A DNA stretch of 64,000 nucleotides from Bacteroidota bacterium (GTDB lineage Bacteria; Bacteroidota; Bacteroidia; Chitinophagales; Chitinophagaceae), in assembly GCA_947460175.1 (NCBI GenBank), contig CANHGW010000003.1, positions 1 through 64,000 on the forward strand, given 5' to 3'. The notes under the pieces are model-generated. The model was given only the letters and a program-made list of their open reading frames with translations. It was not told the origin of the DNA and did not search any database. Every line of letters begins with the position of its first letter. Positions within the stretch are counted from its first letter, which is position 1. This document shows positions 1 through 64,000 of this stretch, one piece after another. Both the position numbers and the translations under genes were made by a program.

Positions 1-12
1 ACCTTTAAATAG

Positions 13-20
13 TATATTTG
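13..20 (+). promoter_or_regulatory. -7 element TATATTTG before the DUF3276 gene
   Basis: Matches the Bacteroidota primary sigma -7 consensus TAnnTTTG and would give a leader of about 40 nt before the GTG at 65. The upstream -33 part lies outside or at the edge of the window, so the call rests on one element. Confidence 0.5.
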
Positions 21-64
21 TTAGTCAATTTTTTTGAATTTCAATTTTTTAAAACTTCTATCAA

Positions 65-481
65 GTGGCGTACGAGAATTACAATGACCAACAAAACGAA
101 CGTAATAATGAAACCTTTTTCACCAAACGTTTAAAAGCAGGAAAAAAAAGAACCTATTTCTTTGATGTAAAATCTACTAGAGGGAACGACTTCTTTGTCA
201 CTCTTACAGAAAGTAAAAAACGATTCAATGATAGTGGATACGATCGACACAAAATATTTCTATATAAAGAAGATTTTAATAAATTTTTAAAAGCCCTCAC
301 AGAAACGATTGATCACGTAAAAACAGAATTAATGCCTGATTTTGATTTTGATGCATTTAACCACGAATACGAAGAACAGGATAACTATATACCGAATGAA
401 GGTACCAAAGAAGAATCTAACTTCACGCCAACCAATGATTTCAACTCAGCGGCACCAACCGAAGAGGTTGACAAGTGGTAG
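65..481 (+). CDS. PUR-alpha-like DNA/RNA-binding protein (DUF3276)
   Basis: A 138-residue protein of the DUF3276 family, the bacterial PUR-domain group found throughout the Bacteroidota and related to the Borrelia nucleic-acid-binding PUR protein. Residues about 16-85 hold the PUR fold: a basic strand start (KRLKAGKKRTYFFDVK), a lysine/arginine-rich middle and the FLYKEDFNKFLKAL helix. The last 45 residues are acidic, low-complexity and probably disordered. The start is GTG at 65; no in-frame ATG lies before the conserved domain, and the GTG sits about 45 nt after a TAnnTTTG element. A terminator follows directly, so the gene is probably transcribed alone. A single-stranded nucleic acid binding role is inferred from the family; the cellular target is not known. 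Confidence 0.85.
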   Translation: MAYENYNDQQNERNNETFFTKRLKAGKKRTYFFDVKSTRGNDFFVTLTESKKRFNDSGYDRHKIFLYKEDFNKFLKALTETIDHVKTELMPDFDFDAFNHEYEEQDNYIPNEGTKEESNFTPTNDFNSAAPTEEVDKW

Positions 482-504
482 TTTAGCTTCTTTAAATATT
501 TAAT

Positions 505-534
505 ATCCTGATGTAATTCATCAGGATTTTTTTT
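505..534 (+). terminator. Rho-independent terminator after the DUF3276 gene
   Basis: Nine-bp perfect stem ATCCTGATG/CATCAGGAT (505-513 with 519-527), five-base loop, then a run of eight T. Confidence 0.85.
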
Positions 535-550
535 ACTCGTCAACTAAAGT

Positions 551-558
551 TACTTTTG
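551..558 (+). promoter_or_regulatory. -7 element TACTTTTG of lepA
   Basis: TAnnTTTG match. Transcription would start near 562, too close to the upstream TTG at 570 for comfort, which supports the ATG at 594 as the lepA start. Confidence 0.55.
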
Positions 559-593
559 CAACAACCTTTTTGAACAGGTTAGAAAATGTATCA

Positions 594-2384
594 ATGAAAA
601 ATATTCGAAACTTCTGTATTATAGCCCATATTGATCATGGCAAAAGCACTTTGGCCGATCGACTTTTAGAATTTACACACACCATCGGTGAGCGAGATAT
701 GCAAGCGCAAGTCTTAGATGACATGGATCTTGAACGCGAAAAAGGTATTACAATCAAAAGCCATGCTATCCAAATAAATTATCCTCACAAAGGAGAGATA
801 TACACCCTTAATTTAATTGACACACCAGGACATGTTGACTTTAGTTACGAAGTAAGTCGTGCATTGGCAGCTTGCGAAGGCGCCCTCCTACTTGTAGATG
901 CCTCACAAGGAATACAAGCACAAACGATATCTAATTTATATCTTGCTATAGAAAATGATTTAGAAATCATACCTGTCATCAACAAAATTGACATGGAAGG
1001 TGCAATGATACCCGAGGTGAAAGATCAAATCATTGAATTGATAGGTTGCAAAGATGAGGATATATTATTAGCTAGTGGCAAAAGTGGTATAGGTATCGAA
1101 GAGATATTAGCTGGCATTATCGAGCGTATTCCAGCTCCCAAAGGTGATACTCAGGCTCCCTTGCAAGCATTGATTTTCGATAGTGTTTTCAATAGTTTCA
1201 GAGGTATTATAGTATACTATCGTGTATTTAGCGGTGTGATAAAAAAAGGTGATAAAATTAAATTTTCGAATACTGGATTAGAATATGAAGCTGACGAAGT
1301 AGGCATACTCAAACTAGGTATGGAATCCAGAACTGAAGTAAGAACAGGTGATGTAGGCTATGTAATCACCGGGATTAAAGTAGCCAAAGAAGTAAAAGTG
1401 GGTGATACGATTACTACTACTACCAATCCATGTCTAGAATCTATCAAAGGATTTGAGGATGTAAAACCGATGGTTTTTGCTGGAATATATCCGGTAGAAA
1501 CGGATCAATTTGAAGAATTGCGTAATTGCATGGAAAAACTTCAATTGAATGACGCATCCCTTACGTTTGAACTTGAAACATCACAAGCATTAGGTTTTGG
1601 TTTCAGATGTGGATTCTTAGGATTATTACACATGGAAATCATACAGGAACGATTAGAACGTGAATTCAACCAAACTGTAATAACGACCGTACCTAATGTT
1701 AGTTTTGAAGCTACTACTACCAAAGGCGAACTCATTATAGTTAACAATCCTACAGAAATGCCCGATCCAAGTCGATTGGAAATGATCAAAGAACCATTTA
1801 TTAAAGCTCAGATTATAACTAAACCAGAATACATAGGCAATATCATGTCATTGTGTATCGGCAAACGAGGATTGCTTACCAATCAAAGTTATTTGACTCC
1901 TACCCGTGTTGAATTATCATTTGAAATACCATTGACTGAAATCGTATTTGATTTTTATGATAAACTTAAAAGTCAAACAAGAGGATATGCTTCTTTTGAT
2001 TATCATCCCATTGATATGCGACCAAGTGATATTGTAAAAATGGACATCCTACTCAATGGAGATAAAATAGATGCCTTGAGTGCTTTAATACATAGAGGAA
2101 GAGCACATGAATTTGGTCGCAAATTATGTGAAAAATTAAGAGAATTACTTCCACGCCAACAATTTCAAATAGCTATACAAGCTGCTATCGGCGCCAAGGT
2201 GGTGGCACGAGAAACCATCAGTGCAATGCGTAAAGATGTAACAGCCAAATGCTATGGTGGTGATATTAGTCGTAAACGTAAATTATTAGAAAAACAAAAA
2301 GAAGGTAAAAAACGAATGCGTCAAATTGGGAATGTAGAAGTACCACAAGAGGCTTTCTTGGCTGTACTGAGATTAGATGATTAA
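594..2384 (+). CDS. lepA: Elongation factor 4 (LepA), ribosome back-translocating GTPase
   Basis: LepA/EF4 binds the ribosome and uses GTP to remodel stalled or mistranslocated complexes. The 596-residue protein has the family's normal length. G1 is AHIDHGKST at residues 11-19, G3 is DTPGH at 76-80 and G4 is NKID at 130-133. EF-G-like domains II, III and V follow. The C-terminal LepA-specific domain is intact, including the basic stretch [21 protein letters not shown] near the end. A TTG at 570 would add eight residues, but family members start at [19 protein letters not shown], so the ATG at 594 is chosen. A terminator and a -7 element lie directly upstream, so it has its own promoter. Confidence 0.97.
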
Positions 2385-2423
2385 AATAATTCATAATCAG
2401 AATTAATAAAAAGAAAAAAGCAG

Positions 2424-2960
2424 ATGAACCATTACAAGTATATAATCAATACAAGCAGTGCGATTCTACTTCTTTTTTTATGTATTACAATTTACTCTTG
2501 TAAAAAAGATAAATGCAAAAATATTGTTTGCCAACATGAAGGCATTTGTAACAATGGCAAATGCCAATGTCCACAAGGTTATGAGGGGTCGAATTGTGAA
2601 TTTCATTCTATTACTTTTTTATATAAAACATGGATAGTGACTGACTCTGTTATTGAACAACCGATAGGGTCAGTACAATATCAAAATTATAGCTATCAAT
2701 GTAGTATAAATCCATCGATGGCTTCCTCAATTTCTATCCAAAACAATATAGCATCTATACTTAACTTTGGATCACCATTCTTTTTAAATTCCATCAAAGC
2801 CACCTACTCAAACAATATCATTACCATTGCAAGACAAGCGCCCGATGCTGATTTTTACTATATTTCAGGCACTGGTACTATTACTTCCAATGAAATCAAT
2901 TTTGTATATCTTGTCGAAACTTCATTTGGCAACTATAAAGTATCAAGTCATTGGAAATAG
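2424..2960 (+). CDS. EGF-like domain lipoprotein, copy 1
   Basis: A 178-residue predicted lipoprotein: hydrophobic signal at about residues 8-24 with lipobox cysteine C26 in TIYSC, followed by basic KKDK. Residues 31-58 form an EGF-like module with six cysteines (C31, C36, C42, C47, C49, C58) and the typical CPQGYEGSNC end. A C-terminal region of about 115 residues is probably a beta-sandwich. It shares ITIARQ-x-PD with the next gene and is otherwise unassigned. The two genes are tandem paralogues 100 nt apart. Location in the outer membrane, facing the periplasm or the surface, is inferred from the lipobox; no enzymatic function is suggested. Confidence 0.8.
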   Translation: MNHYKYIINTSSAILLLFLCITIYSCKKDKCKNIVCQHEGICNNGKCQCPQGYEGSNCEFHSITFLYKTWIVTDSVIEQPIGSVQYQNYSYQCSINPSMASSISIQNNIASILNFGSPFFLNSIKATYSNNIITIARQAPDADFYYISGTGTITSNEINFVYLVETSFGNYKVSSHWK

Positions 2961-3061
2961 ACTACTTGGTTATTCTGTAAATAAAATGTCAATCATATCC
3001 ATAATTTTCTATTATCTAAAATATAACTGCATATTTGCGTAAACAAAAAATAGTAATAAAC

Positions 3062-3613
3062 ATGAAAAACTTAAAATCAATTTTGCTTGCTGGATTTTTA
3101 ACAGTAGGAACTTTCGTTTCAACAATTATGACATCTTGTAATCCTGATGCTTGTAAAGATGTAGTATGTAACAATGGTGGTACTTGTACAGATGGTACTT
3201 GTAGCTGTCCTTCAGGTTATGAAGGCGCAAATTGTGATACAAAAAGCAATGCTAAATTTATTAATGCTGCTGGATGGCAAGTAACTGAAGATGGAACTTC
3301 TTCATCTGCTGCAACGTATGTAGTTAATATTACTGCTAATTCAACTATTGCTAATGGAATTTATATCTCTAATGTTTGGGATTCTTTTACTGCTACAGTA
3401 AATGCAACTGTTGATGGAAATAAAATCACTATCGCAAGACAACAACCTGACAATGATGGTTTTTATGTTGAAGGAAACGGAACAATTAATACAAATTTAA
3501 ACCCTGTAACTATCACAGTTAAATACAAAGTAACTGATGAAACAGGAACTCCAATTGTAACTGATGATTTCGGTTTATCAAGCGGCTCTCCTTCTGTTTG
3601 GGTAAAAAAATAA
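3062..3613 (+). CDS. EGF-like domain lipoprotein, copy 2
   Basis: A 183-residue paralogue of the preceding gene. Lipobox cysteine C26 lies in IMTSC, and the EGF-like cysteines are at 31, 36, 42, 47, 49 and 58, exactly the spacing of copy 1. The C-terminal beta-rich domain shares KITIARQQPDND and a FYVEGNGTI motif with copy 1 (there FYYISGTGTI). A TTG at 3035 extends the frame, but it overlaps a CATATTTG -7-like element, so the ATG at 3062 is taken as the start. A strong terminator follows. EGF modules in bacteria usually mediate protein or carbohydrate contact; the function here is unknown. Confidence 0.8.
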   Translation: MKNLKSILLAGFLTVGTFVSTIMTSCNPDACKDVVCNNGGTCTDGTCSCPSGYEGANCDTKSNAKFINAAGWQVTEDGTSSSAATYVVNITANSTIANGIYISNVWDSFTATVNATVDGNKITIARQQPDNDGFYVEGNGTINTNLNPVTITVKYKVTDETGTPIVTDDFGLSSGSPSVWVKK

Positions 3614-3634
3614 TTAATTAATTTTATCAAATTT

Positions 3635-3661
3635 AAATCCGCTTAATAGCGGATTTTTTTT
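3635..3661 (+). terminator. Rho-independent terminator after the EGF-like lipoprotein pair
   Basis: Perfect stem AAATCCGC/GCGGATTT (3635-3642 with 3649-3656), six-base loop, then a T run. Confidence 0.9.
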
Positions 3662-3973
3662 ATTTGTAACAAATCAGTTTTTAATATTCAATTCATTTCT
3701 CAAAGTCTTTTTAATCATTAATAAAACAAGACAAGAATGATTTATAATTTATAAAGTGAATTTTATATGAATCAGCATTGGATATGCTGTTTATAAATAA
3801 GGAGTTTAATAAAGGTTGAAAACAACGACTATTTCGCCTTATTACGGGACGGTCAGCACAAACTATGCTTACATAATATTAATCTATTACTTAAAGTTCT
3901 GTAGTGTAATTTGAGTTAAATTAACTTTACATTTAATATCAATGTAATGTCATTTTTAATCATTTGTATTAAA
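3662..3973. other. Gene-free AT-rich intergenic region
   Basis: About 310 bases between two convergent terminators. I find no convincing ORF, tRNA or repeat. There is a small hairpin CAGCAT/ATGCTG at 3773-3789 and a locally GC-richer stretch near 3834-3870, neither of which I can assign. Confidence 0.5.
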
Positions 3974-4005
3974 TTAAAAATCCCGAACAAATTATGCTCG
4001 GGATT
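3974..4005 (-). terminator. Rho-independent terminator of the small lipoprotein pair
   Basis: Read on the minus strand: stem AATCCCGA/TCGGGATT (3998-4005 with 3979-3986), then a T-rich tail. It lies just past the stop of the 4027-4485 gene. Confidence 0.85.
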
Positions 4006-4026
4006 AAAAATAATAGAATTAGGTTT

Positions 4027-4485
4027 TTATTTTCCACCCATTTTATTTTTCTTTTCTTGCAAAGTGTTTTCTGCTTTCTTTTCTACACCTTGCATTTTAT
4101 CTTTTTTATCTTGAAGATTTTCAGCTTTAGTTGCATTACCACCACTCATTTTATCCTTTTTAGGATCAACTTTCACTGGTTCAACCTTAGGAGGTGTTGG
4201 TTTTACAGGTGCTTTTACAGGTGCTTTTGGAGCAGGTGCTGGTTTAGCAGCAACTGGTGCTGGCTTTTGTTTTCCCAATTTCACTAGGATACTATCTTTT
4301 TTCAATTGAGCAGCCGTCATGATTCTACTATCACACTCTGACTTTAATTGATCCGTTGCAGATTTTACTTTCGCATCTACTTGAGCATCCAATTCAGCTT
4401 GTGATGGACCTTTTACTTCGGTATTACATGCAGCAAACATACATAATGCAAGTGCTGGTACTATGATATATTGTATTTTTTTCAT
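4027..4485 (-). CDS. Lys/Pro/Ala-rich lipoprotein of unknown function
   Basis: A 152-residue predicted lipoprotein with signal MKKIQYIIVPALALCMFAAC and lipobox cysteine C20. The segment after the lipid anchor, about residues 30-65, is a charged helix (AELDAQVDAKVKSATDQL) resembling the neighbouring gene. A proline/alanine/lysine linker (KPAPAPKAPVKAPVKP) follows, then a Lys/Met/Asn-rich tail with a repeated KKDKM/KKNKM motif. An in-frame extension to 4548 overlaps the upstream gene and lacks a signal, so ATG 4485 is used. The layout (lipid anchor, coil, Pro/Ala spacer, basic tail) resembles envelope-spanning or peptidoglycan-contacting lipoproteins, which is inference only. Confidence 0.7.
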   Translation of the reverse strand: MKKIQYIIVPALALCMFAACNTEVKGPSQAELDAQVDAKVKSATDQLKSECDSRIMTAAQLKKDSILVKLGKQKPAPVAAKPAPAPKAPVKAPVKPTPPKVEPVKVDPKKDKMSGGNATKAENLQDKKDKMQGVEKKAENTLQEKKNKMGGK

Positions 4486-4516
4486 TGTTTTAAATTTTTT
4501 AAAATGTGATAAATAA

Positions 4517-4756
4517 TTATTGTGCAGCATTCGCCATTTGAGCAGCATTCACCAATGAATCGGTCATTGCTTTCACTTCAGTGGTCATACGAGTTTCACA
4601 TTCTGTTATTGCAGCGGCATTCGCAGCTTCTATTTTGCTTGCAGCCAAAGAATCAACTTTTGCAGTAATAGCAGCAGGATCCATTTTTGCTTCATTACAT
4701 GAATGCAATGTTACAGCTAGCAATAAGGCTGTAAAGGATGTTAGGACTTTTTTCAT
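4517..4756 (-). CDS. Small alanine-rich coiled lipoprotein
   Basis: A 79-residue predicted lipoprotein. The signal ends at lipobox cysteine C20 in TLHSC, followed by one long alanine-rich amphipathic helix (residues 27-79) with regularly spaced acidic and hydrophobic residues. It lies 31 nt upstream of a related lipoprotein gene on the same strand, with the same C-E/D-x-R pattern in the helix (TECETRM here, SECDSRI there). It may form a Lpp-like coiled coil; no known family is recognised. The two genes end at a shared terminator. Confidence 0.7.
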   Translation of the reverse strand: MKKVLTSFTALLLAVTLHSCNEAKMDPAAITAKVDSLAASKIEAANAAAITECETRMTTEVKAMTDSLVNAAQMANAAQ

Positions 4757-4843
4757 GTTATTTCTATTTTTTTGTAAAGATAGAGACCTATCTCATTTTT
4801 TGATCATCGTTTTTGTTAAACTAACGAAAAATAAAAAGAAGTT

Positions 4844-5740
4844 TTATGGCTCCTTTCTTAATTGCTTTGCAGTCTTACTACTTCCATCATGACTCCACCC
4901 TGGAGCATTAAATATGTAATTCATTTTATCTTTGAAAGTAGTACCTACTTTGGTAATATCTTTTAATAAATTATTCCATTCATGAAATATAATATGTAAA
5001 GGATGATAAGGTTTATCTGGATTTTTTGTAAGCCCGTAAACTACTGGCTCTTCGACTAACTCATCTTGATAGGTTCCCAATAATCTATCCCAAATGATGA
5101 GCACCATGCCCATATTTTTGTCGAGATAGGTAATATTACTTGCATGATGTACTCGATGATGTGATGGACTTACCATGAAAACCTCAAACCAAGCTGGCAT
5201 TTTTTTAATATATTGGGTATGTACCATAATGCCATAAATCTGACATACAGCATCCATCAATAGAATATCAAGAGGATTGAAGCCAAATATAACCAACGGA
5301 ATGAAAAACCAAAATGACACGAAAGGCCTAAACACTGAGGAGCGAAATCCGGTGGTTAAATTATACTCTTGTGAGGAATGATGTGTTACATGTACTGCCC
5401 ACAATACGCGGCAATAATGCTCGCTTCTGTGCTCGAGGTAGAATAAAAAGTCCAAGCCAAAAAATAAAATAATCCAATAAAAAACAGGATGGCTGACGTG
5501 TATTAGTTGAAACTGAACAAACCAACCCATGATAATAAGCACAGTCGCCTTCACAGTCAAGCCTAACAATGCATTGGCGATATTCAACCAAAAATTAATC
5601 AGGGTTTCTTTCAGTGAATAATAATGAAGTTTCTGATAAGTACTTAACAGCACTTCGAGCGAAATTAAAATAGTATAGATAGGTGTAGATATGGCCAATA
5701 GCCAATTATCTTGTAAGTATACTTGTATGGCTTCAACCAT
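4844..5740 (-). CDS. Sterol desaturase / fatty acid hydroxylase family membrane protein
   Basis: A 298-residue di-iron membrane oxygenase of the fatty-acid-hydroxylase superfamily. The three histidine clusters are complete: HRSEH at 104-108, HVTHH at 117-121 and HRVHH at 195-199, with an extra His in VHTQY near 174. Hydrophobic segments at about 16-36, 55-105 and 140-170 fit the usual four-helix membrane core. Family members hydroxylate or desaturate sterols, fatty acids, carotenoids or alkylglycerols; the substrate cannot be told here. Its ATG shares one base with the frr stop (TAATG), so it is probably translationally coupled to frr. The longer frame to 5776 lies inside frr and is rejected. 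Confidence 0.88.
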   Translation of the reverse strand: MVEAIQVYLQDNWLLAISTPIYTILISLEVLLSTYQKLHYYSLKETLINFWLNIANALLGLTVKATVLIIMGWFVQFQLIHVSHPVFYWIILFFGLDFLFYLEHRSEHYCRVLWAVHVTHHSSQEYNLTTGFRSSVFRPFVSFWFFIPLVIFGFNPLDILLMDAVCQIYGIMVHTQYIKKMPAWFEVFMVSPSHHRVHHASNITYLDKNMGMVLIIWDRLLGTYQDELVEEPVVYGLTKNPDKPYHPLHIIFHEWNNLLKDITKVGTTFKDKMNYIFNAPGWSHDGSSKTAKQLRKEP

Positions 5741-6303
5741 TATACGGTCATTAGTTCTCTTTCCTTTGCAGCACAATGATGATCAATCTCTACAATCTTT
5801 TTATCTGTAATAGCCTGAATACGACCTTCAGCTTCTTTCACGCCATCTTCACTTAATCCTTCTTTCTGTAATTTTTTTACAGCTTCCATACCATCTCGGC
5901 GAATATTACGAATGGCAATTTTAGCATGTTCTCCCTCAGCCATTACTTTTTTTACAAATTCTTTTCTACGCTCTTCGGTCAATGGCGGTAAAAATAATTT
6001 GATAATAACACCATCATTTTGTGGTGTAACACCAATATTACCTGCCATGATAGAGCGCTCTATAGGAGCAAGCATGTTTTTTTCCCAAGGCTGTATTGTA
6101 AGTGTACGAGCATCGACCGCTGTAATATTGGCAACTTGTGATATCGGTGCTGGTGAGCCATAATACTCTACTGTAAGCCCATCTAACATCTGTGGTGTTG
6201 CTTTACCTGCACGTATTTTAAGCACTTCCGCTTCAAGATGTGTCAATGCTTTACTCATATTCTCATTGGTACTTTGAATGACTGCTTCTACCCCTTCTAA
6301 CAT
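5740..6303 (-). CDS. frr: Ribosome recycling factor
   Basis: RRF splits post-termination ribosomes together with EF-G. The 187-residue protein has the normal family length and shows the two-domain pattern. Domain I helices include KIRAGKATPQML, and domain II contains NDGVIIKLFLPPLTEERRKE with the conserved PPLTEERR and the following VRRD-like segment (IRNIRRDGMEAVKK). A GTG at 6324 would add seven residues but lies inside the TAAATTTG promoter element, so the ATG at 6303 is chosen. It forms a TAATG-coupled pair with the desaturase-like gene downstream. No pyrH precedes it, although pyrH-frr is a common arrangement. Confidence 0.96.
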   Translation of the reverse strand: MLEGVEAVIQSTNENMSKALTHLEAEVLKIRAGKATPQMLDGLTVEYYGSPAPISQVANITAVDARTLTIQPWEKNMLAPIERSIMAGNIGVTPQNDGVIIKLFLPPLTEERRKEFVKKVMAEGEHAKIAIRNIRRDGMEAVKKLQKEGLSEDGVKEAEGRIQAITDKKIVEIDHHCAAKERELMTV

Positions 6304-6323
6304 ATTATTCGTATTTTGAGGCA

Positions 6324-6331
6324 CAAATTTA
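6324..6331 (-). promoter_or_regulatory. -7 element TAAATTTG of frr
   Basis: TAnnTTTG match on the minus strand, about 20 nt before the frr ATG. It decides against the upstream GTG start. Confidence 0.55.
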
Positions 6332-6447
6332 CACTAATACTTCTAAAAAAAAATGGTCCGATCAAATTCATGTTCAGAATTTTATCACACACCTATAACT
6401 TGTGAATATCGTTTAACTCAAAATACGCCTTTGAAATGCTTTTAAAC

Positions 6448-6455
6448 TAAATTTG
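6448..6455 (+). promoter_or_regulatory. -7 element TAAATTTG directly before trmB
   Basis: TAnnTTTG match only four nt before the trmB ATG at 6460. If used, the transcript would be leaderless or nearly so. Confidence 0.5.
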
Positions 6456-6459
6456 CACC

Positions 6460-7158
6460 ATGCAAGGAAAAAAATTAAAACGATTTGCGGCTATTAAAAC
6501 ATTTGACAATGTGTATGAATATCCTGAAAACATGCAAGATAAATGGTCAACACATTTCAACAATGATCATCCTATCATACTTGAATTGGCATGTGGCAAA
6601 GGCGAATACAGCGTAAATATGGCACTTGCATTTCCCGATAAAAATTTCATTGGTGTAGATGTAAAAGGCAATCGAATGTTTATTGGTGCCAAACGAGCAT
6701 TAGCTGAAAACATAAGCAATGTCGCTTTTTTACGCATTCGAATTGAGCAAATACTTCAGTACTTTAATCCACATAGCATCTCCGAAATTTGGATCACATT
6801 TCCAGATCCGTTTTTAAGAGAAGGCAAAGCAAAAAATAGATTAACACATCATAAATTTTTGGCCTTATATCAACAATTATTAAAACCCAATGGCATCATA
6901 CATCTCAAAACAGATTCTGTAGAGTTATATGAATTTACACAAGAAATGGTAGCACATCATACATGTGAAGTAATTCAAAACATTGGTGATGTATACAAAA
7001 ATGGCACTCCAGCATTTCCTTTGAATATTCAAACTTTTTACGAAGGCATGCATTTAAAAGATAATAGAACGATTCGTTATATAAGTTTTAGATTACCACA
7101 AACTAAAATAGAAATACCTCCTAAAAAGAAACTCAATGAAGAAGAAGCCTCTCTTTGA
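6460..7158 (+). CDS. trmB: tRNA (guanine-N7)-methyltransferase
   Basis: TrmB makes m7G46 in the tRNA variable loop using SAM. The 232-residue protein has the SAM loop ELACGKGEYS (42-51), the acidic VDVKG after strand 2 and the family signature FPDPF near residues 114-118 (FPDPW in most members), followed by basic KAKNR. The end FYEGMHLKDNRTIRYISFRL corresponds to the substrate-binding C-terminus. It is the first gene of a tightly overlapping group. The next gene starts 23 nt before the trmB stop, which points to co-translation. Confidence 0.95.
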   Translation: MQGKKLKRFAAIKTFDNVYEYPENMQDKWSTHFNNDHPIILELACGKGEYSVNMALAFPDKNFIGVDVKGNRMFIGAKRALAENISNVAFLRIRIEQILQYFNPHSISEIWITFPDPFLREGKAKNRLTHHKFLALYQQLLKPNGIIHLKTDSVELYEFTQEMVAHHTCEVIQNIGDVYKNGTPAFPLNIQTFYEGMHLKDNRTIRYISFRLPQTKIEIPPKKKLNEEEASL

Positions 7159-7369
7159 CGATGATGAGGAGTTTTATATCAACGATAGTGGACTCTTTGT
7201 TTTTACTGCCGATTTTTTACTTAAGCGAGGTTATTGCTGTGGCAATGGTTGTATGCATTGTCCGTTTGAATATAAAAATGTGATCAATCTTGAGAAGAAA
7301 AAAAAATTGATAGAAAATAGAAAAAACAACACTGAAACAACATCTCATAATAAACATGACGAGGCATGA
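7136..7369 (+). CDS. Small Cys-rich protein, DUF5522-like
   Basis: A 77-residue protein with a compact cysteine motif GYCCGNGCMHCPFEY (C34, C35, C39, C42). This is a known signature of small proteins of unknown function in the Bacteroidota and proteobacteria, resembling a metal or iron-sulphur knuckle. A charged lysine-rich tail follows. It overlaps trmB by 23 nt, and its stop overlaps the next start as ATGA, so it sits inside a translationally coupled operon with a tRNA methyltransferase and an alkyltransferase-like protein. A role in nucleic-acid maintenance is suggested only by context. Confidence 0.75.
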   Translation: MKKKPLFDDDEEFYINDSGLFVFTADFLLKRGYCCGNGCMHCPFEYKNVINLEKKKKLIENRKNNTETTSHNKHDEA

Positions 7370-7695
7370 CAGAAATAACTTGGATAGAAAAAATATACAC
7401 ACTTGTAAGACAAGTGCCCAAAGGAAAAGTTACAACATATGGCACATTGGCTGAAAAAGTTGGAACACGTACTACGTCTCGTATGGTAGGTTGGGCCATG
7501 AATGCAAGCCATCAAGCTACACCGAGAGTACCAGCACATCGTGTAGTCAATCGCAATGGGATGCTTTCAGGTAAACATCATTTTTCGACCCCGACTCTCA
7601 TGCAAGAATTATTAGAAGCAGAAGGCCTTACTATAATTGATGATAAAATAGTTGATTTTAAAGAACACTTTTATGGCTTTGAAACCAATAAGTAA
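7366..7695 (+). CDS. Alkyltransferase-like protein (MGMT family, active-site Cys replaced)
   Basis: A 109-residue single-domain relative of O6-alkylguanine-DNA alkyltransferase. The fold markers are present: VPKGKVTTYGTLAEKVG helix-turn-helix (about 18-33), SRMVGWAMNAS with the arginine finger region, and the active-site loop PAHRVVNRNG (56-65). In true MGMT this loop is PCHRV; here residue 57 is Ala, so no alkyl transfer is possible. Alkyltransferase-like proteins bind alkylated guanine and flag it for nucleotide excision repair, the likely role here. The ATGA overlap with the upstream Cys-rich gene and the 23-nt overlap with the downstream gene indicate one operon. Confidence 0.88.
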   Translation: MTEITWIEKIYTLVRQVPKGKVTTYGTLAEKVGTRTTSRMVGWAMNASHQATPRVPAHRVVNRNGMLSGKHHFSTPTLMQELLEAEGLTIIDDKIVDFKEHFYGFETNK

Positions 7696-8116
7696 AAAAC
7701 TAATACTTGACAATGCTGCACTCGAAGAAGAATTCTTTGAAGATGTAAAATTGACAGGAATAGTATGCCCTCTCGAATCGTATCATTTCATTTGGAAAAT
7801 AAATCAAGCTTTCAATTTCAACTTTGAACGAAATCATGGCTATGAGGTGCATGTAGGAGATTTATTTTTTCCAGTTTATTCCTATATAGAAGAAGAAAAA
7901 AACATAGAACATTATATCTATTCAAACAGAAATAAAACGCATTTTTTACTTCCTGATATGAAAAATATTGACTTTGTATGGCTGATAAAAGGCATTCAGT
8001 ATCAAACACCATATATTGATCTTATTAATGAAACATTGAAAAAATTGGCTGGCATTGTTTACATATTTGATATTAATTCGGATAAGTTGCAACAGCGACA
8101 ACATTTAATTCTATAA
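7673..8116 (+). CDS. IPExxxVDY family protein
   Basis: A 147-residue protein of the Bacteroidota IPExxxVDY family, function unknown. The naming motif appears as LPDMKNIDF at about residues 93-101, each position a conservative change. The start is placed at ATG 7673, 23 nt inside the upstream gene and in another frame; a longer frame begins at 7652 but has no support. It is the last gene of the trmB-led operon. The family is often near cell-envelope or metabolic genes, which gives no clear function. Confidence 0.75.
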   Translation: MALKPISKKLILDNAALEEEFFEDVKLTGIVCPLESYHFIWKINQAFNFNFERNHGYEVHVGDLFFPVYSYIEEEKNIEHYIYSNRNKTHFLLPDMKNIDFVWLIKGIQYQTPYIDLINETLKKLAGIVYIFDINSDKLQQRQHLIL

Positions 8117-8174
8117 TTTGTTTTTAGAATTTGGAAAAAACACTTACTTTTAGTGCAAAATTAAACAATTGAAT

Positions 8175-8489
8175 ATGTTTCGTATATTGATGGTATTATC
8201 AGTCATGACTATAATTGGATTTACATCCTGTACAAAAACCGTATCAAAAAAGGCTTGTTTTACATTTTCAAAAAATGTAGTCAAGGTAAATGATACCATT
8301 TTTCTATTCAATTGTTCTGAGGGATATAAAATAAGCCGATGGACTATGCCAAATGGCGCAACAGATACATTACGCAATAGCTATTATAAAGCACAAGCGA
8401 CTGGCGTATTTGAAGTTCGATTGACAGTAGGTGATTATCTATTTACAGATACAGTCAATTCAAAACAAACCTTTACTGTAGAACCATAG
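8175..8489 (+). CDS. Small lipoprotein with PKD-like domain
   Basis: A 104-residue predicted lipoprotein with a hydrophobic signal ending at lipobox cysteine C19 (GFTSC). The mature part resembles a single PKD/Ig-like beta-sandwich: VKVNDTIFLFNCSEGYKISRW near the middle and a GVFEVRLTVGD strand near the end. This is the usual PKD order, in which a polar aromatic strand is followed by a G-x-Y/F-x-V strand. No catalytic domain is attached. It lies 21 nt before an S41 protease gene on the same strand and may be co-transcribed with it. Confidence 0.65.
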   Translation: MFRILMVLSVMTIIGFTSCTKTVSKKACFTFSKNVVKVNDTIFLFNCSEGYKISRWTMPNGATDTLRNSYYKAQATGVFEVRLTVGDYLFTDTVNSKQTFTVEP

Positions 8490-8510
8490 AGACTTAGTAC
8501 ACCGAATTAT

Positions 8511-10118
8511 TTGGTTTTGGACTTACAAAACAAACAACAATTCAATACCCCTATCCTATTTTCAATTGTATTGATTTTGGGAATGTTCATTGGTTATAAA
8601 TTGTCCGATTCTATTAATAAACAACGTCGTAGATCTACTCAAAGTGAACGTAATCTCAACGACCTCATTCAACTGATTACAGATAAATATGTAGACAGCT
8701 TAGATGCAAATCATCTATACAAAGATGGTGTAAATGGCATTCTTTCAAACCTTGATCCACATACTGTTTATATCCCACAAGAAGAACTCGCACGCGTGAA
8801 TGAAGAATTGGAAGGAAGTTTCTATGGAATTGGAGTAGAATTTTTTATACTGAAAGATACACTTCACATATCCTCTATTATGCAAGGTGGTCCAAGTGAA
8901 AAAACACGATTACGACCTGGAGACAAGGTCATCAAAATAGATAATCAACTAATTGCCGGAAAAAAAATTGAAGATGATAGCATTATTTCACTCATACGAG
9001 GTCCACTCAATACAGATGTGAAGTTAACAATCATTCATCCAGATAAACAAATAGATTCATTAAATATCAATCGAAGTGTAATCCCAATAAAAAGCGTAAC
9101 TTCTTCATTTAAAATAAATAAAGAAACAGGCTATATACTCATTCGTATGTTTAGTGAAAACACATATGAAGAATTTAAAACAGCATTGACCAATTTAAAA
9201 AATGAAGGGATTAAAAACCTGATTATTGATGTAAGAGATAACCCTGGTGGATACATGGATGCAGTTGCTAATATAGCAGATGAATTAATTGGTGGAGAAC
9301 ATACATTAATATCAACCAAAGGCAAAAACAGACAAGAAGAATTATCAAGTCATATTAATGGTATGTTCGAAACAGGACAAGTCGCAATATTGATAAATGA
9401 AAACTCAGCATCGGCCAGTGAAATATTAGCTGGTGTAATTCAAGATATGGATAGAGGCACTCTTATTGGGCGACGTACATATGGAAAAGGTCTTGTACAA
9501 GAGCAATTCGAATTACCCGATCATTCGGCTATTCGTATTACTGTTGCTCGATACTATTTACCAAGTGGACGATGTATTCAAAAGTCATATGAAAATGGCA
9601 AAGAAGAGTATAAAAAAGATATCTATAATCGATACACACATGGTGAACTAATACATCAAGATTCAAATCAGCATAAATCAATAAAGAAACTATTCTATAC
9701 CGCTGACAAACAAATAGTCTATAGCAATGAAGGTATCACACCCGATGTATTTGTAGCAATTGATACAACGATCAATGCTAAATTAAGATCCTTTTATGAA
9801 AATAGAATTGCATCGGATTTCGCTTCAATTTATTTCTATAAACATAACAAAGAATTTTCACAATATGCAAGTGTTGAAAATTTCGTTAGCACTTTTTCGT
9901 TTTCACCTGAAATGAACAAAGAATTAGACTTGTATTATAAAAATTATGGTCTCAATACGATTGGGTTTAATGACTCAAAATCTTTTGCAAAAATGCAACA
10001 TAGTATCAAAGCAGAATTTGGCAAATTATTATTTCATAACAATGGATACTATGCTACCTTAGTACAAGATGATGCAATGATAGAAATAGCTTTGAAGCAA
10101 TTTGCCAAGACTAACTAA
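8511..10118 (+). CDS. S41 family C-terminal processing peptidase with PDZ domain
   Basis: A 535-residue membrane-anchored carboxy-terminal processing protease. An N-terminal membrane segment (about 13-29) precedes the S41 N-terminal domain, a PDZ domain at about 105-185 (GIGVEF, GPSEKTRLRPGDKVI) and the tail-specific protease domain. The catalytic serine is probably S301 in NENSASASE and the lysine K326 in TYGKG, 25 residues apart as in E. coli Prc. About 180 residues follow the protease core, as in other Bacteroidota homologues. The start is a TTG, as the next ATG lies inside the membrane segment. Such proteases trim periplasmic or exported proteins. It ends 8 nt into the convergent gene. 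Confidence 0.92.
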   Translation: MVLDLQNKQQFNTPILFSIVLILGMFIGYKLSDSINKQRRRSTQSERNLNDLIQLITDKYVDSLDANHLYKDGVNGILSNLDPHTVYIPQEELARVNEELEGSFYGIGVEFFILKDTLHISSIMQGGPSEKTRLRPGDKVIKIDNQLIAGKKIEDDSIISLIRGPLNTDVKLTIIHPDKQIDSLNINRSVIPIKSVTSSFKINKETGYILIRMFSENTYEEFKTALTNLKNEGIKNLIIDVRDNPGGYMDAVANIADELIGGEHTLISTKGKNRQEELSSHINGMFETGQVAILINENSASASEILAGVIQDMDRGTLIGRRTYGKGLVQEQFELPDHSAIRITVARYYLPSGRCIQKSYENGKEEYKKDIYNRYTHGELIHQDSNQHKSIKKLFYTADKQIVYSNEGITPDVFVAIDTTINAKLRSFYENRIASDFASIYFYKHNKEFSQYASVENFVSTFSFSPEMNKELDLYYKNYGLNTIGFNDSKSFAKMQHSIKAEFGKLLFHNNGYYATLVQDDAMIEIALKQFAKTN

Positions 10119-10656
10119 TTTTCTCTTTCAATTTACATTGCTTTACAAATTGTTCCATTGGTTTTAATTGATCCAATAGCATATATCTACAAAGTCCATA
10201 CCCGAAATCATGCGGCGTAATTTTATTCATTTCATCTCCTGTAATATAACCATGATACGTTACTAGTTGATCATTATGATATTTAGCTCCTATATAAATA
10301 TCATGAATATGCGCTTGAAATTGATCTTCACGTATTAAAATTCGTTTATGAAAGGATTTATTGGCAGCTTTGATATCAACTTCTTGACCGCTATGAGTGA
10401 GTAATAAATCAGCTCCTTTCTTGTGATTACCAGGATGTGGTATTAGCATTTCAGGCGCTTCAAACTCGATATTTTCAAGCCGAAGAAAATCGGCTAATAT
10501 AATTTCACATAGTTTTCCAATTCGGATAAATGAAATATATTCTTCGTATGAAACACCTAATACGTTTTTACCAAAACCATGCTGATTATATGCATTGGCA
10601 AATTGTGAGGCTTGTAATAACTGCTCAGTAGTAGGTTTGAATTGCAGTATATTCAT
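10111..10656 (-). CDS. Predicted PD-(D/E)XK nuclease-fold protein, unknown role
   Basis: A 181-residue protein I do not recognise as a named family. It has the layout of a PD-(D/E)XK nuclease core: a helix with a conserved Glu (IGKLCEIILADFL, E51), a strand with D83 (KGADLLL), and the strand EVDIK giving D94-x-K96. A polar helix with Q112 follows (REDQFQ). The charged pocket looks intact, so it may be catalytic. No methyltransferase, specificity subunit or transposase lies nearby, so it is not an obvious restriction system; a DNA repair or housekeeping nuclease is equally possible. Its stop overlaps the convergent S41 gene by 8 nt. Confidence 0.6.
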   Translation of the reverse strand: MNILQFKPTTEQLLQASQFANAYNQHGFGKNVLGVSYEEYISFIRIGKLCEIILADFLRLENIEFEAPEMLIPHPGNHKKGADLLLTHSGQEVDIKAANKSFHKRILIREDQFQAHIHDIYIGAKYHNDQLVTYHGYITGDEMNKITPHDFGYGLCRYMLLDQLKPMEQFVKQCKLKEKIS

Positions 10657-10674
10657 GTGAGTTTATTTTTTAAA

Positions 10675-11220
10675 TCATTTAAGCATATTATCATACATAT
10701 AAAACAATTCGATGACTCGATTGATAATTCGATCAGAATATGATGCTCCTAAAATATTGGACTGAATGGTTCCACCACCTGAGTATTCCTCCTTAGATAG
10801 CACTCCCAATAAATGCAACTCAGCATCACGAAATGCAATCCATTTACGTTGCGACTCAATTAATATATTCTTATCCTCACCTTTCAATTTCGAAAGTAAT
10901 TTATTGTAATATTTATTTAATAAAACATCATACCCTTTGACCATTTCATCCAATGCATTATTAATACCATAGGTGCTATAATCTATCTCCATCATTTTAG
11001 AGGCTACTTGTTGTACCTTAAATGTATCAGCTATAAATTCAATAAAACTGAGGGAATAGGTATTAGTATCAAGCGTCGCTTTCAATGCACTTGATTCTAC
11101 GTCCACATCCGATTTTATTTTTTTCAATAACTCAGGCGTAACTTCTTTGGGAGAATCTGTTTGTGCGTTACTATACAAAAATGAACAACATGCAATTAAA
11201 ATTATGATTACTTTTTTCAT
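10675..11220 (-). CDS. LprI-like (DUF1311) secreted protein
   Basis: A 181-residue secreted protein with signal peptide MKKVIIILIACCSFLYSNAQ. Residues about 80-170 resemble the lysozyme-inhibitor LprI / DUF1311 domain: an all-helical region with LNKYYNKLLSKL, then SQRKWIAFRDAEL, matching the family's Q-x-x-W-x-x-x-R-D signature. Family proteins include a mycobacterial lysozyme inhibitor, but most are uncharacterised. The cysteines that often stabilise this domain are absent from the mature part. It lies 18 nt upstream of the PD-(D/E)XK-like gene on the same strand and may be co-transcribed with it. Confidence 0.7.
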   Translation of the reverse strand: MKKVIIILIACCSFLYSNAQTDSPKEVTPELLKKIKSDVDVESSALKATLDTNTYSLSFIEFIADTFKVQQVASKMMEIDYSTYGINNALDEMVKGYDVLLNKYYNKLLSKLKGEDKNILIESQRKWIAFRDAELHLLGVLSKEEYSGGGTIQSNILGASYSDRIINRVIELFYMYDNMLK

Positions 11221-11318
11221 TCGATTTGATAATTTAATGATACAATTATACTAAAAATGTAGTTAGCAATAGAAGAATTATTATCTTCACTTTCTTATAA
11301 AACACATATACAAAAGAC

Positions 11319-11326
11319 TATTTTTG
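11319..11326 (+). promoter_or_regulatory. -7 element TATTTTTG of kynU
   Basis: TAnnTTTG match, 26 nt before the ATG. Confidence 0.5.
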
Positions 11327-11352
11327 CAATTCAATTAATTCTTGATTCTACA

Positions 11353-12624
11353 ATGATAAATAATTCCTCTGCTTACAAAGCTTCTAGACAATTTGCACAA
11401 GAAATGGATGATGCCGATCAACTTTCTACATTTCGAAATCAATTTTATTTCCCACAGCATAATAAACGTGACGCCATCTATCTATGTGGGAATTCATTGG
11501 GATTACAACCAAAAGCAGCTAGAGAAATAATAGATCAAGAACTAAACGATTGGGCAGAATTTGGCGTGGAAGGTCATTTTCAAGCTAAGCGACCATGGTT
11601 TGCTTATCACACTTTTTTTACAGAATCCTTGGCCAAATTAGTAGGTGCAAATGTAAAAGAAGTGGTCGCAATGAATACGCTGACGGTTAACTTACATTTA
11701 TTAATGTTGTCTTTTTATAGACCTACTAAGCAACGTTATAAAATCATCATGGAAGCGGGAGCATTCCCTTCGGATATGTATGCCATGGAAACGCAAGCAA
11801 TTATGCATGGTTTTGATCCAGAAAAAGCAGTCATAGAAGTAGGCCCTCGAAAAGGTGAACACACCATACGAATTGAAGATATAGAAGAGACTATTGAAAA
11901 ACATAAAAAAAATCTTGCCCTTGTTGTTTTTGGTGGCGTGAATTATTATACCGGACAATTTTTTGATATAAAAAAAATCACTGAGTTAGCTCATAAAGCT
12001 GGCGCTTTGGCTGGGTTTGATTTAGCACATGCAACTGGCAATAAGGTATTGCATTTACACGAATGGAATGTTGATTTTGCATGTTGGTGTTCGTATAAAT
12101 ATTTAAATTCAGGACCAGGTGCAGTAGGTGGCATTTTCGTTCATGAGAAGCATGCCAAAGATTCAAAAACATTTAAACTCGCCGGATGGTGGGGACATGA
12201 TGAAAAAACCCGTTTCAAAATGAAGAAGGGATTTAAACCAATGAAAACTGCCGAGAGCTGGCAAATGAGCAATGCACAAGTCATGAATATGGCTGCTCAT
12301 CGTGCTTCTTTGGATTTGTTTGATAAAGTAGGTATGGATAAATTGGCTGAAAAAAGTTTACACTTAACGGCCTACACTGAATTTTTATTAAAACAATTAA
12401 GCAATCTAAAATTTGAAATCATCACACCTTCTAATCCCTTAGAACGTGGCTGTCAACTTTCTCTTCTTTTCAAAGCAAAAGGTAAGGAGGTATTTGATAA
12501 GTTGCAAAGCAAAGGTGTGATTGCCGACTGGCGCGAACCCAATGTAATACGTATTGCACCTGTACCAATGTACAATAGTTTTGTAGACGTTTATACATTG
12601 TATGAAATCATGAAGTCGGTGTAA
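11353..12624 (+). CDS. kynU: Kynureninase
   Basis: Kynureninase is a PLP enzyme that splits kynurenine to anthranilate and alanine, or 3-hydroxykynurenine to 3-hydroxyanthranilate. The 423 residues are full length. CGNSLGLQPK lies at 45-54 and the PLP phosphate/ring region NTLTVNLH at 108-115. GFDLAHATGN (221-230) carries D223 and H226, and CSYKYLNSGPG carries the Schiff-base lysine K249. The C-terminal GCQLSLLF and W-REPNVIRIAP strands are also typical. No other tryptophan-to-NAD genes (kmo, haaO, tdo, kynB) are in the window, so whether it serves NAD synthesis or tryptophan breakdown cannot be told. It is a single gene between its own promoter and a bidirectional terminator. Confidence 0.96.
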   Translation: MINNSSAYKASRQFAQEMDDADQLSTFRNQFYFPQHNKRDAIYLCGNSLGLQPKAAREIIDQELNDWAEFGVEGHFQAKRPWFAYHTFFTESLAKLVGANVKEVVAMNTLTVNLHLLMLSFYRPTKQRYKIIMEAGAFPSDMYAMETQAIMHGFDPEKAVIEVGPRKGEHTIRIEDIEETIEKHKKNLALVVFGGVNYYTGQFFDIKKITELAHKAGALAGFDLAHATGNKVLHLHEWNVDFACWCSYKYLNSGPGAVGGIFVHEKHAKDSKTFKLAGWWGHDEKTRFKMKKGFKPMKTAESWQMSNAQVMNMAAHRASLDLFDKVGMDKLAEKSLHLTAYTEFLLKQLSNLKFEIITPSNPLERGCQLSLLFKAKGKEVFDKLQSKGVIADWREPNVIRIAPVPMYNSFVDVYTLYEIMKSV

Positions 12625-12704
12625 AATTAATTTTACACTTAAGAAAACTAAAAATACTGAAAGTAATTTTATACTGAAAAGCTATACACAAAACCTATAT
12701 TCTT

Positions 12705-12755
12705 AAAAAAAAAGAAAGTTGCATGAAAAGAGATTTCATGCAACTTTCTTTTTTA
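12705..12755. terminator. Bidirectional terminator between kynU and tal
   Basis: Eighteen-bp perfect stem (12711-12728 with 12734-12751) around a five-base loop, with an A run on the left and a T run on the right. It can end transcription of both convergent genes. Confidence 0.92.
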
Positions 12756-12762
12756 AAAACTA

Positions 12763-13419
12763 TTATTGAAAGCTCTTTGCATCAGCTAAAAACTGAGCTA
12801 ATCCAAGATCCGTTAAAGGATGCTTTAATAAACCCAAAATAGAAGGCAAAGGACAAGTACATACATCGGCACCTACTTCGGCACAACGAACTATATGCAA
12901 TGAAGTACGGATTGAAGCCGCTAAAATTTCAGTTTCAAAACCTTGAATGCTGTAGATTTGAGCTATTTGCCCAATCAAATCAACCCCATCCCAATTACCA
13001 TCATCAATACGACCAATGAATGGAGATACATACGTTGCACCAGCTTTAGCAGCTAATATGGCTTGGCCAGCTGAAAATACCAATGTGCAATTGGTTTTGA
13101 TGCCATTATCTGTAAACCATTTGATAGCTTTGATACCTTCTTTAATCATAGGTACTTTTACGACTATATTTGGATTAATAGCTGCCAATTTTTTACCTTC
13201 TTCAAGCATACCTTCAAAATCAGTTGAAATCACTTCAGCACTTACGGGCTTGTCACCTACGATATCACAAATATCTTTGTAATGCTTCAAGATTGCATCT
13301 TGACCTTTGATTCCTTCTTTAGCCATCAATGATGGATTGGTAGTTACACCATCTAAAATACCAAGATCGTTGGCTTCGCGAATTTGATCTAAGTTGGCTG
13401 TGTCGATAAAAAATTTCAT
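12763..13419 (-). CDS. tal: Transaldolase, short TalC/FSA-type
   Basis: A 218-residue short-form aldolase of the TalC/fructose-6-phosphate aldolase subfamily, acting in the non-oxidative pentose phosphate pathway. [11 protein letters not shown] (3-13) and GVTTNPSL (24-31) open the barrel, and VVKVPM carries the Schiff-base lysine K88. Two positions favour transaldolase over fructose-6-phosphate aldolase: Glu in VSAEV (E62; Gln in E. coli FsaA) and Phe in [10 protein letters not shown] (Tyr in FsaA). C-terminal length and the [15 protein letters not shown] segment are normal. It is monocistronic, with its own -7 element and a shared terminator with kynU. Confidence 0.93.
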
Positions 13420-13448
13420 ATGAATCGTTTATTATTTTTGTTTAAATG

Positions 13449-13456
13449 CAAAAGTA
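13449..13456 (-). promoter_or_regulatory. -7 element TACTTTTG of tal
   Basis: TAnnTTTG match on the minus strand, 29 nt before the ATG. Confidence 0.5.
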
Positions 13457-13523
13457 ATTAACGATAGTCAAAGTAGAAATGACTAAATGAAAATGTGTAT
13501 AAAAATGAAAGGGGGAAAAAAAT

Positions 13524-13616
13524 GGCAAGTTACTTATATCGCACCGCTACAACCACGTACCTTTGCTGCGTTCCCACCCTGGAGGATTAGTAGGAGCTGG
13601 TCGTATAAGACTTGCC
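13524..13616 (-). ncRNA. ffs: Signal recognition particle RNA (small bacterial type)
   Basis: On the minus strand the 93-nt segment starts GGCAAGTCTTATACG and ends with the complementary ACTTGCC, closing a long hairpin (13524-13530 with 13610-13616). The middle contains CCAGGGTGGGAACGCAGC, then AAAGGTA. This is the conserved SRP domain IV with the Ffh-binding asymmetric and symmetric loops, in the form common in Bacteroidota (GGGAACGCAGC). A TACATTTG -7 element ends about 5 nt upstream of the 5' end, which fixes the transcript start near 13616. It guides Ffh-dependent membrane targeting. Confidence 0.9.
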
Positions 13617-13620
13617 GGTG

Positions 13621-13628
13621 CAAATGTA
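13621..13628 (-). promoter_or_regulatory. -7 element TACATTTG of the SRP RNA gene
   Basis: TAnnTTTG match immediately before the RNA 5' end, the position expected for a -7 element. Confidence 0.65.
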
Positions 13629-13699
13629 AGGCAAATAGTATAAAGTAAAAAGTATTTAGATAAAAGACTCTTAGTTTTTGAATAAAAAAATCAAGATGG

Positions 13700-14800
13700 C
13701 TAAAACCATTTTTTTCTATTAAAATAAAACAACATTAAAACGGGTACAGCAATCATAAAAAAAGTGGCAATCCAAAATCCATTTTGATGATGTAAATAAG
13801 GTATACGATCAAAGTTCATTCCGAAAATACCTCCTATAACAGTTGCTGGCGCAAGCAAGGTAGTTACAATTGCAAGAAATTTCATTATTTCGTTCAACTT
13901 CAAATTCGTTTGACTCAAATACAAATCTCTTATATTGGATAATACATCGCGATAGTTTTCAGTCAACTCTATAATCTGAACCATGTGATCATAGATGTCT
14001 TTAAAATATTTTCGATTTCTTTCATTGAATGTACCATATTCGGATCGTAAAATATTACCAATTAATTCTCGTACTGGCGATGTATTTCGTTTGAAAAAAA
14101 TCAATTCTTTACGTAAATTATTGATACGATTCATCGTATACGAATCCTCTTGATTCTTTGTTATTTCTTCTTCAAGTTTTTCAATTTGTTCTCCTACTTT
14201 TTCTAATACTATAAAATAATGATCCACTATACTATCCAACATAGCATATAGAAGATAGTCAGATCCTTGTGTACGTATTTTAGAATAGGATATTCTGATT
14301 CGCTCACGAATAGGATCAAACAAATCGCGATGAGAATCGTCTTGAAAACTGATTACATAATTTTTACCTAGTACAAAACTAACTTGTTCGTTTTCAATCG
14401 TATGCTGATCTTCTTTATAATACAACATTTGTAAAACACATGTGAAATATTCATCAAATTCATCGACCTTCGGTCGTTGATGAATACTTAATATATCTTC
14501 AATAATCAATGGATGTATGTTGAGATTATCACCTATCGTTTCTACACTTAGTTTATTAAGAATATCAAGATTCAACCAATAATAATGTTCATTTTTAAAT
14601 AATGATGAAGTTACTTCTTGTGTTTTCAATGATTGCTTACAGTCAAGGTGTTCCGAATCATACTGATAAAGTGATATAATTGATTCCGTTGTATTTACCT
14701 TTTCGGAAATAATGGTTGGATTATTCTTTAATACTTTCTTAGTCTGCAAAAGCTCCAACGGATTTAGGAATTGTAAATATTTTCTTCTTGACTCTTTCAT
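13700..14800 (-). CDS. corA: CorA family Mg2+/Co2+ channel
   Basis: CorA forms a pentameric inner-membrane divalent cation channel. The 366-residue protein has a large cytoplasmic alpha/beta funnel domain (about 60-300) and two C-terminal membrane helices. The selectivity signature GMN is in GGIFGMNFD, and the C-terminus is basic (FNRKKWF). The long stalk helix (EKLEEEITKNQEDSY and on) is typical. It lies four bases after the DtxR/MntR-like regulator gene on the same strand, so regulator and transporter are probably one transcript, which suggests a metal other than, or in addition to, magnesium. Confidence 0.94.
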   Translation of the reverse strand: MKESRRKYLQFLNPLELLQTKKVLKNNPTIISEKVNTTESIISLYQYDSEHLDCKQSLKTQEVTSSLFKNEHYYWLNLDILNKLSVETIGDNLNIHPLIIEDILSIHQRPKVDEFDEYFTCVLQMLYYKEDQHTIENEQVSFVLGKNYVISFQDDSHRDLFDPIRERIRISYSKIRTQGSDYLLYAMLDSIVDHYFIVLEKVGEQIEKLEEEITKNQEDSYTMNRINNLRKELIFFKRNTSPVRELIGNILRSEYGTFNERNRKYFKDIYDHMVQIIELTENYRDVLSNIRDLYLSQTNLKLNEIMKFLAIVTTLLAPATVIGGIFGMNFDRIPYLHHQNGFWIATFFMIAVPVLMLFYFNRKKWF

Positions 14801-14804
14801 TAAA

Positions 14805-15464
14805 TTATTGAATGATTAAATTTTTTGAAAATTTTTCCGACACTGTAATTTCTTTATCATGGTTAATTAAAATCAGCATTGACTGATCAAATTCGAACCG
14901 ATTTAGCACTTTTATAGAAGTATCTAATGTGATTTTTATTTGCATCAGATATTGTAAAAATTCAGATGAAGAATCATCAACAGCTACAACTTTATAATCT
15001 TTACCGATTGTGGCTTCTGCCAATTTCATTGTAGATATAAATTTAATTTCACCTTTTACATTTGGAATTGGATCACCATGTGGATCAAACTCAGGATAAT
15101 TCAAAAAAGCTTCCAATTCTGCAATCAATTTTGGAGATTGAATATGCTCTAATTGTTCAGCAATTTCATGCACTTCGTCCCAAGTAAAATTTAATTTCTG
15201 TACTAAAAAAACCTCCCATAATCGATGTTTTCTTACTATTTGTATTGCCAATTCATTTCCTAATGCTGTCAAAGAAACTTTACCATAACGCTCATAAGAA
15301 ATTATTTGCTTGTCACGCAATTTCTTCAACATCGATGTCACTGTAGCAGGCTTTATATCGAGTGCATCTGCAATACTATTGGTGGCTGTTTCACAATGTT
15401 GATTGGTCAAACACAAATGATAAATAGACTTTAAATAATTTTCTTCTGTATAACTTAATTGCAT
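14805..15464 (-). CDS. DtxR/MntR-family metal-dependent transcriptional regulator
   Basis: A 219-residue repressor of the DtxR/MntR family. The winged helix-turn-helix covers residues about 5-65 (SIADALDIKPATVTSMLKKL as the HTH). The dimerisation/metal domain covers about 66-140 and contains VRKHRLWEVFLV, WDEVHEIAEQLEHIQSP and DPHGDPIP, the family's metal-ligand and DPHG-x-PIP signatures. A FeoA/SH3-like C-terminal domain follows to residue 219. The full three-domain form is typical of Bacteroidota members. It is flanked by an Omp28-like lipoprotein gene 3 nt upstream and corA 4 nt downstream, all on the minus strand. Manganese or iron sensing is inferred from the family. Confidence 0.9.
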   Translation of the reverse strand: MQLSYTEENYLKSIYHLCLTNQHCETATNSIADALDIKPATVTSMLKKLRDKQIISYERYGKVSLTALGNELAIQIVRKHRLWEVFLVQKLNFTWDEVHEIAEQLEHIQSPKLIAELEAFLNYPEFDPHGDPIPNVKGEIKFISTMKLAEATIGKDYKVVAVDDSSSEFLQYLMQIKITLDTSIKVLNRFEFDQSMLILINHDKEITVSEKFSKNLIIQ

Positions 15465-15467
15465 AAC

Positions 15468-16298
15468 TTAATCCCATTTCTTGGTTTCACCTAATGTTGA
15501 AATTTGACAATTAAGAACTTCATTTTCTTTATAATCAACACCAACAACATGTATTAGAGCTACTAATTTCAATTGATTCTTTATGCTGTATTTTCCTGTA
15601 ATCGAACGTGTATATTCTTTTACTACTAAGTTACCCGATTTCATTGAAATAGAGTCGCCTGTATAAGAGGTTATTACATCACGTACTACGTGGTGATGGA
15701 TATAACCTTGTGGTGCGTTGAGTTGGTTTTGTGCCACAATATTATCTTCAATTAAATACAATGTTAGTCTTGTATTTTCCAATATTGAATCGTTGTATCC
15801 TACATATACTTTTACGTTTAATTGATCATTCTCTAATTTACTTACTAATGCTAAACCACAGGTTGCAGATTGAGAAATTAATGCATTAAGATTTTGACGC
15901 CAATTGAAAATACTTATAACAGTAGAATCTATTTGAGTACCTAAAGTAGCTGGCACACGATTAATTGATGCTCTCGGAAATCCATTCACTCCACCTAAAT
16001 GAGCACTGATTGAATTAAAAAAAGGTGTAATAGCAAGCCAATCTCCTTGATGAATAGATGCTGCCAAAATTTTAAACGTATCCAAAGCAAGCATTGCCTT
16101 CAACGAATCGTCTCCCACTGGGCAGTTAGGATTCCATTCGCCTTTGAAATTTTCAATGAGCACCTTTCTTGTAAATGATGTAGGCACTTCTCCTACTGGA
16201 ATTGGTGCAGGTGTTGTATTTCCTGTATTGGTATTTTTATCTTTTTTGCAAGAAAAAAAGAAAAGAAACAAACAGCCAAACAGTATATATTTTTTCAT
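15468..16298 (-). CDS. Omp28-like lipoprotein, copy 3, degenerate CxxC motif
   Basis: A 276-residue predicted lipoprotein, signal MKKYILFGCLFLFFFSC with lipobox C17. It is the third of three tandem Omp28-type paralogues. The thioredoxin-like segment aligns as VLIENFKGEWNPNCPVG, where the other copies read EFTGEWCG-x-CP. The first cysteine is Asn here, so disulphide exchange at this site is not possible. The C-terminal part (GYIHHHVVRDVITSYTGDSI, ending in KKWD) matches the family. Its stop is only 3 nt from the metal-regulator start, so it may be co-transcribed with that regulator and corA. Copy 2's terminator separates it from copy 2. It may be a binding protein rather than a redox protein. 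Confidence 0.82.
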   Translation of the reverse strand: MKKYILFGCLFLFFFSCKKDKNTNTGNTTPAPIPVGEVPTSFTRKVLIENFKGEWNPNCPVGDDSLKAMLALDTFKILAASIHQGDWLAITPFFNSISAHLGGVNGFPRASINRVPATLGTQIDSTVISIFNWRQNLNALISQSATCGLALVSKLENDQLNVKVYVGYNDSILENTRLTLYLIEDNIVAQNQLNAPQGYIHHHVVRDVITSYTGDSISMKSGNLVVKEYTRSITGKYSIKNQLKLVALIHVVGVDYKENEVLNCQISTLGETKKWD

Positions 16299-16322
16299 TA
16301 AAATATTCTAAGAATTAAAGGT

Positions 16323-16352
16323 AAAAAAAAACGCTCATTCCTGAGCGTTTTT
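16323..16352 (-). terminator. Terminator after Omp28-like copy 2
   Basis: Eleven-bp stem AAAAACGCTCA/TGAGCGTTTTT (16326-16336 with 16342-16352) with a U-rich tail on the minus strand. Confidence 0.85.
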
Positions 16353-16373
16353 CTTTATTATCATTTATTAAAA

Positions 16374-17243
16374 CTAGTCCCACTTTTTAACTTCGTTCAA
16401 TCCTGCTTGTTGAACGTTTAAAATTTCATGGTTCATTTCAGTAGCACCATTTACATTTACAAAAGCAAGTACATGTAAGTTAGCTTTGTCTTTGTAAAGA
16501 CCTGCAATATCTAAACCTTTAAAATCTTTAATCGTGTATTTTTTAGCATCTGTCAATGTTACATCATCACCAACTGTAGATGTGAAACAAGCTCTTACAA
16601 CGTGCTCATGTAAATAACCTGCAGGTGCATTACTTTGATTAATAGGAGTGATAGCATCTTCAATTAAGTACAAAGTAATTTTTGTGCTTTTATTTACTTT
16701 AGCGTTATACCCCATGAATACTTGAACATCAAGCATGTCATTTTTTTCTTTAGTAACCATTGCAAGTCCACATTCTGCAGGCTCTGCTAAGATATTATTG
16801 GCAGCCGTGCCCCAATCACCTCTAGAGAAAATATTTTCACTATTGTATGGACGACGATTTGCAGTTCCACCAGGGAAACCATAAGTGTTTGGCATTAAAG
16901 CTTGAATTTGGGTATAGAATGGATCTATCACTAACCAATCTTTATCGTGTATTGCTGCACCATATATTTTACCTCCACTACCTGATACTATACCATCAAG
17001 AATTAATCCACCATCAGGACAAAATCCACACCATTCTCCAGTAAATTCTTCAACTAGTACTTTATGCGTAAAGTCAGTTGGTACAGCACCTACTTGAGCT
17101 AACGGATCTACAACTGGAGTAGTTGTGTTGTTAGAAGAAGTATTGAATGGACTCAATCCAGTATCACCAGAAGGAGATTTTTTGCAAGATGCAAAACCAA
17201 TAACCATTGCAGCTACTAGTGTAAGTGAAAAAAGTTTTTTCAT
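16374..17243 (-). CDS. Omp28-like lipoprotein, copy 2, CGFC motif
   Basis: A 289-residue predicted lipoprotein with signal MKKLFSLTLVAAMVIGFASC (lipobox C20), nearly identical to the signal of copy 1. The thioredoxin-like entrance is VLVEEFTGEWCGFCPDGG. The remainder is the Omp28/P27 type beta-rich domain, with YLIEDAITPINQSNAPAGY, LHEHVVRACFT and a terminal EVKKWD. The family was named from a Porphyromonas outer-membrane protein. The EFTGEWC-x-x-C start suggests a periplasmic or surface disulphide activity, but no function has been shown. Copies 1 and 2 are separated by 172 nt and each has its own terminator. Confidence 0.85.
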   Translation of the reverse strand: MKKLFSLTLVAAMVIGFASCKKSPSGDTGLSPFNTSSNNTTTPVVDPLAQVGAVPTDFTHKVLVEEFTGEWCGFCPDGGLILDGIVSGSGGKIYGAAIHDKDWLVIDPFYTQIQALMPNTYGFPGGTANRRPYNSENIFSRGDWGTAANNILAEPAECGLAMVTKEKNDMLDVQVFMGYNAKVNKSTKITLYLIEDAITPINQSNAPAGYLHEHVVRACFTSTVGDDVTLTDAKKYTIKDFKGLDIAGLYKDKANLHVLAFVNVNGATEMNHEILNVQQAGLNEVKKWD

Positions 17244-17361
17244 TTTAAGTTAGTTTTAATACCCAAATATAATGTTATTTATTTAAATGTTGCAACATTA
17301 ATCTTCATAATTATCCCCAAATAAGGTCAAATACTACTTTTTTGCAAGTGAAAATTGCTAT

Positions 17362-17394
17362 AAAATGAAAAATGCACTCCGAGGAGTGCATTTT
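17362..17394 (-). terminator. Terminator after Omp28-like copy 1
   Basis: Inverted repeat AAAATGCACTCC/GGAGTGCATTTT (17369-17380 with 17383-17394) with a T-rich tail on the minus strand. Confidence 0.85.
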
Positions 17395-17415
17395 ATTAAA
17401 CAACTATAATGGTTA

Positions 17416-18285
17416 TTAATCCCATTTTTTAATTTCGTTCATTGAACATTCTTGTGCTGTAATAATTTCTACTCCCGCACTTCCTACATTTCCTTTAGTA
17501 TGTACTATTACAAGTAAATTACAATTATTGATGTTTTTATATTTTCCACCAATGTTTTTGTTTTTTAATTGCACTTTAAAATACTTCTCACTACCAACCC
17601 ACTCAATTTGATCTCCACTTAAATCTGAAGTTAAATAATCAATCAATACATGTTCATGCTTATAACCAGGTCCACCAGATGTTTGACCTTGAGCTGAAGT
17701 TGGAAGATCATTCTCTAATAAATAAACAGTATAGTATAAGTCTTTGGTCAAAGGTTTTGTTACACCGAAATAAATATCTAGGTTCACATTATCTCCAGTT
17801 GTTTTAGATACTAATGCTACACCAATATCTGTTTTAACTTGTAAACGAGTATCAACTTCACCAGCCCAACTTGAAGCACCCATTACTGCACCACGATCAA
17901 CATTACCTCCAGGATATGAAGAGTGAGAGCCTAACATTGTATTAATTTGATTGAAAAATGATGGTTCATAAGGATCAGAACCTGAATTGGCATTATGAAT
18001 TGCAACTGGATAAGCTACATCGGGATGTGCATCTACGATTGCTTTCAGATTGGCAGCACCACCTGGACAAGCACCACACCACTCCCCTGTAAATTCTTCA
18101 ATTACTACTTTTTTTGTAAATTTGGTAGGAACTGATCCAACAGGTAATGTTGGTGCAGATGGAGCAGTTACAGTAGGTGCCGTATAAAATGGGTTACTAC
18201 CTGTATCAGGAGAATTTGTTTTTTTGCAAGATGCAAAACCAATAACCATTGCAGCTACTAGAGTAAGCGAAAGAAGTTTTTTCAT
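17416..18285 (-). CDS. Omp28-like lipoprotein, copy 1, CGAC motif
   Basis: A 289-residue predicted lipoprotein. The signal MKKLLSLTLVAAMVIGFASC differs from copy 2 by one residue, and the DNA over this stretch is almost identical, pointing to recent duplication or gene conversion. The redox-like motif is VVIEEFTGEWCGACPGG. The C-terminal domain shares YLLENDLP, GYKHEHVLIDYLTSDLSGDQI and the terminal EIKKWD with the other copies, though the mature sequences have diverged. It is the upstream-most copy on the minus strand and ends at its own terminator. Role unknown; see copy 2. Confidence 0.85.
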   Translation of the reverse strand: MKKLLSLTLVAAMVIGFASCKKTNSPDTGSNPFYTAPTVTAPSAPTLPVGSVPTKFTKKVVIEEFTGEWCGACPGGAANLKAIVDAHPDVAYPVAIHNANSGSDPYEPSFFNQINTMLGSHSSYPGGNVDRGAVMGASSWAGEVDTRLQVKTDIGVALVSKTTGDNVNLDIYFGVTKPLTKDLYYTVYLLENDLPTSAQGQTSGGPGYKHEHVLIDYLTSDLSGDQIEWVGSEKYFKVQLKNKNIGGKYKNINNCNLLVIVHTKGNVGSAGVEIITAQECSMNEIKKWD

Positions 18286-18393
18286 GGAATAAATTGTTTT
18301 AGAGTTTAAAATTAAAAATAATAATTGAAAAGGTCAAAACATTAACATATGTTAATGAATAACTCTTTTACATAAATAAGACGAATGAAAAGG

Positions 18394-19284
18394 TTATTTC
18401 GTTGGGAATGACCCATTAATTAATGTATTAATTTCGGCAATCTTCATTTCCTCTTCTACCAAAGGTTCAATATTTTTGGTTTGTTCTACTTTTCTTTTTT
18501 GAAAACTAGCTAATTTCAACATTCTATTTAAGTTATCGTCTGTCAATGTAAACGCTTTCTCTATCCATACATTCACTACATCTATAAGCTCTTGTTTAGA
18601 GACTCTATTACATATATTCATAAATGGATTTGAAACATATTTTTCGAGTTCTCCACTTTTTATCAGTGTTGACATTTTTTCGATACCAAAGCCATCTTCA
18701 CACACTTCATTAATAATACCAAGATTAAAAATATCTCTAGCTGAATAGGTTTTATTGGAATTAATGATTTCTGTTGCTTTATTGAAGCCTACTTTTTTAG
18801 TTAAAAAGCTATAGGCGCCCATACCAGGAAACGTTCCAAAAATAACTTCAGGGAAACTAAACTTTGCTGATTCTTCAGCAATGATAAAGTTGCCAGACAA
18901 TGCACTTTCAAACCCTCCTCCGAATGCATTCCCTTGAACTACACAAGTTGAAAAGACATCCATGTCATAATTGCTATTATAGTTGTAGACCAAATCGATG
19001 CATTTATAAGCATAGTCTTTGAGTGAATTTTTATTCTTGCTTTTAATACAAGAAACAAAATACTCCAAATCACCCCCAAGATTCCAGACACCTTTATTCA
19101 ATGAATATGCAACGACATATTTTATATTTTCTTTCTTAATAAAATAGACAATTAACTCTTTTACATGAGTCAAATTATCTAGAAAATTCATTGAATAACA
19201 AAGTTTATCTTGCAAATCAATTCCAACCCAAAGAATTTTAAATTCATTGTCAATCTTGATTCTGAGATTATTATTTATAAACAA
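18394..19284 (-). CDS. RpfF-like DSF-family signal synthase (crotonase fold)
   Basis: A 296-residue crotonase-superfamily protein matching RpfF, the enzyme that makes cis-2-unsaturated fatty acid signals (DSF) from acyl-ACP by dehydration and thioester cleavage. It carries the RpfF-specific GVWNLGGDLEYF (65-76), the oxyanion region VVQGNAFGGGFESALSG with E126, and FPEVIFGTFPGMGAYSFLT with E146. The two glutamates are 20 residues apart, as E141 and E161 are in Xanthomonas RpfF. The C-terminal VNVWIEKAFTLTDDNLNRML helix also matches. The only usable start is a TTG with no clear ribosome site; upstream codons run into a stop. No RpfC, RpfG or Rpf2 lies nearby. The surroundings are very AT-rich and the gene stands alone. 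The activity is inferred. Confidence 0.85.
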   Translation of the reverse strand: MFINNNLRIKIDNEFKILWVGIDLQDKLCYSMNFLDNLTHVKELIVYFIKKENIKYVVAYSLNKGVWNLGGDLEYFVSCIKSKNKNSLKDYAYKCIDLVYNYNSNYDMDVFSTCVVQGNAFGGGFESALSGNFIIAEESAKFSFPEVIFGTFPGMGAYSFLTKKVGFNKATEIINSNKTYSARDIFNLGIINEVCEDGFGIEKMSTLIKSGELEKYVSNPFMNICNRVSKQELIDVVNVWIEKAFTLTDDNLNRMLKLASFQKRKVEQTKNIEPLVEEEMKIAEINTLINGSFPTK

Positions 19285-19566
19285 AATAGTGAATTTTATA
19301 GCGTTAGTTGTAGGTTAACGATGTGAAACTAACTGAAAAAATATATATAAACAAATTATATAGAATATTTTTAAATACAAAAAACAACGATTTGAAAATA
19401 TTTTTATTTACAACTTATAAACATTTGATTTTCAATTATATAAATGTTATATATATATCTTATTAATTAATATTTTATTTGTTAATGTATCATAATGTAG
19501 ACTTTAAGTAAAAAGGCTATTATCACCTAGTTGTGAATTTACCTTATAAATGTAGAAAATAAATTG
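19285..19566. other. Very AT-rich divergent intergenic region between the rpfF-like gene and nusB
   Basis: About 325 bases between the starts of two divergent genes, with long A/T runs around 19340-19500. A 7-bp inverted repeat GTTAGTT/AACTAAC (19303-19309 with 19327-19333) sits 19 nt upstream of the rpfF-like start and could be an operator or hairpin. No ORF or RNA gene is seen. The only promoter-like element is TACATTTG for nusB at the right end. Confidence 0.45.
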
Positions 19567-19574
19567 TACATTTG
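19567..19574 (+). promoter_or_regulatory. -7 element TACATTTG of nusB
   Basis: TAnnTTTG match, 36 nt before the ATG. Confidence 0.55.
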
Positions 19575-19610
19575 CCACCCCAAAAAAAATTCAATTAAGC
19601 TCTTTCAATT

Positions 19611-20537
19611 ATGATTAGTAGAAGAAATTTAAGAATCAAAGTATTGCATACAATTTACGAACTTGGACAGCAAAATGAACAACCAAATGCTACTATTGCA
19701 AAAAAATATTTTGATTCCAAATTAGAAGACACCACTTCTTTATTAGCTGCAGTTACACATCTTCTCTATCTTATAGCTGAATACGTATTAATACATGCCA
19801 ACCAAAAAGCATCTAAACACATCCCTACGGCTGATGATTTAAATGTCAATACAAAATTAGCAGGCAATATTATCATTCAAAAATTAAAAAAGAACGAATC
19901 ATTTTCTTTAATTATAAAAAAGAATAAACTAGCCAATTTGTTTGACGATGAGTTTATCAAAAAGATATTTATTTCTCTGTTAGATTCACCAGAATACAAA
20001 TCCTATATCGTTAATCCTGAGCGTAATTCGATAGAAGAGAAAAAGATATTGGAAACCATCATTCATCATTTTATTTTCAAAAATGAGCATACCACTTCCT
20101 TTTTAGAAGAACATTTTATTAACTGGGATAGTGATTTTGAAATGGTTGAATCTTGGATGGATAAAATATTAATTTCAGCAGGTAATTTCTCTTTTGAACG
20201 TATTCTTTCTAATGAAAAATTAGAATTTTCTCACGAACTGATTGATTGCTATTACACTAAAAAAGACACCATTTTTGCGTTTATAGAACCTAAACTTGTT
20301 AACTGGGATGCAGATCGTGTTGCCCTCCTCGATTTGATAATATTACATCTTGGAATTTGCGAACTACTTTATTTCCCTAGCATTCCTGTAAAAGTAACTA
20401 TCAATGAGTATATCGATCTAGCTAAATCATTTAGCACCTTACAAAGTGGGCAATTTGTGAATGGATTATTAGATAATGTTCGTAAAGAGCTAATGGCCGA
20501 TAATAAAATTTTCAAAAACGAACATAAAGGAAAATAA
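19611..20537 (+). CDS. nusB: Transcription antitermination factor NusB (long Bacteroidota form)
   Basis: NusB works with NusE/S10 at boxA sites to keep rRNA transcription processive. At 308 residues it is about twice the E. coli length. The N-terminal MISRRNLRIKVLHTIYE keeps the boxA-binding arginine-rich start. A lineage insert of about 140 residues follows, and the all-helical NusB core returns at about 170-300 with NWDADRVALLDLIILHLGICELLYFPSIPVKVTINEYIDLAKSFST as the most conserved part. The long form is common in this phylum. It starts a gene group with a DUF1573 lipoprotein, yajC and a DivIC-like gene. Confidence 0.92.
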   Translation: MISRRNLRIKVLHTIYELGQQNEQPNATIAKKYFDSKLEDTTSLLAAVTHLLYLIAEYVLIHANQKASKHIPTADDLNVNTKLAGNIIIQKLKKNESFSLIIKKNKLANLFDDEFIKKIFISLLDSPEYKSYIVNPERNSIEEKKILETIIHHFIFKNEHTTSFLEEHFINWDSDFEMVESWMDKILISAGNFSFERILSNEKLEFSHELIDCYYTKKDTIFAFIEPKLVNWDADRVALLDLIILHLGICELLYFPSIPVKVTINEYIDLAKSFSTLQSGQFVNGLLDNVRKELMADNKIFKNEHKGK

Positions 20538-20597
20538 ATTTAATTTTTTAATGCCATGGTTCATTCTATTTCTTTAACATCAATCAACTAGTTTATA

Positions 20598-21071
20598 ATG
20601 AAGTCTTCAAGTTATTATTTTTTTCTTTTGCTATTTTGCCTTAGTCTTATTAGCTGTAACGAAACACCTAAACAAGATGAAGAGTTGAAGGGAAAGCTAT
20701 CTACTTCCTTGGTTACTAATCCTAGAAGCATGGATAGCATTGGAATTGAAAACCTTCAAGATATAGCTTCTATGTCTTTTGTGGATACATTGCATGATTT
20801 TGGCCGTATGAAAGAAGGTGAAATGGTAGTGTATGAATTCAGCTTTATAAATAAGGGAAAGAAAGATTTATTAATCAATGAAGCAAAAGGATCTTGCGGA
20901 TGTACAGTACCTGAATATCCTAAAGAGCCTATAAAACCAGGAGAACAACGTTCTATTAAAGTTACTTTTAATAGTCAAGGTAAAATAGGTTACAACGAAA
21001 AAACAGTGATGGTAATCACCAATGGTAATCCTTCAATACTTAATTTAACGATACTAGCAGAGGTTTACTAA
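20598..21071 (+). CDS. DUF1573 domain lipoprotein
   Basis: A 157-residue predicted lipoprotein with lipobox cysteine C20 in LISC. Residues about 68-157 form a DUF1573 domain, an Ig-like beta-sandwich related to ASH/MSP domains: FVDTLHDFGRMKEGEMVVYEF, then GSCGCTVPEYPKEPIKPGE with the paired cysteines, and IKVTFNSQGKIG. DUF1573 proteins are abundant in Bacteroidota and uncharacterised; binding to envelope partners is assumed. It lies 60 nt after nusB and 70 nt before yajC, an order seen widely in the phylum. Confidence 0.9.
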   Translation: MKSSSYYFFLLLFCLSLISCNETPKQDEELKGKLSTSLVTNPRSMDSIGIENLQDIASMSFVDTLHDFGRMKEGEMVVYEFSFINKGKKDLLINEAKGSCGCTVPEYPKEPIKPGEQRSIKVTFNSQGKIGYNEKTVMVITNGNPSILNLTILAEVY

Positions 21072-21111
21072 TAACTCTCTTTTTTTTTGTCCGAATATTC
21101 GAATTATAAAG

Positions 21112-21119
21112 TACTTTTG
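21112..21119 (+). promoter_or_regulatory. -7 element TACTTTTG of yajC
   Basis: TAnnTTTG match, 22 nt before the ATG, suggesting that yajC has its own promoter besides read-through from nusB. Confidence 0.5.
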
Positions 21120-21141
21120 ACCAAATAATATTAAATATTTC

Positions 21142-21486
21142 ATGAATACAATTGATTTGCTTTTGATGATGGGTGAAGGTGGCAAGCCTAATCCAATGAT
21201 GAATGTGGTTTTTATGCTTGGCATGATTGGCGTTATGTATTTTTTTATGATACGTCCTCAAATGAAAAAAGCTAAAGAACAAAAAGAATTTTCAAATACA
21301 ACCAATGTAGGAGAAACCATTGTGACTATTGCGGGCATCCATGGCAAGCTTATCAAAAACAATGAAGATGGCACTATTTCAGTAGAAATAGATCGAAATA
21401 CGATTGTAAAAATGGAAAAAAGTTCAATATCAATGGAAATGACCATGGCACTTCGTAAAAAATTAAATACAGAAACGAAAGCGTAG
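21142..21486 (+). CDS. yajC: Sec translocon accessory subunit YajC
   Basis: YajC associates with SecDF and SecYEG in the inner membrane. The 114-residue protein has one N-terminal membrane helix (about 18-37, MNVVFMLGMIGVMYFFMIRP) and then the conserved cytoplasmic part RPQMKKAKEQKEF, VGETIVTIAGIHGKL and VEIDRNTIVKMEKSSI. The length is normal. It follows the DUF1573 lipoprotein; the next gene is a DivIC-like protein, not the YbbR-coaE pair that often follows yajC in this phylum. Confidence 0.95.
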   Translation: MNTIDLLLMMGEGGKPNPMMNVVFMLGMIGVMYFFMIRPQMKKAKEQKEFSNTTNVGETIVTIAGIHGKLIKNNEDGTISVEIDRNTIVKMEKSSISMEMTMALRKKLNTETKA

Positions 21487-21516
21487 AATTTTTACTTTTA
21501 ATTCAATAAGCGCATC

Positions 21517-21825
21517 ATGTTTTTCGTCAATATACTCAAAAACAAATTCTTTCTGGTAACAGTTATTTTTTTGGTTTGGGTAATATTTTTTGCTCAATAT
21601 GATATCATTTCACAGCGACAACAACGTAGTGAACTAAATGAAATGAAAAGCAAAATCGAATATCTTGAAAAAGAAGTTGATCGATTACATGCTGAAAAAG
21701 TAGCCTTAAAAACTGATACAGTGACTGTAGAGAAATATGCACGCGAAAAATATTTCATGAAAGCACAAAATGAAGATGTTTTTGTATTTGACACAGTATA
21801 CACAACTGCCTCTCCTAAAAAATAG
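21517..21825 (+). CDS. FtsB/DivIC-family septum protein
   Basis: A 102-residue bitopic membrane protein. A short cytoplasmic start and membrane helix (about 9-27, FFLVTVIFLVWVIFFAQYDI) precede a coiled coil (about 35-68, RQQRSELNEMKSKIEYLEKE) and a short distal region with KYAREKYFMKAQNEDVFVF, the typical FtsB/DivIC end. It probably joins FtsL and FtsQ in the divisome. In many Bacteroidota the gene follows eno, while here it follows yajC by 30 nt. It ends before a terminator-like hairpin at 21932-21974. Confidence 0.88.
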   Translation: MFFVNILKNKFFLVTVIFLVWVIFFAQYDIISQRQQRSELNEMKSKIEYLEKEVDRLHAEKVALKTDTVTVEKYAREKYFMKAQNEDVFVFDTVYTTASPKK

Positions 21826-22162
21826 TACTTCTTTCAGATTCAATTGAGTTCCTACGATTACTTACAGTTAAGTATCGGGTCTACTTCAATAATCTATTTC
21901 TTTATAGTTAGTACGTTCTATCATCACTATTAAAAAAGCCATGCTGTTTTCACTTCATGGTGCTTTATTTTTTCATTTCTTTTTTAACCCAAATTAGGCG
22001 ATAGGATTTGAGGAATAAAATTCTAGCGTATTAGTTAGGAGTACCTCCCCTGTCACGCAATTCGGAGATTTAGAGCTTGTTTTTAAAAAAGTAATGAAAT
22101 ACAATCTCTTTGTCTTTTATGCATTTGTAATGCGTAATCTGTGTTTAATAAAATTTGTAAAA
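21826..22162. other. Gene-free intergenic region between divIC-like and rplT
   Basis: About 335 bases up to the rplT terminator. Apart from the terminator-like hairpin at its left, I see a locally GC-richer stretch near 21995-22080 that contains GGAGTACCTCC (22038-22048) and no open frame of note. It could hold a small RNA or a relic; nothing recognisable. Confidence 0.4.
21932..21974 (+). terminator. Probable terminator of the nusB-yajC-divIC group
   Basis: Imperfect stem AAAGCCATG/CATGG-t-GCTTT with a 12-base loop, followed by a T-rich run. Weaker than the other terminators. Confidence 0.6.
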
Positions 22163-22199
22163 ACAAAAAAAGGTCGCTCCTATCAGAAGCAACCTTTTT
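22163..22199 (-). terminator. Terminator of the rpmI-rplT operon
   Basis: Stem AAAAAGGT-GCT/AGC-ACCTTTTT with one mismatch, followed by a T run on the minus strand, 23 nt past the rplT stop. Confidence 0.82.
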
Positions 22200-22221
22200 G
22201 GTATAAATTAATTAGAGAAAT

Positions 22222-22566
22222 CTATTTTACGTGAGCAACAATTGCTTTGAAAGTAGCAGGCTCATTCATAGCCATATCAGCTAATACTTTACGATTCAAC
22301 GTAACGTTCGCTTTTGCTAATTTGTTGATGAATGTAGAATAGTTCATACCTTCTGCACGAATAGCAGCATTGATACGAGCAATCCATAATGTACGATAAT
22401 CACGTTTTTTCAATTTACGACCTACAAATTTGTAAGTCATACCTTTTTCTACGACGTTTTTAGCAACGGTAAATACATTTTTACGCTTACCGTAATAACC
22501 TTTAGCCTGTTTTAATATCTTCTTTTTTCTAGCTCTGCTTGCTACAGCGTTTTTTGAACGTGGCAT
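22222..22566 (-). CDS. rplT: 50S ribosomal protein L20
   Basis: L20 binds 23S rRNA early in 50S assembly and in some bacteria represses its own operon. The 114-residue protein is canonical: [29 protein letters not shown] at the N-terminus, the [23 protein letters not shown] core, and [21 protein letters not shown] near the end. It is second in the rpmI-rplT pair on the minus strand, 51 nt after rpmI. The usual upstream infC is not present. Confidence 0.98.
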
Positions 22567-22617
22567 ATGTTAAGTTTTTTTAATTTTTGAATGAATGAAA
22601 TTTTTTATCAAGGTAGA

Positions 22618-22815
22618 TTAACCCATACAAAGTAAACGGTTAACCATTTTTTGATTTGTTTTACTAACTAAAACACTACCACGTAAATGACGTTTACGCT
22701 TTGTAGCCTTTTTGTTTAATAAGTGACTTTTATTTGCTTTAAATCTCACTACTTTTCCTCCTCCGGTTATTTTGAAGGTTTTCTTAGCACGAGAGTGGGT
22801 TTTCATTTTTGGCAT
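22618..22815 (-). CDS. rpmI: 50S ribosomal protein L35
   Basis: A 65-residue basic protein with the L35 signature MPKMKTHSRAKKTFKITGGG, followed by KRKRHLRGS. It is the first gene of the rpmI-rplT operon. The divergent gene upstream begins less than 100 nt away, so infC and thrS, which commonly precede rpmI, must lie elsewhere in the genome. A TACCTTTG -7 element lies 22 nt before the ATG. Confidence 0.98.
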   Translation of the reverse strand: MPKMKTHSRAKKTFKITGGGKVVRFKANKSHLLNKKATKRKRHLRGSVLVSKTNQKMVNRLLCMG

Positions 22816-22837
22816 GACGTCTGTTTTTTAAGGAGTG

Positions 22838-22845
22838 CAAAGGTA
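22838..22845 (-). promoter_or_regulatory. -7 element TACCTTTG of rpmI-rplT
   Basis: TAnnTTTG match on the minus strand, 22 nt before the rpmI ATG. It gives the operon its own promoter without infC. Confidence 0.6.
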
Positions 22846-22906
22846 ATTATTTATTATTGAAAATTACTAAAATATGGAAGTAATTTCTTCTATTTTGTGC
22901 AAAATT

Positions 22907-23773
22907 ATGAAAAATGCACTATTAAAAATGCACTTAGCTGTATTTTTATGGGGATTTACGGGTGTTTTAGGTCGAGCTATCGAACTTTCCGAGTATCCTT
23001 TGGTATGGTATCGAACGCTTATTACCTCTATTATTTTTTTGATGATACTCATTTTTCGCAAAGAATTCAAAAAAATAAGCCGAGCAGAATTATTCCGTTT
23101 TATGCGTATTGGGTCAATTATTGCTATTCACTGGGTTGCATTTTATGGTTCTATTAAATATGCCAATGCCTCCATAGCCCTTACGTGCTTATCTACGGCA
23201 GGTATTTTTACTGCTTTGCTCGAACCAATCGTATTGAAAGTCAAATTTAATTACAAGGAATTAATGGTAGGATTCATAGCCATTATTGGAATGTATTGTA
23301 TTTATAAGTTTGAAATTGGCTATGCCACTGGTATTATACTAGGTATAGTAGCTTCACTGCTTAGTTCGATTTTCACGATCATGAATAAAAAAATTATAGG
23401 CGACTACCCATCGCGAATGGTTGCTTTTTACGAAATTGGATCTGGCTTTCTTTTCCTCACTTTACTACTACCTCTCTATTTATATTACTTCCCAACTGTT
23501 TCGTTTACTCCTTCTTCTATGGATTGGTGGTGGCTATTTGTATTAAGTTTATGCTGTACCGTTTGGGGACAATCCTTAGCATTGAGCGCGCTTAAGAAAC
23601 TTTCTTCTTTTACTACTGTATTGATGGTCAATCTAGAACCTGTATATGGTATCCTTTTGGCTATACTTATTTATCACGAAAATAAAGATTTAGGATGGGG
23701 ATTTTATATAGGCATTTCACTTATAGCATTTAGCGTAGCATTACACACACTCATGATGATGCGGAAAAGATAA
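22907..23773 (+). CDS. DMT-superfamily transporter (two EamA domains)
   Basis: A 288-residue polytopic inner-membrane protein with ten predicted helices in two EamA halves, the drug/metabolite transporter layout. Family markers are HLAVFLWGFTGVLGRAIELS at the start, WVAFYGSIKYANASIALTCLST and TALLEPIVLK at the end of the first half, and FTTVLMVNLEPVYGILLAILIYHE in the second. Members export amino acids, purines or other metabolites; the substrate is not predictable. An ATG at 22874 would add eleven residues, but it lies upstream of a TATTTTG promoter-like element, so ATG 22907 is preferred. It is divergent from rpmI. Confidence 0.9.
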   Translation: MKNALLKMHLAVFLWGFTGVLGRAIELSEYPLVWYRTLITSIIFLMILIFRKEFKKISRAELFRFMRIGSIIAIHWVAFYGSIKYANASIALTCLSTAGIFTALLEPIVLKVKFNYKELMVGFIAIIGMYCIYKFEIGYATGIILGIVASLLSSIFTIMNKKIIGDYPSRMVAFYEIGSGFLFLTLLLPLYLYYFPTVSFTPSSMDWWWLFVLSLCCTVWGQSLALSALKKLSSFTTVLMVNLEPVYGILLAILIYHENKDLGWGFYIGISLIAFSVALHTLMMMRKR

Positions 23774-23783
23774 TGTCAACCCG

Positions 23784-24632
23784 TTAAAATGAAAATACAT
23801 AAAACCGAAGACCTAATGATAAGCCTAGATTAAATGGATGCGTAGCAGCACGTCTATAAGCTTGATTATTACTCATATACTTCGCATAATTACCATACGT
23901 TCGACGCAATAAAGGATTACCGGGTGTACTTCCCGTAGGAGTATATAAAATTTCATCGCTGTTTTCAGCATCTGTAAATTGAAATTCACCTTTTAATTGA
24001 GTGATAAATTCCATACGCTCTTTAAGTCGATAAGAAAAACCTAACCCTGCCAAAGCACCTAAGCCATGTGTTTTATATGGTTTGTAATCTAATGCATACG
24101 ATGTTTTAAAAGTATCTTTTGTATTCTTAGTTGAAATAGTATTTTTAGAAATAGTTGTTTCATAATCAGCAACATTTGGGTCATTATAATCTAGTACAAT
24201 TTTATCTGAATAGCCTGTATTCAATGAGTAAAAGAATCCTACAGAATAGATGAATTTGAATTTTTTACCATTACGTGTTTGATGGCTGAAGGTTAATGGA
24301 ATTTTCAAATAAGATGTTTTTGTATTGGCTGTTAACTTATATAAGTATGCCTGATCAGCACCTTTATAATTTTGGTTAGAAGTACCCCATTGAAGACCTC
24401 CGCTTACAGCAAACCCATTGTCGTATAAATAGCCATACTCAAAACTTCCAGCAAAGGACATCGTCATAGAATAGGTTTGAAAACTATCAGCTCTTAAGTC
24501 GTCTGAATTAAATAAATTGGATTTATAGCCATATACATTTAAACCATAAAAAGGACCATAGGCTTCAGTTTGTTGTGCAACAGATACGAATGCTGAAAAT
24601 ACGACTGCAAGAAGGAATACTACTTTTTTCAT
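23784..24632 (-). CDS. Outer-membrane beta-barrel protein
   Basis: A 282-residue secreted protein with signal peptide MKKVVFLLAVVFSAFVSVAQ and many alternating beta strands ending in GLRFYVFSF, with the terminal aromatic typical of barrels inserted by BamA. Strand patterns such as FAGSFEYGYLYDNGFAVSGGL and GLGALAGLGFSYRLKERM fit a small porin-like or OmpA-like barrel of about eight to ten strands. No specific family is recognised; loops are Asn/Asp/Thr-rich. It lies alone between a transporter and a HerA-like gene. Confidence 0.75.
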   Translation of the reverse strand: MKKVVFLLAVVFSAFVSVAQQTEAYGPFYGLNVYGYKSNLFNSDDLRADSFQTYSMTMSFAGSFEYGYLYDNGFAVSGGLQWGTSNQNYKGADQAYLYKLTANTKTSYLKIPLTFSHQTRNGKKFKFIYSVGFFYSLNTGYSDKIVLDYNDPNVADYETTISKNTISTKNTKDTFKTSYALDYKPYKTHGLGALAGLGFSYRLKERMEFITQLKGEFQFTDAENSDEILYTPTGSTPGNPLLRRTYGNYAKYMSNNQAYRRAATHPFNLGLSLGLRFYVFSF

Positions 24633-24710
24633 AGGGGTAAAGGTAAAAACTTTACCGAAAAAGTAGAATTAATTTAATAGATTCTTCAATGTAACATTTA
24701 ATTAAGTCTA

Positions 24711-26267
24711 CTAAAACCAACTTTTGGTTTTACGTCGACGCGTTGTGGTTCCACCTAATCCCAATACTCCAAGTAGTGTACGAGTCAATATTCCAGCAGC
24801 AGTTCGGCCTACTTGTTTTGTTACAGGATTACTTAATATTGTTTCCAAGGTGCCTTTTTCTTCTTTCTTAGAACTTGCTTTTGGGGTTTCTTCTTCATCC
24901 TCTTTTGCCTCTTTATCAGTAGCTGCTTCAGTAATTTTTTCATTCAGCAATTCATAAGCACTTACTGTATCTATAACTTGATTATATTTTTTAGCTATTT
25001 TGGATGTATTTACAATTTGATTGATTTCTGTTTCATTCAAAACATCCATTCTAGATCTTGGAGGGCAAAGCATGGTGTGAACCAATGGTGTTGGTATACC
25101 CTTTTCATTTAGTAAAGTAATAATAGCCTCTCCTATTCCTAATTGAGTGATTAAGTCCTCTGTTTTATAGTACGTTGTTTCTGGATAATTTTCAGAAACT
25201 TTTTTAATATCTTGTCGATCTTTTGCAGTAAAAGCACGTAATGCATGCTGTACTTTAAGACCAAGCTGTCCTAATATTGATTGTGGTATATCATTAGGGT
25301 TTTGAGTAATAAAGAAAATACCAACACCTTTTGAACGGATAAGTTTTATTACTGTCTCTAATTGTTGTAATAAGGCTGATGTTGCATCCTGAAAAATCAA
25401 ATGGGCTTCATCTAAAAACAAAACTAGTTTAGGCTTATCTAAATCACCTGCCTCGGGTAAAGAGGCATACAATTCGGCCAATAATTGCAACATAAATGTT
25501 GAGAACAACTTAGGTTTGTCTTGAATATCAGTTACACGAACAATTGAGATTATACCACGTCCTTCATCATTGATTCGCATTAAATCATCTACTTCAAACG
25601 ATTTTTCACCAAAAAAAACATCTGCTTTTTGTTGTTGTAATTCTATGATTTTACGTAAAATGGTACCAGTAGATTGGGAAGAAATATTACCATATTCAGC
25701 CTTTACCTCTTCTTTCCCTTCATTGTTCATGTATTGTAACACTTTTACTAAATCTTTGAGATCAAGTAAAGGCAATTGATGATCATCACAATATTTATAT
25801 ATCATAGACATGATACCTTCTTGTGTATCATTCAAGCCAAGTATTTTAGAAAATAAAACTGGTCCAAACTCAGTTACAGTAGCTCTTAATCGAGTACCAG
25901 GCTCGTTACTCAATGTTAAAAACTCAATTGGAAAACCCGATGGGCTATATTCAACTCCAATATGAGTACATCGTTCGGCTATTCGATCATTTAACACACC
26001 TTGCGCACCTATACCACTCAAGTCGCCTTTGATATCCATCATCATTACAGGTACACATGAGTCACTCAATCCTTCTGCTATGAGTTGTAAAGTTTTTGTT
26101 TTTCCTGTACCAGTTGCACCTGCTATTAAACCGTGGCGATTCATGGTTTTCAATGGTAAATTTACGCGTACACCAGCCACTGGCTTACCATCCAATACTG
26201 CAGAACCCATTAATATATTCTCACCTTTGAATGTATAAGCTTGTTGTATTTCTTGATCAAATGACAT
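24711..26267 (-). CDS. HerA-like ATPase (DUF853 family)
   Basis: A 518-residue P-loop ATPase of the HerA/FtsK superfamily, DUF853 group. Walker A is GATGTGKT at 50-57; Walker B is LVLFLDEAHLIF near residue 285. The sensor/arginine region includes FFITQNPNDIPQSILGQLG. A C-terminal lysine/alanine linker of low complexity precedes a conserved tail (GRTAAGILTRTLLGVLGLGG) ending in a basic cluster. HerA proteins translocate DNA, often with NurA nuclease, but the DUF853 branch has no established partner and no nurA is seen here. Function in vivo is unknown. Confidence 0.88.
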   Translation of the reverse strand: MSFDQEIQQAYTFKGENILMGSAVLDGKPVAGVRVNLPLKTMNRHGLIAGATGTGKTKTLQLIAEGLSDSCVPVMMMDIKGDLSGIGAQGVLNDRIAERCTHIGVEYSPSGFPIEFLTLSNEPGTRLRATVTEFGPVLFSKILGLNDTQEGIMSMIYKYCDDHQLPLLDLKDLVKVLQYMNNEGKEEVKAEYGNISSQSTGTILRKIIELQQQKADVFFGEKSFEVDDLMRINDEGRGIISIVRVTDIQDKPKLFSTFMLQLLAELYASLPEAGDLDKPKLVLFLDEAHLIFQDATSALLQQLETVIKLIRSKGVGIFFITQNPNDIPQSILGQLGLKVQHALRAFTAKDRQDIKKVSENYPETTYYKTEDLITQLGIGEAIITLLNEKGIPTPLVHTMLCPPRSRMDVLNETEINQIVNTSKIAKKYNQVIDTVSAYELLNEKITEAATDKEAKEDEEETPKASSKKEEKGTLETILSNPVTKQVGRTAAGILTRTLLGVLGLGGTTTRRRKTKSWF

Positions 26268-26355
26268 ATTTAGTAGATTTAATGTGTGAAAGTAAATAAA
26301 TTGTAGTTTACATCAATCGAGTTTTATTATTTTTACTAAATATTATAAGTTGACT

Positions 26356-26646
26356 ATGGAAATAAATGAAATTATATCAGAAATAGAACGAAAATCTAAA
26401 CGATTATTGACAAGAGTAGATCGACTTGAAAAGGAAAATACTGAACTTAGAAAGTCAGTTTTTGACTATCTCGAAAAAATGGAAAAGCAAAAAACTGAAA
26501 TTGAAAAAATAAAAAGTGAACTTAAAATTACACAATTGAGTAAATCGATTCCTTCTGAGAAAAAAGCGTTGCAAAAAGAAATAGATAAATATATTTATTT
26601 AATTGACAAGTGTATTGCAAGCGTAAAAACCGAAGCATTGAGTTAA
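26356..26646 (+). CDS. Short coiled-coil protein, possible ZapA-associated type
   Basis: A 96-residue almost entirely helical protein: a heptad coiled coil at about 5-60 (IERKSKRLLTRVDRLEKENTELRKSV) and a conserved end KEIDKYIYLIDKCIASVK. In many Bacteroidota a short coil ending in EIDKCIALLN is encoded just before zapA, and this protein resembles it. That assignment is by memory of the pattern and not proven. Here no zapA follows; the next gene is a T9SS protein. It may act in division-ring assembly. Confidence 0.65.
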   Translation: MEINEIISEIERKSKRLLTRVDRLEKENTELRKSVFDYLEKMEKQKTEIEKIKSELKITQLSKSIPSEKKALQKEIDKYIYLIDKCIASVKTEALS

Positions 26647-26731
26647 GAAATCAACCAAATCGAAAAAAAAGTAGTCTTTTAAGTACATACAAAGACCTAA
26701 ATAAACTAAATTTACTCTGTAGAAATAAATT

Positions 26732-29488
26732 ATGAAACGAATATTACTAATAATTGTCCTAATAGTCTGTATTTTCCAAACCAATGCTCAAACCATATCG
26801 GGTGTAATTAATTCATATGCATCAGTCAATGCTATTAATTTGAATGTACTCACAGTCAACAGTACAACTGGTTTTAATGTTGGAGATAAAGTGCTTATTA
26901 TTAAAATGAAGGGGGCATTAATCAACCAAGCAAATACACAACAATATGGTGATACAACTTCACTTGGCGAAGCTGGCAAGTATACGTTTTCGACTGTAAT
27001 TGCTTTGACTCCTACTACACTAACACTTAGTCCATTTTGCAATATTTTTAGTAACACACAATATTTACAAGTCGTTACAGTTCCTATTTTTCCAAATCCT
27101 ATAGTAACTGCTAACCTTAGCTGTCAAGGATGGGATGGTGCTACAGGAGGTATTTTAATATTTGAAACCCCGAATACATTGACCTTAAATGCCGACATCA
27201 ACATAAGTAACTTAGGCTATAGAGGTGGTGATGTATGGGGCAATACCTTTTCATGTGGAACAACAAATTTCTTTTCACCTGCTGGCTTTTTTGGACCTGA
27301 GGGCAAAAAAGGAGAAGGCGTAGCAGAGTATATTGTAGGTCAAGAATGTGGAAGAGGAAAGTTAGCAAATGGTGGTGGCGGTGCCTTTGGAGGAAATGGT
27401 GGTGCAGCTGGAGGTGCTAATGTTGGCAAAGGGGGCGATGGTGGTTTTGAATTCAATGGATGCTTTGTAATAGGCAGCTTTGCATATGGCGGACAACCTA
27501 TTAATCAAGTTAACACTGCACTCATTATGGGCGGTGGAGGTGGTGGTCCACAATCTGATAATGCTCAAGCTGTATTCAATGGTGGCAATGGTGGTGGCAT
27601 TATATATATCACTGCCAATGAAATCATTGGTAATGGGAATGCAATACAATCCAATGGCCAAACTACACCACTTATTAATGATGAAGGAGCCTCAGGTGGG
27701 GGTGCTGGAGGCAGCATATATTTAAATTGCCCAACGTTTACTACGCCACTAACTATCAGTGCTATAGGTGGTAACGGAGGCTCAAATAACAATGTTTTAT
27801 TCCCACAAAATTGCCATGGACCAGGAGGTGGTGGTGGTGGTGGATTAGTATGGCTTTCAGGAGCGACTACACCAGCTGGTGTTACAGTTGCTACTCAAGG
27901 TGGTTTAGGTGGATTTGCACTTAACCCTTTAAGCACATGTTATAATACTCAATATAATGCAGGAGATGGAAATTCAGGTGTTACAAATTATAATTTTGTA
28001 CCAGCTCCTCCTCCTGTATTACCAACCGTAAATCTAGGTCCTGATCAATTGATATGTGCAGGTTCTACGATCACCTTAGATGCAGGAGCAAATTATGCAA
28101 GTTATCTTTGGGATGACAATTCCAATGGTCAAATAAGAAATGTAAATGGACCAGGAACTTTTTATATTACAGTCACCACACCCCAAGGATGCACGGCTAG
28201 TGATACTATTATAGTTAATTGGGATACATCAGTAATAGCTGCTTTCGATGTTGATATCCGTTTAGGATGTACCAATGATACGGTTATAATTATTAATAAT
28301 TCTTCTGCAGCTTCTACACAATTTGCATGGAGTTTTGGTGATGGGGTGAATTCTTCCCAATTTTCACCCACACATGTTTACTCTCCACAAGGCATTTATA
28401 CGATAACGTTGATTGCAAGTAATCCCCCATGTTATGATACAATTCAAAAGGTAGTCAATTTGAATCATCCTATTGGCTCTGTATTTAGTTTAAATACCAT
28501 TAAAAAAGACTCTGTTTGTCTTGGCTCACCCATCATTGCATATAGCGTATCAGTTCCATTAAATAATGTTACTCATAGCTGGAATTGGGGAGATGGTGCA
28601 ATTCAAAATTTAGGCCTATTACCTACTACATCATATACTTATCCGAGTCCTGGAAACTATACACTTACACTCACTGTAACCGATACATTGGGTTGTACTG
28701 ATACTTCTTCATTACCTATTTATGTTGAAGATTCAACTTCAATTGCATTCACCATTGTTGATGATAAAGTATGTGTAGGCGAGCCGGTATATTTCAATGC
28801 AGTGGTATCAGCTAATACACTTTCAAATACTTGGTCATTTGGAGATGGAAGTATTCAAAAAGACATTTTAAATACCTATCATACCTACGACAATCCGTTG
28901 AATCCATATACAGTATGGCTAAAAGGATCCTATGCTGTTTGCCCTGAAGATAGTGTTTCAATGCCTGTCATTGTAGGTGATTATCTTCCTATTAATTTAG
29001 GGCCTGATACCTCTATTTGCCCGGGCATAACTGGTTCAATTATTCTATCTAACTCATCCAATCCGAATGCAAGCATCAATTGGAGTACCGGTGAAGTAGG
29101 ACCAAGTATTACAGTCACACAACCTTCATTATATTGGGCTACCATTGCATCATCTGACAATCCCGAATGTACATCGACTGATAGTGTATGGGTAAATAGA
29201 GATTGCTATGTCAATATTCCGAATGTTTTTTCACCAGATGGTGATGGATTAAATGATTATTTTTTACCTCGAGAAATTTTATCGAGCGGGGTAAGTATTT
29301 TCAAAATGAATATCTACAATAGATGGGGAGAAAATATATTCACCACTACATCAATTGATGGTAGAGGTTGGGACGGAAAATACAATGGTGTACTTCAACC
29401 AATGGGAGTATATATTTATACTATTGATGTAGTATTCAAAAATAACATGAAGAAATCCTTTACAGGAAATGTGACATTAATCAGGTAA
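26732..29488 (+). CDS. Large secreted PKD protein with T9SS type B (gliding-associated) C-terminal domain
   Basis: A 918-residue exported protein. Signal peptide 1-19 (ending in TNAQ). Residues about 100-430 are a glycine/asparagine-rich beta region, with GG runs such as GGGGAFGGNGGAAGG. A Thr/Asp-rich linker is followed by three PKD-like domains (WSFGDG, WNWGDG and WSFGDG signatures). The C-terminus (about 825-918) is the gliding-motility-associated type B sorting domain: NVFSPDGDGLNDYF, then IYNRWGENIF, WDGKYNGVLQPMGVYIY and a final strand. Type B domains direct T9SS export and surface attachment. The glycine-rich part may form an elongated stalk or adhesive. It is probably monocistronic. 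Confidence 0.9.
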   Translation: MKRILLIIVLIVCIFQTNAQTISGVINSYASVNAINLNVLTVNSTTGFNVGDKVLIIKMKGALINQANTQQYGDTTSLGEAGKYTFSTVIALTPTTLTLSPFCNIFSNTQYLQVVTVPIFPNPIVTANLSCQGWDGATGGILIFETPNTLTLNADINISNLGYRGGDVWGNTFSCGTTNFFSPAGFFGPEGKKGEGVAEYIVGQECGRGKLANGGGGAFGGNGGAAGGANVGKGGDGGFEFNGCFVIGSFAYGGQPINQVNTALIMGGGGGGPQSDNAQAVFNGGNGGGIIYITANEIIGNGNAIQSNGQTTPLINDEGASGGGAGGSIYLNCPTFTTPLTISAIGGNGGSNNNVLFPQNCHGPGGGGGGGLVWLSGATTPAGVTVATQGGLGGFALNPLSTCYNTQYNAGDGNSGVTNYNFVPAPPPVLPTVNLGPDQLICAGSTITLDAGANYASYLWDDNSNGQIRNVNGPGTFYITVTTPQGCTASDTIIVNWDTSVIAAFDVDIRLGCTNDTVIIINNSSAASTQFAWSFGDGVNSSQFSPTHVYSPQGIYTITLIASNPPCYDTIQKVVNLNHPIGSVFSLNTIKKDSVCLGSPIIAYSVSVPLNNVTHSWNWGDGAIQNLGLLPTTSYTYPSPGNYTLTLTVTDTLGCTDTSSLPIYVEDSTSIAFTIVDDKVCVGEPVYFNAVVSANTLSNTWSFGDGSIQKDILNTYHTYDNPLNPYTVWLKGSYAVCPEDSVSMPVIVGDYLPINLGPDTSICPGITGSIILSNSSNPNASINWSTGEVGPSITVTQPSLYWATIASSDNPECTSTDSVWVNRDCYVNIPNVFSPDGDGLNDYFLPREILSSGVSIFKMNIYNRWGENIFTTTSIDGRGWDGKYNGVLQPMGVYIYTIDVVFKNNMKKSFTGNVTLIR

Positions 29489-29517
29489 TTTAATTTTTCG
29501 CTCTCTTGTTTTCGTAG

Positions 29518-29525
29518 TACATTTG
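29518..29525 (+). promoter_or_regulatory. -7 element TACATTTG before the His-rich membrane protein gene
   Basis: TAnnTTTG match, 23 nt before the ATG at 29549. Confidence 0.5.
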
Positions 29526-29548
29526 AGCTATTCTAAATTGTACTAGCT

Positions 29549-30553
29549 ATGCAAGCTTCTCTTAATGTAAACCGAATTGATTATGTCAATATAGGCTTAT
29601 TGATTGTTTCGTGTATTATGGCATTTATTATGCCTTTTGAACTATTTCTGTTTGCTTATGGTGTTCTTGGACCATTGCATTATCTTACTGAGATATCGTG
29701 GTTACACGACAAAAATTATTATTCAACGGATAAACGAGACGTTGTTCTACTAGTGATTATTTCTTTGATTCTTACGATAGTAACAATGAAAAACTATCTA
29801 GGCTTGAATGATTTAAATGTTGAATACAAATATGTAAATAGAATTATTTTTATAGCCTTTGCCAGTTCTCTGTTTTTTGCGTTCATAAAAAACAATTTAA
29901 TAAAAATAGCTGGTGTTATTATTACCATATTACTATCAGCTATCTCAGATAGACTTATTTTAGTATTTTCTGTATTCTTACCAACGTTGATACATGTATT
30001 TTTATTTACTTGGCTTTTCATGTTTTACGGCGCTTTGAAAAATAGATCGAAGCCAGGATATGTGTCCGTTGTATTACACATGTTGATTCCTTTTATTTTG
30101 TTTTATGCGTTTCCAAATCAACCATTTGTTGCAGTTACAGATTATGGCAAAACAGCATACAAAGAATTTCAAGGTTTAAACAATGTGATATTAAATTTAT
30201 TAAATACGAGTCATGCAGGTGATGGAGATATAGCACAACAAATTTATCATTCGAGTATTGGAATTGCCATCATGCGATTTATTGCTTTTGCTTATACCTA
30301 TCATTATCTAAATTGGTTTTCAAAAACCAAAGTGATCAAATGGCATGAAATACCTAAATCTAGATCTATATTTATCATTATTTTATGGGCTATTTCAATA
30401 GTACTTTATGCAATTGATTATAGCCTTGGATTCAAATGGTTATTCCTATTAAGCTTCATGCATGTAATGGTAGAGTTTCCGTTAAATTATATTTCATTTG
30501 TTGGTATATTCAAAGAATTGACTGGAAAAGGGATGAAACATAGTGTAGAGTAA
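29549..30553 (+). CDS. Polytopic membrane protein with conserved-looking histidines, unknown function
   Basis: A 334-residue protein with about nine hydrophobic helices and no soluble domain. I do not recognise the family. Histidines lie in or beside helices at H44 (GPLHYLTE), H53 (WLHDK), H149, H177, H252 (TYHYLNW), H266 (KWHEI) and H305 (FMHVMVEFPLNY), often with aromatic or acidic neighbours. This distribution would suit a membrane-embedded metal or cofactor site. I considered the Brp/Blh carotene oxygenase family, but its characteristic PHGA-x-DH motif is absent. The gene lies 18 nt before a secreted endonuclease gene on the same strand. Confidence 0.6.
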   Translation: MQASLNVNRIDYVNIGLLIVSCIMAFIMPFELFLFAYGVLGPLHYLTEISWLHDKNYYSTDKRDVVLLVIISLILTIVTMKNYLGLNDLNVEYKYVNRIIFIAFASSLFFAFIKNNLIKIAGVIITILLSAISDRLILVFSVFLPTLIHVFLFTWLFMFYGALKNRSKPGYVSVVLHMLIPFILFYAFPNQPFVAVTDYGKTAYKEFQGLNNVILNLLNTSHAGDGDIAQQIYHSSIGIAIMRFIAFAYTYHYLNWFSKTKVIKWHEIPKSRSIFIIILWAISIVLYAIDYSLGFKWLFLLSFMHVMVEFPLNYISFVGIFKELTGKGMKHSVE

Positions 30554-30571
30554 TCTCAATAAAATAACAAC

Positions 30572-31630
30572 ATGAAATTATTTAAACAATTAACCTTATT
30601 GGTTATATCAAGTATCGTAAGTATGGGTCTTACGGCTCAAAGCTATTACTCCCCTGCTTTTGGCCTTAATGGTTCTGCCTTAAAAACATCCTTGCACAAT
30701 ATTATTAAAAATCATTCTAGTCAAGGTTGGCCCTTATGGTCGTACTTTCCAAGTACTGATACAAAGTCAACAAATATTGTATACGACATCTATTCTGATG
30801 TGCCGAGCGGAATACCTCCTTATACTTTAGCATATGGCGTAAATCAATGTGGTACTTATTCACAAGAAGGCGATTGCTTCAATCATGAGCATACATGGCC
30901 TAGTACTTTCTTCAATGATGCTTATCCAATGCGAACAGATTTACATCATGTATTACCAACGGATGGATTTGTCAATAATAAACGTAGTAATCTTCCATAT
31001 GGAGAAACGACAACCTCATCTTGGATATCTCAAAATAATTCCAAAATAGGTTTTTCGAATACGTATGCAGGCTATACCGATAAAGTATTTGAACCCATTG
31101 ACTCATTCAAAGGTGATCTTGCACGTATTTATTTTTATATGACAACCCGATACGAAAGTGAAGATGGAGGTTGGAGCAACTGGACGATGGCAAATGGGGC
31201 GCAGTTAACACCCGATGCAATTACATTATTAATGGCTTGGCATCATGCCGATCCTGTAAGTCAAAAAGAAATCAATAGAAATAATGCTATTTACTTAATC
31301 CAAAACAATCGAAATCCTTTTATAGACTACCCTGTTTTTGCAGATTGCATATGGGGTGCAGTGGATTGTGCTGGAGTTGGTATTTCAAATCCAGAATGGG
31401 CTCAACAAATTCAAGTTTATCCAATACCAACACATGACATTTTACATCTAAACTATCCTTCATCAATAAAGATTCACGAATATCAGGTATATGATATACT
31501 GGGACGAACAATTATAACATCTACGCTGGAACATAAAACCATTTCCATTTCTTCTATCCCAAATGGTAATTACACTATAGTTCTCAATACAAATCAAGGT
31601 GTAATTCGTAAATTGTTTTCAAAAGAATAA
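30572..31630 (+). CDS. Secreted endonuclease I with T9SS type A sorting domain
   Basis: A 352-residue secreted nuclease. Signal peptide 1-22 (ending in LTAQ). The endonuclease I domain (about 30-255) has the catalytic block CFNHEHTWPSTFF, then TDLHHVLPTDGFVNNKRSNLPYG, the metal-dependent His/Asn site of EndA-type enzymes. The C-terminal 80 residues (from about 272) are a Por-secretion type A sorting domain: VYPIPTHDILHLNY, VYDILGRTI and IPNGNYTIVL. It probably degrades extracellular DNA for nutrients or biofilm release. It lies 4 nt before yggS. Confidence 0.92.
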   Translation: MKLFKQLTLLVISSIVSMGLTAQSYYSPAFGLNGSALKTSLHNIIKNHSSQGWPLWSYFPSTDTKSTNIVYDIYSDVPSGIPPYTLAYGVNQCGTYSQEGDCFNHEHTWPSTFFNDAYPMRTDLHHVLPTDGFVNNKRSNLPYGETTTSSWISQNNSKIGFSNTYAGYTDKVFEPIDSFKGDLARIYFYMTTRYESEDGGWSNWTMANGAQLTPDAITLLMAWHHADPVSQKEINRNNAIYLIQNNRNPFIDYPVFADCIWGAVDCAGVGISNPEWAQQIQVYPIPTHDILHLNYPSSIKIHEYQVYDILGRTIITSTLEHKTISISSIPNGNYTIVLNTNQGVIRKLFSKE

Positions 31631-31634
31631 CCAT

Positions 31635-32303
31635 ATGCCTTCACTGTATTCTGATATTGTAAAAACCGTAAATCTTCAGCACGCACAACTCATTGCTGTG
31701 TCAAAAACAAAACCTAACGAAGCTATTTTAAATTTATACAATCAAGGACAACGAGCATTTGGAGAAAATAAAGTACAGGAATTATTAGACAAACATGAGC
31801 AACTCCCTAACGATATTCAATGGCATATGATTGGTCATTTGCAAACGAATAAAGTAAAATATTTAGTACCATTCATCCATTTAATTCACTCTGTCGATAG
31901 TCTCAAACTTTTATTTGAGATTGAAAAACAAGCCGAAAAAGTAAATAGAACAGTTTCCGTTTTATTACAAATTCATATAGCATCGGAAGAATCAAAATTT
32001 GGACTAGATGAAAAAGAATTGATAGAAATTCTGGAGTATTATACGGCCTCCCCTTCACCACTCAATCATATTTGCATAAAAGGACTCATGGGTATGGCTA
32101 CCAACACAGATGATATGAGCATACGACGAAATGAATTTAAGCATCTAACAGAATTATTTAAATTTGTAAAGAATAGCTACCTTCCTCATCGTGATGATTT
32201 CAATGAAATATCAATGGGCATGAGTGATGACTATACTATTGCTATGGAAGAAGGCGCCACAATGATTCGTATAGGAAGTCTTTTATTTGGAAACCGTTCC
32301 TAA
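31635..32303 (+). CDS. YggS/PLPBP family pyridoxal-phosphate homeostasis protein
   Basis: A 222-residue alanine-racemase-like TIM-barrel protein that binds PLP but has no known catalytic reaction; it buffers PLP and supports B6 and amino acid balance. The PLP lysine is K24 in LIAVSKTKP. Other markers are FGENKVQELLDK, WHMIGHLQTNKVKYL, MGMATNTDD and the phosphate-binding MGMSDDYTIAMEEGATMIRIGSLLFG near the end. It follows the secreted endonuclease gene by 4 nt. The next gene starts about 38 nt later; its longer frame would overlap yggS but is less likely. Confidence 0.94.
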   Translation: MPSLYSDIVKTVNLQHAQLIAVSKTKPNEAILNLYNQGQRAFGENKVQELLDKHEQLPNDIQWHMIGHLQTNKVKYLVPFIHLIHSVDSLKLLFEIEKQAEKVNRTVSVLLQIHIASEESKFGLDEKELIEILEYYTASPSPLNHICIKGLMGMATNTDDMSIRRNEFKHLTELFKFVKNSYLPHRDDFNEISMGMSDDYTIAMEEGATMIRIGSLLFGNRS

Positions 32304-32340
32304 TAATTTTTATTTTACATTTGAGTTACTAAGATATTCA

Positions 32341-32994
32341 ATGACGATTCCTTTATACAAACGCATAATTAGTTTTTTGTTTCCGGTATTACTTGAAAAA
32401 AAAAATGATTTTTATGGCAAAGAACATAAAATAGAATTGTATCAAAATCAACTGATGCTTTCAACTTCTTCTGCTATCTATTCGTTTGGTGTCAATTATT
32501 ATCCTTTTACTAAATCGCTAAAGAAAATAAAAAAGGAAATCCCATTCGTAACTAGTTTTTTATTATTGGGTACCGGATTAGGAAGTGCGCTTAAAATTTT
32601 ACAAGAAAACTATCAATGCTATCCAAAAAGCACTTTAGTAGACTTTAATCAAACCTTGTTAGATTTAAGTAAAGAACTAATGGAGTTGAATGCCAAACAA
32701 AATGTCGAATGGGTTTGTCAGGAAGCATCGTTTTATATAGAGCAACATTTGGATCAATATGACCTAATAGGTATAGACATATTCGTTGACATGTCTGTTC
32801 CACTATTTGTTAAATCAAGTGAGTTTGTTTCAAAAATAAAAAAACGCTTAACGCCACAAGGGATTGCACTATTTAATCTAACCTTTACAAGTAGCAACGA
32901 ACAATTGATTGTAGAGAATAGATTGAAAACCACATTTAATCATGTAGAACCTATCAAACACAACCTAAACTATTTTTATATCTGTAAAAATTAG
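32341..32994 (+). CDS. Spermidine-synthase-like / SAM-dependent methyltransferase-fold protein
   Basis: A 217-residue protein with a Rossmann fold of the spermidine-synthase type. The glycine loop is LLLGTGLGSALKIL (about 74-87), the acidic residue after strand 2 is in LVDFNQTLL, and strand 4 is DLIGIDIFVDMSVP. The tight DxxxD polyamine signature is not convincing, so the substrate may not be putrescine; similar proteins in Bacteroidota are annotated as fused spermidine synthases or methyltransferases. The TTG start at 32287 inside yggS is rejected in favour of ATG 32341. It converges with oxyR and overlaps it by 4 nt. Confidence 0.75.
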   Translation: MTIPLYKRIISFLFPVLLEKKNDFYGKEHKIELYQNQLMLSTSSAIYSFGVNYYPFTKSLKKIKKEIPFVTSFLLLGTGLGSALKILQENYQCYPKSTLVDFNQTLLDLSKELMELNAKQNVEWVCQEASFYIEQHLDQYDLIGIDIFVDMSVPLFVKSSEFVSKIKKRLTPQGIALFNLTFTSSNEQLIVENRLKTTFNHVEPIKHNLNYFYICKN

Positions 32995-33932
32995 TTGATT
33001 GCTAGTACTGTTCTTTTTTTATTTTTCGCCTTCATTTCATTCGGAACACCAGATAATACACTTTCAGTAAATGCGATGGCTAATTTATTTTTAGTAAAAT
33101 ATTTATTTGTAACCAAACTGATTTCACGCACAGGTGCAGGATCTTTAAAATAACGAACTTGAGCTAGCATATCTTCGTGAAAACCACTTAAACTTAATTC
33201 GGGCACAATAGTATACCCCCCATTGATATCTACCATTCGAATTAGAGACATGATAGAACCTGAATTGTACGTAAACGGATTTTGAGTACCATAAAATTTC
33301 TGTTTGCCACATAAATTAATTACCTGAAAACGCATACAATGCTCATCACCCAAAGACCAAATTTCACTTGGATCTAAATCGTCAGGTGTCAACATGGTTT
33401 TAGAAAGTAATTTGTGATCTTTTGCAGCATAAACAACATACGGTTCGTGGTAAAGAATACTTTCCTTCAATGACTTTTCGAACAGAGGTGTACTGAGAAT
33501 ACCAAAATCCAGATCGCCCTCTTTTATTTTTTGAACTATCTGTTCTGTATTCATTTCAGTAATGATTATATCCAAAAGTGGATGTTTCTTTACAAACGAT
33601 TTCAACGTAAAAGGAACGATACTAGGAGCAACTGTAGGTATTATACCAATATTTAAACTCCCGATCAGTTGATCTTTTTGCGAACTAATTAATTCATCAA
33701 TTTTATTACGTTCAAAAAGAACCTTTTTAGCTTGGTCCAATATTTTTTTACCCATATCGGTAGCTATGATTGGATGATGGTTTCGATCAAATATTTTGAT
33801 TCCTAGCTCTTCTTCCAATTTTTGAATTTGCATACTCAAGGTAGGTTGAGTTACAAAACACTTTTCAGCAGCAGTTACAAAACTGCCATTTCTCTCTACT
33901 GCAACGATGTATTCAATTTGCGTTAACGTCAT
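32991..33932 (-). CDS. oxyR: Peroxide-sensing LysR-family activator OxyR
   Basis: OxyR activates peroxide defence genes when its two cysteines form a disulphide. The 313-residue protein has an N-terminal winged HTH (MTLTQIEYIVAVERNGSFVTAA, FVTQPTLSMQIQKLEEELG) and a periplasmic-binding-like sensor domain. C199 in GDEHCMRF and C208 in NLCG are nine residues apart at the same positions as in E. coli OxyR. A hydrogen-peroxide-binding Thr is in TVAPS (T100). No katG, ahpC or dps is adjacent, and the downstream side faces a convergent gene. Confidence 0.92.
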   Translation of the reverse strand: MTLTQIEYIVAVERNGSFVTAAEKCFVTQPTLSMQIQKLEEELGIKIFDRNHHPIIATDMGKKILDQAKKVLFERNKIDELISSQKDQLIGSLNIGIIPTVAPSIVPFTLKSFVKKHPLLDIIITEMNTEQIVQKIKEGDLDFGILSTPLFEKSLKESILYHEPYVVYAAKDHKLLSKTMLTPDDLDPSEIWSLGDEHCMRFQVINLCGKQKFYGTQNPFTYNSGSIMSLIRMVDINGGYTIVPELSLSGFHEDMLAQVRYFKDPAPVREISLVTNKYFTKNKLAIAFTESVLSGVPNEMKAKNKKRTVLAIN

Positions 33933-34005
33933 TTTGTATAAATTTTATTTATAAAGTTAGGTCAATATTATCAATTTTCATAATTTTACATTATAAATTA
34001 TTTCT

Positions 34006-34464
34006 ATGGATAATCAGATTTACGTTCAATTGAAAAAATTAGAGGGTGAATTTTTCACTTACTCTCAGTCCATGGCTGGCAGATGGTTAAATTACAAGCT
34101 ATTGATGGTAAAGCCCGGTTATATTGAAGCGTCTATTGAGGTTAGAAAAGAAATGACAAATCCTTCACAAAACTTACATGGTGGCATGATTGCGATGATT
34201 TCGGATGAATTATGTGGATTAGCTTTTTATAGTTTAGGCTATAAAACATTTTACACTACTGTAAATCTCACAGTCGACTACCTATATAGCGCACCAATTG
34301 GAAGTACCGTGATAGCAAAAGCCAATGTAATGCGTAGCGGTAAAAAAATTGCGAATATCGAATGTTATATTTACGACGTAGATGATAATATCATAGCACA
34401 TGCCAAATCAAATTTGGTCAATACCGGCAAAGAAGTTTTTAACCTTACAGTTCATCATTCTTAA
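34006..34464 (+). CDS. PaaI-type hotdog thioesterase
   Basis: A 152-residue hotdog-fold acyl-CoA thioesterase. The family core is visible: NPSQNLHGGMIAMISDELCGLAF (about 56-77), with the HGG that positions the substrate and the Asp/Glu catalytic region, then TTVNLTVDYLYSAPIGSTVIAKANVMRSGKKI, matching the central strand and turn of PaaI proteins. It hydrolyses short or aromatic acyl-CoA esters in the cytoplasm. It is divergent from oxyR and lies 23 nt before a GT2 gene. Confidence 0.88.
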   Translation: MDNQIYVQLKKLEGEFFTYSQSMAGRWLNYKLLMVKPGYIEASIEVRKEMTNPSQNLHGGMIAMISDELCGLAFYSLGYKTFYTTVNLTVDYLYSAPIGSTVIAKANVMRSGKKIANIECYIYDVDDNIIAHAKSNLVNTGKEVFNLTVHHS

Positions 34465-34487
34465 TGAAATAATTATCTTGCATCGAA

Positions 34488-35225
34488 ATGCTAAATAACA
34501 AAAAAATAGTGGTGGTGTTGCCTGCATACAATGCGAGCAAAACACTTGAACGAACTTATAACGAAATTCCTTTTGATATCGTAGACGAGACGGTACTTGT
34601 AGATGATTTAAGCAAGGATGATACAATAGAGGTAGCTAGAAGGTTAGGCATTCAACATATCATTCGTCATGATGTTAATAAAGGATATGGTGGAAATCAA
34701 AAAAGCTGTTATAATAAAGCCCTCGAGCTAGGTGCCGACATAGTAGTTATGTTGCACCCCGATTACCAATATACTCCAAAGTTAATACCATCTATGTGTC
34801 ATATCATTGCGCAAGATTTGTATCCAGTTGTATTAGGCTCACGTATATTAGGCAAAGGTGCATTACGAGGTGGCATGCCATATTACAAATATGTATTCAA
34901 TCGTTTTCTTACCTTATCAGAAAATATTTTAATTAGTCAAAAACTGAGCGAATACCATACTGGATATCGTGCATTTTCTAGAACCGTATTAGAATCGATT
35001 AATTTCAACATCAACAACGATGATTTTATTTTTGACAATGAAATGCTTTCTCAAATCTTCATGAAAGATTTTGAAATAGCAGAAGTCACATGCCCTACAA
35101 AATATTTTGAAGAAGCCTCTAGCATTAACTTTAGCCGAAGTATGAAATATGGCTTAGGTGTACTCAGAGTTTCAATTATCCATCGTTTGCATAAATGGGG
35201 CTTGGTAAAAAGCAAACTATATTAA
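34488..35225 (+). CDS. Glycosyltransferase family 2 (DPM1/GtrB-like, no membrane tail)
   Basis: A 245-residue GT-A glycosyltransferase. It opens with KIVVVLPAYNASKTLERT, then the nucleotide-sugar acidic region VDDLSKDDT (38-46), NKGYGGNQKSCYNKALELGADIVVMLHPDYQYTP with the second Asp motif, and SEYHTGYRAFSR. The layout resembles dolichol/undecaprenyl-phosphate mannosyl or glucosyl transferases, but the C-terminal membrane helices of GtrB are missing. The acceptor is unknown. It converges with rfbC, stop 2 nt apart. Confidence 0.9.
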   Translation: MLNNKKIVVVLPAYNASKTLERTYNEIPFDIVDETVLVDDLSKDDTIEVARRLGIQHIIRHDVNKGYGGNQKSCYNKALELGADIVVMLHPDYQYTPKLIPSMCHIIAQDLYPVVLGSRILGKGALRGGMPYYKYVFNRFLTLSENILISQKLSEYHTGYRAFSRTVLESINFNINNDDFIFDNEMLSQIFMKDFEIAEVTCPTKYFEEASSINFSRSMKYGLGVLRVSIIHRLHKWGLVKSKLY

Positions 35226-35227
35226 TA

Positions 35228-35764
35228 TTATAACTGCAAAGAAGGCAATAGCTGGTCTTTATCAGAAACCAAAATATCTTTTTCGGATATCCCCCAATTA
35301 ATATTCAAGAAAGGATCTTTGTAGGAAATCCCTCCTTCAGATTCCTTGTGATAATAATTATCGCATTTGTAAAAAAAGATAGTATCATTTTCTAATACAG
35401 AATAACCATGTGCAAATCCACGAGGAACGAACAATTGCAAATTATTATCTGCACTGAGTTCAACACTTATATGTTGAAGATACGATGGCGAATCCATTCT
35501 CATATCAACGACTACATCCAACACTTTACCTTGTAATACTCTTACCAATTTGGCTTGAGCATGTTCTCCCACTTGAAAATGTAGACCTCTCACGATACCA
35601 TAATTCGATTTAGCTTGATTATCTTGAACAAAATTTACATCCAAACCAGTTTTCAATTCAAATTGCTGACGATTATAACTTTCAAAAAAATAACCTCTAG
35701 CATCAGTAAAAACATTAGGCTTTAGTATAAAACAATCTTTCAATTTAGTCGCTATCAATTCCAT
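35228..35764 (-). CDS. rfbC: dTDP-4-dehydrorhamnose 3,5-epimerase
   Basis: RfbC (RmlC) is the third enzyme of dTDP-L-rhamnose synthesis. The 178-residue cupin is normal in length: NVFTDARGYFFESYN near the start, the catalytic His H62 in YGIVRGLHFQ, RVLQGKVLDVVVDMR, and FVPRGFAHGYSVLEN with a second conserved His. The catalytic Asp is expected in VVVDMR and the Tyr in the later FFYKCDNYYHKESEGG. The other rml genes are not in the window. It lies 6 nt after the YjjG-like gene on the same strand, probably one transcript. Confidence 0.94.
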   Translation of the reverse strand: MELIATKLKDCFILKPNVFTDARGYFFESYNRQQFELKTGLDVNFVQDNQAKSNYGIVRGLHFQVGEHAQAKLVRVLQGKVLDVVVDMRMDSPSYLQHISVELSADNNLQLFVPRGFAHGYSVLENDTIFFYKCDNYYHKESEGGISYKDPFLNINWGISEKDILVSDKDQLLPSLQL

Positions 35765-35770
35765 AACAGA

Positions 35771-36469
35771 CTAAAATATATTTTTTAATTCAGATAGACA
35801 AGTTATTTCAAAAGTTGGTTCATCCTCATGAGACAATTCCTTGGGATTAAAATAAACTTGATGCATACCAGCATTACGAGCGCCCAATACATCTATATCC
35901 AATGCATCTCCAATCATGATGCTATTTTGTGGTTGAGCACCCGTTTCTGAAAAAGCAAAATGAAATATCTCTTTATGAGGCTTCATACTCATTGCCATTT
36001 CAGAAGTTATCATTTTATCAAAGTAGGAATCAATATTGGAGTTTTTCAGTTTTTGTAGTTGTGTCAATTCAAATCCATTGGTTATAAGATGCATCTCATA
36101 CCCCTTGGCTTTACAATATTCAAGTACATCTATTGTAAAAGGAAACAACTCATTTTTTGTTGGAAGTATTTCCAAGTATTTTTCACTCATGAATTTTGCT
36201 AATGGCTCATCATTTATTTTATAATGCAACAATGTTTGCCACATCCGTTTCCATCTTAAGTCCTGTCGACTCAATGTTCCCTGTCGAAAACTAGCCCAGA
36301 GTTTATCATTGATTTCATGGTAAACGATATTGAAATCATCAAAATCATGTATCCCCTTTTGTGAAAGTAAAGAAACCTTGTATAAATCCCGAAGGGTATT
36401 CACAGAATTTGTTTCAAAATCCCATAATGTATGATCGAGATCAAAAAATAAATATTGATAAGGACGCAT
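35771..36469 (-). CDS. YjjG-type HAD family pyrimidine nucleotidase
   Basis: A 232-residue HAD-like hydrolase. The nucleophile motif is FFDLDHTLWDF (8-18), motif II is the Thr in LITNGF, and the motif III lysine is in MSMKPHKEIF, followed by GDALDIDVLGARNAGM as motif IV. The overall length and the all-helical cap match YjjG, a dUMP/dTMP phosphatase that removes noncanonical pyrimidine nucleotides. It overlaps the stop of the upstream T9SS gene by one base and is followed 6 nt later by rfbC. Confidence 0.9.
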   Translation of the reverse strand: MRPYQYLFFDLDHTLWDFETNSVNTLRDLYKVSLLSQKGIHDFDDFNIVYHEINDKLWASFRQGTLSRQDLRWKRMWQTLLHYKINDEPLAKFMSEKYLEILPTKNELFPFTIDVLEYCKAKGYEMHLITNGFELTQLQKLKNSNIDSYFDKMITSEMAMSMKPHKEIFHFAFSETGAQPQNSIMIGDALDIDVLGARNAGMHQVYFNPKELSHEDEPTFEITCLSELKNIF

Positions 36470-38994
36470 TAAAGTTTACTAAATTTAAATGACTGAATCA
36501 ATCCTTTTTCGCTTACTATTTTCATAATATAATTGCCTGTACTTAACATAGTAGCATCTAAGTGTAAAGTTGATTGACCTTTGGAAGCGTAAGAATTATA
36601 AGATTTTATTTTTCGGCCAGCAGCATCAAAAATTTCAAAAAGTAAATCTTGAGAATCTGACATTTCAAGTTGTAAATGCAATTCTGCATTTACAGGATTT
36701 TGAATTAATTGAATGGATGATAGACCAACCTTTACATGTCCAACATTCAATGGTGTGATATGACGAGCAATATCATTTTCCCATATTCCTCTTCCATAGG
36801 TACCTGCACGCAATTTGCCAGTAGGATAATAGATTTCAAGATCACTCACTTGCGTATTGGGCATTCCTGTTCCATAGTATTGCCATGTGATATCAGAGTC
36901 TTTTTTATAAAATACACCTACATCGGTTCCAACATAAATATCGATATTCAAACTATCCGATTCCTGATCAATGACTATACAATTGGCAGGAACATTTGGG
37001 ATATTAAATGAAATATTGGTCCATGTAGTTCCATTATTAATCGATTTGTATACTTTGCTATTTGCTCCGTATCCAGCTTTTGTTACATAGATTACATTCG
37101 ATTGTTTAGGATGAACTTTCACCATGGTAGCATCCTCGAAGGTCCCGCTCGAATCGGGGATAGAAAGAGACTGCCAGTTGGCTCCGAGGTTGCTTGTATA
37201 ATACAAGGATTCATTGCGACCTGCATAGATTACATTCGAATTACTAGGAGCAACATCTAATATTTTTAATTTACTACTTGCATTTCCAGTGATATTGTTA
37301 CTTATTTTAGACCAGTTATTGCCCTCATCAGTTGAACGCCATACATCAGCATAGCCAGCTATCAATGTATTATTATCGTTGGGATCAAGCACATAAGGTG
37401 TTACCCAAGATCCTAAATTAGTATCTGCAGTAATATCTGTATAAGTATCATTTACCCATTGATCATAGGAACGATAAAGATTACCATTGACATAGGTTGT
37501 ATAAATTGTTTGATCATTCACTTGATTAATAGCGACTTCCATACCATCGCCTCCATTGGTTGCATCCCATACACCTGGCGCTATTCGCTTTCGACCTCCA
37601 TTATCTTGCGTACCTCCTATCATAAATGTTGAATCTTGATTGGAGCAGGCTATTTTATAAAATTCAGTGATGATTAAACCATTTGATAAATCGGTCCATT
37701 GATTTGTAAGTTCATTCAATTTATACAATCCTCCATCATTGCATACATATAAATACTTTGGCACTAAAGGATTGATATCTGAAAAATGATTATCGGCATG
37801 AACAGGTGGTAAAACACCATCATTATACCAATTCGTTATTTTAGTCCATGAAGAACCTCCATTTGTAGTACGATGATTCGTTACATATCCACAATACATT
37901 CGATCTTTATTTAAATGCGAAATCTGAATAATAGCATTATCATCTATACCTGAATTTTTCAAAACAAAAGCAGTATTGGCTCCATCTGTAGAAAGATAAA
38001 AAGCATCAGTTCCTGTTCCAAATGCAACATAATTAGAATCGGCAGGAGTAACAGACAATTCGATATCAGTTGCAGTTCCAAATGAGGTTTTAGCAACCCA
38101 GGTTAAACCTCTGTTGGTAGAACGATATAATTCATTCGCACCAGCGATATACATAGTAGCAGGATTAAACGGTTTAAATTCAATATCACGACACAAACCA
38201 TTTCTAATTTTATTCCAAGTTGCACCCGCATCAGCCGTTTTCCAAAGTCCATCCGATTGGGCACTGTATAATACTTGGTTACTATCAGGATGGGCGATCA
38301 ATTTGTAATAAACAATATTATTGGTAAAATAGCCCGATTGAGAGGTAGCTGTCCAAGTTAAACCACCATTCAGGGATTTGTATACGCCTAATCCATAATG
38401 CCACCAACCTTCATTGAGTCCAACAGTTATATATAAAATTGAAGGATTTACTTTATCAACAACAATACTTCCTACACTGCAATAAGGCAATTGATCTCCT
38501 AGTGGGGTCCAATTGTTGCCGCCTGTAGTCGTTTTCCAAATTCCTCCTTTGTTGGCACCTACATAAATAATGTTTGTATCAGTAGGATGAAATGCAACTG
38601 CAGCCAATCGTCCCATACCATTGTAACCGCTAGTGGAAACTGTTTGAGAAATATTTCGCCAATTACCAGCACGCGTTTTTTTTGCTTGACCTGTAGATTG
38701 CAATTTCATGAACAATTGATGTTGCTTCGTAAGATCAGGAAAACTTCCATCGGGCATGACTCTATGCTCAAGGTTATATAAAATACGATTGTATTTGATA
38801 TACTCATTGTCTTCGTATTTCAAATTGGGATTCATTCCCTTCCCTTTTTCGGCAAAATATTGATCTGCAATAGATTTAATTTCATTTAAATTAATGCGAC
38901 CTTCTAGAAGGTCGTTTAGTTTTTGAGCTTTACAATTAATCTGTATCAGAAATAAGAAACTGAGTGTTGAAAGAGTAAACATTAATTTATTCAC
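36469..38994 (-). CDS. Large T9SS-exported BNR/sortilin-type beta-propeller protein
   Basis: About 840 residues from the GTG at 38994; ATG 38982 and a TTG at 39054 are alternatives. The signal peptide ends in NCKAQ. The bulk (about 110-720) is a repeat protein of the VPS10/sortilin and BNR type, with many copies of S-x-D-x-G-x-x-W (GGIWKTTTGGNNW, LYRSTNRGLTW, VWRSTDEGNNW), forming one or two beta-propellers. The C-terminus (about 750-840) is a T9SS type A sorting domain with LIQNPVNAELHLQL, IFDAAGRKI and LSTGNYIMKI. Relatives include secreted glycan-binding and xyloglucanase-like propellers. No catalytic acid pair is evident, so a binding role is possible. Confidence 0.88.
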   Translation of the reverse strand: MNKLMFTLSTLSFLFLIQINCKAQKLNDLLEGRINLNEIKSIADQYFAEKGKGMNPNLKYEDNEYIKYNRILYNLEHRVMPDGSFPDLTKQHQLFMKLQSTGQAKKTRAGNWRNISQTVSTSGYNGMGRLAAVAFHPTDTNIIYVGANKGGIWKTTTGGNNWTPLGDQLPYCSVGSIVVDKVNPSILYITVGLNEGWWHYGLGVYKSLNGGLTWTATSQSGYFTNNIVYYKLIAHPDSNQVLYSAQSDGLWKTADAGATWNKIRNGLCRDIEFKPFNPATMYIAGANELYRSTNRGLTWVAKTSFGTATDIELSVTPADSNYVAFGTGTDAFYLSTDGANTAFVLKNSGIDDNAIIQISHLNKDRMYCGYVTNHRTTNGGSSWTKITNWYNDGVLPPVHADNHFSDINPLVPKYLYVCNDGGLYKLNELTNQWTDLSNGLIITEFYKIACSNQDSTFMIGGTQDNGGRKRIAPGVWDATNGGDGMEVAINQVNDQTIYTTYVNGNLYRSYDQWVNDTYTDITADTNLGSWVTPYVLDPNDNNTLIAGYADVWRSTDEGNNWSKISNNITGNASSKLKILDVAPSNSNVIYAGRNESLYYTSNLGANWQSLSIPDSSGTFEDATMVKVHPKQSNVIYVTKAGYGANSKVYKSINNGTTWTNISFNIPNVPANCIVIDQESDSLNIDIYVGTDVGVFYKKDSDITWQYYGTGMPNTQVSDLEIYYPTGKLRAGTYGRGIWENDIARHITPLNVGHVKVGLSSIQLIQNPVNAELHLQLEMSDSQDLLFEIFDAAGRKIKSYNSYASKGQSTLHLDATMLSTGNYIMKIVSEKGLIQSFKFSKL

Positions 38995-39012
38995 AGAATG
39001 TAATTTAGAACT

Positions 39013-39020
39013 CAAAAATA
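39013..39020 (-). promoter_or_regulatory. -7 element TATTTTTG of the sortilin-type T9SS gene
   Basis: TAnnTTTG match on the minus strand, 18 nt before the GTG at 38994. It argues against the TTG start at 39054. Confidence 0.5.
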
Positions 39021-39152
39021 AGGCAAAAACACTCAATGATAGACATAGAAACAATATATGCGATAAATGAAAACAATTGTATCATTAAGTGCTAGATAAT
39101 AATTGCTTTACAACTGAAGGTTCATTAGATTTACTATTTAATATAACCATCT

Positions 39153-39512
39153 ATGCTTACCGCCATACATCCCAAATTACCCATGCGAAATAAATCAATC
39201 ACACGTGATTATTATATCCATCAGTTGCAATTTAAAGACATTGACAGAGAAGATTATGAAGGGTATTTAATGATTCAAAAAGACTCTATTGAACTTCATT
39301 TTTTTGAATTCAACGAACTATCAATAAATGAAAATTATGGGCAGGTTTATATACGCACCGATAATATAGATAAACTATATCAAGAATTTATTAATAGAAA
39401 AGTAGAAATACATTCTCATGGCCATTTACAATTAAAGCCTTGGGGGCAAAAAGAATTTTCGCTGTTGGATCCTGATCATAATTTATTGACTTTTGGCGAA
39501 GCCATTGATTAA
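39153..39512 (+). CDS. VOC family (bleomycin-resistance/glyoxalase-like) protein
   Basis: A 119-residue single VOC module: paired beta-alpha-beta-beta-beta units with FKDIDREDYEGYLMIQKDSIELHFFEF and VYIRTDNIDKLYQEFINR, then KPWGQKEFSLLDPDHNLLTFGE as the last metal/ligand strands. The size and sequence resemble bleomycin-resistance proteins, which bind the drug as dimers, but housekeeping VOC proteins look the same. A possible metal Glu is at the end. It is monocistronic on the plus strand. Confidence 0.88.
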   Translation: MLTAIHPKLPMRNKSITRDYYIHQLQFKDIDREDYEGYLMIQKDSIELHFFEFNELSINENYGQVYIRTDNIDKLYQEFINRKVEIHSHGHLQLKPWGQKEFSLLDPDHNLLTFGEAID

Positions 39513-39582
39513 TAAAAGTAGACTTCCAAATATCCTTAGCAATATTCTTAATCCCTTATGCGTTCTATCTAAAAATTAACAA

Positions 39583-40881
39583 ATGAAAATCCGTTTTGAA
39601 ATAAGGATACTATTGGCATGTATCATAAGCGTTCTTGGCATACTTGATTCATTAGGGTGTAGTATGTACAAAGTAACATTACATTCTAAAACATTAGTCG
39701 GTACTAACTTTGATGCATATTATACCTCACCTCGTATTTGGTTTGAAGTTTCTAATTCTACAATGAAGTATGGGGCTGCATTTAGTGGCGGACGTATTGA
39801 TGGCGACCAAGGATTTGCACCACAATCGGGCATGAATGAAGCAGGCTTATCATTTTCAAGATTAGCAGCCCCTACCCCAGAATCTGGACAAGTAGACATG
39901 TCAAGTAAAATTAAAATTACTAAGCCTACGTTATTTTTAAAAGATATCCTACACAATTGTGCTACCATTAAAGAAGTTAAACAATACATTGAAAAGCATG
40001 ACCATAGTTCTTTTATGGAAGATGTATTTATTTACATTGAACCTTCGGGCAATTATCTTGTTGTAGAACCATATACATTGACAGAAGGCACTGATTCTAA
40101 TTATGTACTTTCTAATTTCTGCCCTTCAGTTACAACATCTACTTATGCTCACAATCTTCAACGGTATCACAAAGGAGTTGAACTCATCAAACAGCATGTA
40201 GACACTTCATTGGCATTTGCTACTACTCTCATCGACACCATGCATGTATGCAGAGAGAAACTGGGCGACGGCACTCTACTATCTTCGATTTGGGATTTAA
40301 AAAATGGATTAATTTCACTCTACTTTTATCACGACTACAAACACTTAATACAATATGACCTAAAAAATGAACTAAGCAAGGGTGATCATTATTATGAGCT
40401 AAAAAAAATATTTCCTCCTAATAAAGAGTTTGAAAAATTCATCAATTATCAATTACCACATAATAATCTATATATTCGGTTTGCTTTTCTGTATTGCTTG
40501 GGAATTTTTTCGTTTTCATTATTGTATTTTTTATTTCTAGTTCTAAAAAAAAGAAATCCTATTTCTTTTAAACTGAATCAACTGATTTTACTATTCCTTA
40601 GTATTATTTTGTTCTATTATATTTATATACTTTCCCGACACACATCTATAGTGTACTATGCAGCACCTTACAAAGATTATAAATTCTCTATGTTAGATAT
40701 AGCTTCATATATTCCAATTTTCACCTTACCATTCTTTATTATTCAATTCATTTCAAATTTTAAAATCATACAATCCAATCAATGGAAGCGATTTCCAACA
40801 GTACTATTTACATTTAATTCAGTAGCATACATTTTATTAATCAGCCTTTTTTTATATTGGGAATTGTACATTCTATTTTAA
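39583..40881 (+). CDS. Ntn-hydrolase (choloylglycine hydrolase / acyltransferase-like) fused to a 4-TM membrane domain
   Basis: A 432-residue protein. After a signal peptide (about 1-25), C26 in LGCSMYKVTLHSKTLVGTNFDAYY is the probable N-terminal nucleophile of the linear-amide C-N hydrolase clan, which includes choloylglycine hydrolase, penicillin V acylase and isopenicillin-N acyltransferase. The NFD-x-Y loop, PQSGMNEAGLSFSRLA and VLSNFC follow as in that clan. From about residue 290 there are four hydrophobic helices separated by short basic loops. These are absent from the soluble enzymes, so this looks like a membrane-tethered amidase. Substrate unknown. Cleavage just before C26 is required for activity. 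Confidence 0.75.
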   Translation: MKIRFEIRILLACIISVLGILDSLGCSMYKVTLHSKTLVGTNFDAYYTSPRIWFEVSNSTMKYGAAFSGGRIDGDQGFAPQSGMNEAGLSFSRLAAPTPESGQVDMSSKIKITKPTLFLKDILHNCATIKEVKQYIEKHDHSSFMEDVFIYIEPSGNYLVVEPYTLTEGTDSNYVLSNFCPSVTTSTYAHNLQRYHKGVELIKQHVDTSLAFATTLIDTMHVCREKLGDGTLLSSIWDLKNGLISLYFYHDYKHLIQYDLKNELSKGDHYYELKKIFPPNKEFEKFINYQLPHNNLYIRFAFLYCLGIFSFSLLYFLFLVLKKRNPISFKLNQLILLFLSIILFYYIYILSRHTSIVYYAAPYKDYKFSMLDIASYIPIFTLPFFIIQFISNFKIIQSNQWKRFPTVLFTFNSVAYILLISLFLYWELYILF

Positions 40882-40916
40882 ATGAATGCCACACGACTTA
40901 TAAATAAAAGATAATT

Positions 40917-40924
40917 TATCTTTG
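40917..40924 (+). promoter_or_regulatory. -7 element TATCTTTG before the small membrane protein gene
   Basis: TAnnTTTG match, 21 nt before ATG 40946. It overlaps the alternative TTG start at 40922, which is therefore unlikely. Confidence 0.5.
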
Positions 40925-40945
40925 TATGAAACTAAATCATATAAT

Positions 40946-41353
40946 ATGAATCCAATATTGAAAAATAGCCTAGCAGTTATTGCAGGAATTATTTTAGGTA
41001 GTTTTGTTAATGGAGGAATTATATCTATTAGTGGCTCTATAATTCCTCCACCTTCAGGTGCCGATCTTACCACAGAAGAAGGATTAAAAGCTGCCATGCA
41101 TTTATTTGAACCTCGTCATTTCATCATGCCATTCCTAGCACATGCATTCGGTACGTTGATAGGTGCATTTGTAATTGCTAAATTATGCGCAACAAATAAA
41201 ATGAAATTTGCATTAGGTCTAGGATTCCTATTTTTACTTGGTGGTATTTATATGGTAATGATACTTCCATCACCATTGTGGTTTACATTACTAGATTTGA
41301 TTGTTGCTTATATGCCAATGGCATACCTTGGAGGCAAACTTGGCATAAAATAA
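40946..41353 (+). CDS. Small polytopic membrane protein, unknown
   Basis: A 135-residue protein with four hydrophobic helices (LAVIAGIILGSFVNGGIISISG, FIMPFLAHAFGTLIGAFVIAKL, FALGLGFLFLLGGIYMVMI, LLDLIVAYMPMAYLGG). Short polar stretches include one rich in Pro/Thr/Glu (IIPPPSGADLTTEEG). Similar small four-helix proteins occur widely in Bacteroidota without a function. The hydrophobic profile does not match a known transporter. ATG 40946 is the chosen start. It converges with the rhomboid gene, 12 nt apart. Confidence 0.7.
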   Translation: MNPILKNSLAVIAGIILGSFVNGGIISISGSIIPPPSGADLTTEEGLKAAMHLFEPRHFIMPFLAHAFGTLIGAFVIAKLCATNKMKFALGLGFLFLLGGIYMVMILPSPLWFTLLDLIVAYMPMAYLGGKLGIK

Positions 41354-41364
41354 ATATTCTTTTT

Positions 41365-42036
41365 CTACACTTCATGTTGCAAAGCATAAGCTTGCTTACG
41401 AAACATCAAGCCAGCAACCAATCCAAATACAAAACCTCCGATGTGAGCCCAATAGGCAACGCCTGAAGTATCGGTTGTAGTAGCACTGAGTGCACCTACT
41501 CCAGCCACAAATTGCTGTACTATCCAAAAACCTAAAAAGAAAATTGCGGGCACTCTGAACGTAGAAAATAATAATAAAAACAATACTTTAATTTGCGACT
41601 TAGGAAAGATGATAATATAAGCACCTAAGCAAGCTGCTATCGCTCCTGATGCACCTACACAAGGCACCATACTGCCAGGCGATAATACACAATGTGCAAT
41701 TGATGCAAAAACACCACCTCCTATATAAAAAAGTAAGAATTTTGCATATCCTAAGGTTGCTTCAATATTATCACCAAATACCCATAAGAAAAGCATGTTT
41801 CCAATTAAATGCATCCATCCTCCATGAAGAAATATACAAGTAACCAACGTAAATAAATCTTTCCCATTTAATATTTCATTGGGTATACTTCCATATTCAA
41901 ATACAAAATTATTTTGCTCTTGCGCCCCCATCGAAAATTGCCAAATAAACACTAATACATTTATTGCAATTATGATATAAGTAAAGATAGGTTTTACACC
42001 TTTTTGCAAATTCACATCTCCAATTGGAAAAAACAT
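41365..42036 (-). CDS. Rhomboid family intramembrane serine protease
   Basis: A 223-residue six-helix rhomboid protease. The catalytic serine lies in GASGAIAAC (helix 4), the oxyanion-side Asn in GGWMHLIGNMLFLWVFGDN (helix 2) and the catalytic His in AYWAHIGGFVFGLVAG (helix 6). All three are present, so the enzyme is likely active. The C-terminal tail is short. It is last in a three-gene minus-strand operon with aroC and a thioredoxin-like gene, 14 nt after the latter. Confidence 0.93.
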   Translation of the reverse strand: MFFPIGDVNLQKGVKPIFTYIIIAINVLVFIWQFSMGAQEQNNFVFEYGSIPNEILNGKDLFTLVTCIFLHGGWMHLIGNMLFLWVFGDNIEATLGYAKFLLFYIGGGVFASIAHCVLSPGSMVPCVGASGAIAACLGAYIIIFPKSQIKVLFLLLFSTFRVPAIFFLGFWIVQQFVAGVGALSATTTDTSGVAYWAHIGGFVFGLVAGLMFRKQAYALQHEV

Positions 42037-42050
42037 ATGCTAATGATTTT

Positions 42051-42656
42051 TTATTTTTTTAAATAAGAAGCAATACTATCCATAGCTGCATATTTGTAAA
42101 ACGTACGTTGAAGAATACGTTTTTTATTGTATACCATAATTTGTGGCATCCCATTATACTCAAAAAGATATTTGTAGACTTCTGAATTATCTGCACATAT
42201 TTTTACATTGTCCATATTTTCCAACCCTGTAGCCTTTACATATGATTTCAATTGTCCTAATTGATTCAAAGCAGTAATAAAAATAATTGTAGAGCCTTTG
42301 AATTTCGAGATAGAATCTTTTATTGCCTTTCCCATATCAATACAATGGCCACAATCAGGATTAAAAATGACAAGTACAAATGGCTTCTTCTTATCTATAT
42401 CTGAATCAAAATAAGAAATTTCATCAGACGTTACTAAATGGAAAGCAGGTAGCGATGCGCCCACTTTTGCGAGGGGCTTTTCATTCGGATTTACTTGTTG
42501 TGATTGTTTCATAGCAGCCTCTTGCTCTTTGGACTTGCGCACAGTTTCACTCATACTTGAAGAGCTCGATTTACTGCTTGATTGACTACTTGATTGTGCA
42601 AATAGACCTAAACTACATAAAAGAGAGCCTACGATTAAACATGTTTTTTTTATCAT
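42051..42656 (-). CDS. Secreted thioredoxin-like redox protein with Ser-rich linker
   Basis: A 201-residue exported protein. The signal peptide (MIKKTCLIVGSLLCSLGLFAQ) is followed by a serine-rich stretch (SSSQSSSKSSSSS) and a charged linker to about residue 62. The thioredoxin fold (about 65-201) has FNPDCGHCIDMGKA with C102 and C105 as the CxxC pair, an ITALNQLG strand and a MPQIMVYNKK cis-proline loop. It resembles TlpA/peroxiredoxin-like Bacteroidota envelope proteins. The coding frame overlaps aroC by 4 nt (ATGA), so the two are co-translated, which has no obvious functional reason. Confidence 0.85.
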   Translation of the reverse strand: MIKKTCLIVGSLLCSLGLFAQSSSQSSSKSSSSSMSETVRKSKEQEAAMKQSQQVNPNEKPLAKVGASLPAFHLVTSDEISYFDSDIDKKKPFVLVIFNPDCGHCIDMGKAIKDSISKFKGSTIIFITALNQLGQLKSYVKATGLENMDNVKICADNSEVYKYLFEYNGMPQIMVYNKKRILQRTFYKYAAMDSIASYLKK

Positions 42657-43729
42657 AATTGATTTGTTTTTGATTGTAATAAAAGATCTGCTAATACAAT
42701 GGCAGTGTATGCTTCAACAATGGGAACAGCCCTTGGTACAGCGCATACATCATGGCGGCCTTTGATTTTTAATTTAACTTCATCTTGATTTGTATTCAAT
42801 GTTGTTTGTTCCTGTTGAATACTCGAAATAGGTTTAAATGCAATATTAAAATAAATAACCATACCATTACTAATACCACCCAATATTCCTCCACAATGGT
42901 TTGAACTTGTTTCAATGCCCTTAGTTGTTTTGTGAAAAAGATCATTCGATTCGCTCCCTTTCATAGATGCAGAAGCAAATCCATCACCATATTCAAAACC
43001 TTTTGCTGTATTGATACTCATCATAGCATGTGCTAACTGCGCTTGTAGTTTACCAAAAATAGGCTCACCTATTCCTACTGGTAATTGTTGTATGACACAA
43101 GATATCTTTCCTCCGAGCGTATCTCCTTCTTGTTGTACTTGGTCAATCAGTTCTATCATACGATTACTTGTATCCTCGTCAGGACATCTTACTATTGAGT
43201 TATCTATTTGAGAAAAATTCAAATGATTATAATCGGTTTCACAGCGTACTGATCCAATTTGTGATACATAAGCTATAATGCTAACTTGGTAGTAATGTTG
43301 TATTAATTGTAATGCTATTTCACCTGCGGCAACCATAGGCGCTGTAATACGAATAGAACTTCGTCCACCTCCTCTATAGTCACGGAATCCATATTTTTGT
43401 TGCGTGGAATAATCGGCATGGCCAGGTCTATACACATCTTTCAAATGATCATAGTCAGTTGGTTTGGAATCTTTATTTTTGATTAAAATACAGATGGGAG
43501 AACCAAGTGTTTTACCTTCAAATACTCCAGAAACAATTTCTATTTGATCATCCTCCTGTCGTGCAGAAGAAAATGATTGTTTACCCGTTTTACGACGATT
43601 TACCTGTAATTGAATTTTATCAAAATCTAATGAAAATCCTGCAGGACAACCTTCAATCACACAGCCTACAACATCACCATGCGATTCGCCCAACGAACTA
43701 ACTTTAAATAAGGATCCTAATGAATTCAT
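42653..43729 (-). CDS. aroC: Chorismate synthase
   Basis: AroC makes chorismate from EPSP in the last shikimate-pathway step, using reduced FMN. The 358-residue protein is standard: GESHGDVVGCVIEGCPAGF near the N-terminus, RPGHADYSTQQKYGFRDYRGGGRSS as the signature (the central RxxxR block), and GEPIFGKLQAQLAHAMMSINTAKGFEYGDGFASA. The end FKPISSIQQEQTTLN, RHDVCAVPRAVPIVEAYTA is typical. It is the first gene of a minus-strand operon with a thioredoxin-like protein and a rhomboid protease. Confidence 0.97.
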   Translation of the reverse strand: MNSLGSLFKVSSLGESHGDVVGCVIEGCPAGFSLDFDKIQLQVNRRKTGKQSFSSARQEDDQIEIVSGVFEGKTLGSPICILIKNKDSKPTDYDHLKDVYRPGHADYSTQQKYGFRDYRGGGRSSIRITAPMVAAGEIALQLIQHYYQVSIIAYVSQIGSVRCETDYNHLNFSQIDNSIVRCPDEDTSNRMIELIDQVQQEGDTLGGKISCVIQQLPVGIGEPIFGKLQAQLAHAMMSINTAKGFEYGDGFASASMKGSESNDLFHKTTKGIETSSNHCGGILGGISNGMVIYFNIAFKPISSIQQEQTTLNTNQDEVKLKIKGRHDVCAVPRAVPIVEAYTAIVLADLLLQSKTNQL

Positions 43730-43822
43730 TTTTTTCTCTTTATAAAATTCATTTGAACGATTGAGGTAGTAAGATTTTTTTTGAACAGTCTATTTTCCAA
43801 AAGCACTGATTATCTTTACGCC

Positions 43823-45052
43823 ATGAGAACTTTATACTCAAATATCAAACAATTAATTCAGATTGAAAACAATACGGACGAAAAAAAAATAGTTAAAGGC
43901 AAAGAGATGGCAATACTTCCATCGATTGACCAAGCTTGGCTTTTGACCGAAAATGGTATCATTGTTGATTTTGGCTCAATGAATTCACTTTCAAGCGATT
44001 TGCAATTTGATCAAACGTATGATTTGACTGGTCGACTCGTACTTCCCACTTGGTGTGATTCACATACTCATCTAGTATTTTCACATAGTCGTGAACATGA
44101 GTTTGTAGACCGTATTCATGGTCTTACATATGAAGAAATTGCCAAACGTGGTGGTGGAATTCTCAATTCAGCAAAACGTATGCAGGAAGTTTCTGAAGAT
44201 GAATTATATGATTTATCACTTCAACGACTCGAAGAAGTCATAGCCTTAGGAACAGGCGCGATCGAAATCAAAAGCGGCTATGGATTAAATACCGAAGCCG
44301 AAATAAAAATGTTGAGAGTAATTAGACGATTAAAAGAATGTTCGAAAATAGATATTAAAGCTAGCTTTCTAGCAGCGCATACTTATCCATTGGAATACAA
44401 AGAAAATCATGAAGGTTATATTCGATTAATAATTGATGAAATGTTACCAAGAATAACAGGCGAAGGTCTCGCCGATTATATGGATGTATTTTGTGAAATA
44501 GGTTTTTTCAATGTAGACGAAACCGATCGACTATTGGAAGCAGGTGCTCGATATGGTTTAAAACCTAAGATACATGCTAACCAACTCTACAATAGTGGTG
44601 GTGTACAAATAGGTGTAAAACATCAAGCTATTAGTGTAGATCATCTTGAAACGATGGATAATGAAGAAGTAAACTGTTTACTTAAATCAAACACTATCCC
44701 TACATTATTACCTGGCGCTGCATTTTTCTTAGCTATGCACTATCAGCCAGCTCGAAAGTTAATAGACGCTGGTTTACCAGTTGCTTTAGCCACCGATTTC
44801 AACCCAGGTAGTTGCCCTAGCGGAAATATGAATTTCATTCTTTCATTGGCTTGTACTCAAATGAAAATGACACCTGAGGAAGCTATCAATGCATGCACTA
44901 TCAATGGAGCAGCTGCAATGGAAATGACATCAATTTTGGGGAGTATCAAACGAGGTAAAAAGGCGCGATTAATCATAACAAAACCTGTCAATGGGATATC
45001 TTATTTACCTTATGCCTATGGTAGCAATCTTATTGAACGTGTGGTAATCTAA
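43823..45052 (+). CDS. hutI: Imidazolonepropionase
   Basis: HutI hydrolyses 4-imidazolone-5-propionate to N-formimino-glutamate in histidine breakdown. The 409-residue amidohydrolase has the metal His pair in CDSHTHLVFSHSREHEF, GGGILNSAKRMQ, and EIKSGYGLNTEAEIKMLRV as the substrate region. HAYLH-like HANQLYNSGGVQIG, DHLETMDNEEV and ATDFNPGSCPSGNMNF with the catalytic Asp follow. A TTG at 43781 would extend the protein by 14 residues; ATG 43823 follows a TATCTTTA -7-like element and fits the family start. hutH, hutU and hutG are not in the window. Confidence 0.95.
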   Translation: MRTLYSNIKQLIQIENNTDEKKIVKGKEMAILPSIDQAWLLTENGIIVDFGSMNSLSSDLQFDQTYDLTGRLVLPTWCDSHTHLVFSHSREHEFVDRIHGLTYEEIAKRGGGILNSAKRMQEVSEDELYDLSLQRLEEVIALGTGAIEIKSGYGLNTEAEIKMLRVIRRLKECSKIDIKASFLAAHTYPLEYKENHEGYIRLIIDEMLPRITGEGLADYMDVFCEIGFFNVDETDRLLEAGARYGLKPKIHANQLYNSGGVQIGVKHQAISVDHLETMDNEEVNCLLKSNTIPTLLPGAAFFLAMHYQPARKLIDAGLPVALATDFNPGSCPSGNMNFILSLACTQMKMTPEEAINACTINGAAAMEMTSILGSIKRGKKARLIITKPVNGISYLPYAYGSNLIERVVI

Positions 45053-45111
45053 AATAGTATTTTTTTCTAAACAGTTACTCGTTCAGATTTAAAAAATCAC
45101 TTATTTAGCAT

Positions 45112-45119
45112 TAGCTTTG
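45112..45119 (+). promoter_or_regulatory. -7 element TAGCTTTG of purK-purE
   Basis: TAnnTTTG match only 10 nt before the purK ATG, implying a leader of a few bases. Confidence 0.5.
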
Positions 45120-45129
45120 TAGTTCAATT

Positions 45130-46293
45130 ATGAATCCAACTTTCTTTTCTTCAAAACATAAATTAGGCATTTTAGGTGGAGGCCAATTGGGTAAAATGCT
45201 ATTACAATGCACTCAAACATGGGACATTACGACCAAGGTAATGGACCCTGATCCAGAAGCACCTTCAAAATCAATTTGTACTGAATTTGTACATGGCAGT
45301 TTAAAAGATTTTGATTCTGTTTATAATTTTGGAAAAGACTGTACAGTTGTTACGATCGAGATAGAGCATGTGAATACAGAGGCACTTAAAAAATTAAAAT
45401 CAGAAGGTGTTATTGTACATCCAGATCCTGAAGCATTAAGCAAAATTCAAGATAAAGGTGTTCAAAAAATGTTTTATAAATTATTGAACCTGCCTACTGC
45501 AGATTTTGCTTTATACGAATCAGTTGCTGAAATCAAAAATGCAATTGCAGAAAATAGAATTCATTATCCTTTTGTGCAAAAAACAAGAACTGCAGGATAT
45601 GATGGCAAAGGAGTCAGTATCATTAAATCTGAACAGGACTTAGAAAAACTAATAGAGATGCCATGTATTATAGAAGATTGCATCAATATTAAAACTGAAA
45701 TTGCGGTAATTGTCGCCAAAAACTCCAATGGCCAAGTAGTTTGTTATGACCCTGTATCCATGGATTTTCATGAAGATGCTAATTTATTGGACCTCTTGCT
45801 TTACCCTGCCCCAATAGATACTTATATCTCATCTAAAGCAAAAGAAATTGCAATTCAGCTTATTAATGAATTCAACATTTGTGGATTGTTGGCTGTCGAA
45901 TTTTTAATTGATCAAAATGACGAATTATATATAAATGAAGTAGCACCTCGCCCTCATAATAGTGGACATCAAACCATTGAAAGTTCGATGACCTCACAAT
46001 ATGAACAACATCTTCGAGGAATTTTAAATCTTCCATTGGGGAGCACCACTATTAAAATCCCATCAGCCATGGTTAACTTATTGGGTGCAGAAGGATATAA
46101 TGGTGATGTATGTTACGAAGGAATAGAAGAATGTATCAGTAAAGAAGGTATTTACGTTCATATATATGGGAAAAAGAAAACAAAACCATTTAGAAAAATG
46201 GGACATATTACTGTAACCAACCTATCAATTGAAGAAGCAAAAAACAACGCATTATGGGCAAAACAACAAATACAAGCAAAAAGCCACTCGTAG
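45130..46293 (+). CDS. purK: N5-carboxyaminoimidazole ribonucleotide synthase
   Basis: PurK is an ATP-grasp enzyme that carboxylates AIR to N5-CAIR in purine synthesis. The 387 residues include KLGILGGGQLGKMLLQ at the N-terminus, TVVTIEIEHVNTEAL, QKTRTAGYDGKGVSII (ATP-grasp loop), and VEFLIDQNDELYINEVAPRPHNSGHQTIESS as the Mg/phosphate signature. The length is normal. It overlaps purE by 40 nt, which fixes the pair as one operon. Confidence 0.97.
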   Translation: MNPTFFSSKHKLGILGGGQLGKMLLQCTQTWDITTKVMDPDPEAPSKSICTEFVHGSLKDFDSVYNFGKDCTVVTIEIEHVNTEALKKLKSEGVIVHPDPEALSKIQDKGVQKMFYKLLNLPTADFALYESVAEIKNAIAENRIHYPFVQKTRTAGYDGKGVSIIKSEQDLEKLIEMPCIIEDCINIKTEIAVIVAKNSNGQVVCYDPVSMDFHEDANLLDLLLYPAPIDTYISSKAKEIAIQLINEFNICGLLAVEFLIDQNDELYINEVAPRPHNSGHQTIESSMTSQYEQHLRGILNLPLGSTTIKIPSAMVNLLGAEGYNGDVCYEGIEECISKEGIYVHIYGKKKTKPFRKMGHITVTNLSIEEAKNNALWAKQQIQAKSHS

Positions 46294-46772
46294 GCATAAT
46301 CATGGGTAGTGATAGCGACTGGAAGGTAATGAAAGACGCTTCAGACTTTTTGACACAACATCAAATTGAACATGAATGCACCATTGTAAGTGCTCATCGA
46401 ACACCCAAACGAATGTTTGAATATGCTACAAAGGCACATCAACGTGGCATCAAAGTCATTATAGCGGGCGCAGGTGGTGCAGCACATTTACCAGGTATGG
46501 TTGCAAGTTTAAGTCCTTTGCCTGTGATAGGCGTACCTGTCAAATCGAGCAATTCCATCGACGGATGGGATTCTATATTATCTATACTACAAATGCCCAA
46601 TGGTGTTCCCGTTGCAACGGTGGCATTGAATGCAAGTAAAAATGCTGGAATCTTAGCTATGCAAATACTAGGAAGTGCAGATACATCCATTCAAACAAAG
46701 ATAATTGCTTATAAGAAATCATTGGAAGATGAGGTAATAAAGAAGACAAAGAAATTCCCTCCTACTGAATAA
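46254..46772 (+). CDS. purE: N5-carboxyaminoimidazole ribonucleotide mutase
   Basis: PurE moves the carboxyl group of N5-CAIR to give CAIR. The 172-residue protein has the signature PLVGIIMGSDSDW with the phosphate-binding SDSD, the catalytic His in VSAHRTPKRMFEYA, and AGAGGAAHLPGMVASLSPLPVIGVPV. The class I form is indicated by the SDSD and AHRT motifs. Its start lies 40 nt inside purK, so translation is coupled. The downstream gene scpA is convergent, 5 nt from the purE stop. Confidence 0.97.
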   Translation: MGKTTNTSKKPLVGIIMGSDSDWKVMKDASDFLTQHQIEHECTIVSAHRTPKRMFEYATKAHQRGIKVIIAGAGGAAHLPGMVASLSPLPVIGVPVKSSNSIDGWDSILSILQMPNGVPVATVALNASKNAGILAMQILGSADTSIQTKIIAYKKSLEDEVIKKTKKFPPTE

Positions 46773-46777
46773 ACTTA

Positions 46778-47566
46778 TTAATGATCGGTGAGCATAGTTA
46801 GTTCATCTTCTTCACGTTCTTCGTTCCATTCCAAAATGAAATTATTACGCCCCTCGCCTACTAATAATGATAGATACTTTTGCTGAACCAATTCTAAGAG
46901 TGCTAAAAAGTTGAAAATAGCATGAATGCGCGTTTCGCAGGATTGAAAAATACGCTCAAATGCAATTTTCTTTTCACGAAGTGTCCAGTCCATGATAAAT
47001 TCACGTTGACCTTCCATGGAATAATTATATTTAACTACTACATGCTCAGGCTTGAGGTTACGATCATTCATACGTTTTAATACTTTCTCATAACTTTGAA
47101 AAAGTTTAAATAACGTAACCGACTGTATTTCAGTGCCTTCGCTCATAGCTTCACCGATTACCGCCAACTCCTGCATCACATTACCTCGTTTGTATTGAAG
47201 CATACGCTCAGCTTCCATCAACTTCATTTCTTCAGCAGCTTCTTTGAAACGCTTATATTCAAGTATTTTATCAACTAACTCTTTACGAGGGTCAATCTCA
47301 TTACCAAATTCATCTATTTCTTTACGAGGTATCAACATCTTAGCCTTGATACGAATCAATGTAGAAGCAAATAAGATAAATTCACTCGCTTGTTCGATAT
47401 TCAATTCCTGCAAGGCATGGATATAATTAAGAAAATCAGTGGTGATTGAAAAAATGGGAATATTCTGAATATCAATCTCATCGCGTTCTATAAAAAACAA
47501 CAAAAGATCAAAAGGACCTTCAAATTGGTCGATTTTAATAGTATATGATGGTGTATTGACTGACAT
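46778..47566 (-). CDS. scpA: Segregation and condensation protein A
   Basis: ScpA is the kleisin subunit of the SMC-ScpAB condensin. The 262-residue protein starts with the family's KIDQFEGPFDLLLFFIERDEIDIQNIPI, which contacts SMC, and continues with SEFILFASTLIRIKAKMLIPR. The C-terminal winged helix contains EKKIAFERIFQSCETRIHAIFNFLALLELVQQ. scpB and smc are not adjacent. A CAAATTTA element read on the minus strand as TAAATTTG lies 8 nt before the ATG, so the transcript would be nearly leaderless. Confidence 0.94.
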   Translation of the reverse strand: MSVNTPSYTIKIDQFEGPFDLLLFFIERDEIDIQNIPIFSITTDFLNYIHALQELNIEQASEFILFASTLIRIKAKMLIPRKEIDEFGNEIDPRKELVDKILEYKRFKEAAEEMKLMEAERMLQYKRGNVMQELAVIGEAMSEGTEIQSVTLFKLFQSYEKVLKRMNDRNLKPEHVVVKYNYSMEGQREFIMDWTLREKKIAFERIFQSCETRIHAIFNFLALLELVQQKYLSLLVGEGRNNFILEWNEEREEDELTMLTDH

Positions 47567-47573
47567 GAAGGGT

Positions 47574-47581
47574 CAAATTTA
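47574..47581 (-). promoter_or_regulatory. -7 element TAAATTTG immediately before scpA
   Basis: TAnnTTTG match on the minus strand, 7 nt from the ATG at 47566; a leaderless or nearly leaderless start. Confidence 0.5.
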
Positions 47582-47606
47582 AGCCTTCGTTTGATAGAAA
47601 GTAATA

Positions 47607-48731
47607 TTAAAACAAATATTTTTCTAGAATACTATAAAATTCAGCTGCACTTTTATCCCAAGTAAACTTAGAAGCCTGCGGTAGTGTGGCCTTTTTAAGC
47701 TTATCTCTTAATAATTCATCTTTATAAATTCGACGCATAGCTTCACCAATTTCTTCTACATTGGTTGGATCTACAAGAATTCCAGCATCACCCACCACCT
47801 CAGGCATTGAAGATGTGTTAGATACAATTGCCGGTACTTCACACTGCAAAGCTTCTAAAATTGGAATGCCAAAACCTTCGAAAAGTGATACAAAAGCAAG
47901 ACAATAAGCCGCCCCTATCACTTTACTCAATTCGTTCACTTGCATATAATCGTACATTATTACATCCTTTTTAAAAGGATGATTATCTAACGTATTTTTT
48001 ATTTCTTCATAATTCCATGCGTATCGACCTACAATGAGCAGTTTCATATTACTACGTTGCTTACTTTTGAAATATGCAAAAGCTTTGAGCAAGTTGACCA
48101 CATTTTTACGCGGGTGCAACGCTCCTGCAAACACAAAATATTCAGCACCTTGTGCGTATTTGTCTTTAACTTCTTGCTTTTGTTCAAAACTCAATGGCTT
48201 GTACATTTCATGTGCACCATTGTAAACAACACTTATTTTATCAGGCGATGTATGATATTTTTCTACAATATCACTTTTAGAATAGTTAGAAACAGTAATA
48301 ATATGCTTAGCTTTTTGAATAAACTTTGGGGTGTATTTCCTTAAATAATACCTGAATTTGAATGGCAAATGTTCGGGATAATGCTCAAAGGCTAAATCGT
48401 GAATAACCAATAAATCAGGCACCTTAGATTTCAATGATACAAACCCATCTGTTGAAATAAAAACATCTGCTTTGGTGCGTTTCAGCGCTTTCTTTACCGA
48501 CCACTCAAACCAAATATACCACAATATAGGATGCCTTGCAGGTGGCGAAATCACGACTGGTATTACATTGTCAGCAAAAATAAATTCAGGATCAAAAGGT
48601 CTATCAAACAAAAAAATAAATTGATGTTCAGGATGATTAACAACCATGCGTTTTATGATTTCATTGGTAAACCATCCAATGCCCTCTAATTTGCCTTTTA
48701 GTAAAAATCGTGTATTGACCGCTATTCTCAT
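47607..48731 (-). CDS. GT4 family glycosyltransferase
   Basis: A 374-residue GT-B glycosyltransferase. The N-terminal acceptor half begins MRIAVNTRFLLKGKLEGIGWFT. The C-terminal donor half (about 180-370) has VFAGALHPRKNVVNLLKAF, SLFEGFGIPILEAL with the E-x7-E nucleotide-sugar site, and SNTSSMPEVVGDAGILVDP. It resembles mannosyl/rhamnosyl transferases used in polysaccharide assembly. It is divergent from the flippase-Wzz-ligase genes and probably belongs to the same surface polysaccharide locus. ATG 48731 is used; a slightly longer frame to 48743 exists. Confidence 0.9.
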   Translation of the reverse strand: MRIAVNTRFLLKGKLEGIGWFTNEIIKRMVVNHPEHQFIFLFDRPFDPEFIFADNVIPVVISPPARHPILWYIWFEWSVKKALKRTKADVFISTDGFVSLKSKVPDLLVIHDLAFEHYPEHLPFKFRYYLRKYTPKFIQKAKHIITVSNYSKSDIVEKYHTSPDKISVVYNGAHEMYKPLSFEQKQEVKDKYAQGAEYFVFAGALHPRKNVVNLLKAFAYFKSKQRSNMKLLIVGRYAWNYEEIKNTLDNHPFKKDVIMYDYMQVNELSKVIGAAYCLAFVSLFEGFGIPILEALQCEVPAIVSNTSSMPEVVGDAGILVDPTNVEEIGEAMRRIYKDELLRDKLKKATLPQASKFTWDKSAAEFYSILEKYLF

Positions 48732-48916
48732 ACTCCTAAGCAAATGTATAAATACAAATGAATATTCTACTATTTAGCTACTATCTTTTGGATTTATTAG
48801 TAAAAACTAGGATTTTTGATACTATTCTCTGGATGCTACTTTGAAAAAATTAGAGTCAAATTGTGTTTTTATTATACATTTACAACAGATGAAAACACAT
48901 CAAGTGTAAGAGTTCT

Positions 48917-50368
48917 ATGCTGAAACGCTATTTTGTATCCAATATACTTATCATGCTTGTTCTAAATATATTAGTCAAGCCAATATGGGTGTTTTTTATT
49001 GATCGAAATGTGCAACTCACCGTTGGTCATCAGGAATATGGGGTTTATAGCGCATTGGTAAGCCTCACCATTATATTCAATATTTTGTTGGATATGGGCA
49101 TTACAAATCTCAACAATAAAAATCTAGCATCCGATACAAGTCAGATAAGCCTTTCCTTGCCCAATATGATGGTTGCCAAAGGCTTTTTATCCATTATTTA
49201 TTTCACAATACTTTTTTCTGTTGCTCTTTTATTAAATTATAATAGCAGAGCTCTTTATCTATTGCTTTTGCTAGCAGGTGTTCAATTTTTAAATTCATTT
49301 TTACAATATTTGAGAAGTTATGTATCGGCTCATCAGGATTTCAAAACGGATAGCATACTATCGGTCATTGACAAAATACTCATGATTGCTATATGTGGCA
49401 TTTTACTTTACAGTACTCAATTCAAATCACTTTTTGTAATCGAATGGTTTATTTACACCCAACTCATCTGCTATGTGATAGCAATTCTATTAGCGATGAT
49501 GATTGTTTTGACCAGATACTCCAAAATGAATTTCAATCATTTTTCTTTTACTCAGATGATATACATCTGCAAACAAAGTATCCCTTATGCTTTGCTAATA
49601 TTACTAATGGGTGTTTATATGCGAAGCGACAGTCTTATGCTTGAACGGCTAGAAGGCCCTGAACTAAATAGCTATTACGCGTCTACATATAGAATATTAG
49701 ATATTGTAAATATGTCAGGCTTTCTGTTTGCAAGTATCTTATTACCTATGTTTTCACGATTAATTTCCAAACAATTGGACGTAAAAGAAATTGTACACAC
49801 AAGTTGTAATATTTTGCTTCCTATTGCCTTTTCAGTAGTTGCATTTAGTTTTTTTTATAGTCAAGAAATAATGAAATTACTTTATCCAGACTATTATACT
49901 CATTTAACCGATTTATATAAAATTACAATAGCATGCTTTCCTGCCTTTAGTATTATGTACATATTTGCTACACTACTTACAGCGAATGGCAATATTCAAT
50001 TATTGATTAAAATAGCATTGGGTGGAAGTATTACTAGTTTAATTCTTAATTTTTTATTGATAAAATGGCTACATGCCTCTGGAGCTGCTCTAGCAAGTTT
50101 AATCGTTGAATGGTGCCTTGCTATTACGTTTATATATTATGCAAGGCAAAAATTAAGCCTATCCTTTCATTCAAGTTGGATTTTGAAATTTTTTCTTCAT
50201 TTTGGTATTATGCTTGTCCTCAATTTTTTGTTACAAAGCATCGGACTCAGTCTAATACCTTCTATTATCATCAATTTTATAGTGTTTGTAATACTAGTAT
50301 ATGGAATCAAACTATGGGATCGTACAACGCTATCAGCCTATATCAACCAATTTAAATCGGCTAGATAA
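48917..50368 (+). CDS. Wzx-type polysaccharide flippase / oligosaccharide export protein
   Basis: A 483-residue membrane protein with 12 or more predicted helices of the polysaccharide synthase/MATE-like fold. The N-terminal SNILIMLVLNILVKPIWVFFIDRNVQ and GVYSALVSLTIIFNILLDMGITNLNNKNLA are typical of Wzx/O-antigen flippases, and the second half repeats the pattern (ALLILLMGVYMRSDSLMLERL, ASLIVEWCLAITFIYYA). It moves undecaprenyl-linked repeat units across the inner membrane. It begins the plus-strand polysaccharide gene set with the Wzz-like and ligase genes. Confidence 0.88.
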   Translation: MLKRYFVSNILIMLVLNILVKPIWVFFIDRNVQLTVGHQEYGVYSALVSLTIIFNILLDMGITNLNNKNLASDTSQISLSLPNMMVAKGFLSIIYFTILFSVALLLNYNSRALYLLLLLAGVQFLNSFLQYLRSYVSAHQDFKTDSILSVIDKILMIAICGILLYSTQFKSLFVIEWFIYTQLICYVIAILLAMMIVLTRYSKMNFNHFSFTQMIYICKQSIPYALLILLMGVYMRSDSLMLERLEGPELNSYYASTYRILDIVNMSGFLFASILLPMFSRLISKQLDVKEIVHTSCNILLPIAFSVVAFSFFYSQEIMKLLYPDYYTHLTDLYKITIACFPAFSIMYIFATLLTANGNIQLLIKIALGGSITSLILNFLLIKWLHASGAALASLIVEWCLAITFIYYARQKLSLSFHSSWILKFFLHFGIMLVLNFLLQSIGLSLIPSIIINFIVFVILVYGIKLWDRTTLSAYINQFKSAR

Positions 50369-50391
50369 CCCAAACACTAGTAGATATATTA

Positions 50392-50399
50392 TATATTTG
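50392..50399 (+). promoter_or_regulatory. -7 element TATATTTG before the Wzz-like gene
   Basis: TAnnTTTG match, 20 nt before the ATG at 50420, suggesting a separate promoter for the last two polysaccharide genes. Confidence 0.5.
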
Positions 50400-50419
50400 C
50401 TATCTGTCTATTCATATAT

Positions 50420-51400
50420 ATGGAAAATAAGGAATTAAAATTTGATTTATTTGATGTCATCCGAGTCGGCATCAAATGGAAGAAATACATACTAGGATTA
50501 GCAATAGCTGCTTCATTGATAGCTAGTATATATTACTTTATTGAAAAAAATACATACCAAGCTTATGGATCATTTTTTCCTGCTTCGGCAGTCATGAGTG
50601 GCCGAATTAATCTATTCAGAGAAACAAATCAAGAATGGATCGATTTTTTTGGTGGTGAAAACGAGGTAGATCGTGCATCTGTTGTAGGTAACTCAGCCAA
50701 TGTCATTTCTTACCTTATAGATACTTTTAAAATATCGGATCATTATAAAATTGACACTAAAAATGACCCCGATGGCGCTAAGAAGGTTTATAAAAAATTC
50801 ATGAAGAATTTTTCGATTAGTCGATCAGGGTTCAAACACATAGAGGTTGTTTTTACAGATCAGGACAATCAATTTGCATACAAAGTAGTCAATGAAGCGA
50901 TGAACCGTATCGACGATCAATTACGAAAATTATATATCAGTGTTAATACTCATTTAGCTGCTGCCATCGATAATCGATTAGATTCTATCAGCACATCATT
51001 AAATATGTATACCGACTCGCTTGTAAACTTGCGAGTACAATACAATATATATGATTTGATAGGACCAGGTAGAAAAAATATGGTCAACTTTACACCTCGT
51101 TCGAGTGGTGTTCAATATGCTAAGGGTATAGAAGCCATTCAAAATATAGAAGAGATCAAAGATAAACTAGCAATGGATAGAGCTAAATACATGTCTTTAT
51201 CCAATGAGTTTAAAACATCGACCTATGGAGGTTTCCCTATGATACACGTAACTCAATGGGCTACACCCAATGGGCCCAAAGCTGGACCTTTTAGAATATT
51301 AGGCGTATTGACGGTTTTCTTTGCAAGTTTAGTATTCGGATTACTATTAGCTATTTTAATTGATTTGTTTGGGTCTAACAAAGAGCGACTAAATGCATGA
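50420..51400 (+). CDS. Wzz-type chain-length determinant protein
   Basis: A 326-residue polysaccharide co-polymerase. The N-terminal cytoplasmic start (DLFDVIRVGIKWKKYI) and first membrane helix (about 25-45) precede a periplasmic coiled region with DRASVVGNSANVISYLIDTF and KVVNEAMNRIDDQLRKLYI. A long helical segment and a second membrane helix (about 285-318, GPFRILGVLTVFFASLVFGLLLAILIDLF) follow with the Pro-rich lead-in ATPNGPKAGPF. No kinase domain is attached, so it is a PCP1/2-like regulator of chain length. It overlaps the next gene by 4 nt. Confidence 0.88.
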   Translation: MENKELKFDLFDVIRVGIKWKKYILGLAIAASLIASIYYFIEKNTYQAYGSFFPASAVMSGRINLFRETNQEWIDFFGGENEVDRASVVGNSANVISYLIDTFKISDHYKIDTKNDPDGAKKVYKKFMKNFSISRSGFKHIEVVFTDQDNQFAYKVVNEAMNRIDDQLRKLYISVNTHLAAAIDNRLDSISTSLNMYTDSLVNLRVQYNIYDLIGPGRKNMVNFTPRSSGVQYAKGIEAIQNIEEIKDKLAMDRAKYMSLSNEFKTSTYGGFPMIHVTQWATPNGPKAGPFRILGVLTVFFASLVFGLLLAILIDLFGSNKERLNA

Positions 51401-52854
51401 TGAAGGCTTTTTTTCATAATGAAAAATTACTCTTCACAACTGGGTTCATAGCATTTTTGATTACAGTTGCACTTTCATTTTATTTTCAATTTCAACTTCT
51501 AATTTTTATTCCATCCATACTTTTAGTAGGATTCTTTTTTATACGAGATATTCGCAGTGCATTTTTTTTATTGATATTCTCATTACCATTTTCAATTAAC
51601 TTATCAGAGCTCACAAAATTAAATTTAGATTTTCCCGACGAGCCATTGATGTTGTTACTTACCTTATTTTTTGTGTTTTTTGTTTTGTTTAATCGCAAAT
51701 CAATTGATTTTAAATCAATACTAAAAAATCCACTTGTTATAATTATTCTACTTGCATTTTGCTGGACACTTGTTTCTGTACTTCATTCTGAAAAATCTTT
51801 ACTTTCTATAAAATATATTCTGAAAAAAGTATGGTTTTTAATCCCATTTTTCTTTTTCCCAATTCTACTTTTCAACGATGAAAAAAGTATAAAAAAATCA
51901 TTTCAACTTTTACTTACTACCCTTTTTATTATCGTTGCTATAGTAGTTGTTCGTTTCAGTGCAGTTGGTTTTAGATTTGAAAAAGTTCATGACCCGCTTC
52001 AACCCTTTTTTCAAAATCATGTAATGTATGGCTCTATGGTATCATGTGCAATACCAATAACGTTTGGTGCATTTTTGTTAAGCCGTAAATTAAGTTTGCA
52101 ATGGATTTTTGCACTTTTAAGTATTGTACTGTTTCTTTTTGCTGTATATTTTTCCTATTCACGTGCAGCTTGGATGGGCGTATTGTTTGCAGGCGCTACC
52201 TTCGTGATGATCAGGCTTCGTATTATGCACTATGCCTTTTTGTTGTTTTATATTCTCGTTTTCACAGCAGTCATGTGGATGTCCAATCACAATAAATTTT
52301 TAGATTTCAAACCGAAATTTGAAAAAACCATCATGCATGAATCTCTCGAAGATCATATTATGGCAACAATACAGGGCACCGATATTTCATCGGCCGAGCG
52401 CTATTACAGATGGATTGCAGCTATCCGAATGAGTAATGATAGACCTATCACGGGTGTTGGTCCAAACAACTTTTATGATTATTACAAATCCTATACAGTT
52501 TCTTCATTTAAAACATGGGTAAGCCGAAATCCTGAGCGATCTACAACACATAACTATTTTTTATTTATGCTAGTAGAACAAGGCTATCCTGCTATGATAT
52601 TGTATGCGCTGTTGATTTTTATGATATTTTATTATGGTCAAAAGGTATATGCAAAATGTAAAGGTCGATTTGACAAAATAGTTGTAATGTCTTCTCTATG
52701 CATGATTGCAGCTTTGTTTGTAAACAATTTTTTTAGCGAACTGCTTGAAACTGATAAAATTGGAAGTTTGTTTTACCTGGGAATTGCTGCTATTATAGCA
52801 ACAGACTTACGACAAGCCAATCAGTTGAAAATATACCCTGATCAAGGTATTTAA
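51397..52854 (+). CDS. O-antigen ligase / polymerase (Wzy-WaaL-like)
   Basis: A 485-residue membrane protein with about 12 helices and a large periplasmic loop (about 300-385) between late helices. The loop contains the family-conserved Arg/His pattern RYYRWIAAIRMSNDRPITGVGPNNFYDYY, then STTHNYFLFMLVEQGYPAMILY, matching the Wzy_C signature of O-antigen ligases. It either joins repeat units or attaches them to lipid A or a carrier. The start overlaps the Wzz-like gene (ATGA), so both are translated together. Its last 21 bases contain the first copy of the TACCCT-N4-AAGGTA repeat. Confidence 0.9.
   Translation: MMKAFFHNEKLLFTTGFIAFLITVALSFYFQFQLLIFIPSILLVGFFFIRDIRSAFFLLIFSLPFSINLSELTKLNLDFPDEPLMLLLTLFFVFFVLFNRKSIDFKSILKNPLVIIILLAFCWTLVSVLHSEKSLLSIKYILKKVWFLIPFFFFPILLFNDEKSIKKSFQLLLTTLFIIVAIVVVRFSAVGFRFEKVHDPLQPFFQNHVMYGSMVSCAIPITFGAFLLSRKLSLQWIFALLSIVLFLFAVYFSYSRAAWMGVLFAGATFVMIRLRIMHYAFLLFYILVFTAVMWMSNHNKFLDFKPKFEKTIMHESLEDHIMATIQGTDISSAERYYRWIAAIRMSNDRPITGVGPNNFYDYYKSYTVSSFKTWVSRNPERSTTHNYFLFMLVEQGYPAMILYALLIFMIFYYGQKVYAKCKGRFDKIVVMSSLCMIAALFVNNFFSELLETDKIGSLFYLGIAAIIATDLRQANQLKIYPDQGI
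52834..52849. promoter_or_regulatory. Inverted repeat TACCCT-GATC-AAGGTA, likely operator of the kinase/regulator operon
   Basis: Sixteen-base near-palindrome 65 nt before the sensor-kinase ATG and exactly 23 nt before the -7-like TACATTGT. An almost identical element at 55531-55546 has the same 23-nt spacing. It resembles the 7-2-7 inverted heptamers (TACYYMT) bound by NarL-type regulators. It overlaps the 3' end of the ligase gene. Confidence 0.65.
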
Positions 52855-52872
52855 TTCGAAGTACCGACTCTG

Positions 52873-52880
52873 TACATTGT
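52873..52880 (+). promoter_or_regulatory. -7-like element TACATTGT of the kinase/regulator operon
   Basis: A degenerate TAnnTTTG (last bases GT) 34 nt before the ATG. A weak core promoter with an upstream operator is consistent with activation. Confidence 0.4.
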
Positions 52881-52913
52881 GGTAATTTTTTATTAACCCA
52901 TATTACAGCTAAA

Positions 52914-54827
52914 ATGCGTTACAAAATTATACTTACAATTCTATTTACAATATCAAGTAAATTATTTGCAACACCCATTGCTATTGATAGTTTAAGGCAA
53001 GCATACTACTCCTCTACCAATAAAGATCAACAAAAACTAATCCTACTTGAACTATGCGATAACTCTAGAATGCTTCCTATTGATACATTTCAACTCTATA
53101 CTTCGAACTTATCCAATTTTGATTATACAAATTCCACTGACAAATTAAAATCAGATTATTATCGATTAGTCTATTTCTACAAACGAGGTGATTTAGATTC
53201 GGTAGAAAAAATATATTCAAATAATATTGAAAAACTCAAATCAAATATAGCTCTTGAAATTCGTTATAATTTGCATTATGGATACTATCTGATAAAAAAG
53301 AATCAATTTAAAGAAGCAATCAACACTCAATTACACGTCTTGAAACTAGCCGAACAAACCAATGACAGTTTGTATATTGTAGCTTCGAAAAATGGTATTG
53401 GATGGGCCTATATGGAACTTTTCCAATTGGATGATGCCATTCAGTGGTTTCACAAAGCATTGCAAACAACCCAAAATGAGGACTATTTAAAAAATGCAGG
53501 TACCGTTTATAATAATTTAGCATCTTGTTTTGGAAATTTAGGAAAATTTGATTCTGCCTATTATTACAATACAAAAGCCATTCAATCTGCAGAATTCAAC
53601 AATGATTTATTGTCAATTGCAAATGCTTATTTCATAAAAGGCGATATTTACATAGTTGAAAATAATTATAAATCTGCTCAAGAATATTTTTTGAAAGGGT
53701 TTGAAATACATAAAAAATATGGAGATCCCTTTTTTATAGTATCCGATATGTCAAATATTGCTATCCATTATGCCAATATGGGAATGACCGACAAGGGAAT
53801 ACAACTTGCCAATGAATGTATTCAATATGCCAATGATCATAATCTTAAAGGAAAATTATTTATGGCTTATGAGGCTCTATCTATAAACTATGAGAAATCG
53901 GGGCAATATAAATTGCAGGCAATAGCACTGAAAAAAATGTCGGACATCAAGGATTCAACCTATCAACAAAATTCTGAAAAGGCAATAGCCGAAATGAATG
54001 CTAAATATGAAACTGAAAAAAAAGAATCCATTATTCATTTACAAGAACTTCAATTAAATAAAAAAAATATATTAATTATAGGCGGTATTTCAGTATTTCT
54101 ATTGAGTAGTTTTTTAGCTTTTGCAGCATATCGAAATCATAGACATAAACAAGACAAACGACTTCAATTTGAAATCATGCATCAGCAGGACCTTTCTACC
54201 AAAGCTGTAATAGAAGCAGAAGAGCATGAAAGACAACGAATTGCTGCAGATTTACATGATGGAATTGGTCAACTACTTACAGCAGCTCGATTAAATATGG
54301 AAGCACTCAAAAGCAGACTTAATCTTAACACAGAAGAAGATAAATTAATCTGTCAAAAAGCTCTTTCGCTCGTTGACGAAAGTTGCAAAGAGGTAAGAAA
54401 TGTATCACATAATATCATGCCCAATTCTCTTATAAAATCTGGATTAGGGAATGCCCTTAAAGATTTTATTGATAAAATCGAAAGCAACAAATTAAGAATA
54501 AATTTAAATACCACTGGTATAAACGAAATCGACGAATCAAATACCGAGTTATTTGTATATCGAGTGATACAAGAAGCTGTAAACAATGTAATAAAACATT
54601 CAAAAGCCAGTCAGCTCGATATTTCTATCATCAACGAGCCAGAAGGATTAAGAGTTACCATTGAAGATAATGGCATTGGATTTAATAAATCTGATTTAGT
54701 CACAAAAAATGGCATAGGAATGAAAAACATTAAAGCACGTATCGAATTTTTAAAAGGCACCTTGGATATAGATTCTAAACCAGGAAAAGGCACCCTGATT
54801 GCCTTTTTTATACCGAATCAAAAATAG
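52914..54827 (+). CDS. TPR-containing sensor histidine kinase (NarX/DegS-type HisKA_3)
   Basis: A 637-residue sensor kinase. An N-terminal signal (about 1-20) exports the sensor region, which contains about six tetratricopeptide repeats (about 115-345, for example SIANAYFIKGDIYIVENNYKSAQEY). One membrane helix at about 385-405 follows. The HisKA_3 dimerisation domain has H448 in DLHDGIGQLLTAARLNMEAL, and the HATPase domain has N-x-x-NVIKHSKA, EDNGIGF and GIGMKNIKARI. The N-terminal repeats are periplasmic by topology, so the signal is presumably a protein or peptide. It lies 54 nt before its response regulator, and the shared operator precedes it. Confidence 0.93.
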   Translation: MRYKIILTILFTISSKLFATPIAIDSLRQAYYSSTNKDQQKLILLELCDNSRMLPIDTFQLYTSNLSNFDYTNSTDKLKSDYYRLVYFYKRGDLDSVEKIYSNNIEKLKSNIALEIRYNLHYGYYLIKKNQFKEAINTQLHVLKLAEQTNDSLYIVASKNGIGWAYMELFQLDDAIQWFHKALQTTQNEDYLKNAGTVYNNLASCFGNLGKFDSAYYYNTKAIQSAEFNNDLLSIANAYFIKGDIYIVENNYKSAQEYFLKGFEIHKKYGDPFFIVSDMSNIAIHYANMGMTDKGIQLANECIQYANDHNLKGKLFMAYEALSINYEKSGQYKLQAIALKKMSDIKDSTYQQNSEKAIAEMNAKYETEKKESIIHLQELQLNKKNILIIGGISVFLLSSFLAFAAYRNHRHKQDKRLQFEIMHQQDLSTKAVIEAEEHERQRIAADLHDGIGQLLTAARLNMEALKSRLNLNTEEDKLICQKALSLVDESCKEVRNVSHNIMPNSLIKSGLGNALKDFIDKIESNKLRINLNTTGINEIDESNTELFVYRVIQEAVNNVIKHSKASQLDISIINEPEGLRVTIEDNGIGFNKSDLVTKNGIGMKNIKARIEFLKGTLDIDSKPGKGTLIAFFIPNQK

Positions 54828-54881
54828 TATCAATATTATTATTTTAAAATCCTATTTTGTGGAAGATAAAAATCATTTGAA

Positions 54882-55514
54882 ATGGCAGTTTCTATTGCAA
54901 TACTTGACGATCATCAAATAGTCATCGACGGGCTTAAGCTTCTACTTTCAGATCATCCTCAATTTAATATTGTTGCTGAATACAACAAAGGATTTGACTT
55001 ATTAGAAGCACTTGAAAAACTCTCTGTCGATATTGTACTCACAGACATTATGATGCCAGATATGGATGGATATGAAGTAGCATTAAGGATTAAGAAAGAA
55101 TTTCCACATGTAAAAGTGTTGGCCTTGTCTATGAATGGAGAAGGCATGTTAATTGATAAAATGATCGAAGAGGCAGATGTAGCAGGCTATTTATTAAAAA
55201 CAACCGACAAAAAAGAATTAGTTACAGCACTTGAATCAGTTAGTAAAGGTGATACATATTTTGCAAAAGAAATATTAGAAGAATTACATTCTTTTCAAAA
55301 AATAAAAAAAGAAAACGAAGCTATTCATCTTACTTCACGTGAAATTGATATAATAAAGTGTATAGCTGAAGACTTAAGTAACAAACAAATTGCAGATAAG
55401 CTCTTTATCAGTGAGCGAACAGTGGAAACACATCGTAAAAATATATTTCGCAAAACCAATATGCACTCAGCAATTAGTTTAATTGATTTTGCTAAAAAAA
55501 GAAAACTCATTTAA
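54882..55514 (+). CDS. NarL/FixJ-type response regulator
   Basis: A 210-residue regulator with a receiver domain (about 1-120). The acidic pocket is DD at 9-10, the phospho-acceptor is D55 in VLTDIMMPDMDGYE, and the conserved Lys is in YLLKTTDKKEL. The LuxR-type HTH (about 145-205) reads LTSREIDIIKCIAEDLSNKQIADKLFISERTVETHRKNIF. It is the cognate partner of the adjacent TPR kinase (54-nt spacing). The inverted repeats upstream of its own operon and of the SUMF1 gene resemble NarL-family sites, so it probably autoregulates and activates the downstream module. Confidence 0.94.
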   Translation: MAVSIAILDDHQIVIDGLKLLLSDHPQFNIVAEYNKGFDLLEALEKLSVDIVLTDIMMPDMDGYEVALRIKKEFPHVKVLALSMNGEGMLIDKMIEEADVAGYLLKTTDKKELVTALESVSKGDTYFAKEILEELHSFQKIKKENEAIHLTSREIDIIKCIAEDLSNKQIADKLFISERTVETHRKNIFRKTNMHSAISLIDFAKKRKLI

Positions 55515-55530
55515 TCCAAATTTCAAAATA

Positions 55531-55546
55531 TACCCTAATCAGGGTA
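55531..55546. promoter_or_regulatory. Perfect inverted repeat TACCCT-AATC-AGGGTA, likely response-regulator operator
   Basis: Sixteen-base inverted repeat with perfect 6-bp arms (7 bp including the flanking A/T), 23 nt upstream of the -7 element TAGTTTTG (55570-55577). It matches the element before the kinase gene in sequence and spacing. Confidence 0.72.
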
Positions 55547-55569
55547 TTGTATACAGTTTCATATAAAAG

Positions 55570-55577
55570 TAGTTTTG
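55570..55577 (+). promoter_or_regulatory. -7 element TAGTTTTG of the SUMF1-like gene
   Basis: TAnnTTTG match, 26 nt before the ATG at 55603; it aligns with the kinase-operon -7 element relative to the repeat. Confidence 0.6.
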
Positions 55578-55602
55578 TATTCTAAACAAAAATAAATTTA
55601 TT

Positions 55603-57066
55603 ATGAAAAAACTATTCTTATCCGTTATTGTATTGCTGGTAGCAACAGTAACAACATTCGCAAACAACATTCAGATTTCTAACACATCCTTAAGTGGACA
55701 AAATGCAGCGTCAAATTTCACCCTAGTGAATTTTGATATTAACTGGGATAACAGTTGGCGTACTAGCACCAATGAGTCAAACTATGATGGCGCTTGGATT
55801 TTTGTAAAATTCCGTAAACAAGGTACATCTTTGTGGAAGCATGCAACCTTAAATTATGTATCACCAGGTACTCCTGCCGCTTGTGGACATACTCAACCTT
55901 CAGGTTCTACCTTAAAACAATCAGCTGATGGAAAAGGAGCATGGATATACCGCGATGCAGATGGTATTGGAAATGTATATTTCGGTGGTGCTCAACTACG
56001 TTGGAACTATGGTGTTGACGGTGTATTAGATGCAGATAGCGTTGAAATCAATGTTTATGCAGTAGAAATGGTAAATGTTCCTACTGGAGCTTATACTTTA
56101 GGCAGTGGTGGTAGTGAATGGAATTGCTTTGTTGCCTATGGTGCAGCAGCTCCAACTACAAACCCTTATCAAGTTGTTTCTAATGCAGCCATTCAAGTAG
56201 GTCCAACTTTAGGTAATTTATATTATGGACAAGCATCAACTGGTTTTAATACTTTTTTGCAATCAGGTGGTGATTTATTGGGACCTATTCCCGCTAACTA
56301 TCCAAAAGGATTTAATTCATTTTGGATTATGAAATATGAAGCAAGTCAACAACAATATTGCGACTTTATAAACAATCTTGATTTAGCTCGAGCTACAGTT
56401 AGAAATGGATCTTCGCCTGCATTTACTGGAACCCACCCAGGATTAATTGCACCACAACCTGAAAGAGCATATAATAATGTAAACTGGCCTGACTTAGCAG
56501 CATTTGCAGATTGGTCATGTTTGAGACCATATACTGAAATGGAATTTGAAAAAGCTTGTCGTGGAACCAATATATCACCTGTTCCAAACGAATATCCATG
56601 GGGAAATACAACAATCAATAATATTGGAACTATCAATTATGATGGGCTAGACAATGAGATTGCATCTTCTGGAAATTCAAACTACTCAAGTGGTTTGCCA
56701 CGTCGTTGTGGCATTTTCGCAACTCCATTGTCTAATAGAGAGGCAAGTGGTGGCAGCTACTATGGTGTAATGGATATGGGAGGCAATGTATGGGAAATGA
56801 CTGTAGGAGTTGGATCCCCTTCTGGCAGAGCTTTTGTAGCTGCTACACATGGGGACGGAACATTAAATGCAGCTGGCAATACTGATATTACAGTTTGGGC
56901 AAATTTAAATACTGGCTTAGCAGCAAGAGGTGGTGGATTCGCTAATCCATATGGATATGGTGGAAGTGCAGGGTATCAACAAACTTCTGGTAGATACTAT
57001 TGTACATCAGATTTTAGTGCTAGAAATTTATACACCGGTATTCGTTTAGCTCGTACTGCAGAATAA
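55603..57066 (+). CDS. Secreted SUMF1/FGE-fold protein
   Basis: A 487-residue exported protein; signal peptide 1-20 (ending in TFAN). The first part (about 22-190) is a beta-rich domain of unknown type (INWDNSWRTSTNESNYDGAWIFVKFR). The second half (about 225-487) is a formylglycine-generating-enzyme (SUMF1) fold: FWIMKYEASQQQYCDFIN, WSCLRPYTEMEFEKACRG, YGVMDMGGNVWEMTVG, a G-rich ARGGGFANPYG segment and the end YTGIRLARTAE. I cannot locate the FGE copper-binding cysteine pair with confidence, so it may act as a ligand-binding fold, as in gliding/cell-surface proteins. It is probably co-transcribed with the repeat protein 30 nt downstream. Confidence 0.85.
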   Translation: MKKLFLSVIVLLVATVTTFANNIQISNTSLSGQNAASNFTLVNFDINWDNSWRTSTNESNYDGAWIFVKFRKQGTSLWKHATLNYVSPGTPAACGHTQPSGSTLKQSADGKGAWIYRDADGIGNVYFGGAQLRWNYGVDGVLDADSVEINVYAVEMVNVPTGAYTLGSGGSEWNCFVAYGAAAPTTNPYQVVSNAAIQVGPTLGNLYYGQASTGFNTFLQSGGDLLGPIPANYPKGFNSFWIMKYEASQQQYCDFINNLDLARATVRNGSSPAFTGTHPGLIAPQPERAYNNVNWPDLAAFADWSCLRPYTEMEFEKACRGTNISPVPNEYPWGNTTINNIGTINYDGLDNEIASSGNSNYSSGLPRRCGIFATPLSNREASGGSYYGVMDMGGNVWEMTVGVGSPSGRAFVAATHGDGTLNAAGNTDITVWANLNTGLAARGGGFANPYGYGGSAGYQQTSGRYYCTSDFSARNLYTGIRLARTAE

Positions 57067-57096
57067 TATTGTTAACCATCCAAAAAAAATAACAAT

Positions 57097-58044
57097 ATGA
57101 ATACTAAAATAATAAAACTAGGATGGTGCCTGCTATTCATACTTTTTCATCAAGTCGTATTAGCTCAGAATAATGCCATTTTCATTGGAGGTACAAATGA
57201 TGGCTGGAACAAGGCCAGCTTCGAACAAACTGGAAATTCAATATTCAAAGGCGGTACAAGTGATGGTTGGAATTCTCAACTCTATTCATCTGCTACAACC
57301 AATATATTTAGTGGTGGTACCAGCGATGGTTGGAATGTGGGCAACTACAATTCTCAATATGATGAAGTACGAAAAGGAGGCACAAGTGATGGATGGAATG
57401 TAGGCAACTATAATTCGCCATATGATGATGTAAGAAAAGGTGGTATTGGTGATGGTTGGGCTTCAACCTATCAACCTTCAGGTCCTTTGCCAGTTGTTTT
57501 CATAAGTTTTATTGCGAATAAAACGAACTTCGACACAGATGCATTGCTCCAATGGAATGTAGCATCGGAACTAAATGCAGACCGCTATGAAGTAGAACGA
57601 AGCTTGGATGCAGTAAGTTTTACTAAAATAGGCGAAGTAAAAGCAACAGGCAATTCACAGACTGAAATTAAATATAATTTCACTGATGAAAATCCTGCAC
57701 AAGGTCAAAATTACTATAGACTCAAACAACTGGATAAGGATGGTAAATACATCTATACGCCAGTAAGAGTGCTTAATTTTAGTGACAATTCAGAACTTGT
57801 AAATATTTATCCAAACCCGAGCTCTGGAAAAGTAACGGTTTCACTTACAAGCGCTTATATGAACTCAAATGCCGCATTGAATGTAATCAATATGAATGGT
57901 GCCGTTGTATATCATGTCAAATTGGTAGATTACAAACTACCAACCTTGGAAATGGATTTAAACAATCTTGCCTCGGGAACTTATATGATTCATTTGAATA
58001 GTGGCACACATAATTATGGCGTAAAACTAGTCATCGTTAAATAA
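57097..58044 (+). CDS. T9SS type A protein with five 21-residue GG-x-x-DGW repeats
   Basis: A 315-residue secreted protein. Signal peptide 1-24 (ending in VLAQ). Residues about 28-125 hold five repeats with the core GGTSDGWN (GGTNDGWN in the first, GGIGDGWA in the last), the GG pairs beginning at residues 31, 52, 73, 94 and 115, a period of exactly 21. A fibronectin-like region (about 130-225; LQWNVASELNADRYEVERS, NYYRLKQLDKDGKY) and a type A T9SS sorting domain (about 235-315; YPNPSSGKVTV, NLASGTYMIHL) follow. The repeats may bind calcium or glycan. It follows the SUMF1-like gene and precedes a terminator. Confidence 0.88.
   Translation: MNTKIIKLGWCLLFILFHQVVLAQNNAIFIGGTNDGWNKASFEQTGNSIFKGGTSDGWNSQLYSSATTNIFSGGTSDGWNVGNYNSQYDEVRKGGTSDGWNVGNYNSPYDDVRKGGIGDGWASTYQPSGPLPVVFISFIANKTNFDTDALLQWNVASELNADRYEVERSLDAVSFTKIGEVKATGNSQTEIKYNFTDENPAQGQNYYRLKQLDKDGKYIYTPVRVLNFSDNSELVNIYPNPSSGKVTVSLTSAYMNSNAALNVINMNGAVVYHVKLVDYKLPTLEMDLNNLASGTYMIHLNSGTHNYGVKLVIVK
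57187..57459 (+). repeat. Tandem repeat of five 63-bp units coding for GG-x-x-DGW motifs
   Basis: In-frame minisatellite-like array in the preceding gene with a period of 63 bases (21 codons). The third and fourth units share most codons (GWNVGNYNS in each), pointing to recent duplication. Confidence 0.85.
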
Positions 58045-58066
58045 CCCCTACTCAATCAACCTTTAA

Positions 58067-58098
58067 AAACCGCCTCAAATGAGGCGGTTTATTTTTTT
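58067..58098 (+). terminator. Terminator of the SUMF1/repeat-protein operon
   Basis: Eleven-bp stem AAACCGCCTCA/TGAGGCGGTTT (58067-58077 with 58080-58090), followed by a T run. Confidence 0.9.
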
Positions 58099-58255
58099 CG
58101 GGATACTACATCAATTCTTGAAAAAAATCCCAAAAACTAAAACCTTCATTCTATAAATAAGTTAAAAAAGCTACTTGAACTTACAAAATAATAGTTTCGT
58201 CTATAGTAATTCAATATTGAAAAAATTGTTGTTTACCTTTATTAAAATATATACC

Positions 58256-59839
58256 ATGAAAAAGATATTCTATTGTTTAGGATTATTAAGTTTCATATGC
58301 TTACAAACGAAGGCACAAGTTCCTCAAATAAAATGGTGGTATGATGTATATGACTCAGCCTTTGGTCAGTCTGCTGCAGGAGATATAGATAAAGACGGGC
58401 GTTTAGAAATCGTATTTGGCTGTTATAGAAACGATAGCAGCATATACGCCTTAAACGCTGAAAACGGGACGTTGCTTTGGCGCTACAATGCACATGTGCC
58501 TAATGCAGAAGGTTGCAATGATGTAGCTGTCGCTCTTTATGATGTTGACAATGATGACACATTGGAAGTCATTGTTCCGAGCTCATGCAATCCAAAAACA
58601 TTTTGCTTAAAAGGTAAAACTGGTGTAGTTCAATGGCAAACCAACACTGCCGGTAGCGACTCCCCTCCTACAATTGCAGATATAGACAATGATGGTAAAG
58701 CTGAGATTTTACATGGTGGATTTGATGGACATGTACTTTGTATTAATAGTGAAAATGGTAGTATCGCTTGGGATAAAAATGTTTTTTCCAATAGTTGGGT
58801 TCAAACTGCTCCAACTATTGTAGATCTTAACAATGATGGTCAACTTGATTTTGTTGTTGGGACATGGGCATTCAGTCCAGATACAAGTAGAATTTACGCT
58901 TACTCTGGCAACAACCAAACATTGTTGTGGTCAAAGGCAGTATCTGATTATACATATCATGGAACAGCTGTTGCAGATTTTGATAACGATGGCAAACCTG
59001 AATTGGTAATTGGTGACTACAATGGTAAAATATATGCCCTCAATGGCGAAAATGGAAGCCTCCTTTGGCAATATCAAGCAAGCGTGTATGTTGGTGCTCC
59101 TATCACAATTGCTGATGTAAACAAAGATGGCAAATGTGATATAATATTTTGTGATGGATTCGGTGTTGGGGTATTATCAAACACAGGTTCATTGATGTGG
59201 TATTATACGATACCTAACAATGCGAATGCATTTCGTGGTGTTGCAGTTGGAGATATTAATGGCGACAATTCATTGGATATTGCTTTTGGCACAGGAAAAG
59301 GAAATCTAATTGTTCTCAATGGCAACAATGGTACATTGATATGGAATTTAGATTTAGCAGCGCATATTGGTAAAACATTTGATATTAATCATGCTCCGTT
59401 GATTGCTGATTTTGATCAAGATGGCAAAATTGACATTTTCATTGTTGGTGGAAATACAGATTATCCAAATTTCCAAACCAATTATGGTCGTGCATATATG
59501 GTAACAGCTGGCAATGGCAACGGCCCTGATTGGCTTATGTTTCAACATGATTTAAGACGAAAATCAAGTATGTGCGATGCCCCTTTATCCAATCCAACTA
59601 TTGAAAACAAATCGAACAATATTCAAGTATATCCAAATCCTGCAAGTCAATCATTTACAATACTATCTGAAGATTTAGGTGAACTTCAAATTCGAACAAT
59701 CACTGGAGAATTTGTATCACATTCACTTCTTACACAGCCTAAAACTACTTTTAACATTTCCAATTTGGCAAGTGGTATTTATATTATTAATATTCAAACA
59801 CCTAACTATAACTTCGTTCAAAAATTAATTAAAGAATAA
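58256..59839 (+). CDS. Secreted FG-GAP/VCBS (PQQ-like) repeat protein with T9SS type A domain
   Basis: A 527-residue exported protein with signal peptide ending near residue 20 (QTKAQ). The main region (about 25-430) is a repeated beta-propeller with integrin-like FG-GAP calcium sites: DIDKDGRLEIVFG, DIDNDGKAEILHG, DLNNDGQLDFVVG, DFDNDGKPELVIG, DVNKDGKCDIIF, DINGDNSLDIAFG and DFDQDGKIDIFIVG. Interleaved strands of the type LNGENGSLLWQYQA resemble PQQ/quinoprotein blades. The C-terminus (about 445-527) is a T9SS type A domain with VYPNPASQSFTILS and LASGIYIINI. A TTG 27 codons upstream is possible but lacks the proper signal start. Confidence 0.88.
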   Translation: MKKIFYCLGLLSFICLQTKAQVPQIKWWYDVYDSAFGQSAAGDIDKDGRLEIVFGCYRNDSSIYALNAENGTLLWRYNAHVPNAEGCNDVAVALYDVDNDDTLEVIVPSSCNPKTFCLKGKTGVVQWQTNTAGSDSPPTIADIDNDGKAEILHGGFDGHVLCINSENGSIAWDKNVFSNSWVQTAPTIVDLNNDGQLDFVVGTWAFSPDTSRIYAYSGNNQTLLWSKAVSDYTYHGTAVADFDNDGKPELVIGDYNGKIYALNGENGSLLWQYQASVYVGAPITIADVNKDGKCDIIFCDGFGVGVLSNTGSLMWYYTIPNNANAFRGVAVGDINGDNSLDIAFGTGKGNLIVLNGNNGTLIWNLDLAAHIGKTFDINHAPLIADFDQDGKIDIFIVGGNTDYPNFQTNYGRAYMVTAGNGNGPDWLMFQHDLRRKSSMCDAPLSNPTIENKSNNIQVYPNPASQSFTILSEDLGELQIRTITGEFVSHSLLTQPKTTFNISNLASGIYIINIQTPNYNFVQKLIKE

Positions 59840-59870
59840 TTTATTTTAATCAAACAATCACTTTTTATAA

Positions 59871-60512
59871 TTATTTTTCATCAACTAATTCTAATTTATC
59901 TGATGCAAAAATATCAGAGGGGGCAACCATTTTTTCATTATAAGGAATTTTAGATCCATATCGCTCATGCATCATTTCTCCTACTAAATTATCTTTTAAG
60001 TCATATTCTTTTAATGGACGTAATGCACATAAATCAATATGTGCTATTTGACTATAGAGCTTCCATACCAATTCAGAACAGTATAACTCTTCTCCACTCC
60101 AATTGAAATAAATATCATAATGCTTGCCGATCCATTTTTTACCTAGTGTTGTCATAGCCTTTTTTACATCATTGGATAAAGGATACGAATCTTTCAATCG
60201 TTTTATTTTATAATGCTGTCCTGTACCACGCCTTATAAATTCAGACAATGAAATTACTTGTACCGGCTCTACCGCTTCTAACACATACCATCTACCCTCT
60301 TCTTGAAACAATAAACCGCAATGGCTAATATCTGAATGTGTTGCCATTTTTACAGCTTCACATTGCCGACTATTGGATGCTTGGAAAATAATATCGCTAT
60401 CATGATATTCAGTTTTGGAAATATGTTTTTTGATTTTACCAATGACCATTATTTTAGGAACTACAATCCCAAGTATGATCAAGACTAATGTAACTCCAAT
60501 TACTTTTTTCAT
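59871..60512 (-). CDS. YiiX-type permuted papain-like (NlpC/P60) protein
   Basis: A 213-residue protein with an N-terminal membrane or signal segment (MKKVIGVTLVLIILGIVVP). The catalytic domain matches YiiX-like permuted NlpC/P60 enzymes: DIIFQASNSRQCEAVKMATHSDISHCGLLF with the catalytic His, EAVEPVQVISLSEFIRRG, and YDIYFNWSGEELYCSELVWKLY with the catalytic Cys and the following Glu. Members act as cysteine peptidases or acyl hydrolases in the periplasm. A TAATTTTG element lies 15 nt before the ATG. It ends near the convergent VCBS gene and is separated from the T9SS gene upstream. Confidence 0.88.
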   Translation of the reverse strand: MKKVIGVTLVLIILGIVVPKIMVIGKIKKHISKTEYHDSDIIFQASNSRQCEAVKMATHSDISHCGLLFQEEGRWYVLEAVEPVQVISLSEFIRRGTGQHYKIKRLKDSYPLSNDVKKAMTTLGKKWIGKHYDIYFNWSGEELYCSELVWKLYSQIAHIDLCALRPLKEYDLKDNLVGEMMHERYGSKIPYNEKMVAPSDIFASDKLELVDEK

Positions 60513-60526
60513 TTTGTTCTTTTAAT

Positions 60527-60534
60527 CAAAATTA
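60527..60534 (-). promoter_or_regulatory. -7 element TAATTTTG of the YiiX-like gene
   Basis: TAnnTTTG match on the minus strand, 14 nt before the ATG at 60512. Confidence 0.5.
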
Positions 60535-60557
60535 TAATACCATTCGTTAAGATGATT

Positions 60558-60589
60558 ATAAAAAAACGCTGTCAACATTGACAGCGTTT
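60558..60589 (-). terminator. Terminator of the 1112-residue T9SS gene
   Basis: Inverted repeat AAACGCTGTCAA/TTGACAGCGTTT (60564-60575 with 60578-60589), followed on the minus strand by a T run. Confidence 0.9.
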
Positions 60590-60611
60590 AAAGTGTGTTG
60601 GCTATAAAAAA

Positions 60612-63600
60612 TTAGTTTTTTCGAATTGGTTGTGTATAATTCAACCCTTTGTTATTGGTAATTTGAACCATATACATTCCATCCGCAAGATGTTGCATGT
60701 CAACTTGTATTGTATTATTTCCGGATTGCAATTGTACTTCAATGATTTTTACAATTCGTCCAGTTGCATCAGTTATTTTTACTTGAGAATGAGTTGCATT
60801 AGGAGTATTTACATCTATATTCAAATTGCTTGTAACAGGATTAGGGTAAAAAGTAACCAATGTTTCATTTCCAAAGTAAACATCCACTAGCTGACTATAA
60901 CTAATTCTTCCATCAATATCAACTTGTCTCAATTTGTAATAATTGTGACCTGGGAATGGCGTGTTATCTACATATGCATAATCAAGTTTTTCTTGACTAT
61001 TTCCATTCATAGCTTTTGATGCAATATTCGATGAAATGGAATTAAATGATAATCCATCTCGGCTACGTTCAACTATAAAATGACTATTATTCTGCTCTGT
61101 AGAAGTACTCCATTGTAAATTAGACTTGCCCTCTATTGATTTTCCGGTAAAAGAAAGTAAGCTAACAGGCAATGGAACATTTCCTGGATTAATTGTATGT
61201 AAGTAAAAATATGAAAATCCACTTACTGGAAAACATATTTCCCATACTGTAGTTGATGGATTATAATTAGCCGAAATAGATCCACTTGGAATAGCAGTTG
61301 CAATATGACCAGGCGCATTTAAATCTCCATTATCTACTTTTGTTATAGCAATATTACCCATATTCGCTGGCATTGTTGCTGCAGTAGGCAACAAAGGCCA
61401 TCCATTAAATACAGCATCAGCATTGTATTGCTCAAAGTCATCATTCAAGTAGTATAAACATACATTTGCTGTATCACTAATAGCAGCTGTGATTTGATAC
61501 GTCCGATTTACATATGGTTGTAAATTATGATAAGGAGTACTAGAAGCGATATCTTCACATGCTGAAACATTTCCTAAACTTGTCAAATTTGAAACGTCGG
61601 TAATAGTTGCAATTCGTCTACAATCAGAACTGGTTTTAATCGTATCAACCATTCCATCTGTGTAAAAAATATTATTACAGCCTACATTTCCTGCTATGGA
61701 TACATTAAATCCGATATCCTGGCTTGCAATGTATCCACTCAATGGTACAATATTAATATAAGCTTCAGCCGTATCAGCACATGCAGGACTTGTATTAGTT
61801 GAAAATAACATATAGATTGTATCAGCAATATTTACTGAAAATGGGTTAGGATATGGAATTGTCATTAATGGATCACTAAAGTAAAATGTATCTGTACCAG
61901 GAGGAATGGTACTAAATGGATTCAATAAGGATGATACATCTATGCTACCGGGCGCACATGAAAATCCTGTAAATACTTGGGTTGTAAAATCTGGTTTAGG
62001 ATTTACAAACAATAATACACTATCTGACGAAGCACAACCACCTGGTACTTCCACCTTTGAATAAACAACTGTTGAGCTAGTATTAAACTGAGTTGGAGTA
62101 GGTACAGGTGATGTCAATGTATTGTCTAAAAAGTAATTAACAGACGCTCCAGGTAAATTATTTGAAACATTGGCATCTACAGTCGTTAAATCAAAAATGC
62201 TATTCCCAGTACTTGAAATCAATTCGCATGCATATATTGAATCTTGAATGACTGTAGGAGACGGCTTAATTAAAACCGAAACGGGTACTCTGCAGACTGT
62301 ATCACCGCTACATGCTGCATAAAAAGTTGTAGTACCAGGTGTGGCAGTATTGGCAATGCCCCCTGTAACAAAAAATGGATTAAATGAAGACCCTGTTGCT
62401 AACAATGGACCACCTGTCGGATTAGAATACCACCTGGATTCAGGCATGATTGTATAATCAATAGTAAGCTGTGTCGCTGTTGCATATAACTGAGCATTCA
62501 ATTGAATATCTGCAGTACCTACCAAATCATCCAAACTTTCCCAATATCCAACTTGAAATGAACCACCTGAACCTAAAGCAGCATACATTGCATTTAATTG
62601 CGAAGCCATTAAATCGGTTTCATAATCAAATCGAAAAAATGTAAACGCATTTTGGTTTCCAGAAACCCCAGGTACAAAAGGAGAAGATGGACCATTAGGG
62701 CTTGCACCATAAATTGTAAAGCGAGGTTCATTGGCTTTTGAAGGCGAGGTATTTCTTAGATTTTTAATTAAAAACTTTCCACCTGTTATTACGGCACCAT
62801 TGGGTAATGTGGGTAATGTGCCATTTGCAAAGTTTAGTCCACACGTTGCATCACTGCTTCCATCTACGGGCACTATATTATTAGTCGTAAGATTAATAAC
62901 TACTTTTCCTGTTTTAGGTAAACAACCTGATCCTAAAAATGGATTAAAAAACACTGGAGGTGAATTTTGACAAATACTGTCAATTGTTTTGTTAGGTGTT
63001 ATTTTAAAATTTGATATAGAGTCGGTATATGTATTATCTGCAAGATTCACATCGGTAGCACCACTGATAGATGCAGTGGCTGTTAATGTATATGTACCTG
63101 CCGCACTATAATTCATACCAATTACAGTGGGGCTACTACAATTACAGGGCGCTAAAGTACCTGTATTTATAAGAAATGATTGATTTTGCGGGCCATTAGG
63201 ACCATTTAATGTGAAATTTACAGTGGTATTATTAACAGAAAAATCGATGGCTTGTGTAGATCGATTACACAAAGTTGCCGTCATTAAACTATTGGTTTGA
63301 CCACAAATAGTTCCAGGTTTGGTTACATTTGAAATATACAAATCAGTATAAGTATTAGCCGGTGCTATTGTAATACTTCCAAAGAAAAAACTAGGATTTG
63401 TATAGATCAAACCTAAATTGGTTATCCCAGCCCTTCCAACCGGTACTCCTCCATTGAGATAATCTCCTAATAATAAATTGACACCAGATGCCGAAAATAT
63501 ATTGGGCGTGGTAGAATAAGGTGCTGTATTCGATCTGAACATAAATCCACTTGTAGCTTCTACTACAAATCGATAAGTTGTATTTGCCGGAATTGGAAAA

Positions 63601-63950
63601 TTAATACATTTAAAAGGACTAACATTGGTTTGTGTAGATGTAGTAATTGGTTTTGAAGAATCAGCTACTAAAGTCCAAGTGGGTGATGCAATTAATCCTG
63701 GAGGTCCTGACAATGAAGTGCTTGAATAGGAAACTTTATAACTATTATTTGAATAAACTGGTAACTGAAAAATTTCAATGCCTGTTAATAAAACCGGATA
63801 TGCATTCGTATTTTGAATACTGAAGGTCTGATAACCTGCACCTGCATTAAAATAATAAGGTGAATTGGAAACGTAATTGGTTGCAATAGTAGTTTGTGCT
63901 CTTGCAAATTGGCCTACAAAAAGGAGAACAATGAGTAATAGTTTTTTCAT
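60612..63950 (-). CDS. Large T9SS type A surface protein, Ser/Thr/Asn-rich
   Basis: A 1112-residue secreted protein; signal peptide MKKLLLIVLLFVGQFARAQ. The bulk is beta-rich and Thr/Ser/Pro/Asn-rich, with repeated Ig-like segments (VCRVPVSVLIKPSPTV, GCASSDSVLLFVNPKPDF, GSIDVSS) but no catalytic domain I recognise. Near residues 930-1010 is a fibronectin-like module (LPVSLLSFTGKSIEGKSNLQW, HNYYKLRQVDIDG) similar to the one in the 21-residue repeat protein. The C-terminal sorting domain covers about 1030-1112 (FYPNPVTSNLNID, ITDATGRIVKIIE, LADGMYMVQI). Adhesion or a surface-layer role is inferred. No convincing promoter is visible before the end of the window. Confidence 0.85.
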   Translation of the reverse strand: MKKLLLIVLLFVGQFARAQTTIATNYVSNSPYYFNAGAGYQTFSIQNTNAYPVLLTGIEIFQLPVYSNNSYKVSYSSTSLSGPPGLIASPTWTLVADSSKPITTSTQTNVSPFKCINFPIPANTTYRFVVEATSGFMFRSNTAPYSTTPNIFSASGVNLLLGDYLNGGVPVGRAGITNLGLIYTNPSFFFGSITIAPANTYTDLYISNVTKPGTICGQTNSLMTATLCNRSTQAIDFSVNNTTVNFTLNGPNGPQNQSFLINTGTLAPCNCSSPTVIGMNYSAAGTYTLTATASISGATDVNLADNTYTDSISNFKITPNKTIDSICQNSPPVFFNPFLGSGCLPKTGKVVINLTTNNIVPVDGSSDATCGLNFANGTLPTLPNGAVITGGKFLIKNLRNTSPSKANEPRFTIYGASPNGPSSPFVPGVSGNQNAFTFFRFDYETDLMASQLNAMYAALGSGGSFQVGYWESLDDLVGTADIQLNAQLYATATQLTIDYTIMPESRWYSNPTGGPLLATGSSFNPFFVTGGIANTATPGTTTFYAACSGDTVCRVPVSVLIKPSPTVIQDSIYACELISSTGNSIFDLTTVDANVSNNLPGASVNYFLDNTLTSPVPTPTQFNTSSTVVYSKVEVPGGCASSDSVLLFVNPKPDFTTQVFTGFSCAPGSIDVSSLLNPFSTIPPGTDTFYFSDPLMTIPYPNPFSVNIADTIYMLFSTNTSPACADTAEAYINIVPLSGYIASQDIGFNVSIAGNVGCNNIFYTDGMVDTIKTSSDCRRIATITDVSNLTSLGNVSACEDIASSTPYHNLQPYVNRTYQITAAISDTANVCLYYLNDDFEQYNADAVFNGWPLLPTAATMPANMGNIAITKVDNGDLNAPGHIATAIPSGSISANYNPSTTVWEICFPVSGFSYFYLHTINPGNVPLPVSLLSFTGKSIEGKSNLQWSTSTEQNNSHFIVERSRDGLSFNSISSNIASKAMNGNSQEKLDYAYVDNTPFPGHNYYKLRQVDIDGRISYSQLVDVYFGNETLVTFYPNPVTSNLNIDVNTPNATHSQVKITDATGRIVKIIEVQLQSGNNTIQVDMQHLADGMYMVQITNNKGLNYTQPIRKN

Positions 63951-64000
63951 GGTTTTTATTATTTACGCATAGTTAGCTAAAATAAATTACAATTTAAAAT

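Follow-up and report, generated by a model that had tools for sequence, protein, structure and literature searches.

The window, a stretch of 64,000 nucleotides from a Bacteroidota genome of 3.1 Mb that is 98% complete, contains an rpfF-like gene on its minus strand at positions 18394–19284. This gene encodes a protein of 296 amino acids from a TTG start codon and was assigned from PDB matches, the family model NF006452, a phylogenetic tree and a start that is kept in relatives. In eight relatives, the start codon occupies a common position, as either ATG or TTG, and the protein begins with MFINNNLR or a near-identical sequence. A promoter-like motif, TA-N-TTTCAC, is located 26–42 nt 5' of the rpfF start in seven of nine genomes; TTCAC falls no more than 60 nt from the start codon in seven of the nine, compared with 0.10 per sequence expected from shuffles, and TTTG precedes the longer motif at promoter spacing in several genomes, that of the window among them. 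The probable rpfF promoter of the window (TTTG-N20-TAGTTTCAC, minus strand, 19285–19360) lies 38 nt 5' of the start codon and includes the conserved TTCAC. As the relatives begin at the same codon and a promoter-like motif lies upstream, the TTG start is confirmed.

The surroundings of rpfF are constant in all nine genomes that carry the gene, with a divergent nusB-type gene on one side (plus strand, 19611–20537 in the window) and a gene of the Omp28 family 67–196 bp downstream. In the window, three Omp28-family lipoprotein genes (PF11551) follow on the minus strand, at 17416–18285, 16374–17243 and 15468–16298. Two of the three genes in this tandem array (15468–18285) encode a WCGxCP motif, and Omp28 copy number at the locus differs across the genus. 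The flanks are ordinary chromosomal genes of similarly low GC and the relatives hold rpfF at the same place, so the gene is not a contaminant. Its Bacteroidota origin, as proposed in the preliminary description, is borne out by the relatives at 72–83% identity, which are Chitinophagaceae/Bacteroidota metagenome-assembled genomes, as are the closest named relatives of the window's genome, e.g. OLB11 and SSA2.

The gap between rpfF and omp28 harbours a perfect palindrome of 18 bp, CATTAACATATGTTAATG, at 18340–18357 (no strand). Sites of this type, TTAACANNTGTTAA, number three in the whole 3.1-Mb genome, this one included, and the same type is also present in three relatives (G003, G004 and G005). 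The palindrome was considered as a signal-responsive operator of rpfF and rejected, since in two genomes that lack rpfF (G006 and G009) the same site precedes an omp28 gene located elsewhere. It is therefore an omp28 site, probably the operator of that gene rather than of rpfF, and there is no evidence of co-regulation with rpfF. Across the genus, six genomes keep this rare palindrome in front of omp28 (window 18340–18357; loci L091, L097, L099 and L106). It is also found before or near a gene for a large secreted protein that has relatives in G005, G007 and G008, and close to nadD in G000 and G003. The window site resembles CRP/FNR-family sites, and the TTAACANNTGTTAA sites together have the look of a small regulon under a regulator of the CRP/FNR type.

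Membership of the RpfF-like crotonase family is solidly indicated by several comparisons. The only strong PDB matches of the window protein are to RpfF/DfsA structures (3m6m, 6dgn, 5fus and 7zq7; E-values of 5e-36 to 7e-35), with the next-best crotonase at 5e-14, some 20 orders of magnitude behind. The RpfF-like family model NF006452 (PRK08788) matches residues 4–270 with 259.9 bits, well above the curated NCBI cut-off of 177 bits, and the seven intact copies of the genus score 253–267 bits. The window protein is nevertheless the most divergent RpfF-like protein scored on this model, at 260 bits versus 340–415 bits for the others. On the RpfF equivalog model NF053515 (NCBIfam) it reaches 171 bits against a cut-off of 550, a shortfall that shows only that it differs from the Xanthomonas type: Xanthomonas campestris pv. 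campestris (Xcc) RpfF scores 574 bits, whereas the proven BDSF synthase of Burkholderia cenocepacia, at 188 bits, also falls below the cut-off and the model thus covers the Xanthomonas type only. A maximum-likelihood tree was built from 30 proteins, comprising the seven intact genus copies, four RpfFs from the PDB, eight plasmid relatives and 11 ordinary crotonases, two of which come from the window's own genome. The 19 RpfF-like rows, genus copies included, are split from the 11 crotonases at 100/100, in line with the earlier proposal that the protein is RpfF-like and not an ordinary enoyl-CoA hydratase and with the phylogeny that had been called for. Within the RpfF side, the tree of 30 proteins gave no resolved branching order, the place of the genus copies included. 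A structure predicted with AlphaFold from a four-row alignment (pLDDT 48.5) was too poor for use.

The sequence segments on which the RpfF identification was first based are all present, namely GVWNLGGDLEYF, the GGGFESALSG block with E126, FPEVIFGTFPGMGAYSFLT with E146, and W240xxxA244 towards the C-terminus. The codons of the two putative catalytic glutamates lie on the minus strand at 18907–18909 (E126, Xcc RpfF E141; placed as 19284 − 3 × (126 − 1)) and, on the same evidence, at 18847–18849 (E146, Xcc E161). Alignment places the NLGGD motif (residues 68–72, Xcc N83–D87) at 19069–19083 and the codon of W240, the C-terminal-helix counterpart of Xcc W258, at 18565–18567, both also on the minus strand. 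G86, G138, E141 and E161 of Xcc RpfF, reported for thioesterase activity and catalysis, with G86 needed for the former (PMC9040811), correspond to G71, G123, E126 and E146, all of which are retained. W258 is likewise kept as W240. Both glutamates are conserved in every RpfF-like row of the alignment. However, the suggestion that this pair, with its spacing of 20 residues, is a hallmark of RpfF did not hold, as both occupy the same columns in seven of the 11 ordinary crotonases compared, one of these from the window's genome, and the pair is also found in DspI of Pseudomonas aeruginosa (PMC5834635). The NLGGD, GFE, FPGMGAYS and C-terminal W/A/Q positions separate RpfF from the hydratases better, judging by the alignment: glycine is found at position 71 in nine of ten RpfF-like rows and tryptophan at position 240 in all ten, while neither occurs in any of the 11 enoyl-CoA hydratase (ECH) rows. 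The other RpfF-like proteins conserve 37 positions that are rarely shared by ECH; 25 of these are matched by the window protein, including N68, L69, G71, Y91, C95, F125, E137, F149, F152 and M155, together with A157, S159, G198, G200, W240, A244, L252, M255, Q262 and R264. At several positions, the Gly or Leu of other RpfFs has given way to another residue (G143S, L151T and G177N). Although the crotonase fold and the Glu pair are common to ECH, the tree split, the distance between the RpfF and ECH matches in the PDB, and the occurrence of the RpfF residue at W240, G71, F149 and M155 in 0/11 ECH rows make it barely credible that this is an ordinary β-oxidation hydratase that merely resembles RpfF.

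In common with Xcc RpfF (PDB 3m6m/3m6n; close relative 7zq7), the protein possesses the NLGGD, GGGFE, PEV and FPGMGAYSF segments and the C-terminal W/A/Q helix, as well as the equivalents of G86, G138, E141, E161 and W258. It is nonetheless divergent from the Xcc enzyme (128 bits by phmmer) and its N-terminus is shorter; its gene, moreover, is not part of an rpfC/rpfG cluster, and the genus lacks HD-GYP proteins. RpfF/DfsA of B. cenocepacia (PDB 5fus and 6dgn) shares with it the family and the residues, scores equally with the Xcc type in the PDB search and likewise lies below the cut-off of the Xanthomonas-type NCBI model (188 bits). In B. cenocepacia, rpfF is paired with rpfR, which encodes a PAS-GGDEF-EAL receptor (PMC4504480, PMC6361424), whereas EAL is found in none of the 14 genomes of the present genus and GGDEF is missing from 13 of them. 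P. aeruginosa DspI, a proposed synthase of the DSF-type cis-2-decenoic acid (PMC5834635), shares the E126/E146 pair but is described as an enzyme of the ECH/ECI type with cysteines near the active site. The best plasmid relatives are from Alpha- and Betaproteobacteria, with identities that reach 34%. The alphaproteobacterial RpfF-like proteins (plasmids of Methylobacterium, Bosea and Sphingomonas) share the family model and, along most of their length, at most ~34% identity; three of their genes adjoin genes for EAL-domain proteins, while the Bacteroidota gene does not. A divergent RpfF-like gene is also carried by an E. coli IncK2/Z plasmid (NZ_CP060058.1, 22241–23074), next to genes for an ABC transporter and outer membrane lipoprotein sorting and with no annotated receptor gene nearby. 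Elsewhere in the genus, genome G007 encodes three crotonase-type genes in tandem, one within a frame of 692 aa (C312, 15000–25500), which is possibly a degradation or polyketide-type cluster. No relative was found in the viral contigs searched, and phage records yielded a single match, a distant one to an 8-kb contig that carries no annotation. A role in anti-phage defence was considered and dropped, with no PADLOC match.

Nine of the 14 genus genomes carry rpfF, seven as an intact copy and two as a broken one. Outside the genus, no copy was found in 47 relatives, in 397 Chitinophagales or in 394 genomes sampled from the rest of the phylum; these samples overlap, the last two covering ~790 other Bacteroidota genomes. 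Among the genomes sampled, rpfF is therefore confined to one genus of Chitinophagaceae. The broken copies belong to two sister genomes, G001 and G013, which differ in their lesions: the former has an in-frame TAA at codon 172, the latter lacks one base in a run of Ts, and neither carries the lesion of the other, so that the gene was broken independently in each. Codon differences between the two are nonsynonymous and synonymous in a ratio of 11:17 in rpfF versus 9:48 in nusB, a raised nonsynonymous share as expected once function is lost. Assembly errors could account for some of this damage, but the higher nonsynonymous share speaks against them. In G012, rpfF has been cleanly deleted, with nusB and omp28 left 388 bp apart; its sister genome G007 (100/100) possesses the gene, and the absence is thus a loss. 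The intact copies, by comparison, are 72–83% identical among relatives, compared with 50–63% for nusB, 50–58% for DUF1573 and 24–64% for Omp28. This greater conservation, together with the kept upstream motif, argues that rpfF is under strong purifying selection in the seven intact genomes. The same two features render improbable the proposal that rpfF is a decaying passenger of a past transfer, now without a role, despite the independent breaks with their raised nonsynonymous share and the clean deletion. The simplest history is a single old gain at or soon after the base of the genus, probably through lateral transfer to the genus ancestor, followed by strong selection and several losses.

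RpfF enzymes are published to possess both dehydratase and thioesterase activities (PMC4958263, PMC4504480). By analogy, the substrate would be a 3-hydroxyacyl-ACP drawn from fatty-acid synthesis, which E126 and E146 would dehydrate to a cis-2-enoyl thioester; hydrolysis of the thioester at an oxyanion hole formed by G71 and G123 would then set free a cis-2-unsaturated fatty acid of the DSF type. We infer this reaction and its product from the family, membership of which and conservation of whose residues are observed directly. Since iso-branched fatty acids abound in Chitinophagaceae, the product could, as a guess, resemble the DSF of Xanthomonas in being iso-branched. Judged from the sequence, enzyme activity is likely; a signalling role is plausible but unproven.

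The preliminary description had noted that no RpfC or RpfG is encoded next to rpfF. This is correct, and the c-di-GMP components of the known pathways are also missing genome-wide. RpfC–RpfG requires an HD-GYP protein and RpfR a GGDEF-EAL protein. Domain searches detected HD-GYP (PF13487) in 0/14 genus genomes, with controls positive in four, and EAL (PF00563) also in 0/14; GGDEF (PF00990) was absent from 13 of the 14, the window's genome included, and for both of the latter domains the control genomes were positive. The sole GGDEF match in the genus, in G004 (C1, 2411082–2411525), scores 31.5 bits within a frame of 310 aa that has no EAL or HD-GYP partner. RpfG and RpfR are accordingly excluded. 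A search for the RpfC plan, a 5TM-HisKA-HATPase-REC-Hpt hybrid kinase, identified no intact example in the window's genome, which encodes two Hpt proteins only. One is a soluble TPR-HK-REC-Hpt kinase and the other a multi-TM PAS/GAF hybrid kinase split across several frames; both were ruled out as RpfC on architecture. The genome-wide search proposed earlier for RpfC, RpfG and RpfR thus returned no HD-GYP, no GGDEF/EAL and no intact RpfC architecture. In G000 (C51, 3007–7660, minus strand), the gene for a multi-TM hybrid histidine kinase of the PAS/GAF kind, bearing REC and Hpt domains, is split over several frames and adjoins genes of the etfA/etfB type. Given that EAL and HD-GYP are lacking and GGDEF nearly so, the product cannot act via RpfC–RpfG or RpfR. 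Other DSF receptors are known, including PAS_4 kinases such as RpfS, PA1396-type kinases and DSF-binding transcription factors (PMC4504480). Any product would therefore have to act either through a receptor independent of c-di-GMP, such as a transcription factor or a histidine kinase with a PAS domain, or outwardly on neighbouring species.

The alternative that survives best is that the protein is an RpfF-like enzyme which acts on acyl-ACP as a dehydratase, a thioesterase or both and supplies the cell's own lipids or envelope with an unusual fatty acid, free or 2-unsaturated, instead of making a signal, possibly with a link to the adjoining Omp28 lipoproteins. In keeping with this, neither a receptor nor c-di-GMP machinery was found, Omp28 adjoins rpfF in all nine genomes that bear it, RpfF-like genes exist in other receptor-less contexts (a Methylibium plasmid, where the neighbour is a ferritin gene, and the E. 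coli plasmid, where it is a transporter gene), and RpfF enzymes are also a source of free saturated acids (PMC4504480). Set against it are the retention of every residue tied to DSF synthesis and the loss of rpfF in several lineages, which suggests a dispensable social or accessory trait over a structural lipid. In addition, the two genes do not depend on each other as partners, given that G012 has kept omp28 after losing rpfF and that G006 and G009, which lack rpfF, have an omp28 gene with an operator of its own. On balance, a lipid or envelope enzyme appears rather unlikely, though clearly less so than the passenger and hydratase proposals.

The reading that we favour, and which is probably correct as far as the sequences can tell, is that of a functional RpfF-family crotonase, laterally gained, which makes a DSF-type cis-2-unsaturated acid and is used without c-di-GMP. 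A more specific version, that DSF-type signals are made and either read by a new receptor independent of c-di-GMP or emitted solely to influence neighbouring Proteobacteria, is put forward tentatively, as a possibility that falls short of even. Outward emission would amount to signal jamming or biofilm dispersal. If this version is true, the repeated loss of rpfF in sister species would point to cheating or a change of community.

Nearly all descriptions of DSF signalling come from Proteobacteria and Leptospirillum, and in most of them the second messenger is cyclic-di-GMP. No report of RpfF from Bacteroidetes/Bacteroidota was found in the literature searched, with most subscription papers outside its scope. 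The presence of rpfF in a genus of Chitinophagaceae that has no EAL or HD-GYP, and is nearly devoid of GGDEF, offers a naturally occurring example of the synthase separated from the machinery that usually reads its signal. Novelty at the level of the system depends on the product and its receiver. Intact, broken and deleted forms of rpfF in close relatives make a direct comparison possible and, if the product is confirmed, the genus would be a clean place in which to seek a new receptor or one-way signalling between species.

Follow-up and report, generated by a model that had tools for sequence, protein, structure and literature searches.

The window analysed here, a stretch of 64,000 nucleotides from a Bacteroidota bacterium of the Chitinophagaceae, carries a two-component pair downstream of a surface-polysaccharide cluster, together with two similar inverted repeats. 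The relevant genes and features are as follows:

50420 to 51400, + strand: chain-length-determinant-like gene in the surface-polysaccharide cluster that lies upstream, so named from position and synteny (Pfam without match)
51397 to 52854, + strand: Wzy/O-antigen-ligase-like protein (Pfam Wzy_C), the 3' end of whose gene holds the kinase promoter site
52834 to 52849, + strand: NarL-type inverted repeat TACCCT-GATC-AAGGTA, which precedes the kinase gene and overlaps the final wzy-like codons
52873 to 52880, + strand: weak -7-like element TACATTGT, 23 nt past the kinase-side repeat
52914 to 54827, + strand: TPR sensor histidine kinase (Pfam TPR repeats, HisKA_3, HATPase_c)
54882 to 55514, + strand: NarL/LuxR-type response regulator (Pfam receiver and GerE HTH), recognition helix SERTVETHRKNIFRKT
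55531 to 55546, + strand: NarL-type inverted repeat TACCCT-AATC-AGGGTA, between the regulator and SUMF1-like genes
55547 to 55549, + strand: TTG, candidate -33 element, with no gap to the preceding repeat
55570 to 55577, + strand: -7 element TAGTTTTG, fitting the Bacteroidetes consensus TAnnTTTG, 23 nt past the SUMF1-side repeat
55603 to 57066, + strand: secreted SUMF1-like protein with an FGE-sulfatase domain (Pfam), proposed direct target, whose orthologues carry the site
57097 to 58044, + strand: repeat protein with GGTSDGWN repeats and a type IX secretion sorting domain, likely in the same operon as the SUMF1-like gene

The kinase has a HisKA_3 dimerisation domain (PF07730, 1.4e-13) alongside HATPase_c, and the regulator consists of a receiver (PF00072, 1.3e-22) and a GerE domain (PF00196, 4.6e-20); by these domains the pair belongs to the NarL/FixJ (LuxR-type) response-regulator systems. 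VraR is the best sequence match of the regulator in the PDB, and NarL (1a04, 8.4e-25) is among its closest solved structures.

A direct check of the window gives TACCCTGATCAAGGTA at 52834-52849 and TACCCTAATCAGGGTA at 55531-55546. Both repeats lie exactly where an initial annotation of this DNA had put them, and the 23-nt gap that it reported between repeat and -7 element is exact at both promoters. The kinase-side repeat is nevertheless not intergenic: it lies inside the 3' end of the wzy-like gene (ORF 51397-52854, ..KIYPDQGI*), where it supplies the final codons and encodes the C-terminal residues YPDQGI. The literal motif with six-base arms shows no excess in the window, where it has two matches, and 23% of shuffled windows hold at least two. 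A genome scan for TACCCTnnnnAGGGTA with up to two mismatches, as the annotation had proposed, showed no enrichment either, with 63 matches against 91 in the reversed control. Taken alone, the literal-motif scan would have led us to dismiss the finding wrongly. By itself, the literal motif does not exceed chance expectation; far in excess of it are TACCC-N6-GGGTA in its 22-23 nt phase to TAnnTTTG and the conservation described below.

Our genus sample comprised 14 genomes, namely this one (G000) and 13 others, six of which encode regulator orthologues with 59-77% identity. The orthologous loci follow the order chain-length gene, wzy, (kinase), regulator, SUMF1-like gene and repeat protein, the kinase or the SUMF1-like gene being missing from some of them; the synteny of wzy and regulator is kept in the genus, and the repeat protein comes after the SUMF1-like gene in G002, G004, G005 and G011. 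In these four genomes and in G000, the site precedes the SUMF1-like gene. It reads TACCCAATCAAGGGTA in G005 and G002, TACCCTATTCATGGTA in G004 and TACCCAATCAAAGGTA in G011, and is followed by -7 boxes at 23 nt in G005 and G004 (TAATTTTG in both) and in G002 (TAGTTTTG), and at 22 nt in G011 (TATTTTTG). The SUMF1-like homologue of G003, on another contig than the regulator, also has the site. As for the TPR kinase, it is preceded by the site in four genomes. Besides G000, these are G005 (TACCCATCTAAGGGTA) and G004 (TACCCTGAATCGGGTA), with imperfect -7 boxes 23 nt away (TACCTTCA and TAATTTCA, respectively), and G011, whose regulator has no adjacent kinase and in which the site lies at an unlinked TPR kinase (two ORFs, L179 433-1539 and 1620-2486). 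No site was found beside the regulator in G008 and G003 when these loci were scanned. Motif and spacing are thus kept at both promoters in related genomes, the outcome that the alignment of orthologous promoters proposed in the annotation had called for. The orthologous sites also show that the conserved part is TACCC-N6-GGGTA (core TACC-N8-GGTA) rather than TACCCT-N4-AGGGTA: of the arm initially put forward, TACCCT, only TACCC with its core TACC is retained. We also considered TACCYTRATYARGGTA, with an ATC centre, as the conserved motif, but it is present in almost no relative, and the centre of the repeat is therefore not the conserved part.

The phase was examined by searching the 14 genus genomes for exact TACCC-N6-GGGTA followed by TAnnTTTG at 8-38 nt, with a reversed control. 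Of the 25 exact matches, 12 have a spacing of 23 nt, 10 of 22 nt and one of 24 nt, the last two lying at 35 and 37 nt. Spacings of 22-24 nt are thus found in 23 of 25, compared with 0 in the reversed control (binomial about 1e-21). All 25 matches occur in the seven genomes with a regulator orthologue, and none in the seven without. The core TACC-N8-GGTA gives the same picture, with 46 sites in the regulator-bearing genomes (2 in the control; G000 7, G002 7, G003 6, G004 7, G005 9, G008 4, G011 6) and 0 in the others (2 in the control). G007, which lacks this orthologue and has 23 other regulator-like matches, has 0 sites. In a PurK tree, the support of which is weak, the regulator-bearing genomes do not form one clade, and the pattern of presence and absence may rest on few evolutionary events. 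The gene for a DUF3575 protein has the site in six of the seven regulator-bearing genomes, the exception being G008. In the regulator-less G007 and G012, its orthologue and a -7-like box are kept and the repeat is absent; the end of the upstream gene looks the same by sequence in this context. TACCC-N6-GGGTA, followed after 22-23 nt by TAnnTTTG, is clearly a real element.

Compiling 57 sites, with arms partly set by the search pattern, and reading the first gene downstream of most of them gave a view of the putative targets. The ATG lies a median of 19 nt past the -7 box. Signal-peptide-like products, as called by a simple hydrophobicity rule, are encoded by 48 of 50 targets, whereas the window has 23 such products among 53 ORFs. 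Among the orthologous targets that recur are the SUMF1-like protein and the TPR kinase, the outer-membrane-like DUF3575 protein, proteins with RCC1 repeats, LamG proteins, small lipoproteins and several secreted proteins that are uncharacterised; several targets have a type IX secretion sorting domain. In this genome, about 13 promoters have both site and phase, and the predicted regulon is accordingly wider than the two promoters first proposed.

The TAnnTTTG box of Flavobacterium extends from -12 to -5 (PMC9723704), which places the repeat at about -51 to -36, with its centre at -43.5 or -42.5. The annotation had expected a site centred about 40 bases before the start, in good agreement with about -43 when the start is predicted from the -7 box. 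With the start so predicted, the element lies in the range of -40 to -45 and in fixed phase, as class II-type activator sites do. Class II activation is the best inference, since the centre is close to -43 as at the NarL-activated napF and yeaR promoters.

Taken together, the data make it very probable that the repeat serves as operator in a NarL-type two-component regulon which amplifies itself and switches on cell-surface genes from about -43. The TPR kinase (52914-54827) presumably phosphorylates the regulator (54882-55514), a dimer of which would bind TACCC-N6-GGGTA about 43 bp before the start, just upstream of the -33 region. The bound regulator would then recruit RNA polymerase to sigma-A promoters with a TAnnTTTG -7 box. 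It would activate the promoter of its own kinase and the SUMF1/repeat-protein operon, as well as about ten further operons for secreted proteins, outer-membrane proteins and lipoproteins. The regulon would serve to remodel the cell surface, in concert with the polysaccharide cluster linked to it. What the sequences show is the site, its phase and conservation, the set of genes behind it and its co-occurrence with the regulator; from these we infer that the regulator is phosphorylated, binds and activates rather than represses, and what the regulon does. The annotation had foreseen much of this scheme. Its assignment of the repeats to the 7-2-7 sites of NarL-type regulators gains from the identity of the palindrome arms with those of an Escherichia coli NarL site (PMC4549865). 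Autoregulation, probably positive, is supported by the site and phase kept at the kinase promoters of relatives. Control of the SUMF1/repeat-protein operon likewise agrees with site and phase in relatives, with the co-occurrence of sites and regulator and with the co-loss at DUF3575 genes.

The same operator might instead serve a repressor, with the regulator blocking RNA polymerase near -33 at the promoters of surface-protein genes and of its own kinase. The -7 boxes of the targets are near consensus, and many look as if they could function without help from an activator; a TTG directly follows the repeat in 22 of the 57 compiled sites, in the position of the -33 element, and NarL itself represses some promoters (PMC4549865). 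However, a centre at about -43 in fixed phase is the position of a class II activator, and the 7-2-7 sites from which E. coli NarL activates lie near -43/-44 (PMC4549865). A repressor can act without a fixed phase, and its sites more commonly overlap the -7 box or the start. A -33 TTG is moreover found in only about half of the sites (27/57), as expected where an activator replaces it, and we consider repression quite unlikely. It is scarcely tenable that the two repeats resemble each other by chance, in a genome rich in AT, or that they form RNA hairpins or terminators. The literal motif has no genome-wide enrichment and its arms could pair as a 6-bp hairpin, but phase, conservation and co-loss contradict a chance origin. 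Transcription is predicted to start downstream of the repeat, which is therefore not part of the downstream transcript; this position and the lack of a T-run after the repeat rule out a hairpin or terminator.

The identity of the protein that binds the palindrome is a separate matter, on which data from beyond the genus bear. In G047, from another genus of the same family, a kinase gene and a gene for a regulator with 48% identity are followed by TACCCAATACTGGGTA, then after 22 nt by TAATTTTG and a gene for a 1407-aa secreted-looking protein. Among the regulator loci scanned in distant family members, G047 is the only one with a clear site. G016, G032, G036 and G052 share the SERTVETHRKNIFRKT helix and have no site at their regulator loci, and only 1-3 core sites per genome. 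A scan of 84,980 genomes for TACCC-N6-GGGTATTG-N19/20-TAnnTTTG returned at least 120 stretches. Nearly all of the 80 titled matches among those listed are from Bacteroidota, and 109 of the 120 matches listed fall outside long ORFs. In nine of these 120, the repeat lies 26-193 nt downstream of a same-strand LuxR-type regulator gene, compared with about 0.05 expected from a rough density estimate. G005 accounts for one of the nine, and three others (L238, L285, L307) look like a single orthologous set, which leaves about seven independent adjacencies. Sites downstream of such genes are found in G047 and UBA4407 (regulators 48-55% identical), Spirosoma, Lacihabitans, Seonamhaeicola and others. 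These nine regulator-adjacent matches among the 120 listed tie the element to NarL/LuxR-type regulators in general, although the family members with the SERTVETHRKNIFRKT helix and few sites count against this. Another LuxR/NarL-type paralogue, or several with a common operator, could bind the palindrome in this lineage, the neighbouring regulator not being the main one. The phylum-wide occurrence of the element (at least 120 matches), its adjacency to LuxR-type regulators only 27-39% identical to the present one and the 14 regulator-like matches in this genome speak for such a scheme. Nevertheless, the genus sites are found exactly in the genomes with this orthologue, G007 having none for all its regulator-like matches, and several genomes have the site next to this very regulator and its kinase. 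We thus regard a leading role of paralogues as unlikely and retain the neighbouring regulator as the probable activator.

It is an even call whether TACCC-N6-GGGTA, with TAnnTTTG 22-24 nt further on, is a general Bacteroidota promoter element through which many different NarL/LuxR-type regulators across the phylum activate neighbouring and unlinked genes, using what is essentially the operator of E. coli NarL. If this is true, the specificity of co-resident regulators must come from something besides the repeat arms, or there must be cross-talk.

A NarL-type two-component regulon is of a known kind. What is new is the predicted operator, the promoter geometry and the set of candidate targets in a Chitinophagaceae lineage that is uncharacterised, with the hint of a phylum-wide promoter element. 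A literature search, which covered few subscription journals, found neither a description of a Bacteroidetes operator of this form nor a genome-wide operator or regulon for any Bacteroidota LuxR/NarL-type regulator. Such regulators are numerous in the phylum, and the locus supplies a testable operator with a fixed promoter geometry. It also yields a list of candidate targets, linked to a polysaccharide cluster and made up of secreted proteins, outer-membrane proteins and proteins with type IX sorting, and the search pattern might be used to predict the regulons of such regulators elsewhere in Bacteroidota.

Among characterised relatives, staphylococcal VraR controls a cell-wall stress regulon. 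It is a NarL-family protein like the regulator described here, to which its structures 7ve6 and 4gvp are the closest solved ones and from which it differs in phylum and in kinase type. E. coli NarL shares the receiver and GerE HTH architecture. Its dimer binds inverted heptamers spaced by 2 bases, of which TACCCCTAAAGGGGTA is an engineered high-affinity site (narG -89/-89), and it acts as an activator at napF and yeaR, where its 7-2-7 sites lie near -44 and -43 (PMC4549865). The outer five bases on each side of TACCCCTAAAGGGGTA are the TACCC-N6-GGGTA arms found here, whereas the sixth base of the arms and the centre differ, and the activating position at napF and yeaR is the one predicted in our system. 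In contrast with NarX-NarL, the kinase carries TPR repeats and lacks a nitrate-sensor domain, the putative targets are secreted and surface proteins rather than respiratory ones, and the promoters are of the Bacteroidetes -7 type with a nearly constant phase. The FimS/FimR pair of Porphyromonas gingivalis is another Bacteroidetes two-component system with a TPR sensor kinase (PMC5706477), and FimR directly activates the surface-structure gene mfa1 by binding to its promoter (PMC1974823). FimS/FimR controls fimbriae, and its architecture and kind of target agree with the architecture and putative targets of the pair described here. The resemblance of the TPR sensor to FimS suggests that the kinase might respond to a protein or envelope cue.

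The kinase promoter site, the repeat upstream of the TPR kinase gene, lies within the coding sequence of the preceding wzy gene, whose last codons (YPDQGI*, 52820-52857) contain it in frame. The same site likewise makes up the wzy end in the same-genus genome G005 (YPSKGIA*). As for the SUMF1-like gene, it is followed in five genomes by a gene for a GGTSDGWN repeat protein, which in the window is:

57097-58044, protein containing about five copies of the GGTSDGWN-type repeat as well as a type IX sorting domain

In G011, both the TPR kinase gene (L179:433-2486) and the SUMF1-like gene (L053:7654-9058) are split into two ORFs, reflecting either real breaks or assembly frameshifts.

Three single repeats are flanked on both sides by a -7-like element:

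G000:C43:18593-18669, source genome
G003:C133:24205-24281, same-genus genome
G005:C15:10645-10721, same-genus genome

The second-strand promoters are weaker, and the arrangement is compatible with one operator serving divergent promoters.

Beyond the genus, the palindrome is found with the same phase upstream of further gene sets that recur (scanned stretches L238, L285, L307, L262, L266, L304, L312, L323, L326 and L331). One comprises a lipoprotein family (..VPTTYNF..; named by eye) directly downstream of a LuxR-type regulator, and the others are cysteine-synthase-like and FeoA-like genes, also named by eye. The proposed operator may be common to other regulators. The Bacteroidota-type element also occurs in L272, whose record title names the gammaproteobacterium Glaciecola amylolytica; the gene downstream of it there resembles a Fluviicola gene (L297), and either contamination or transfer would account for its presence.
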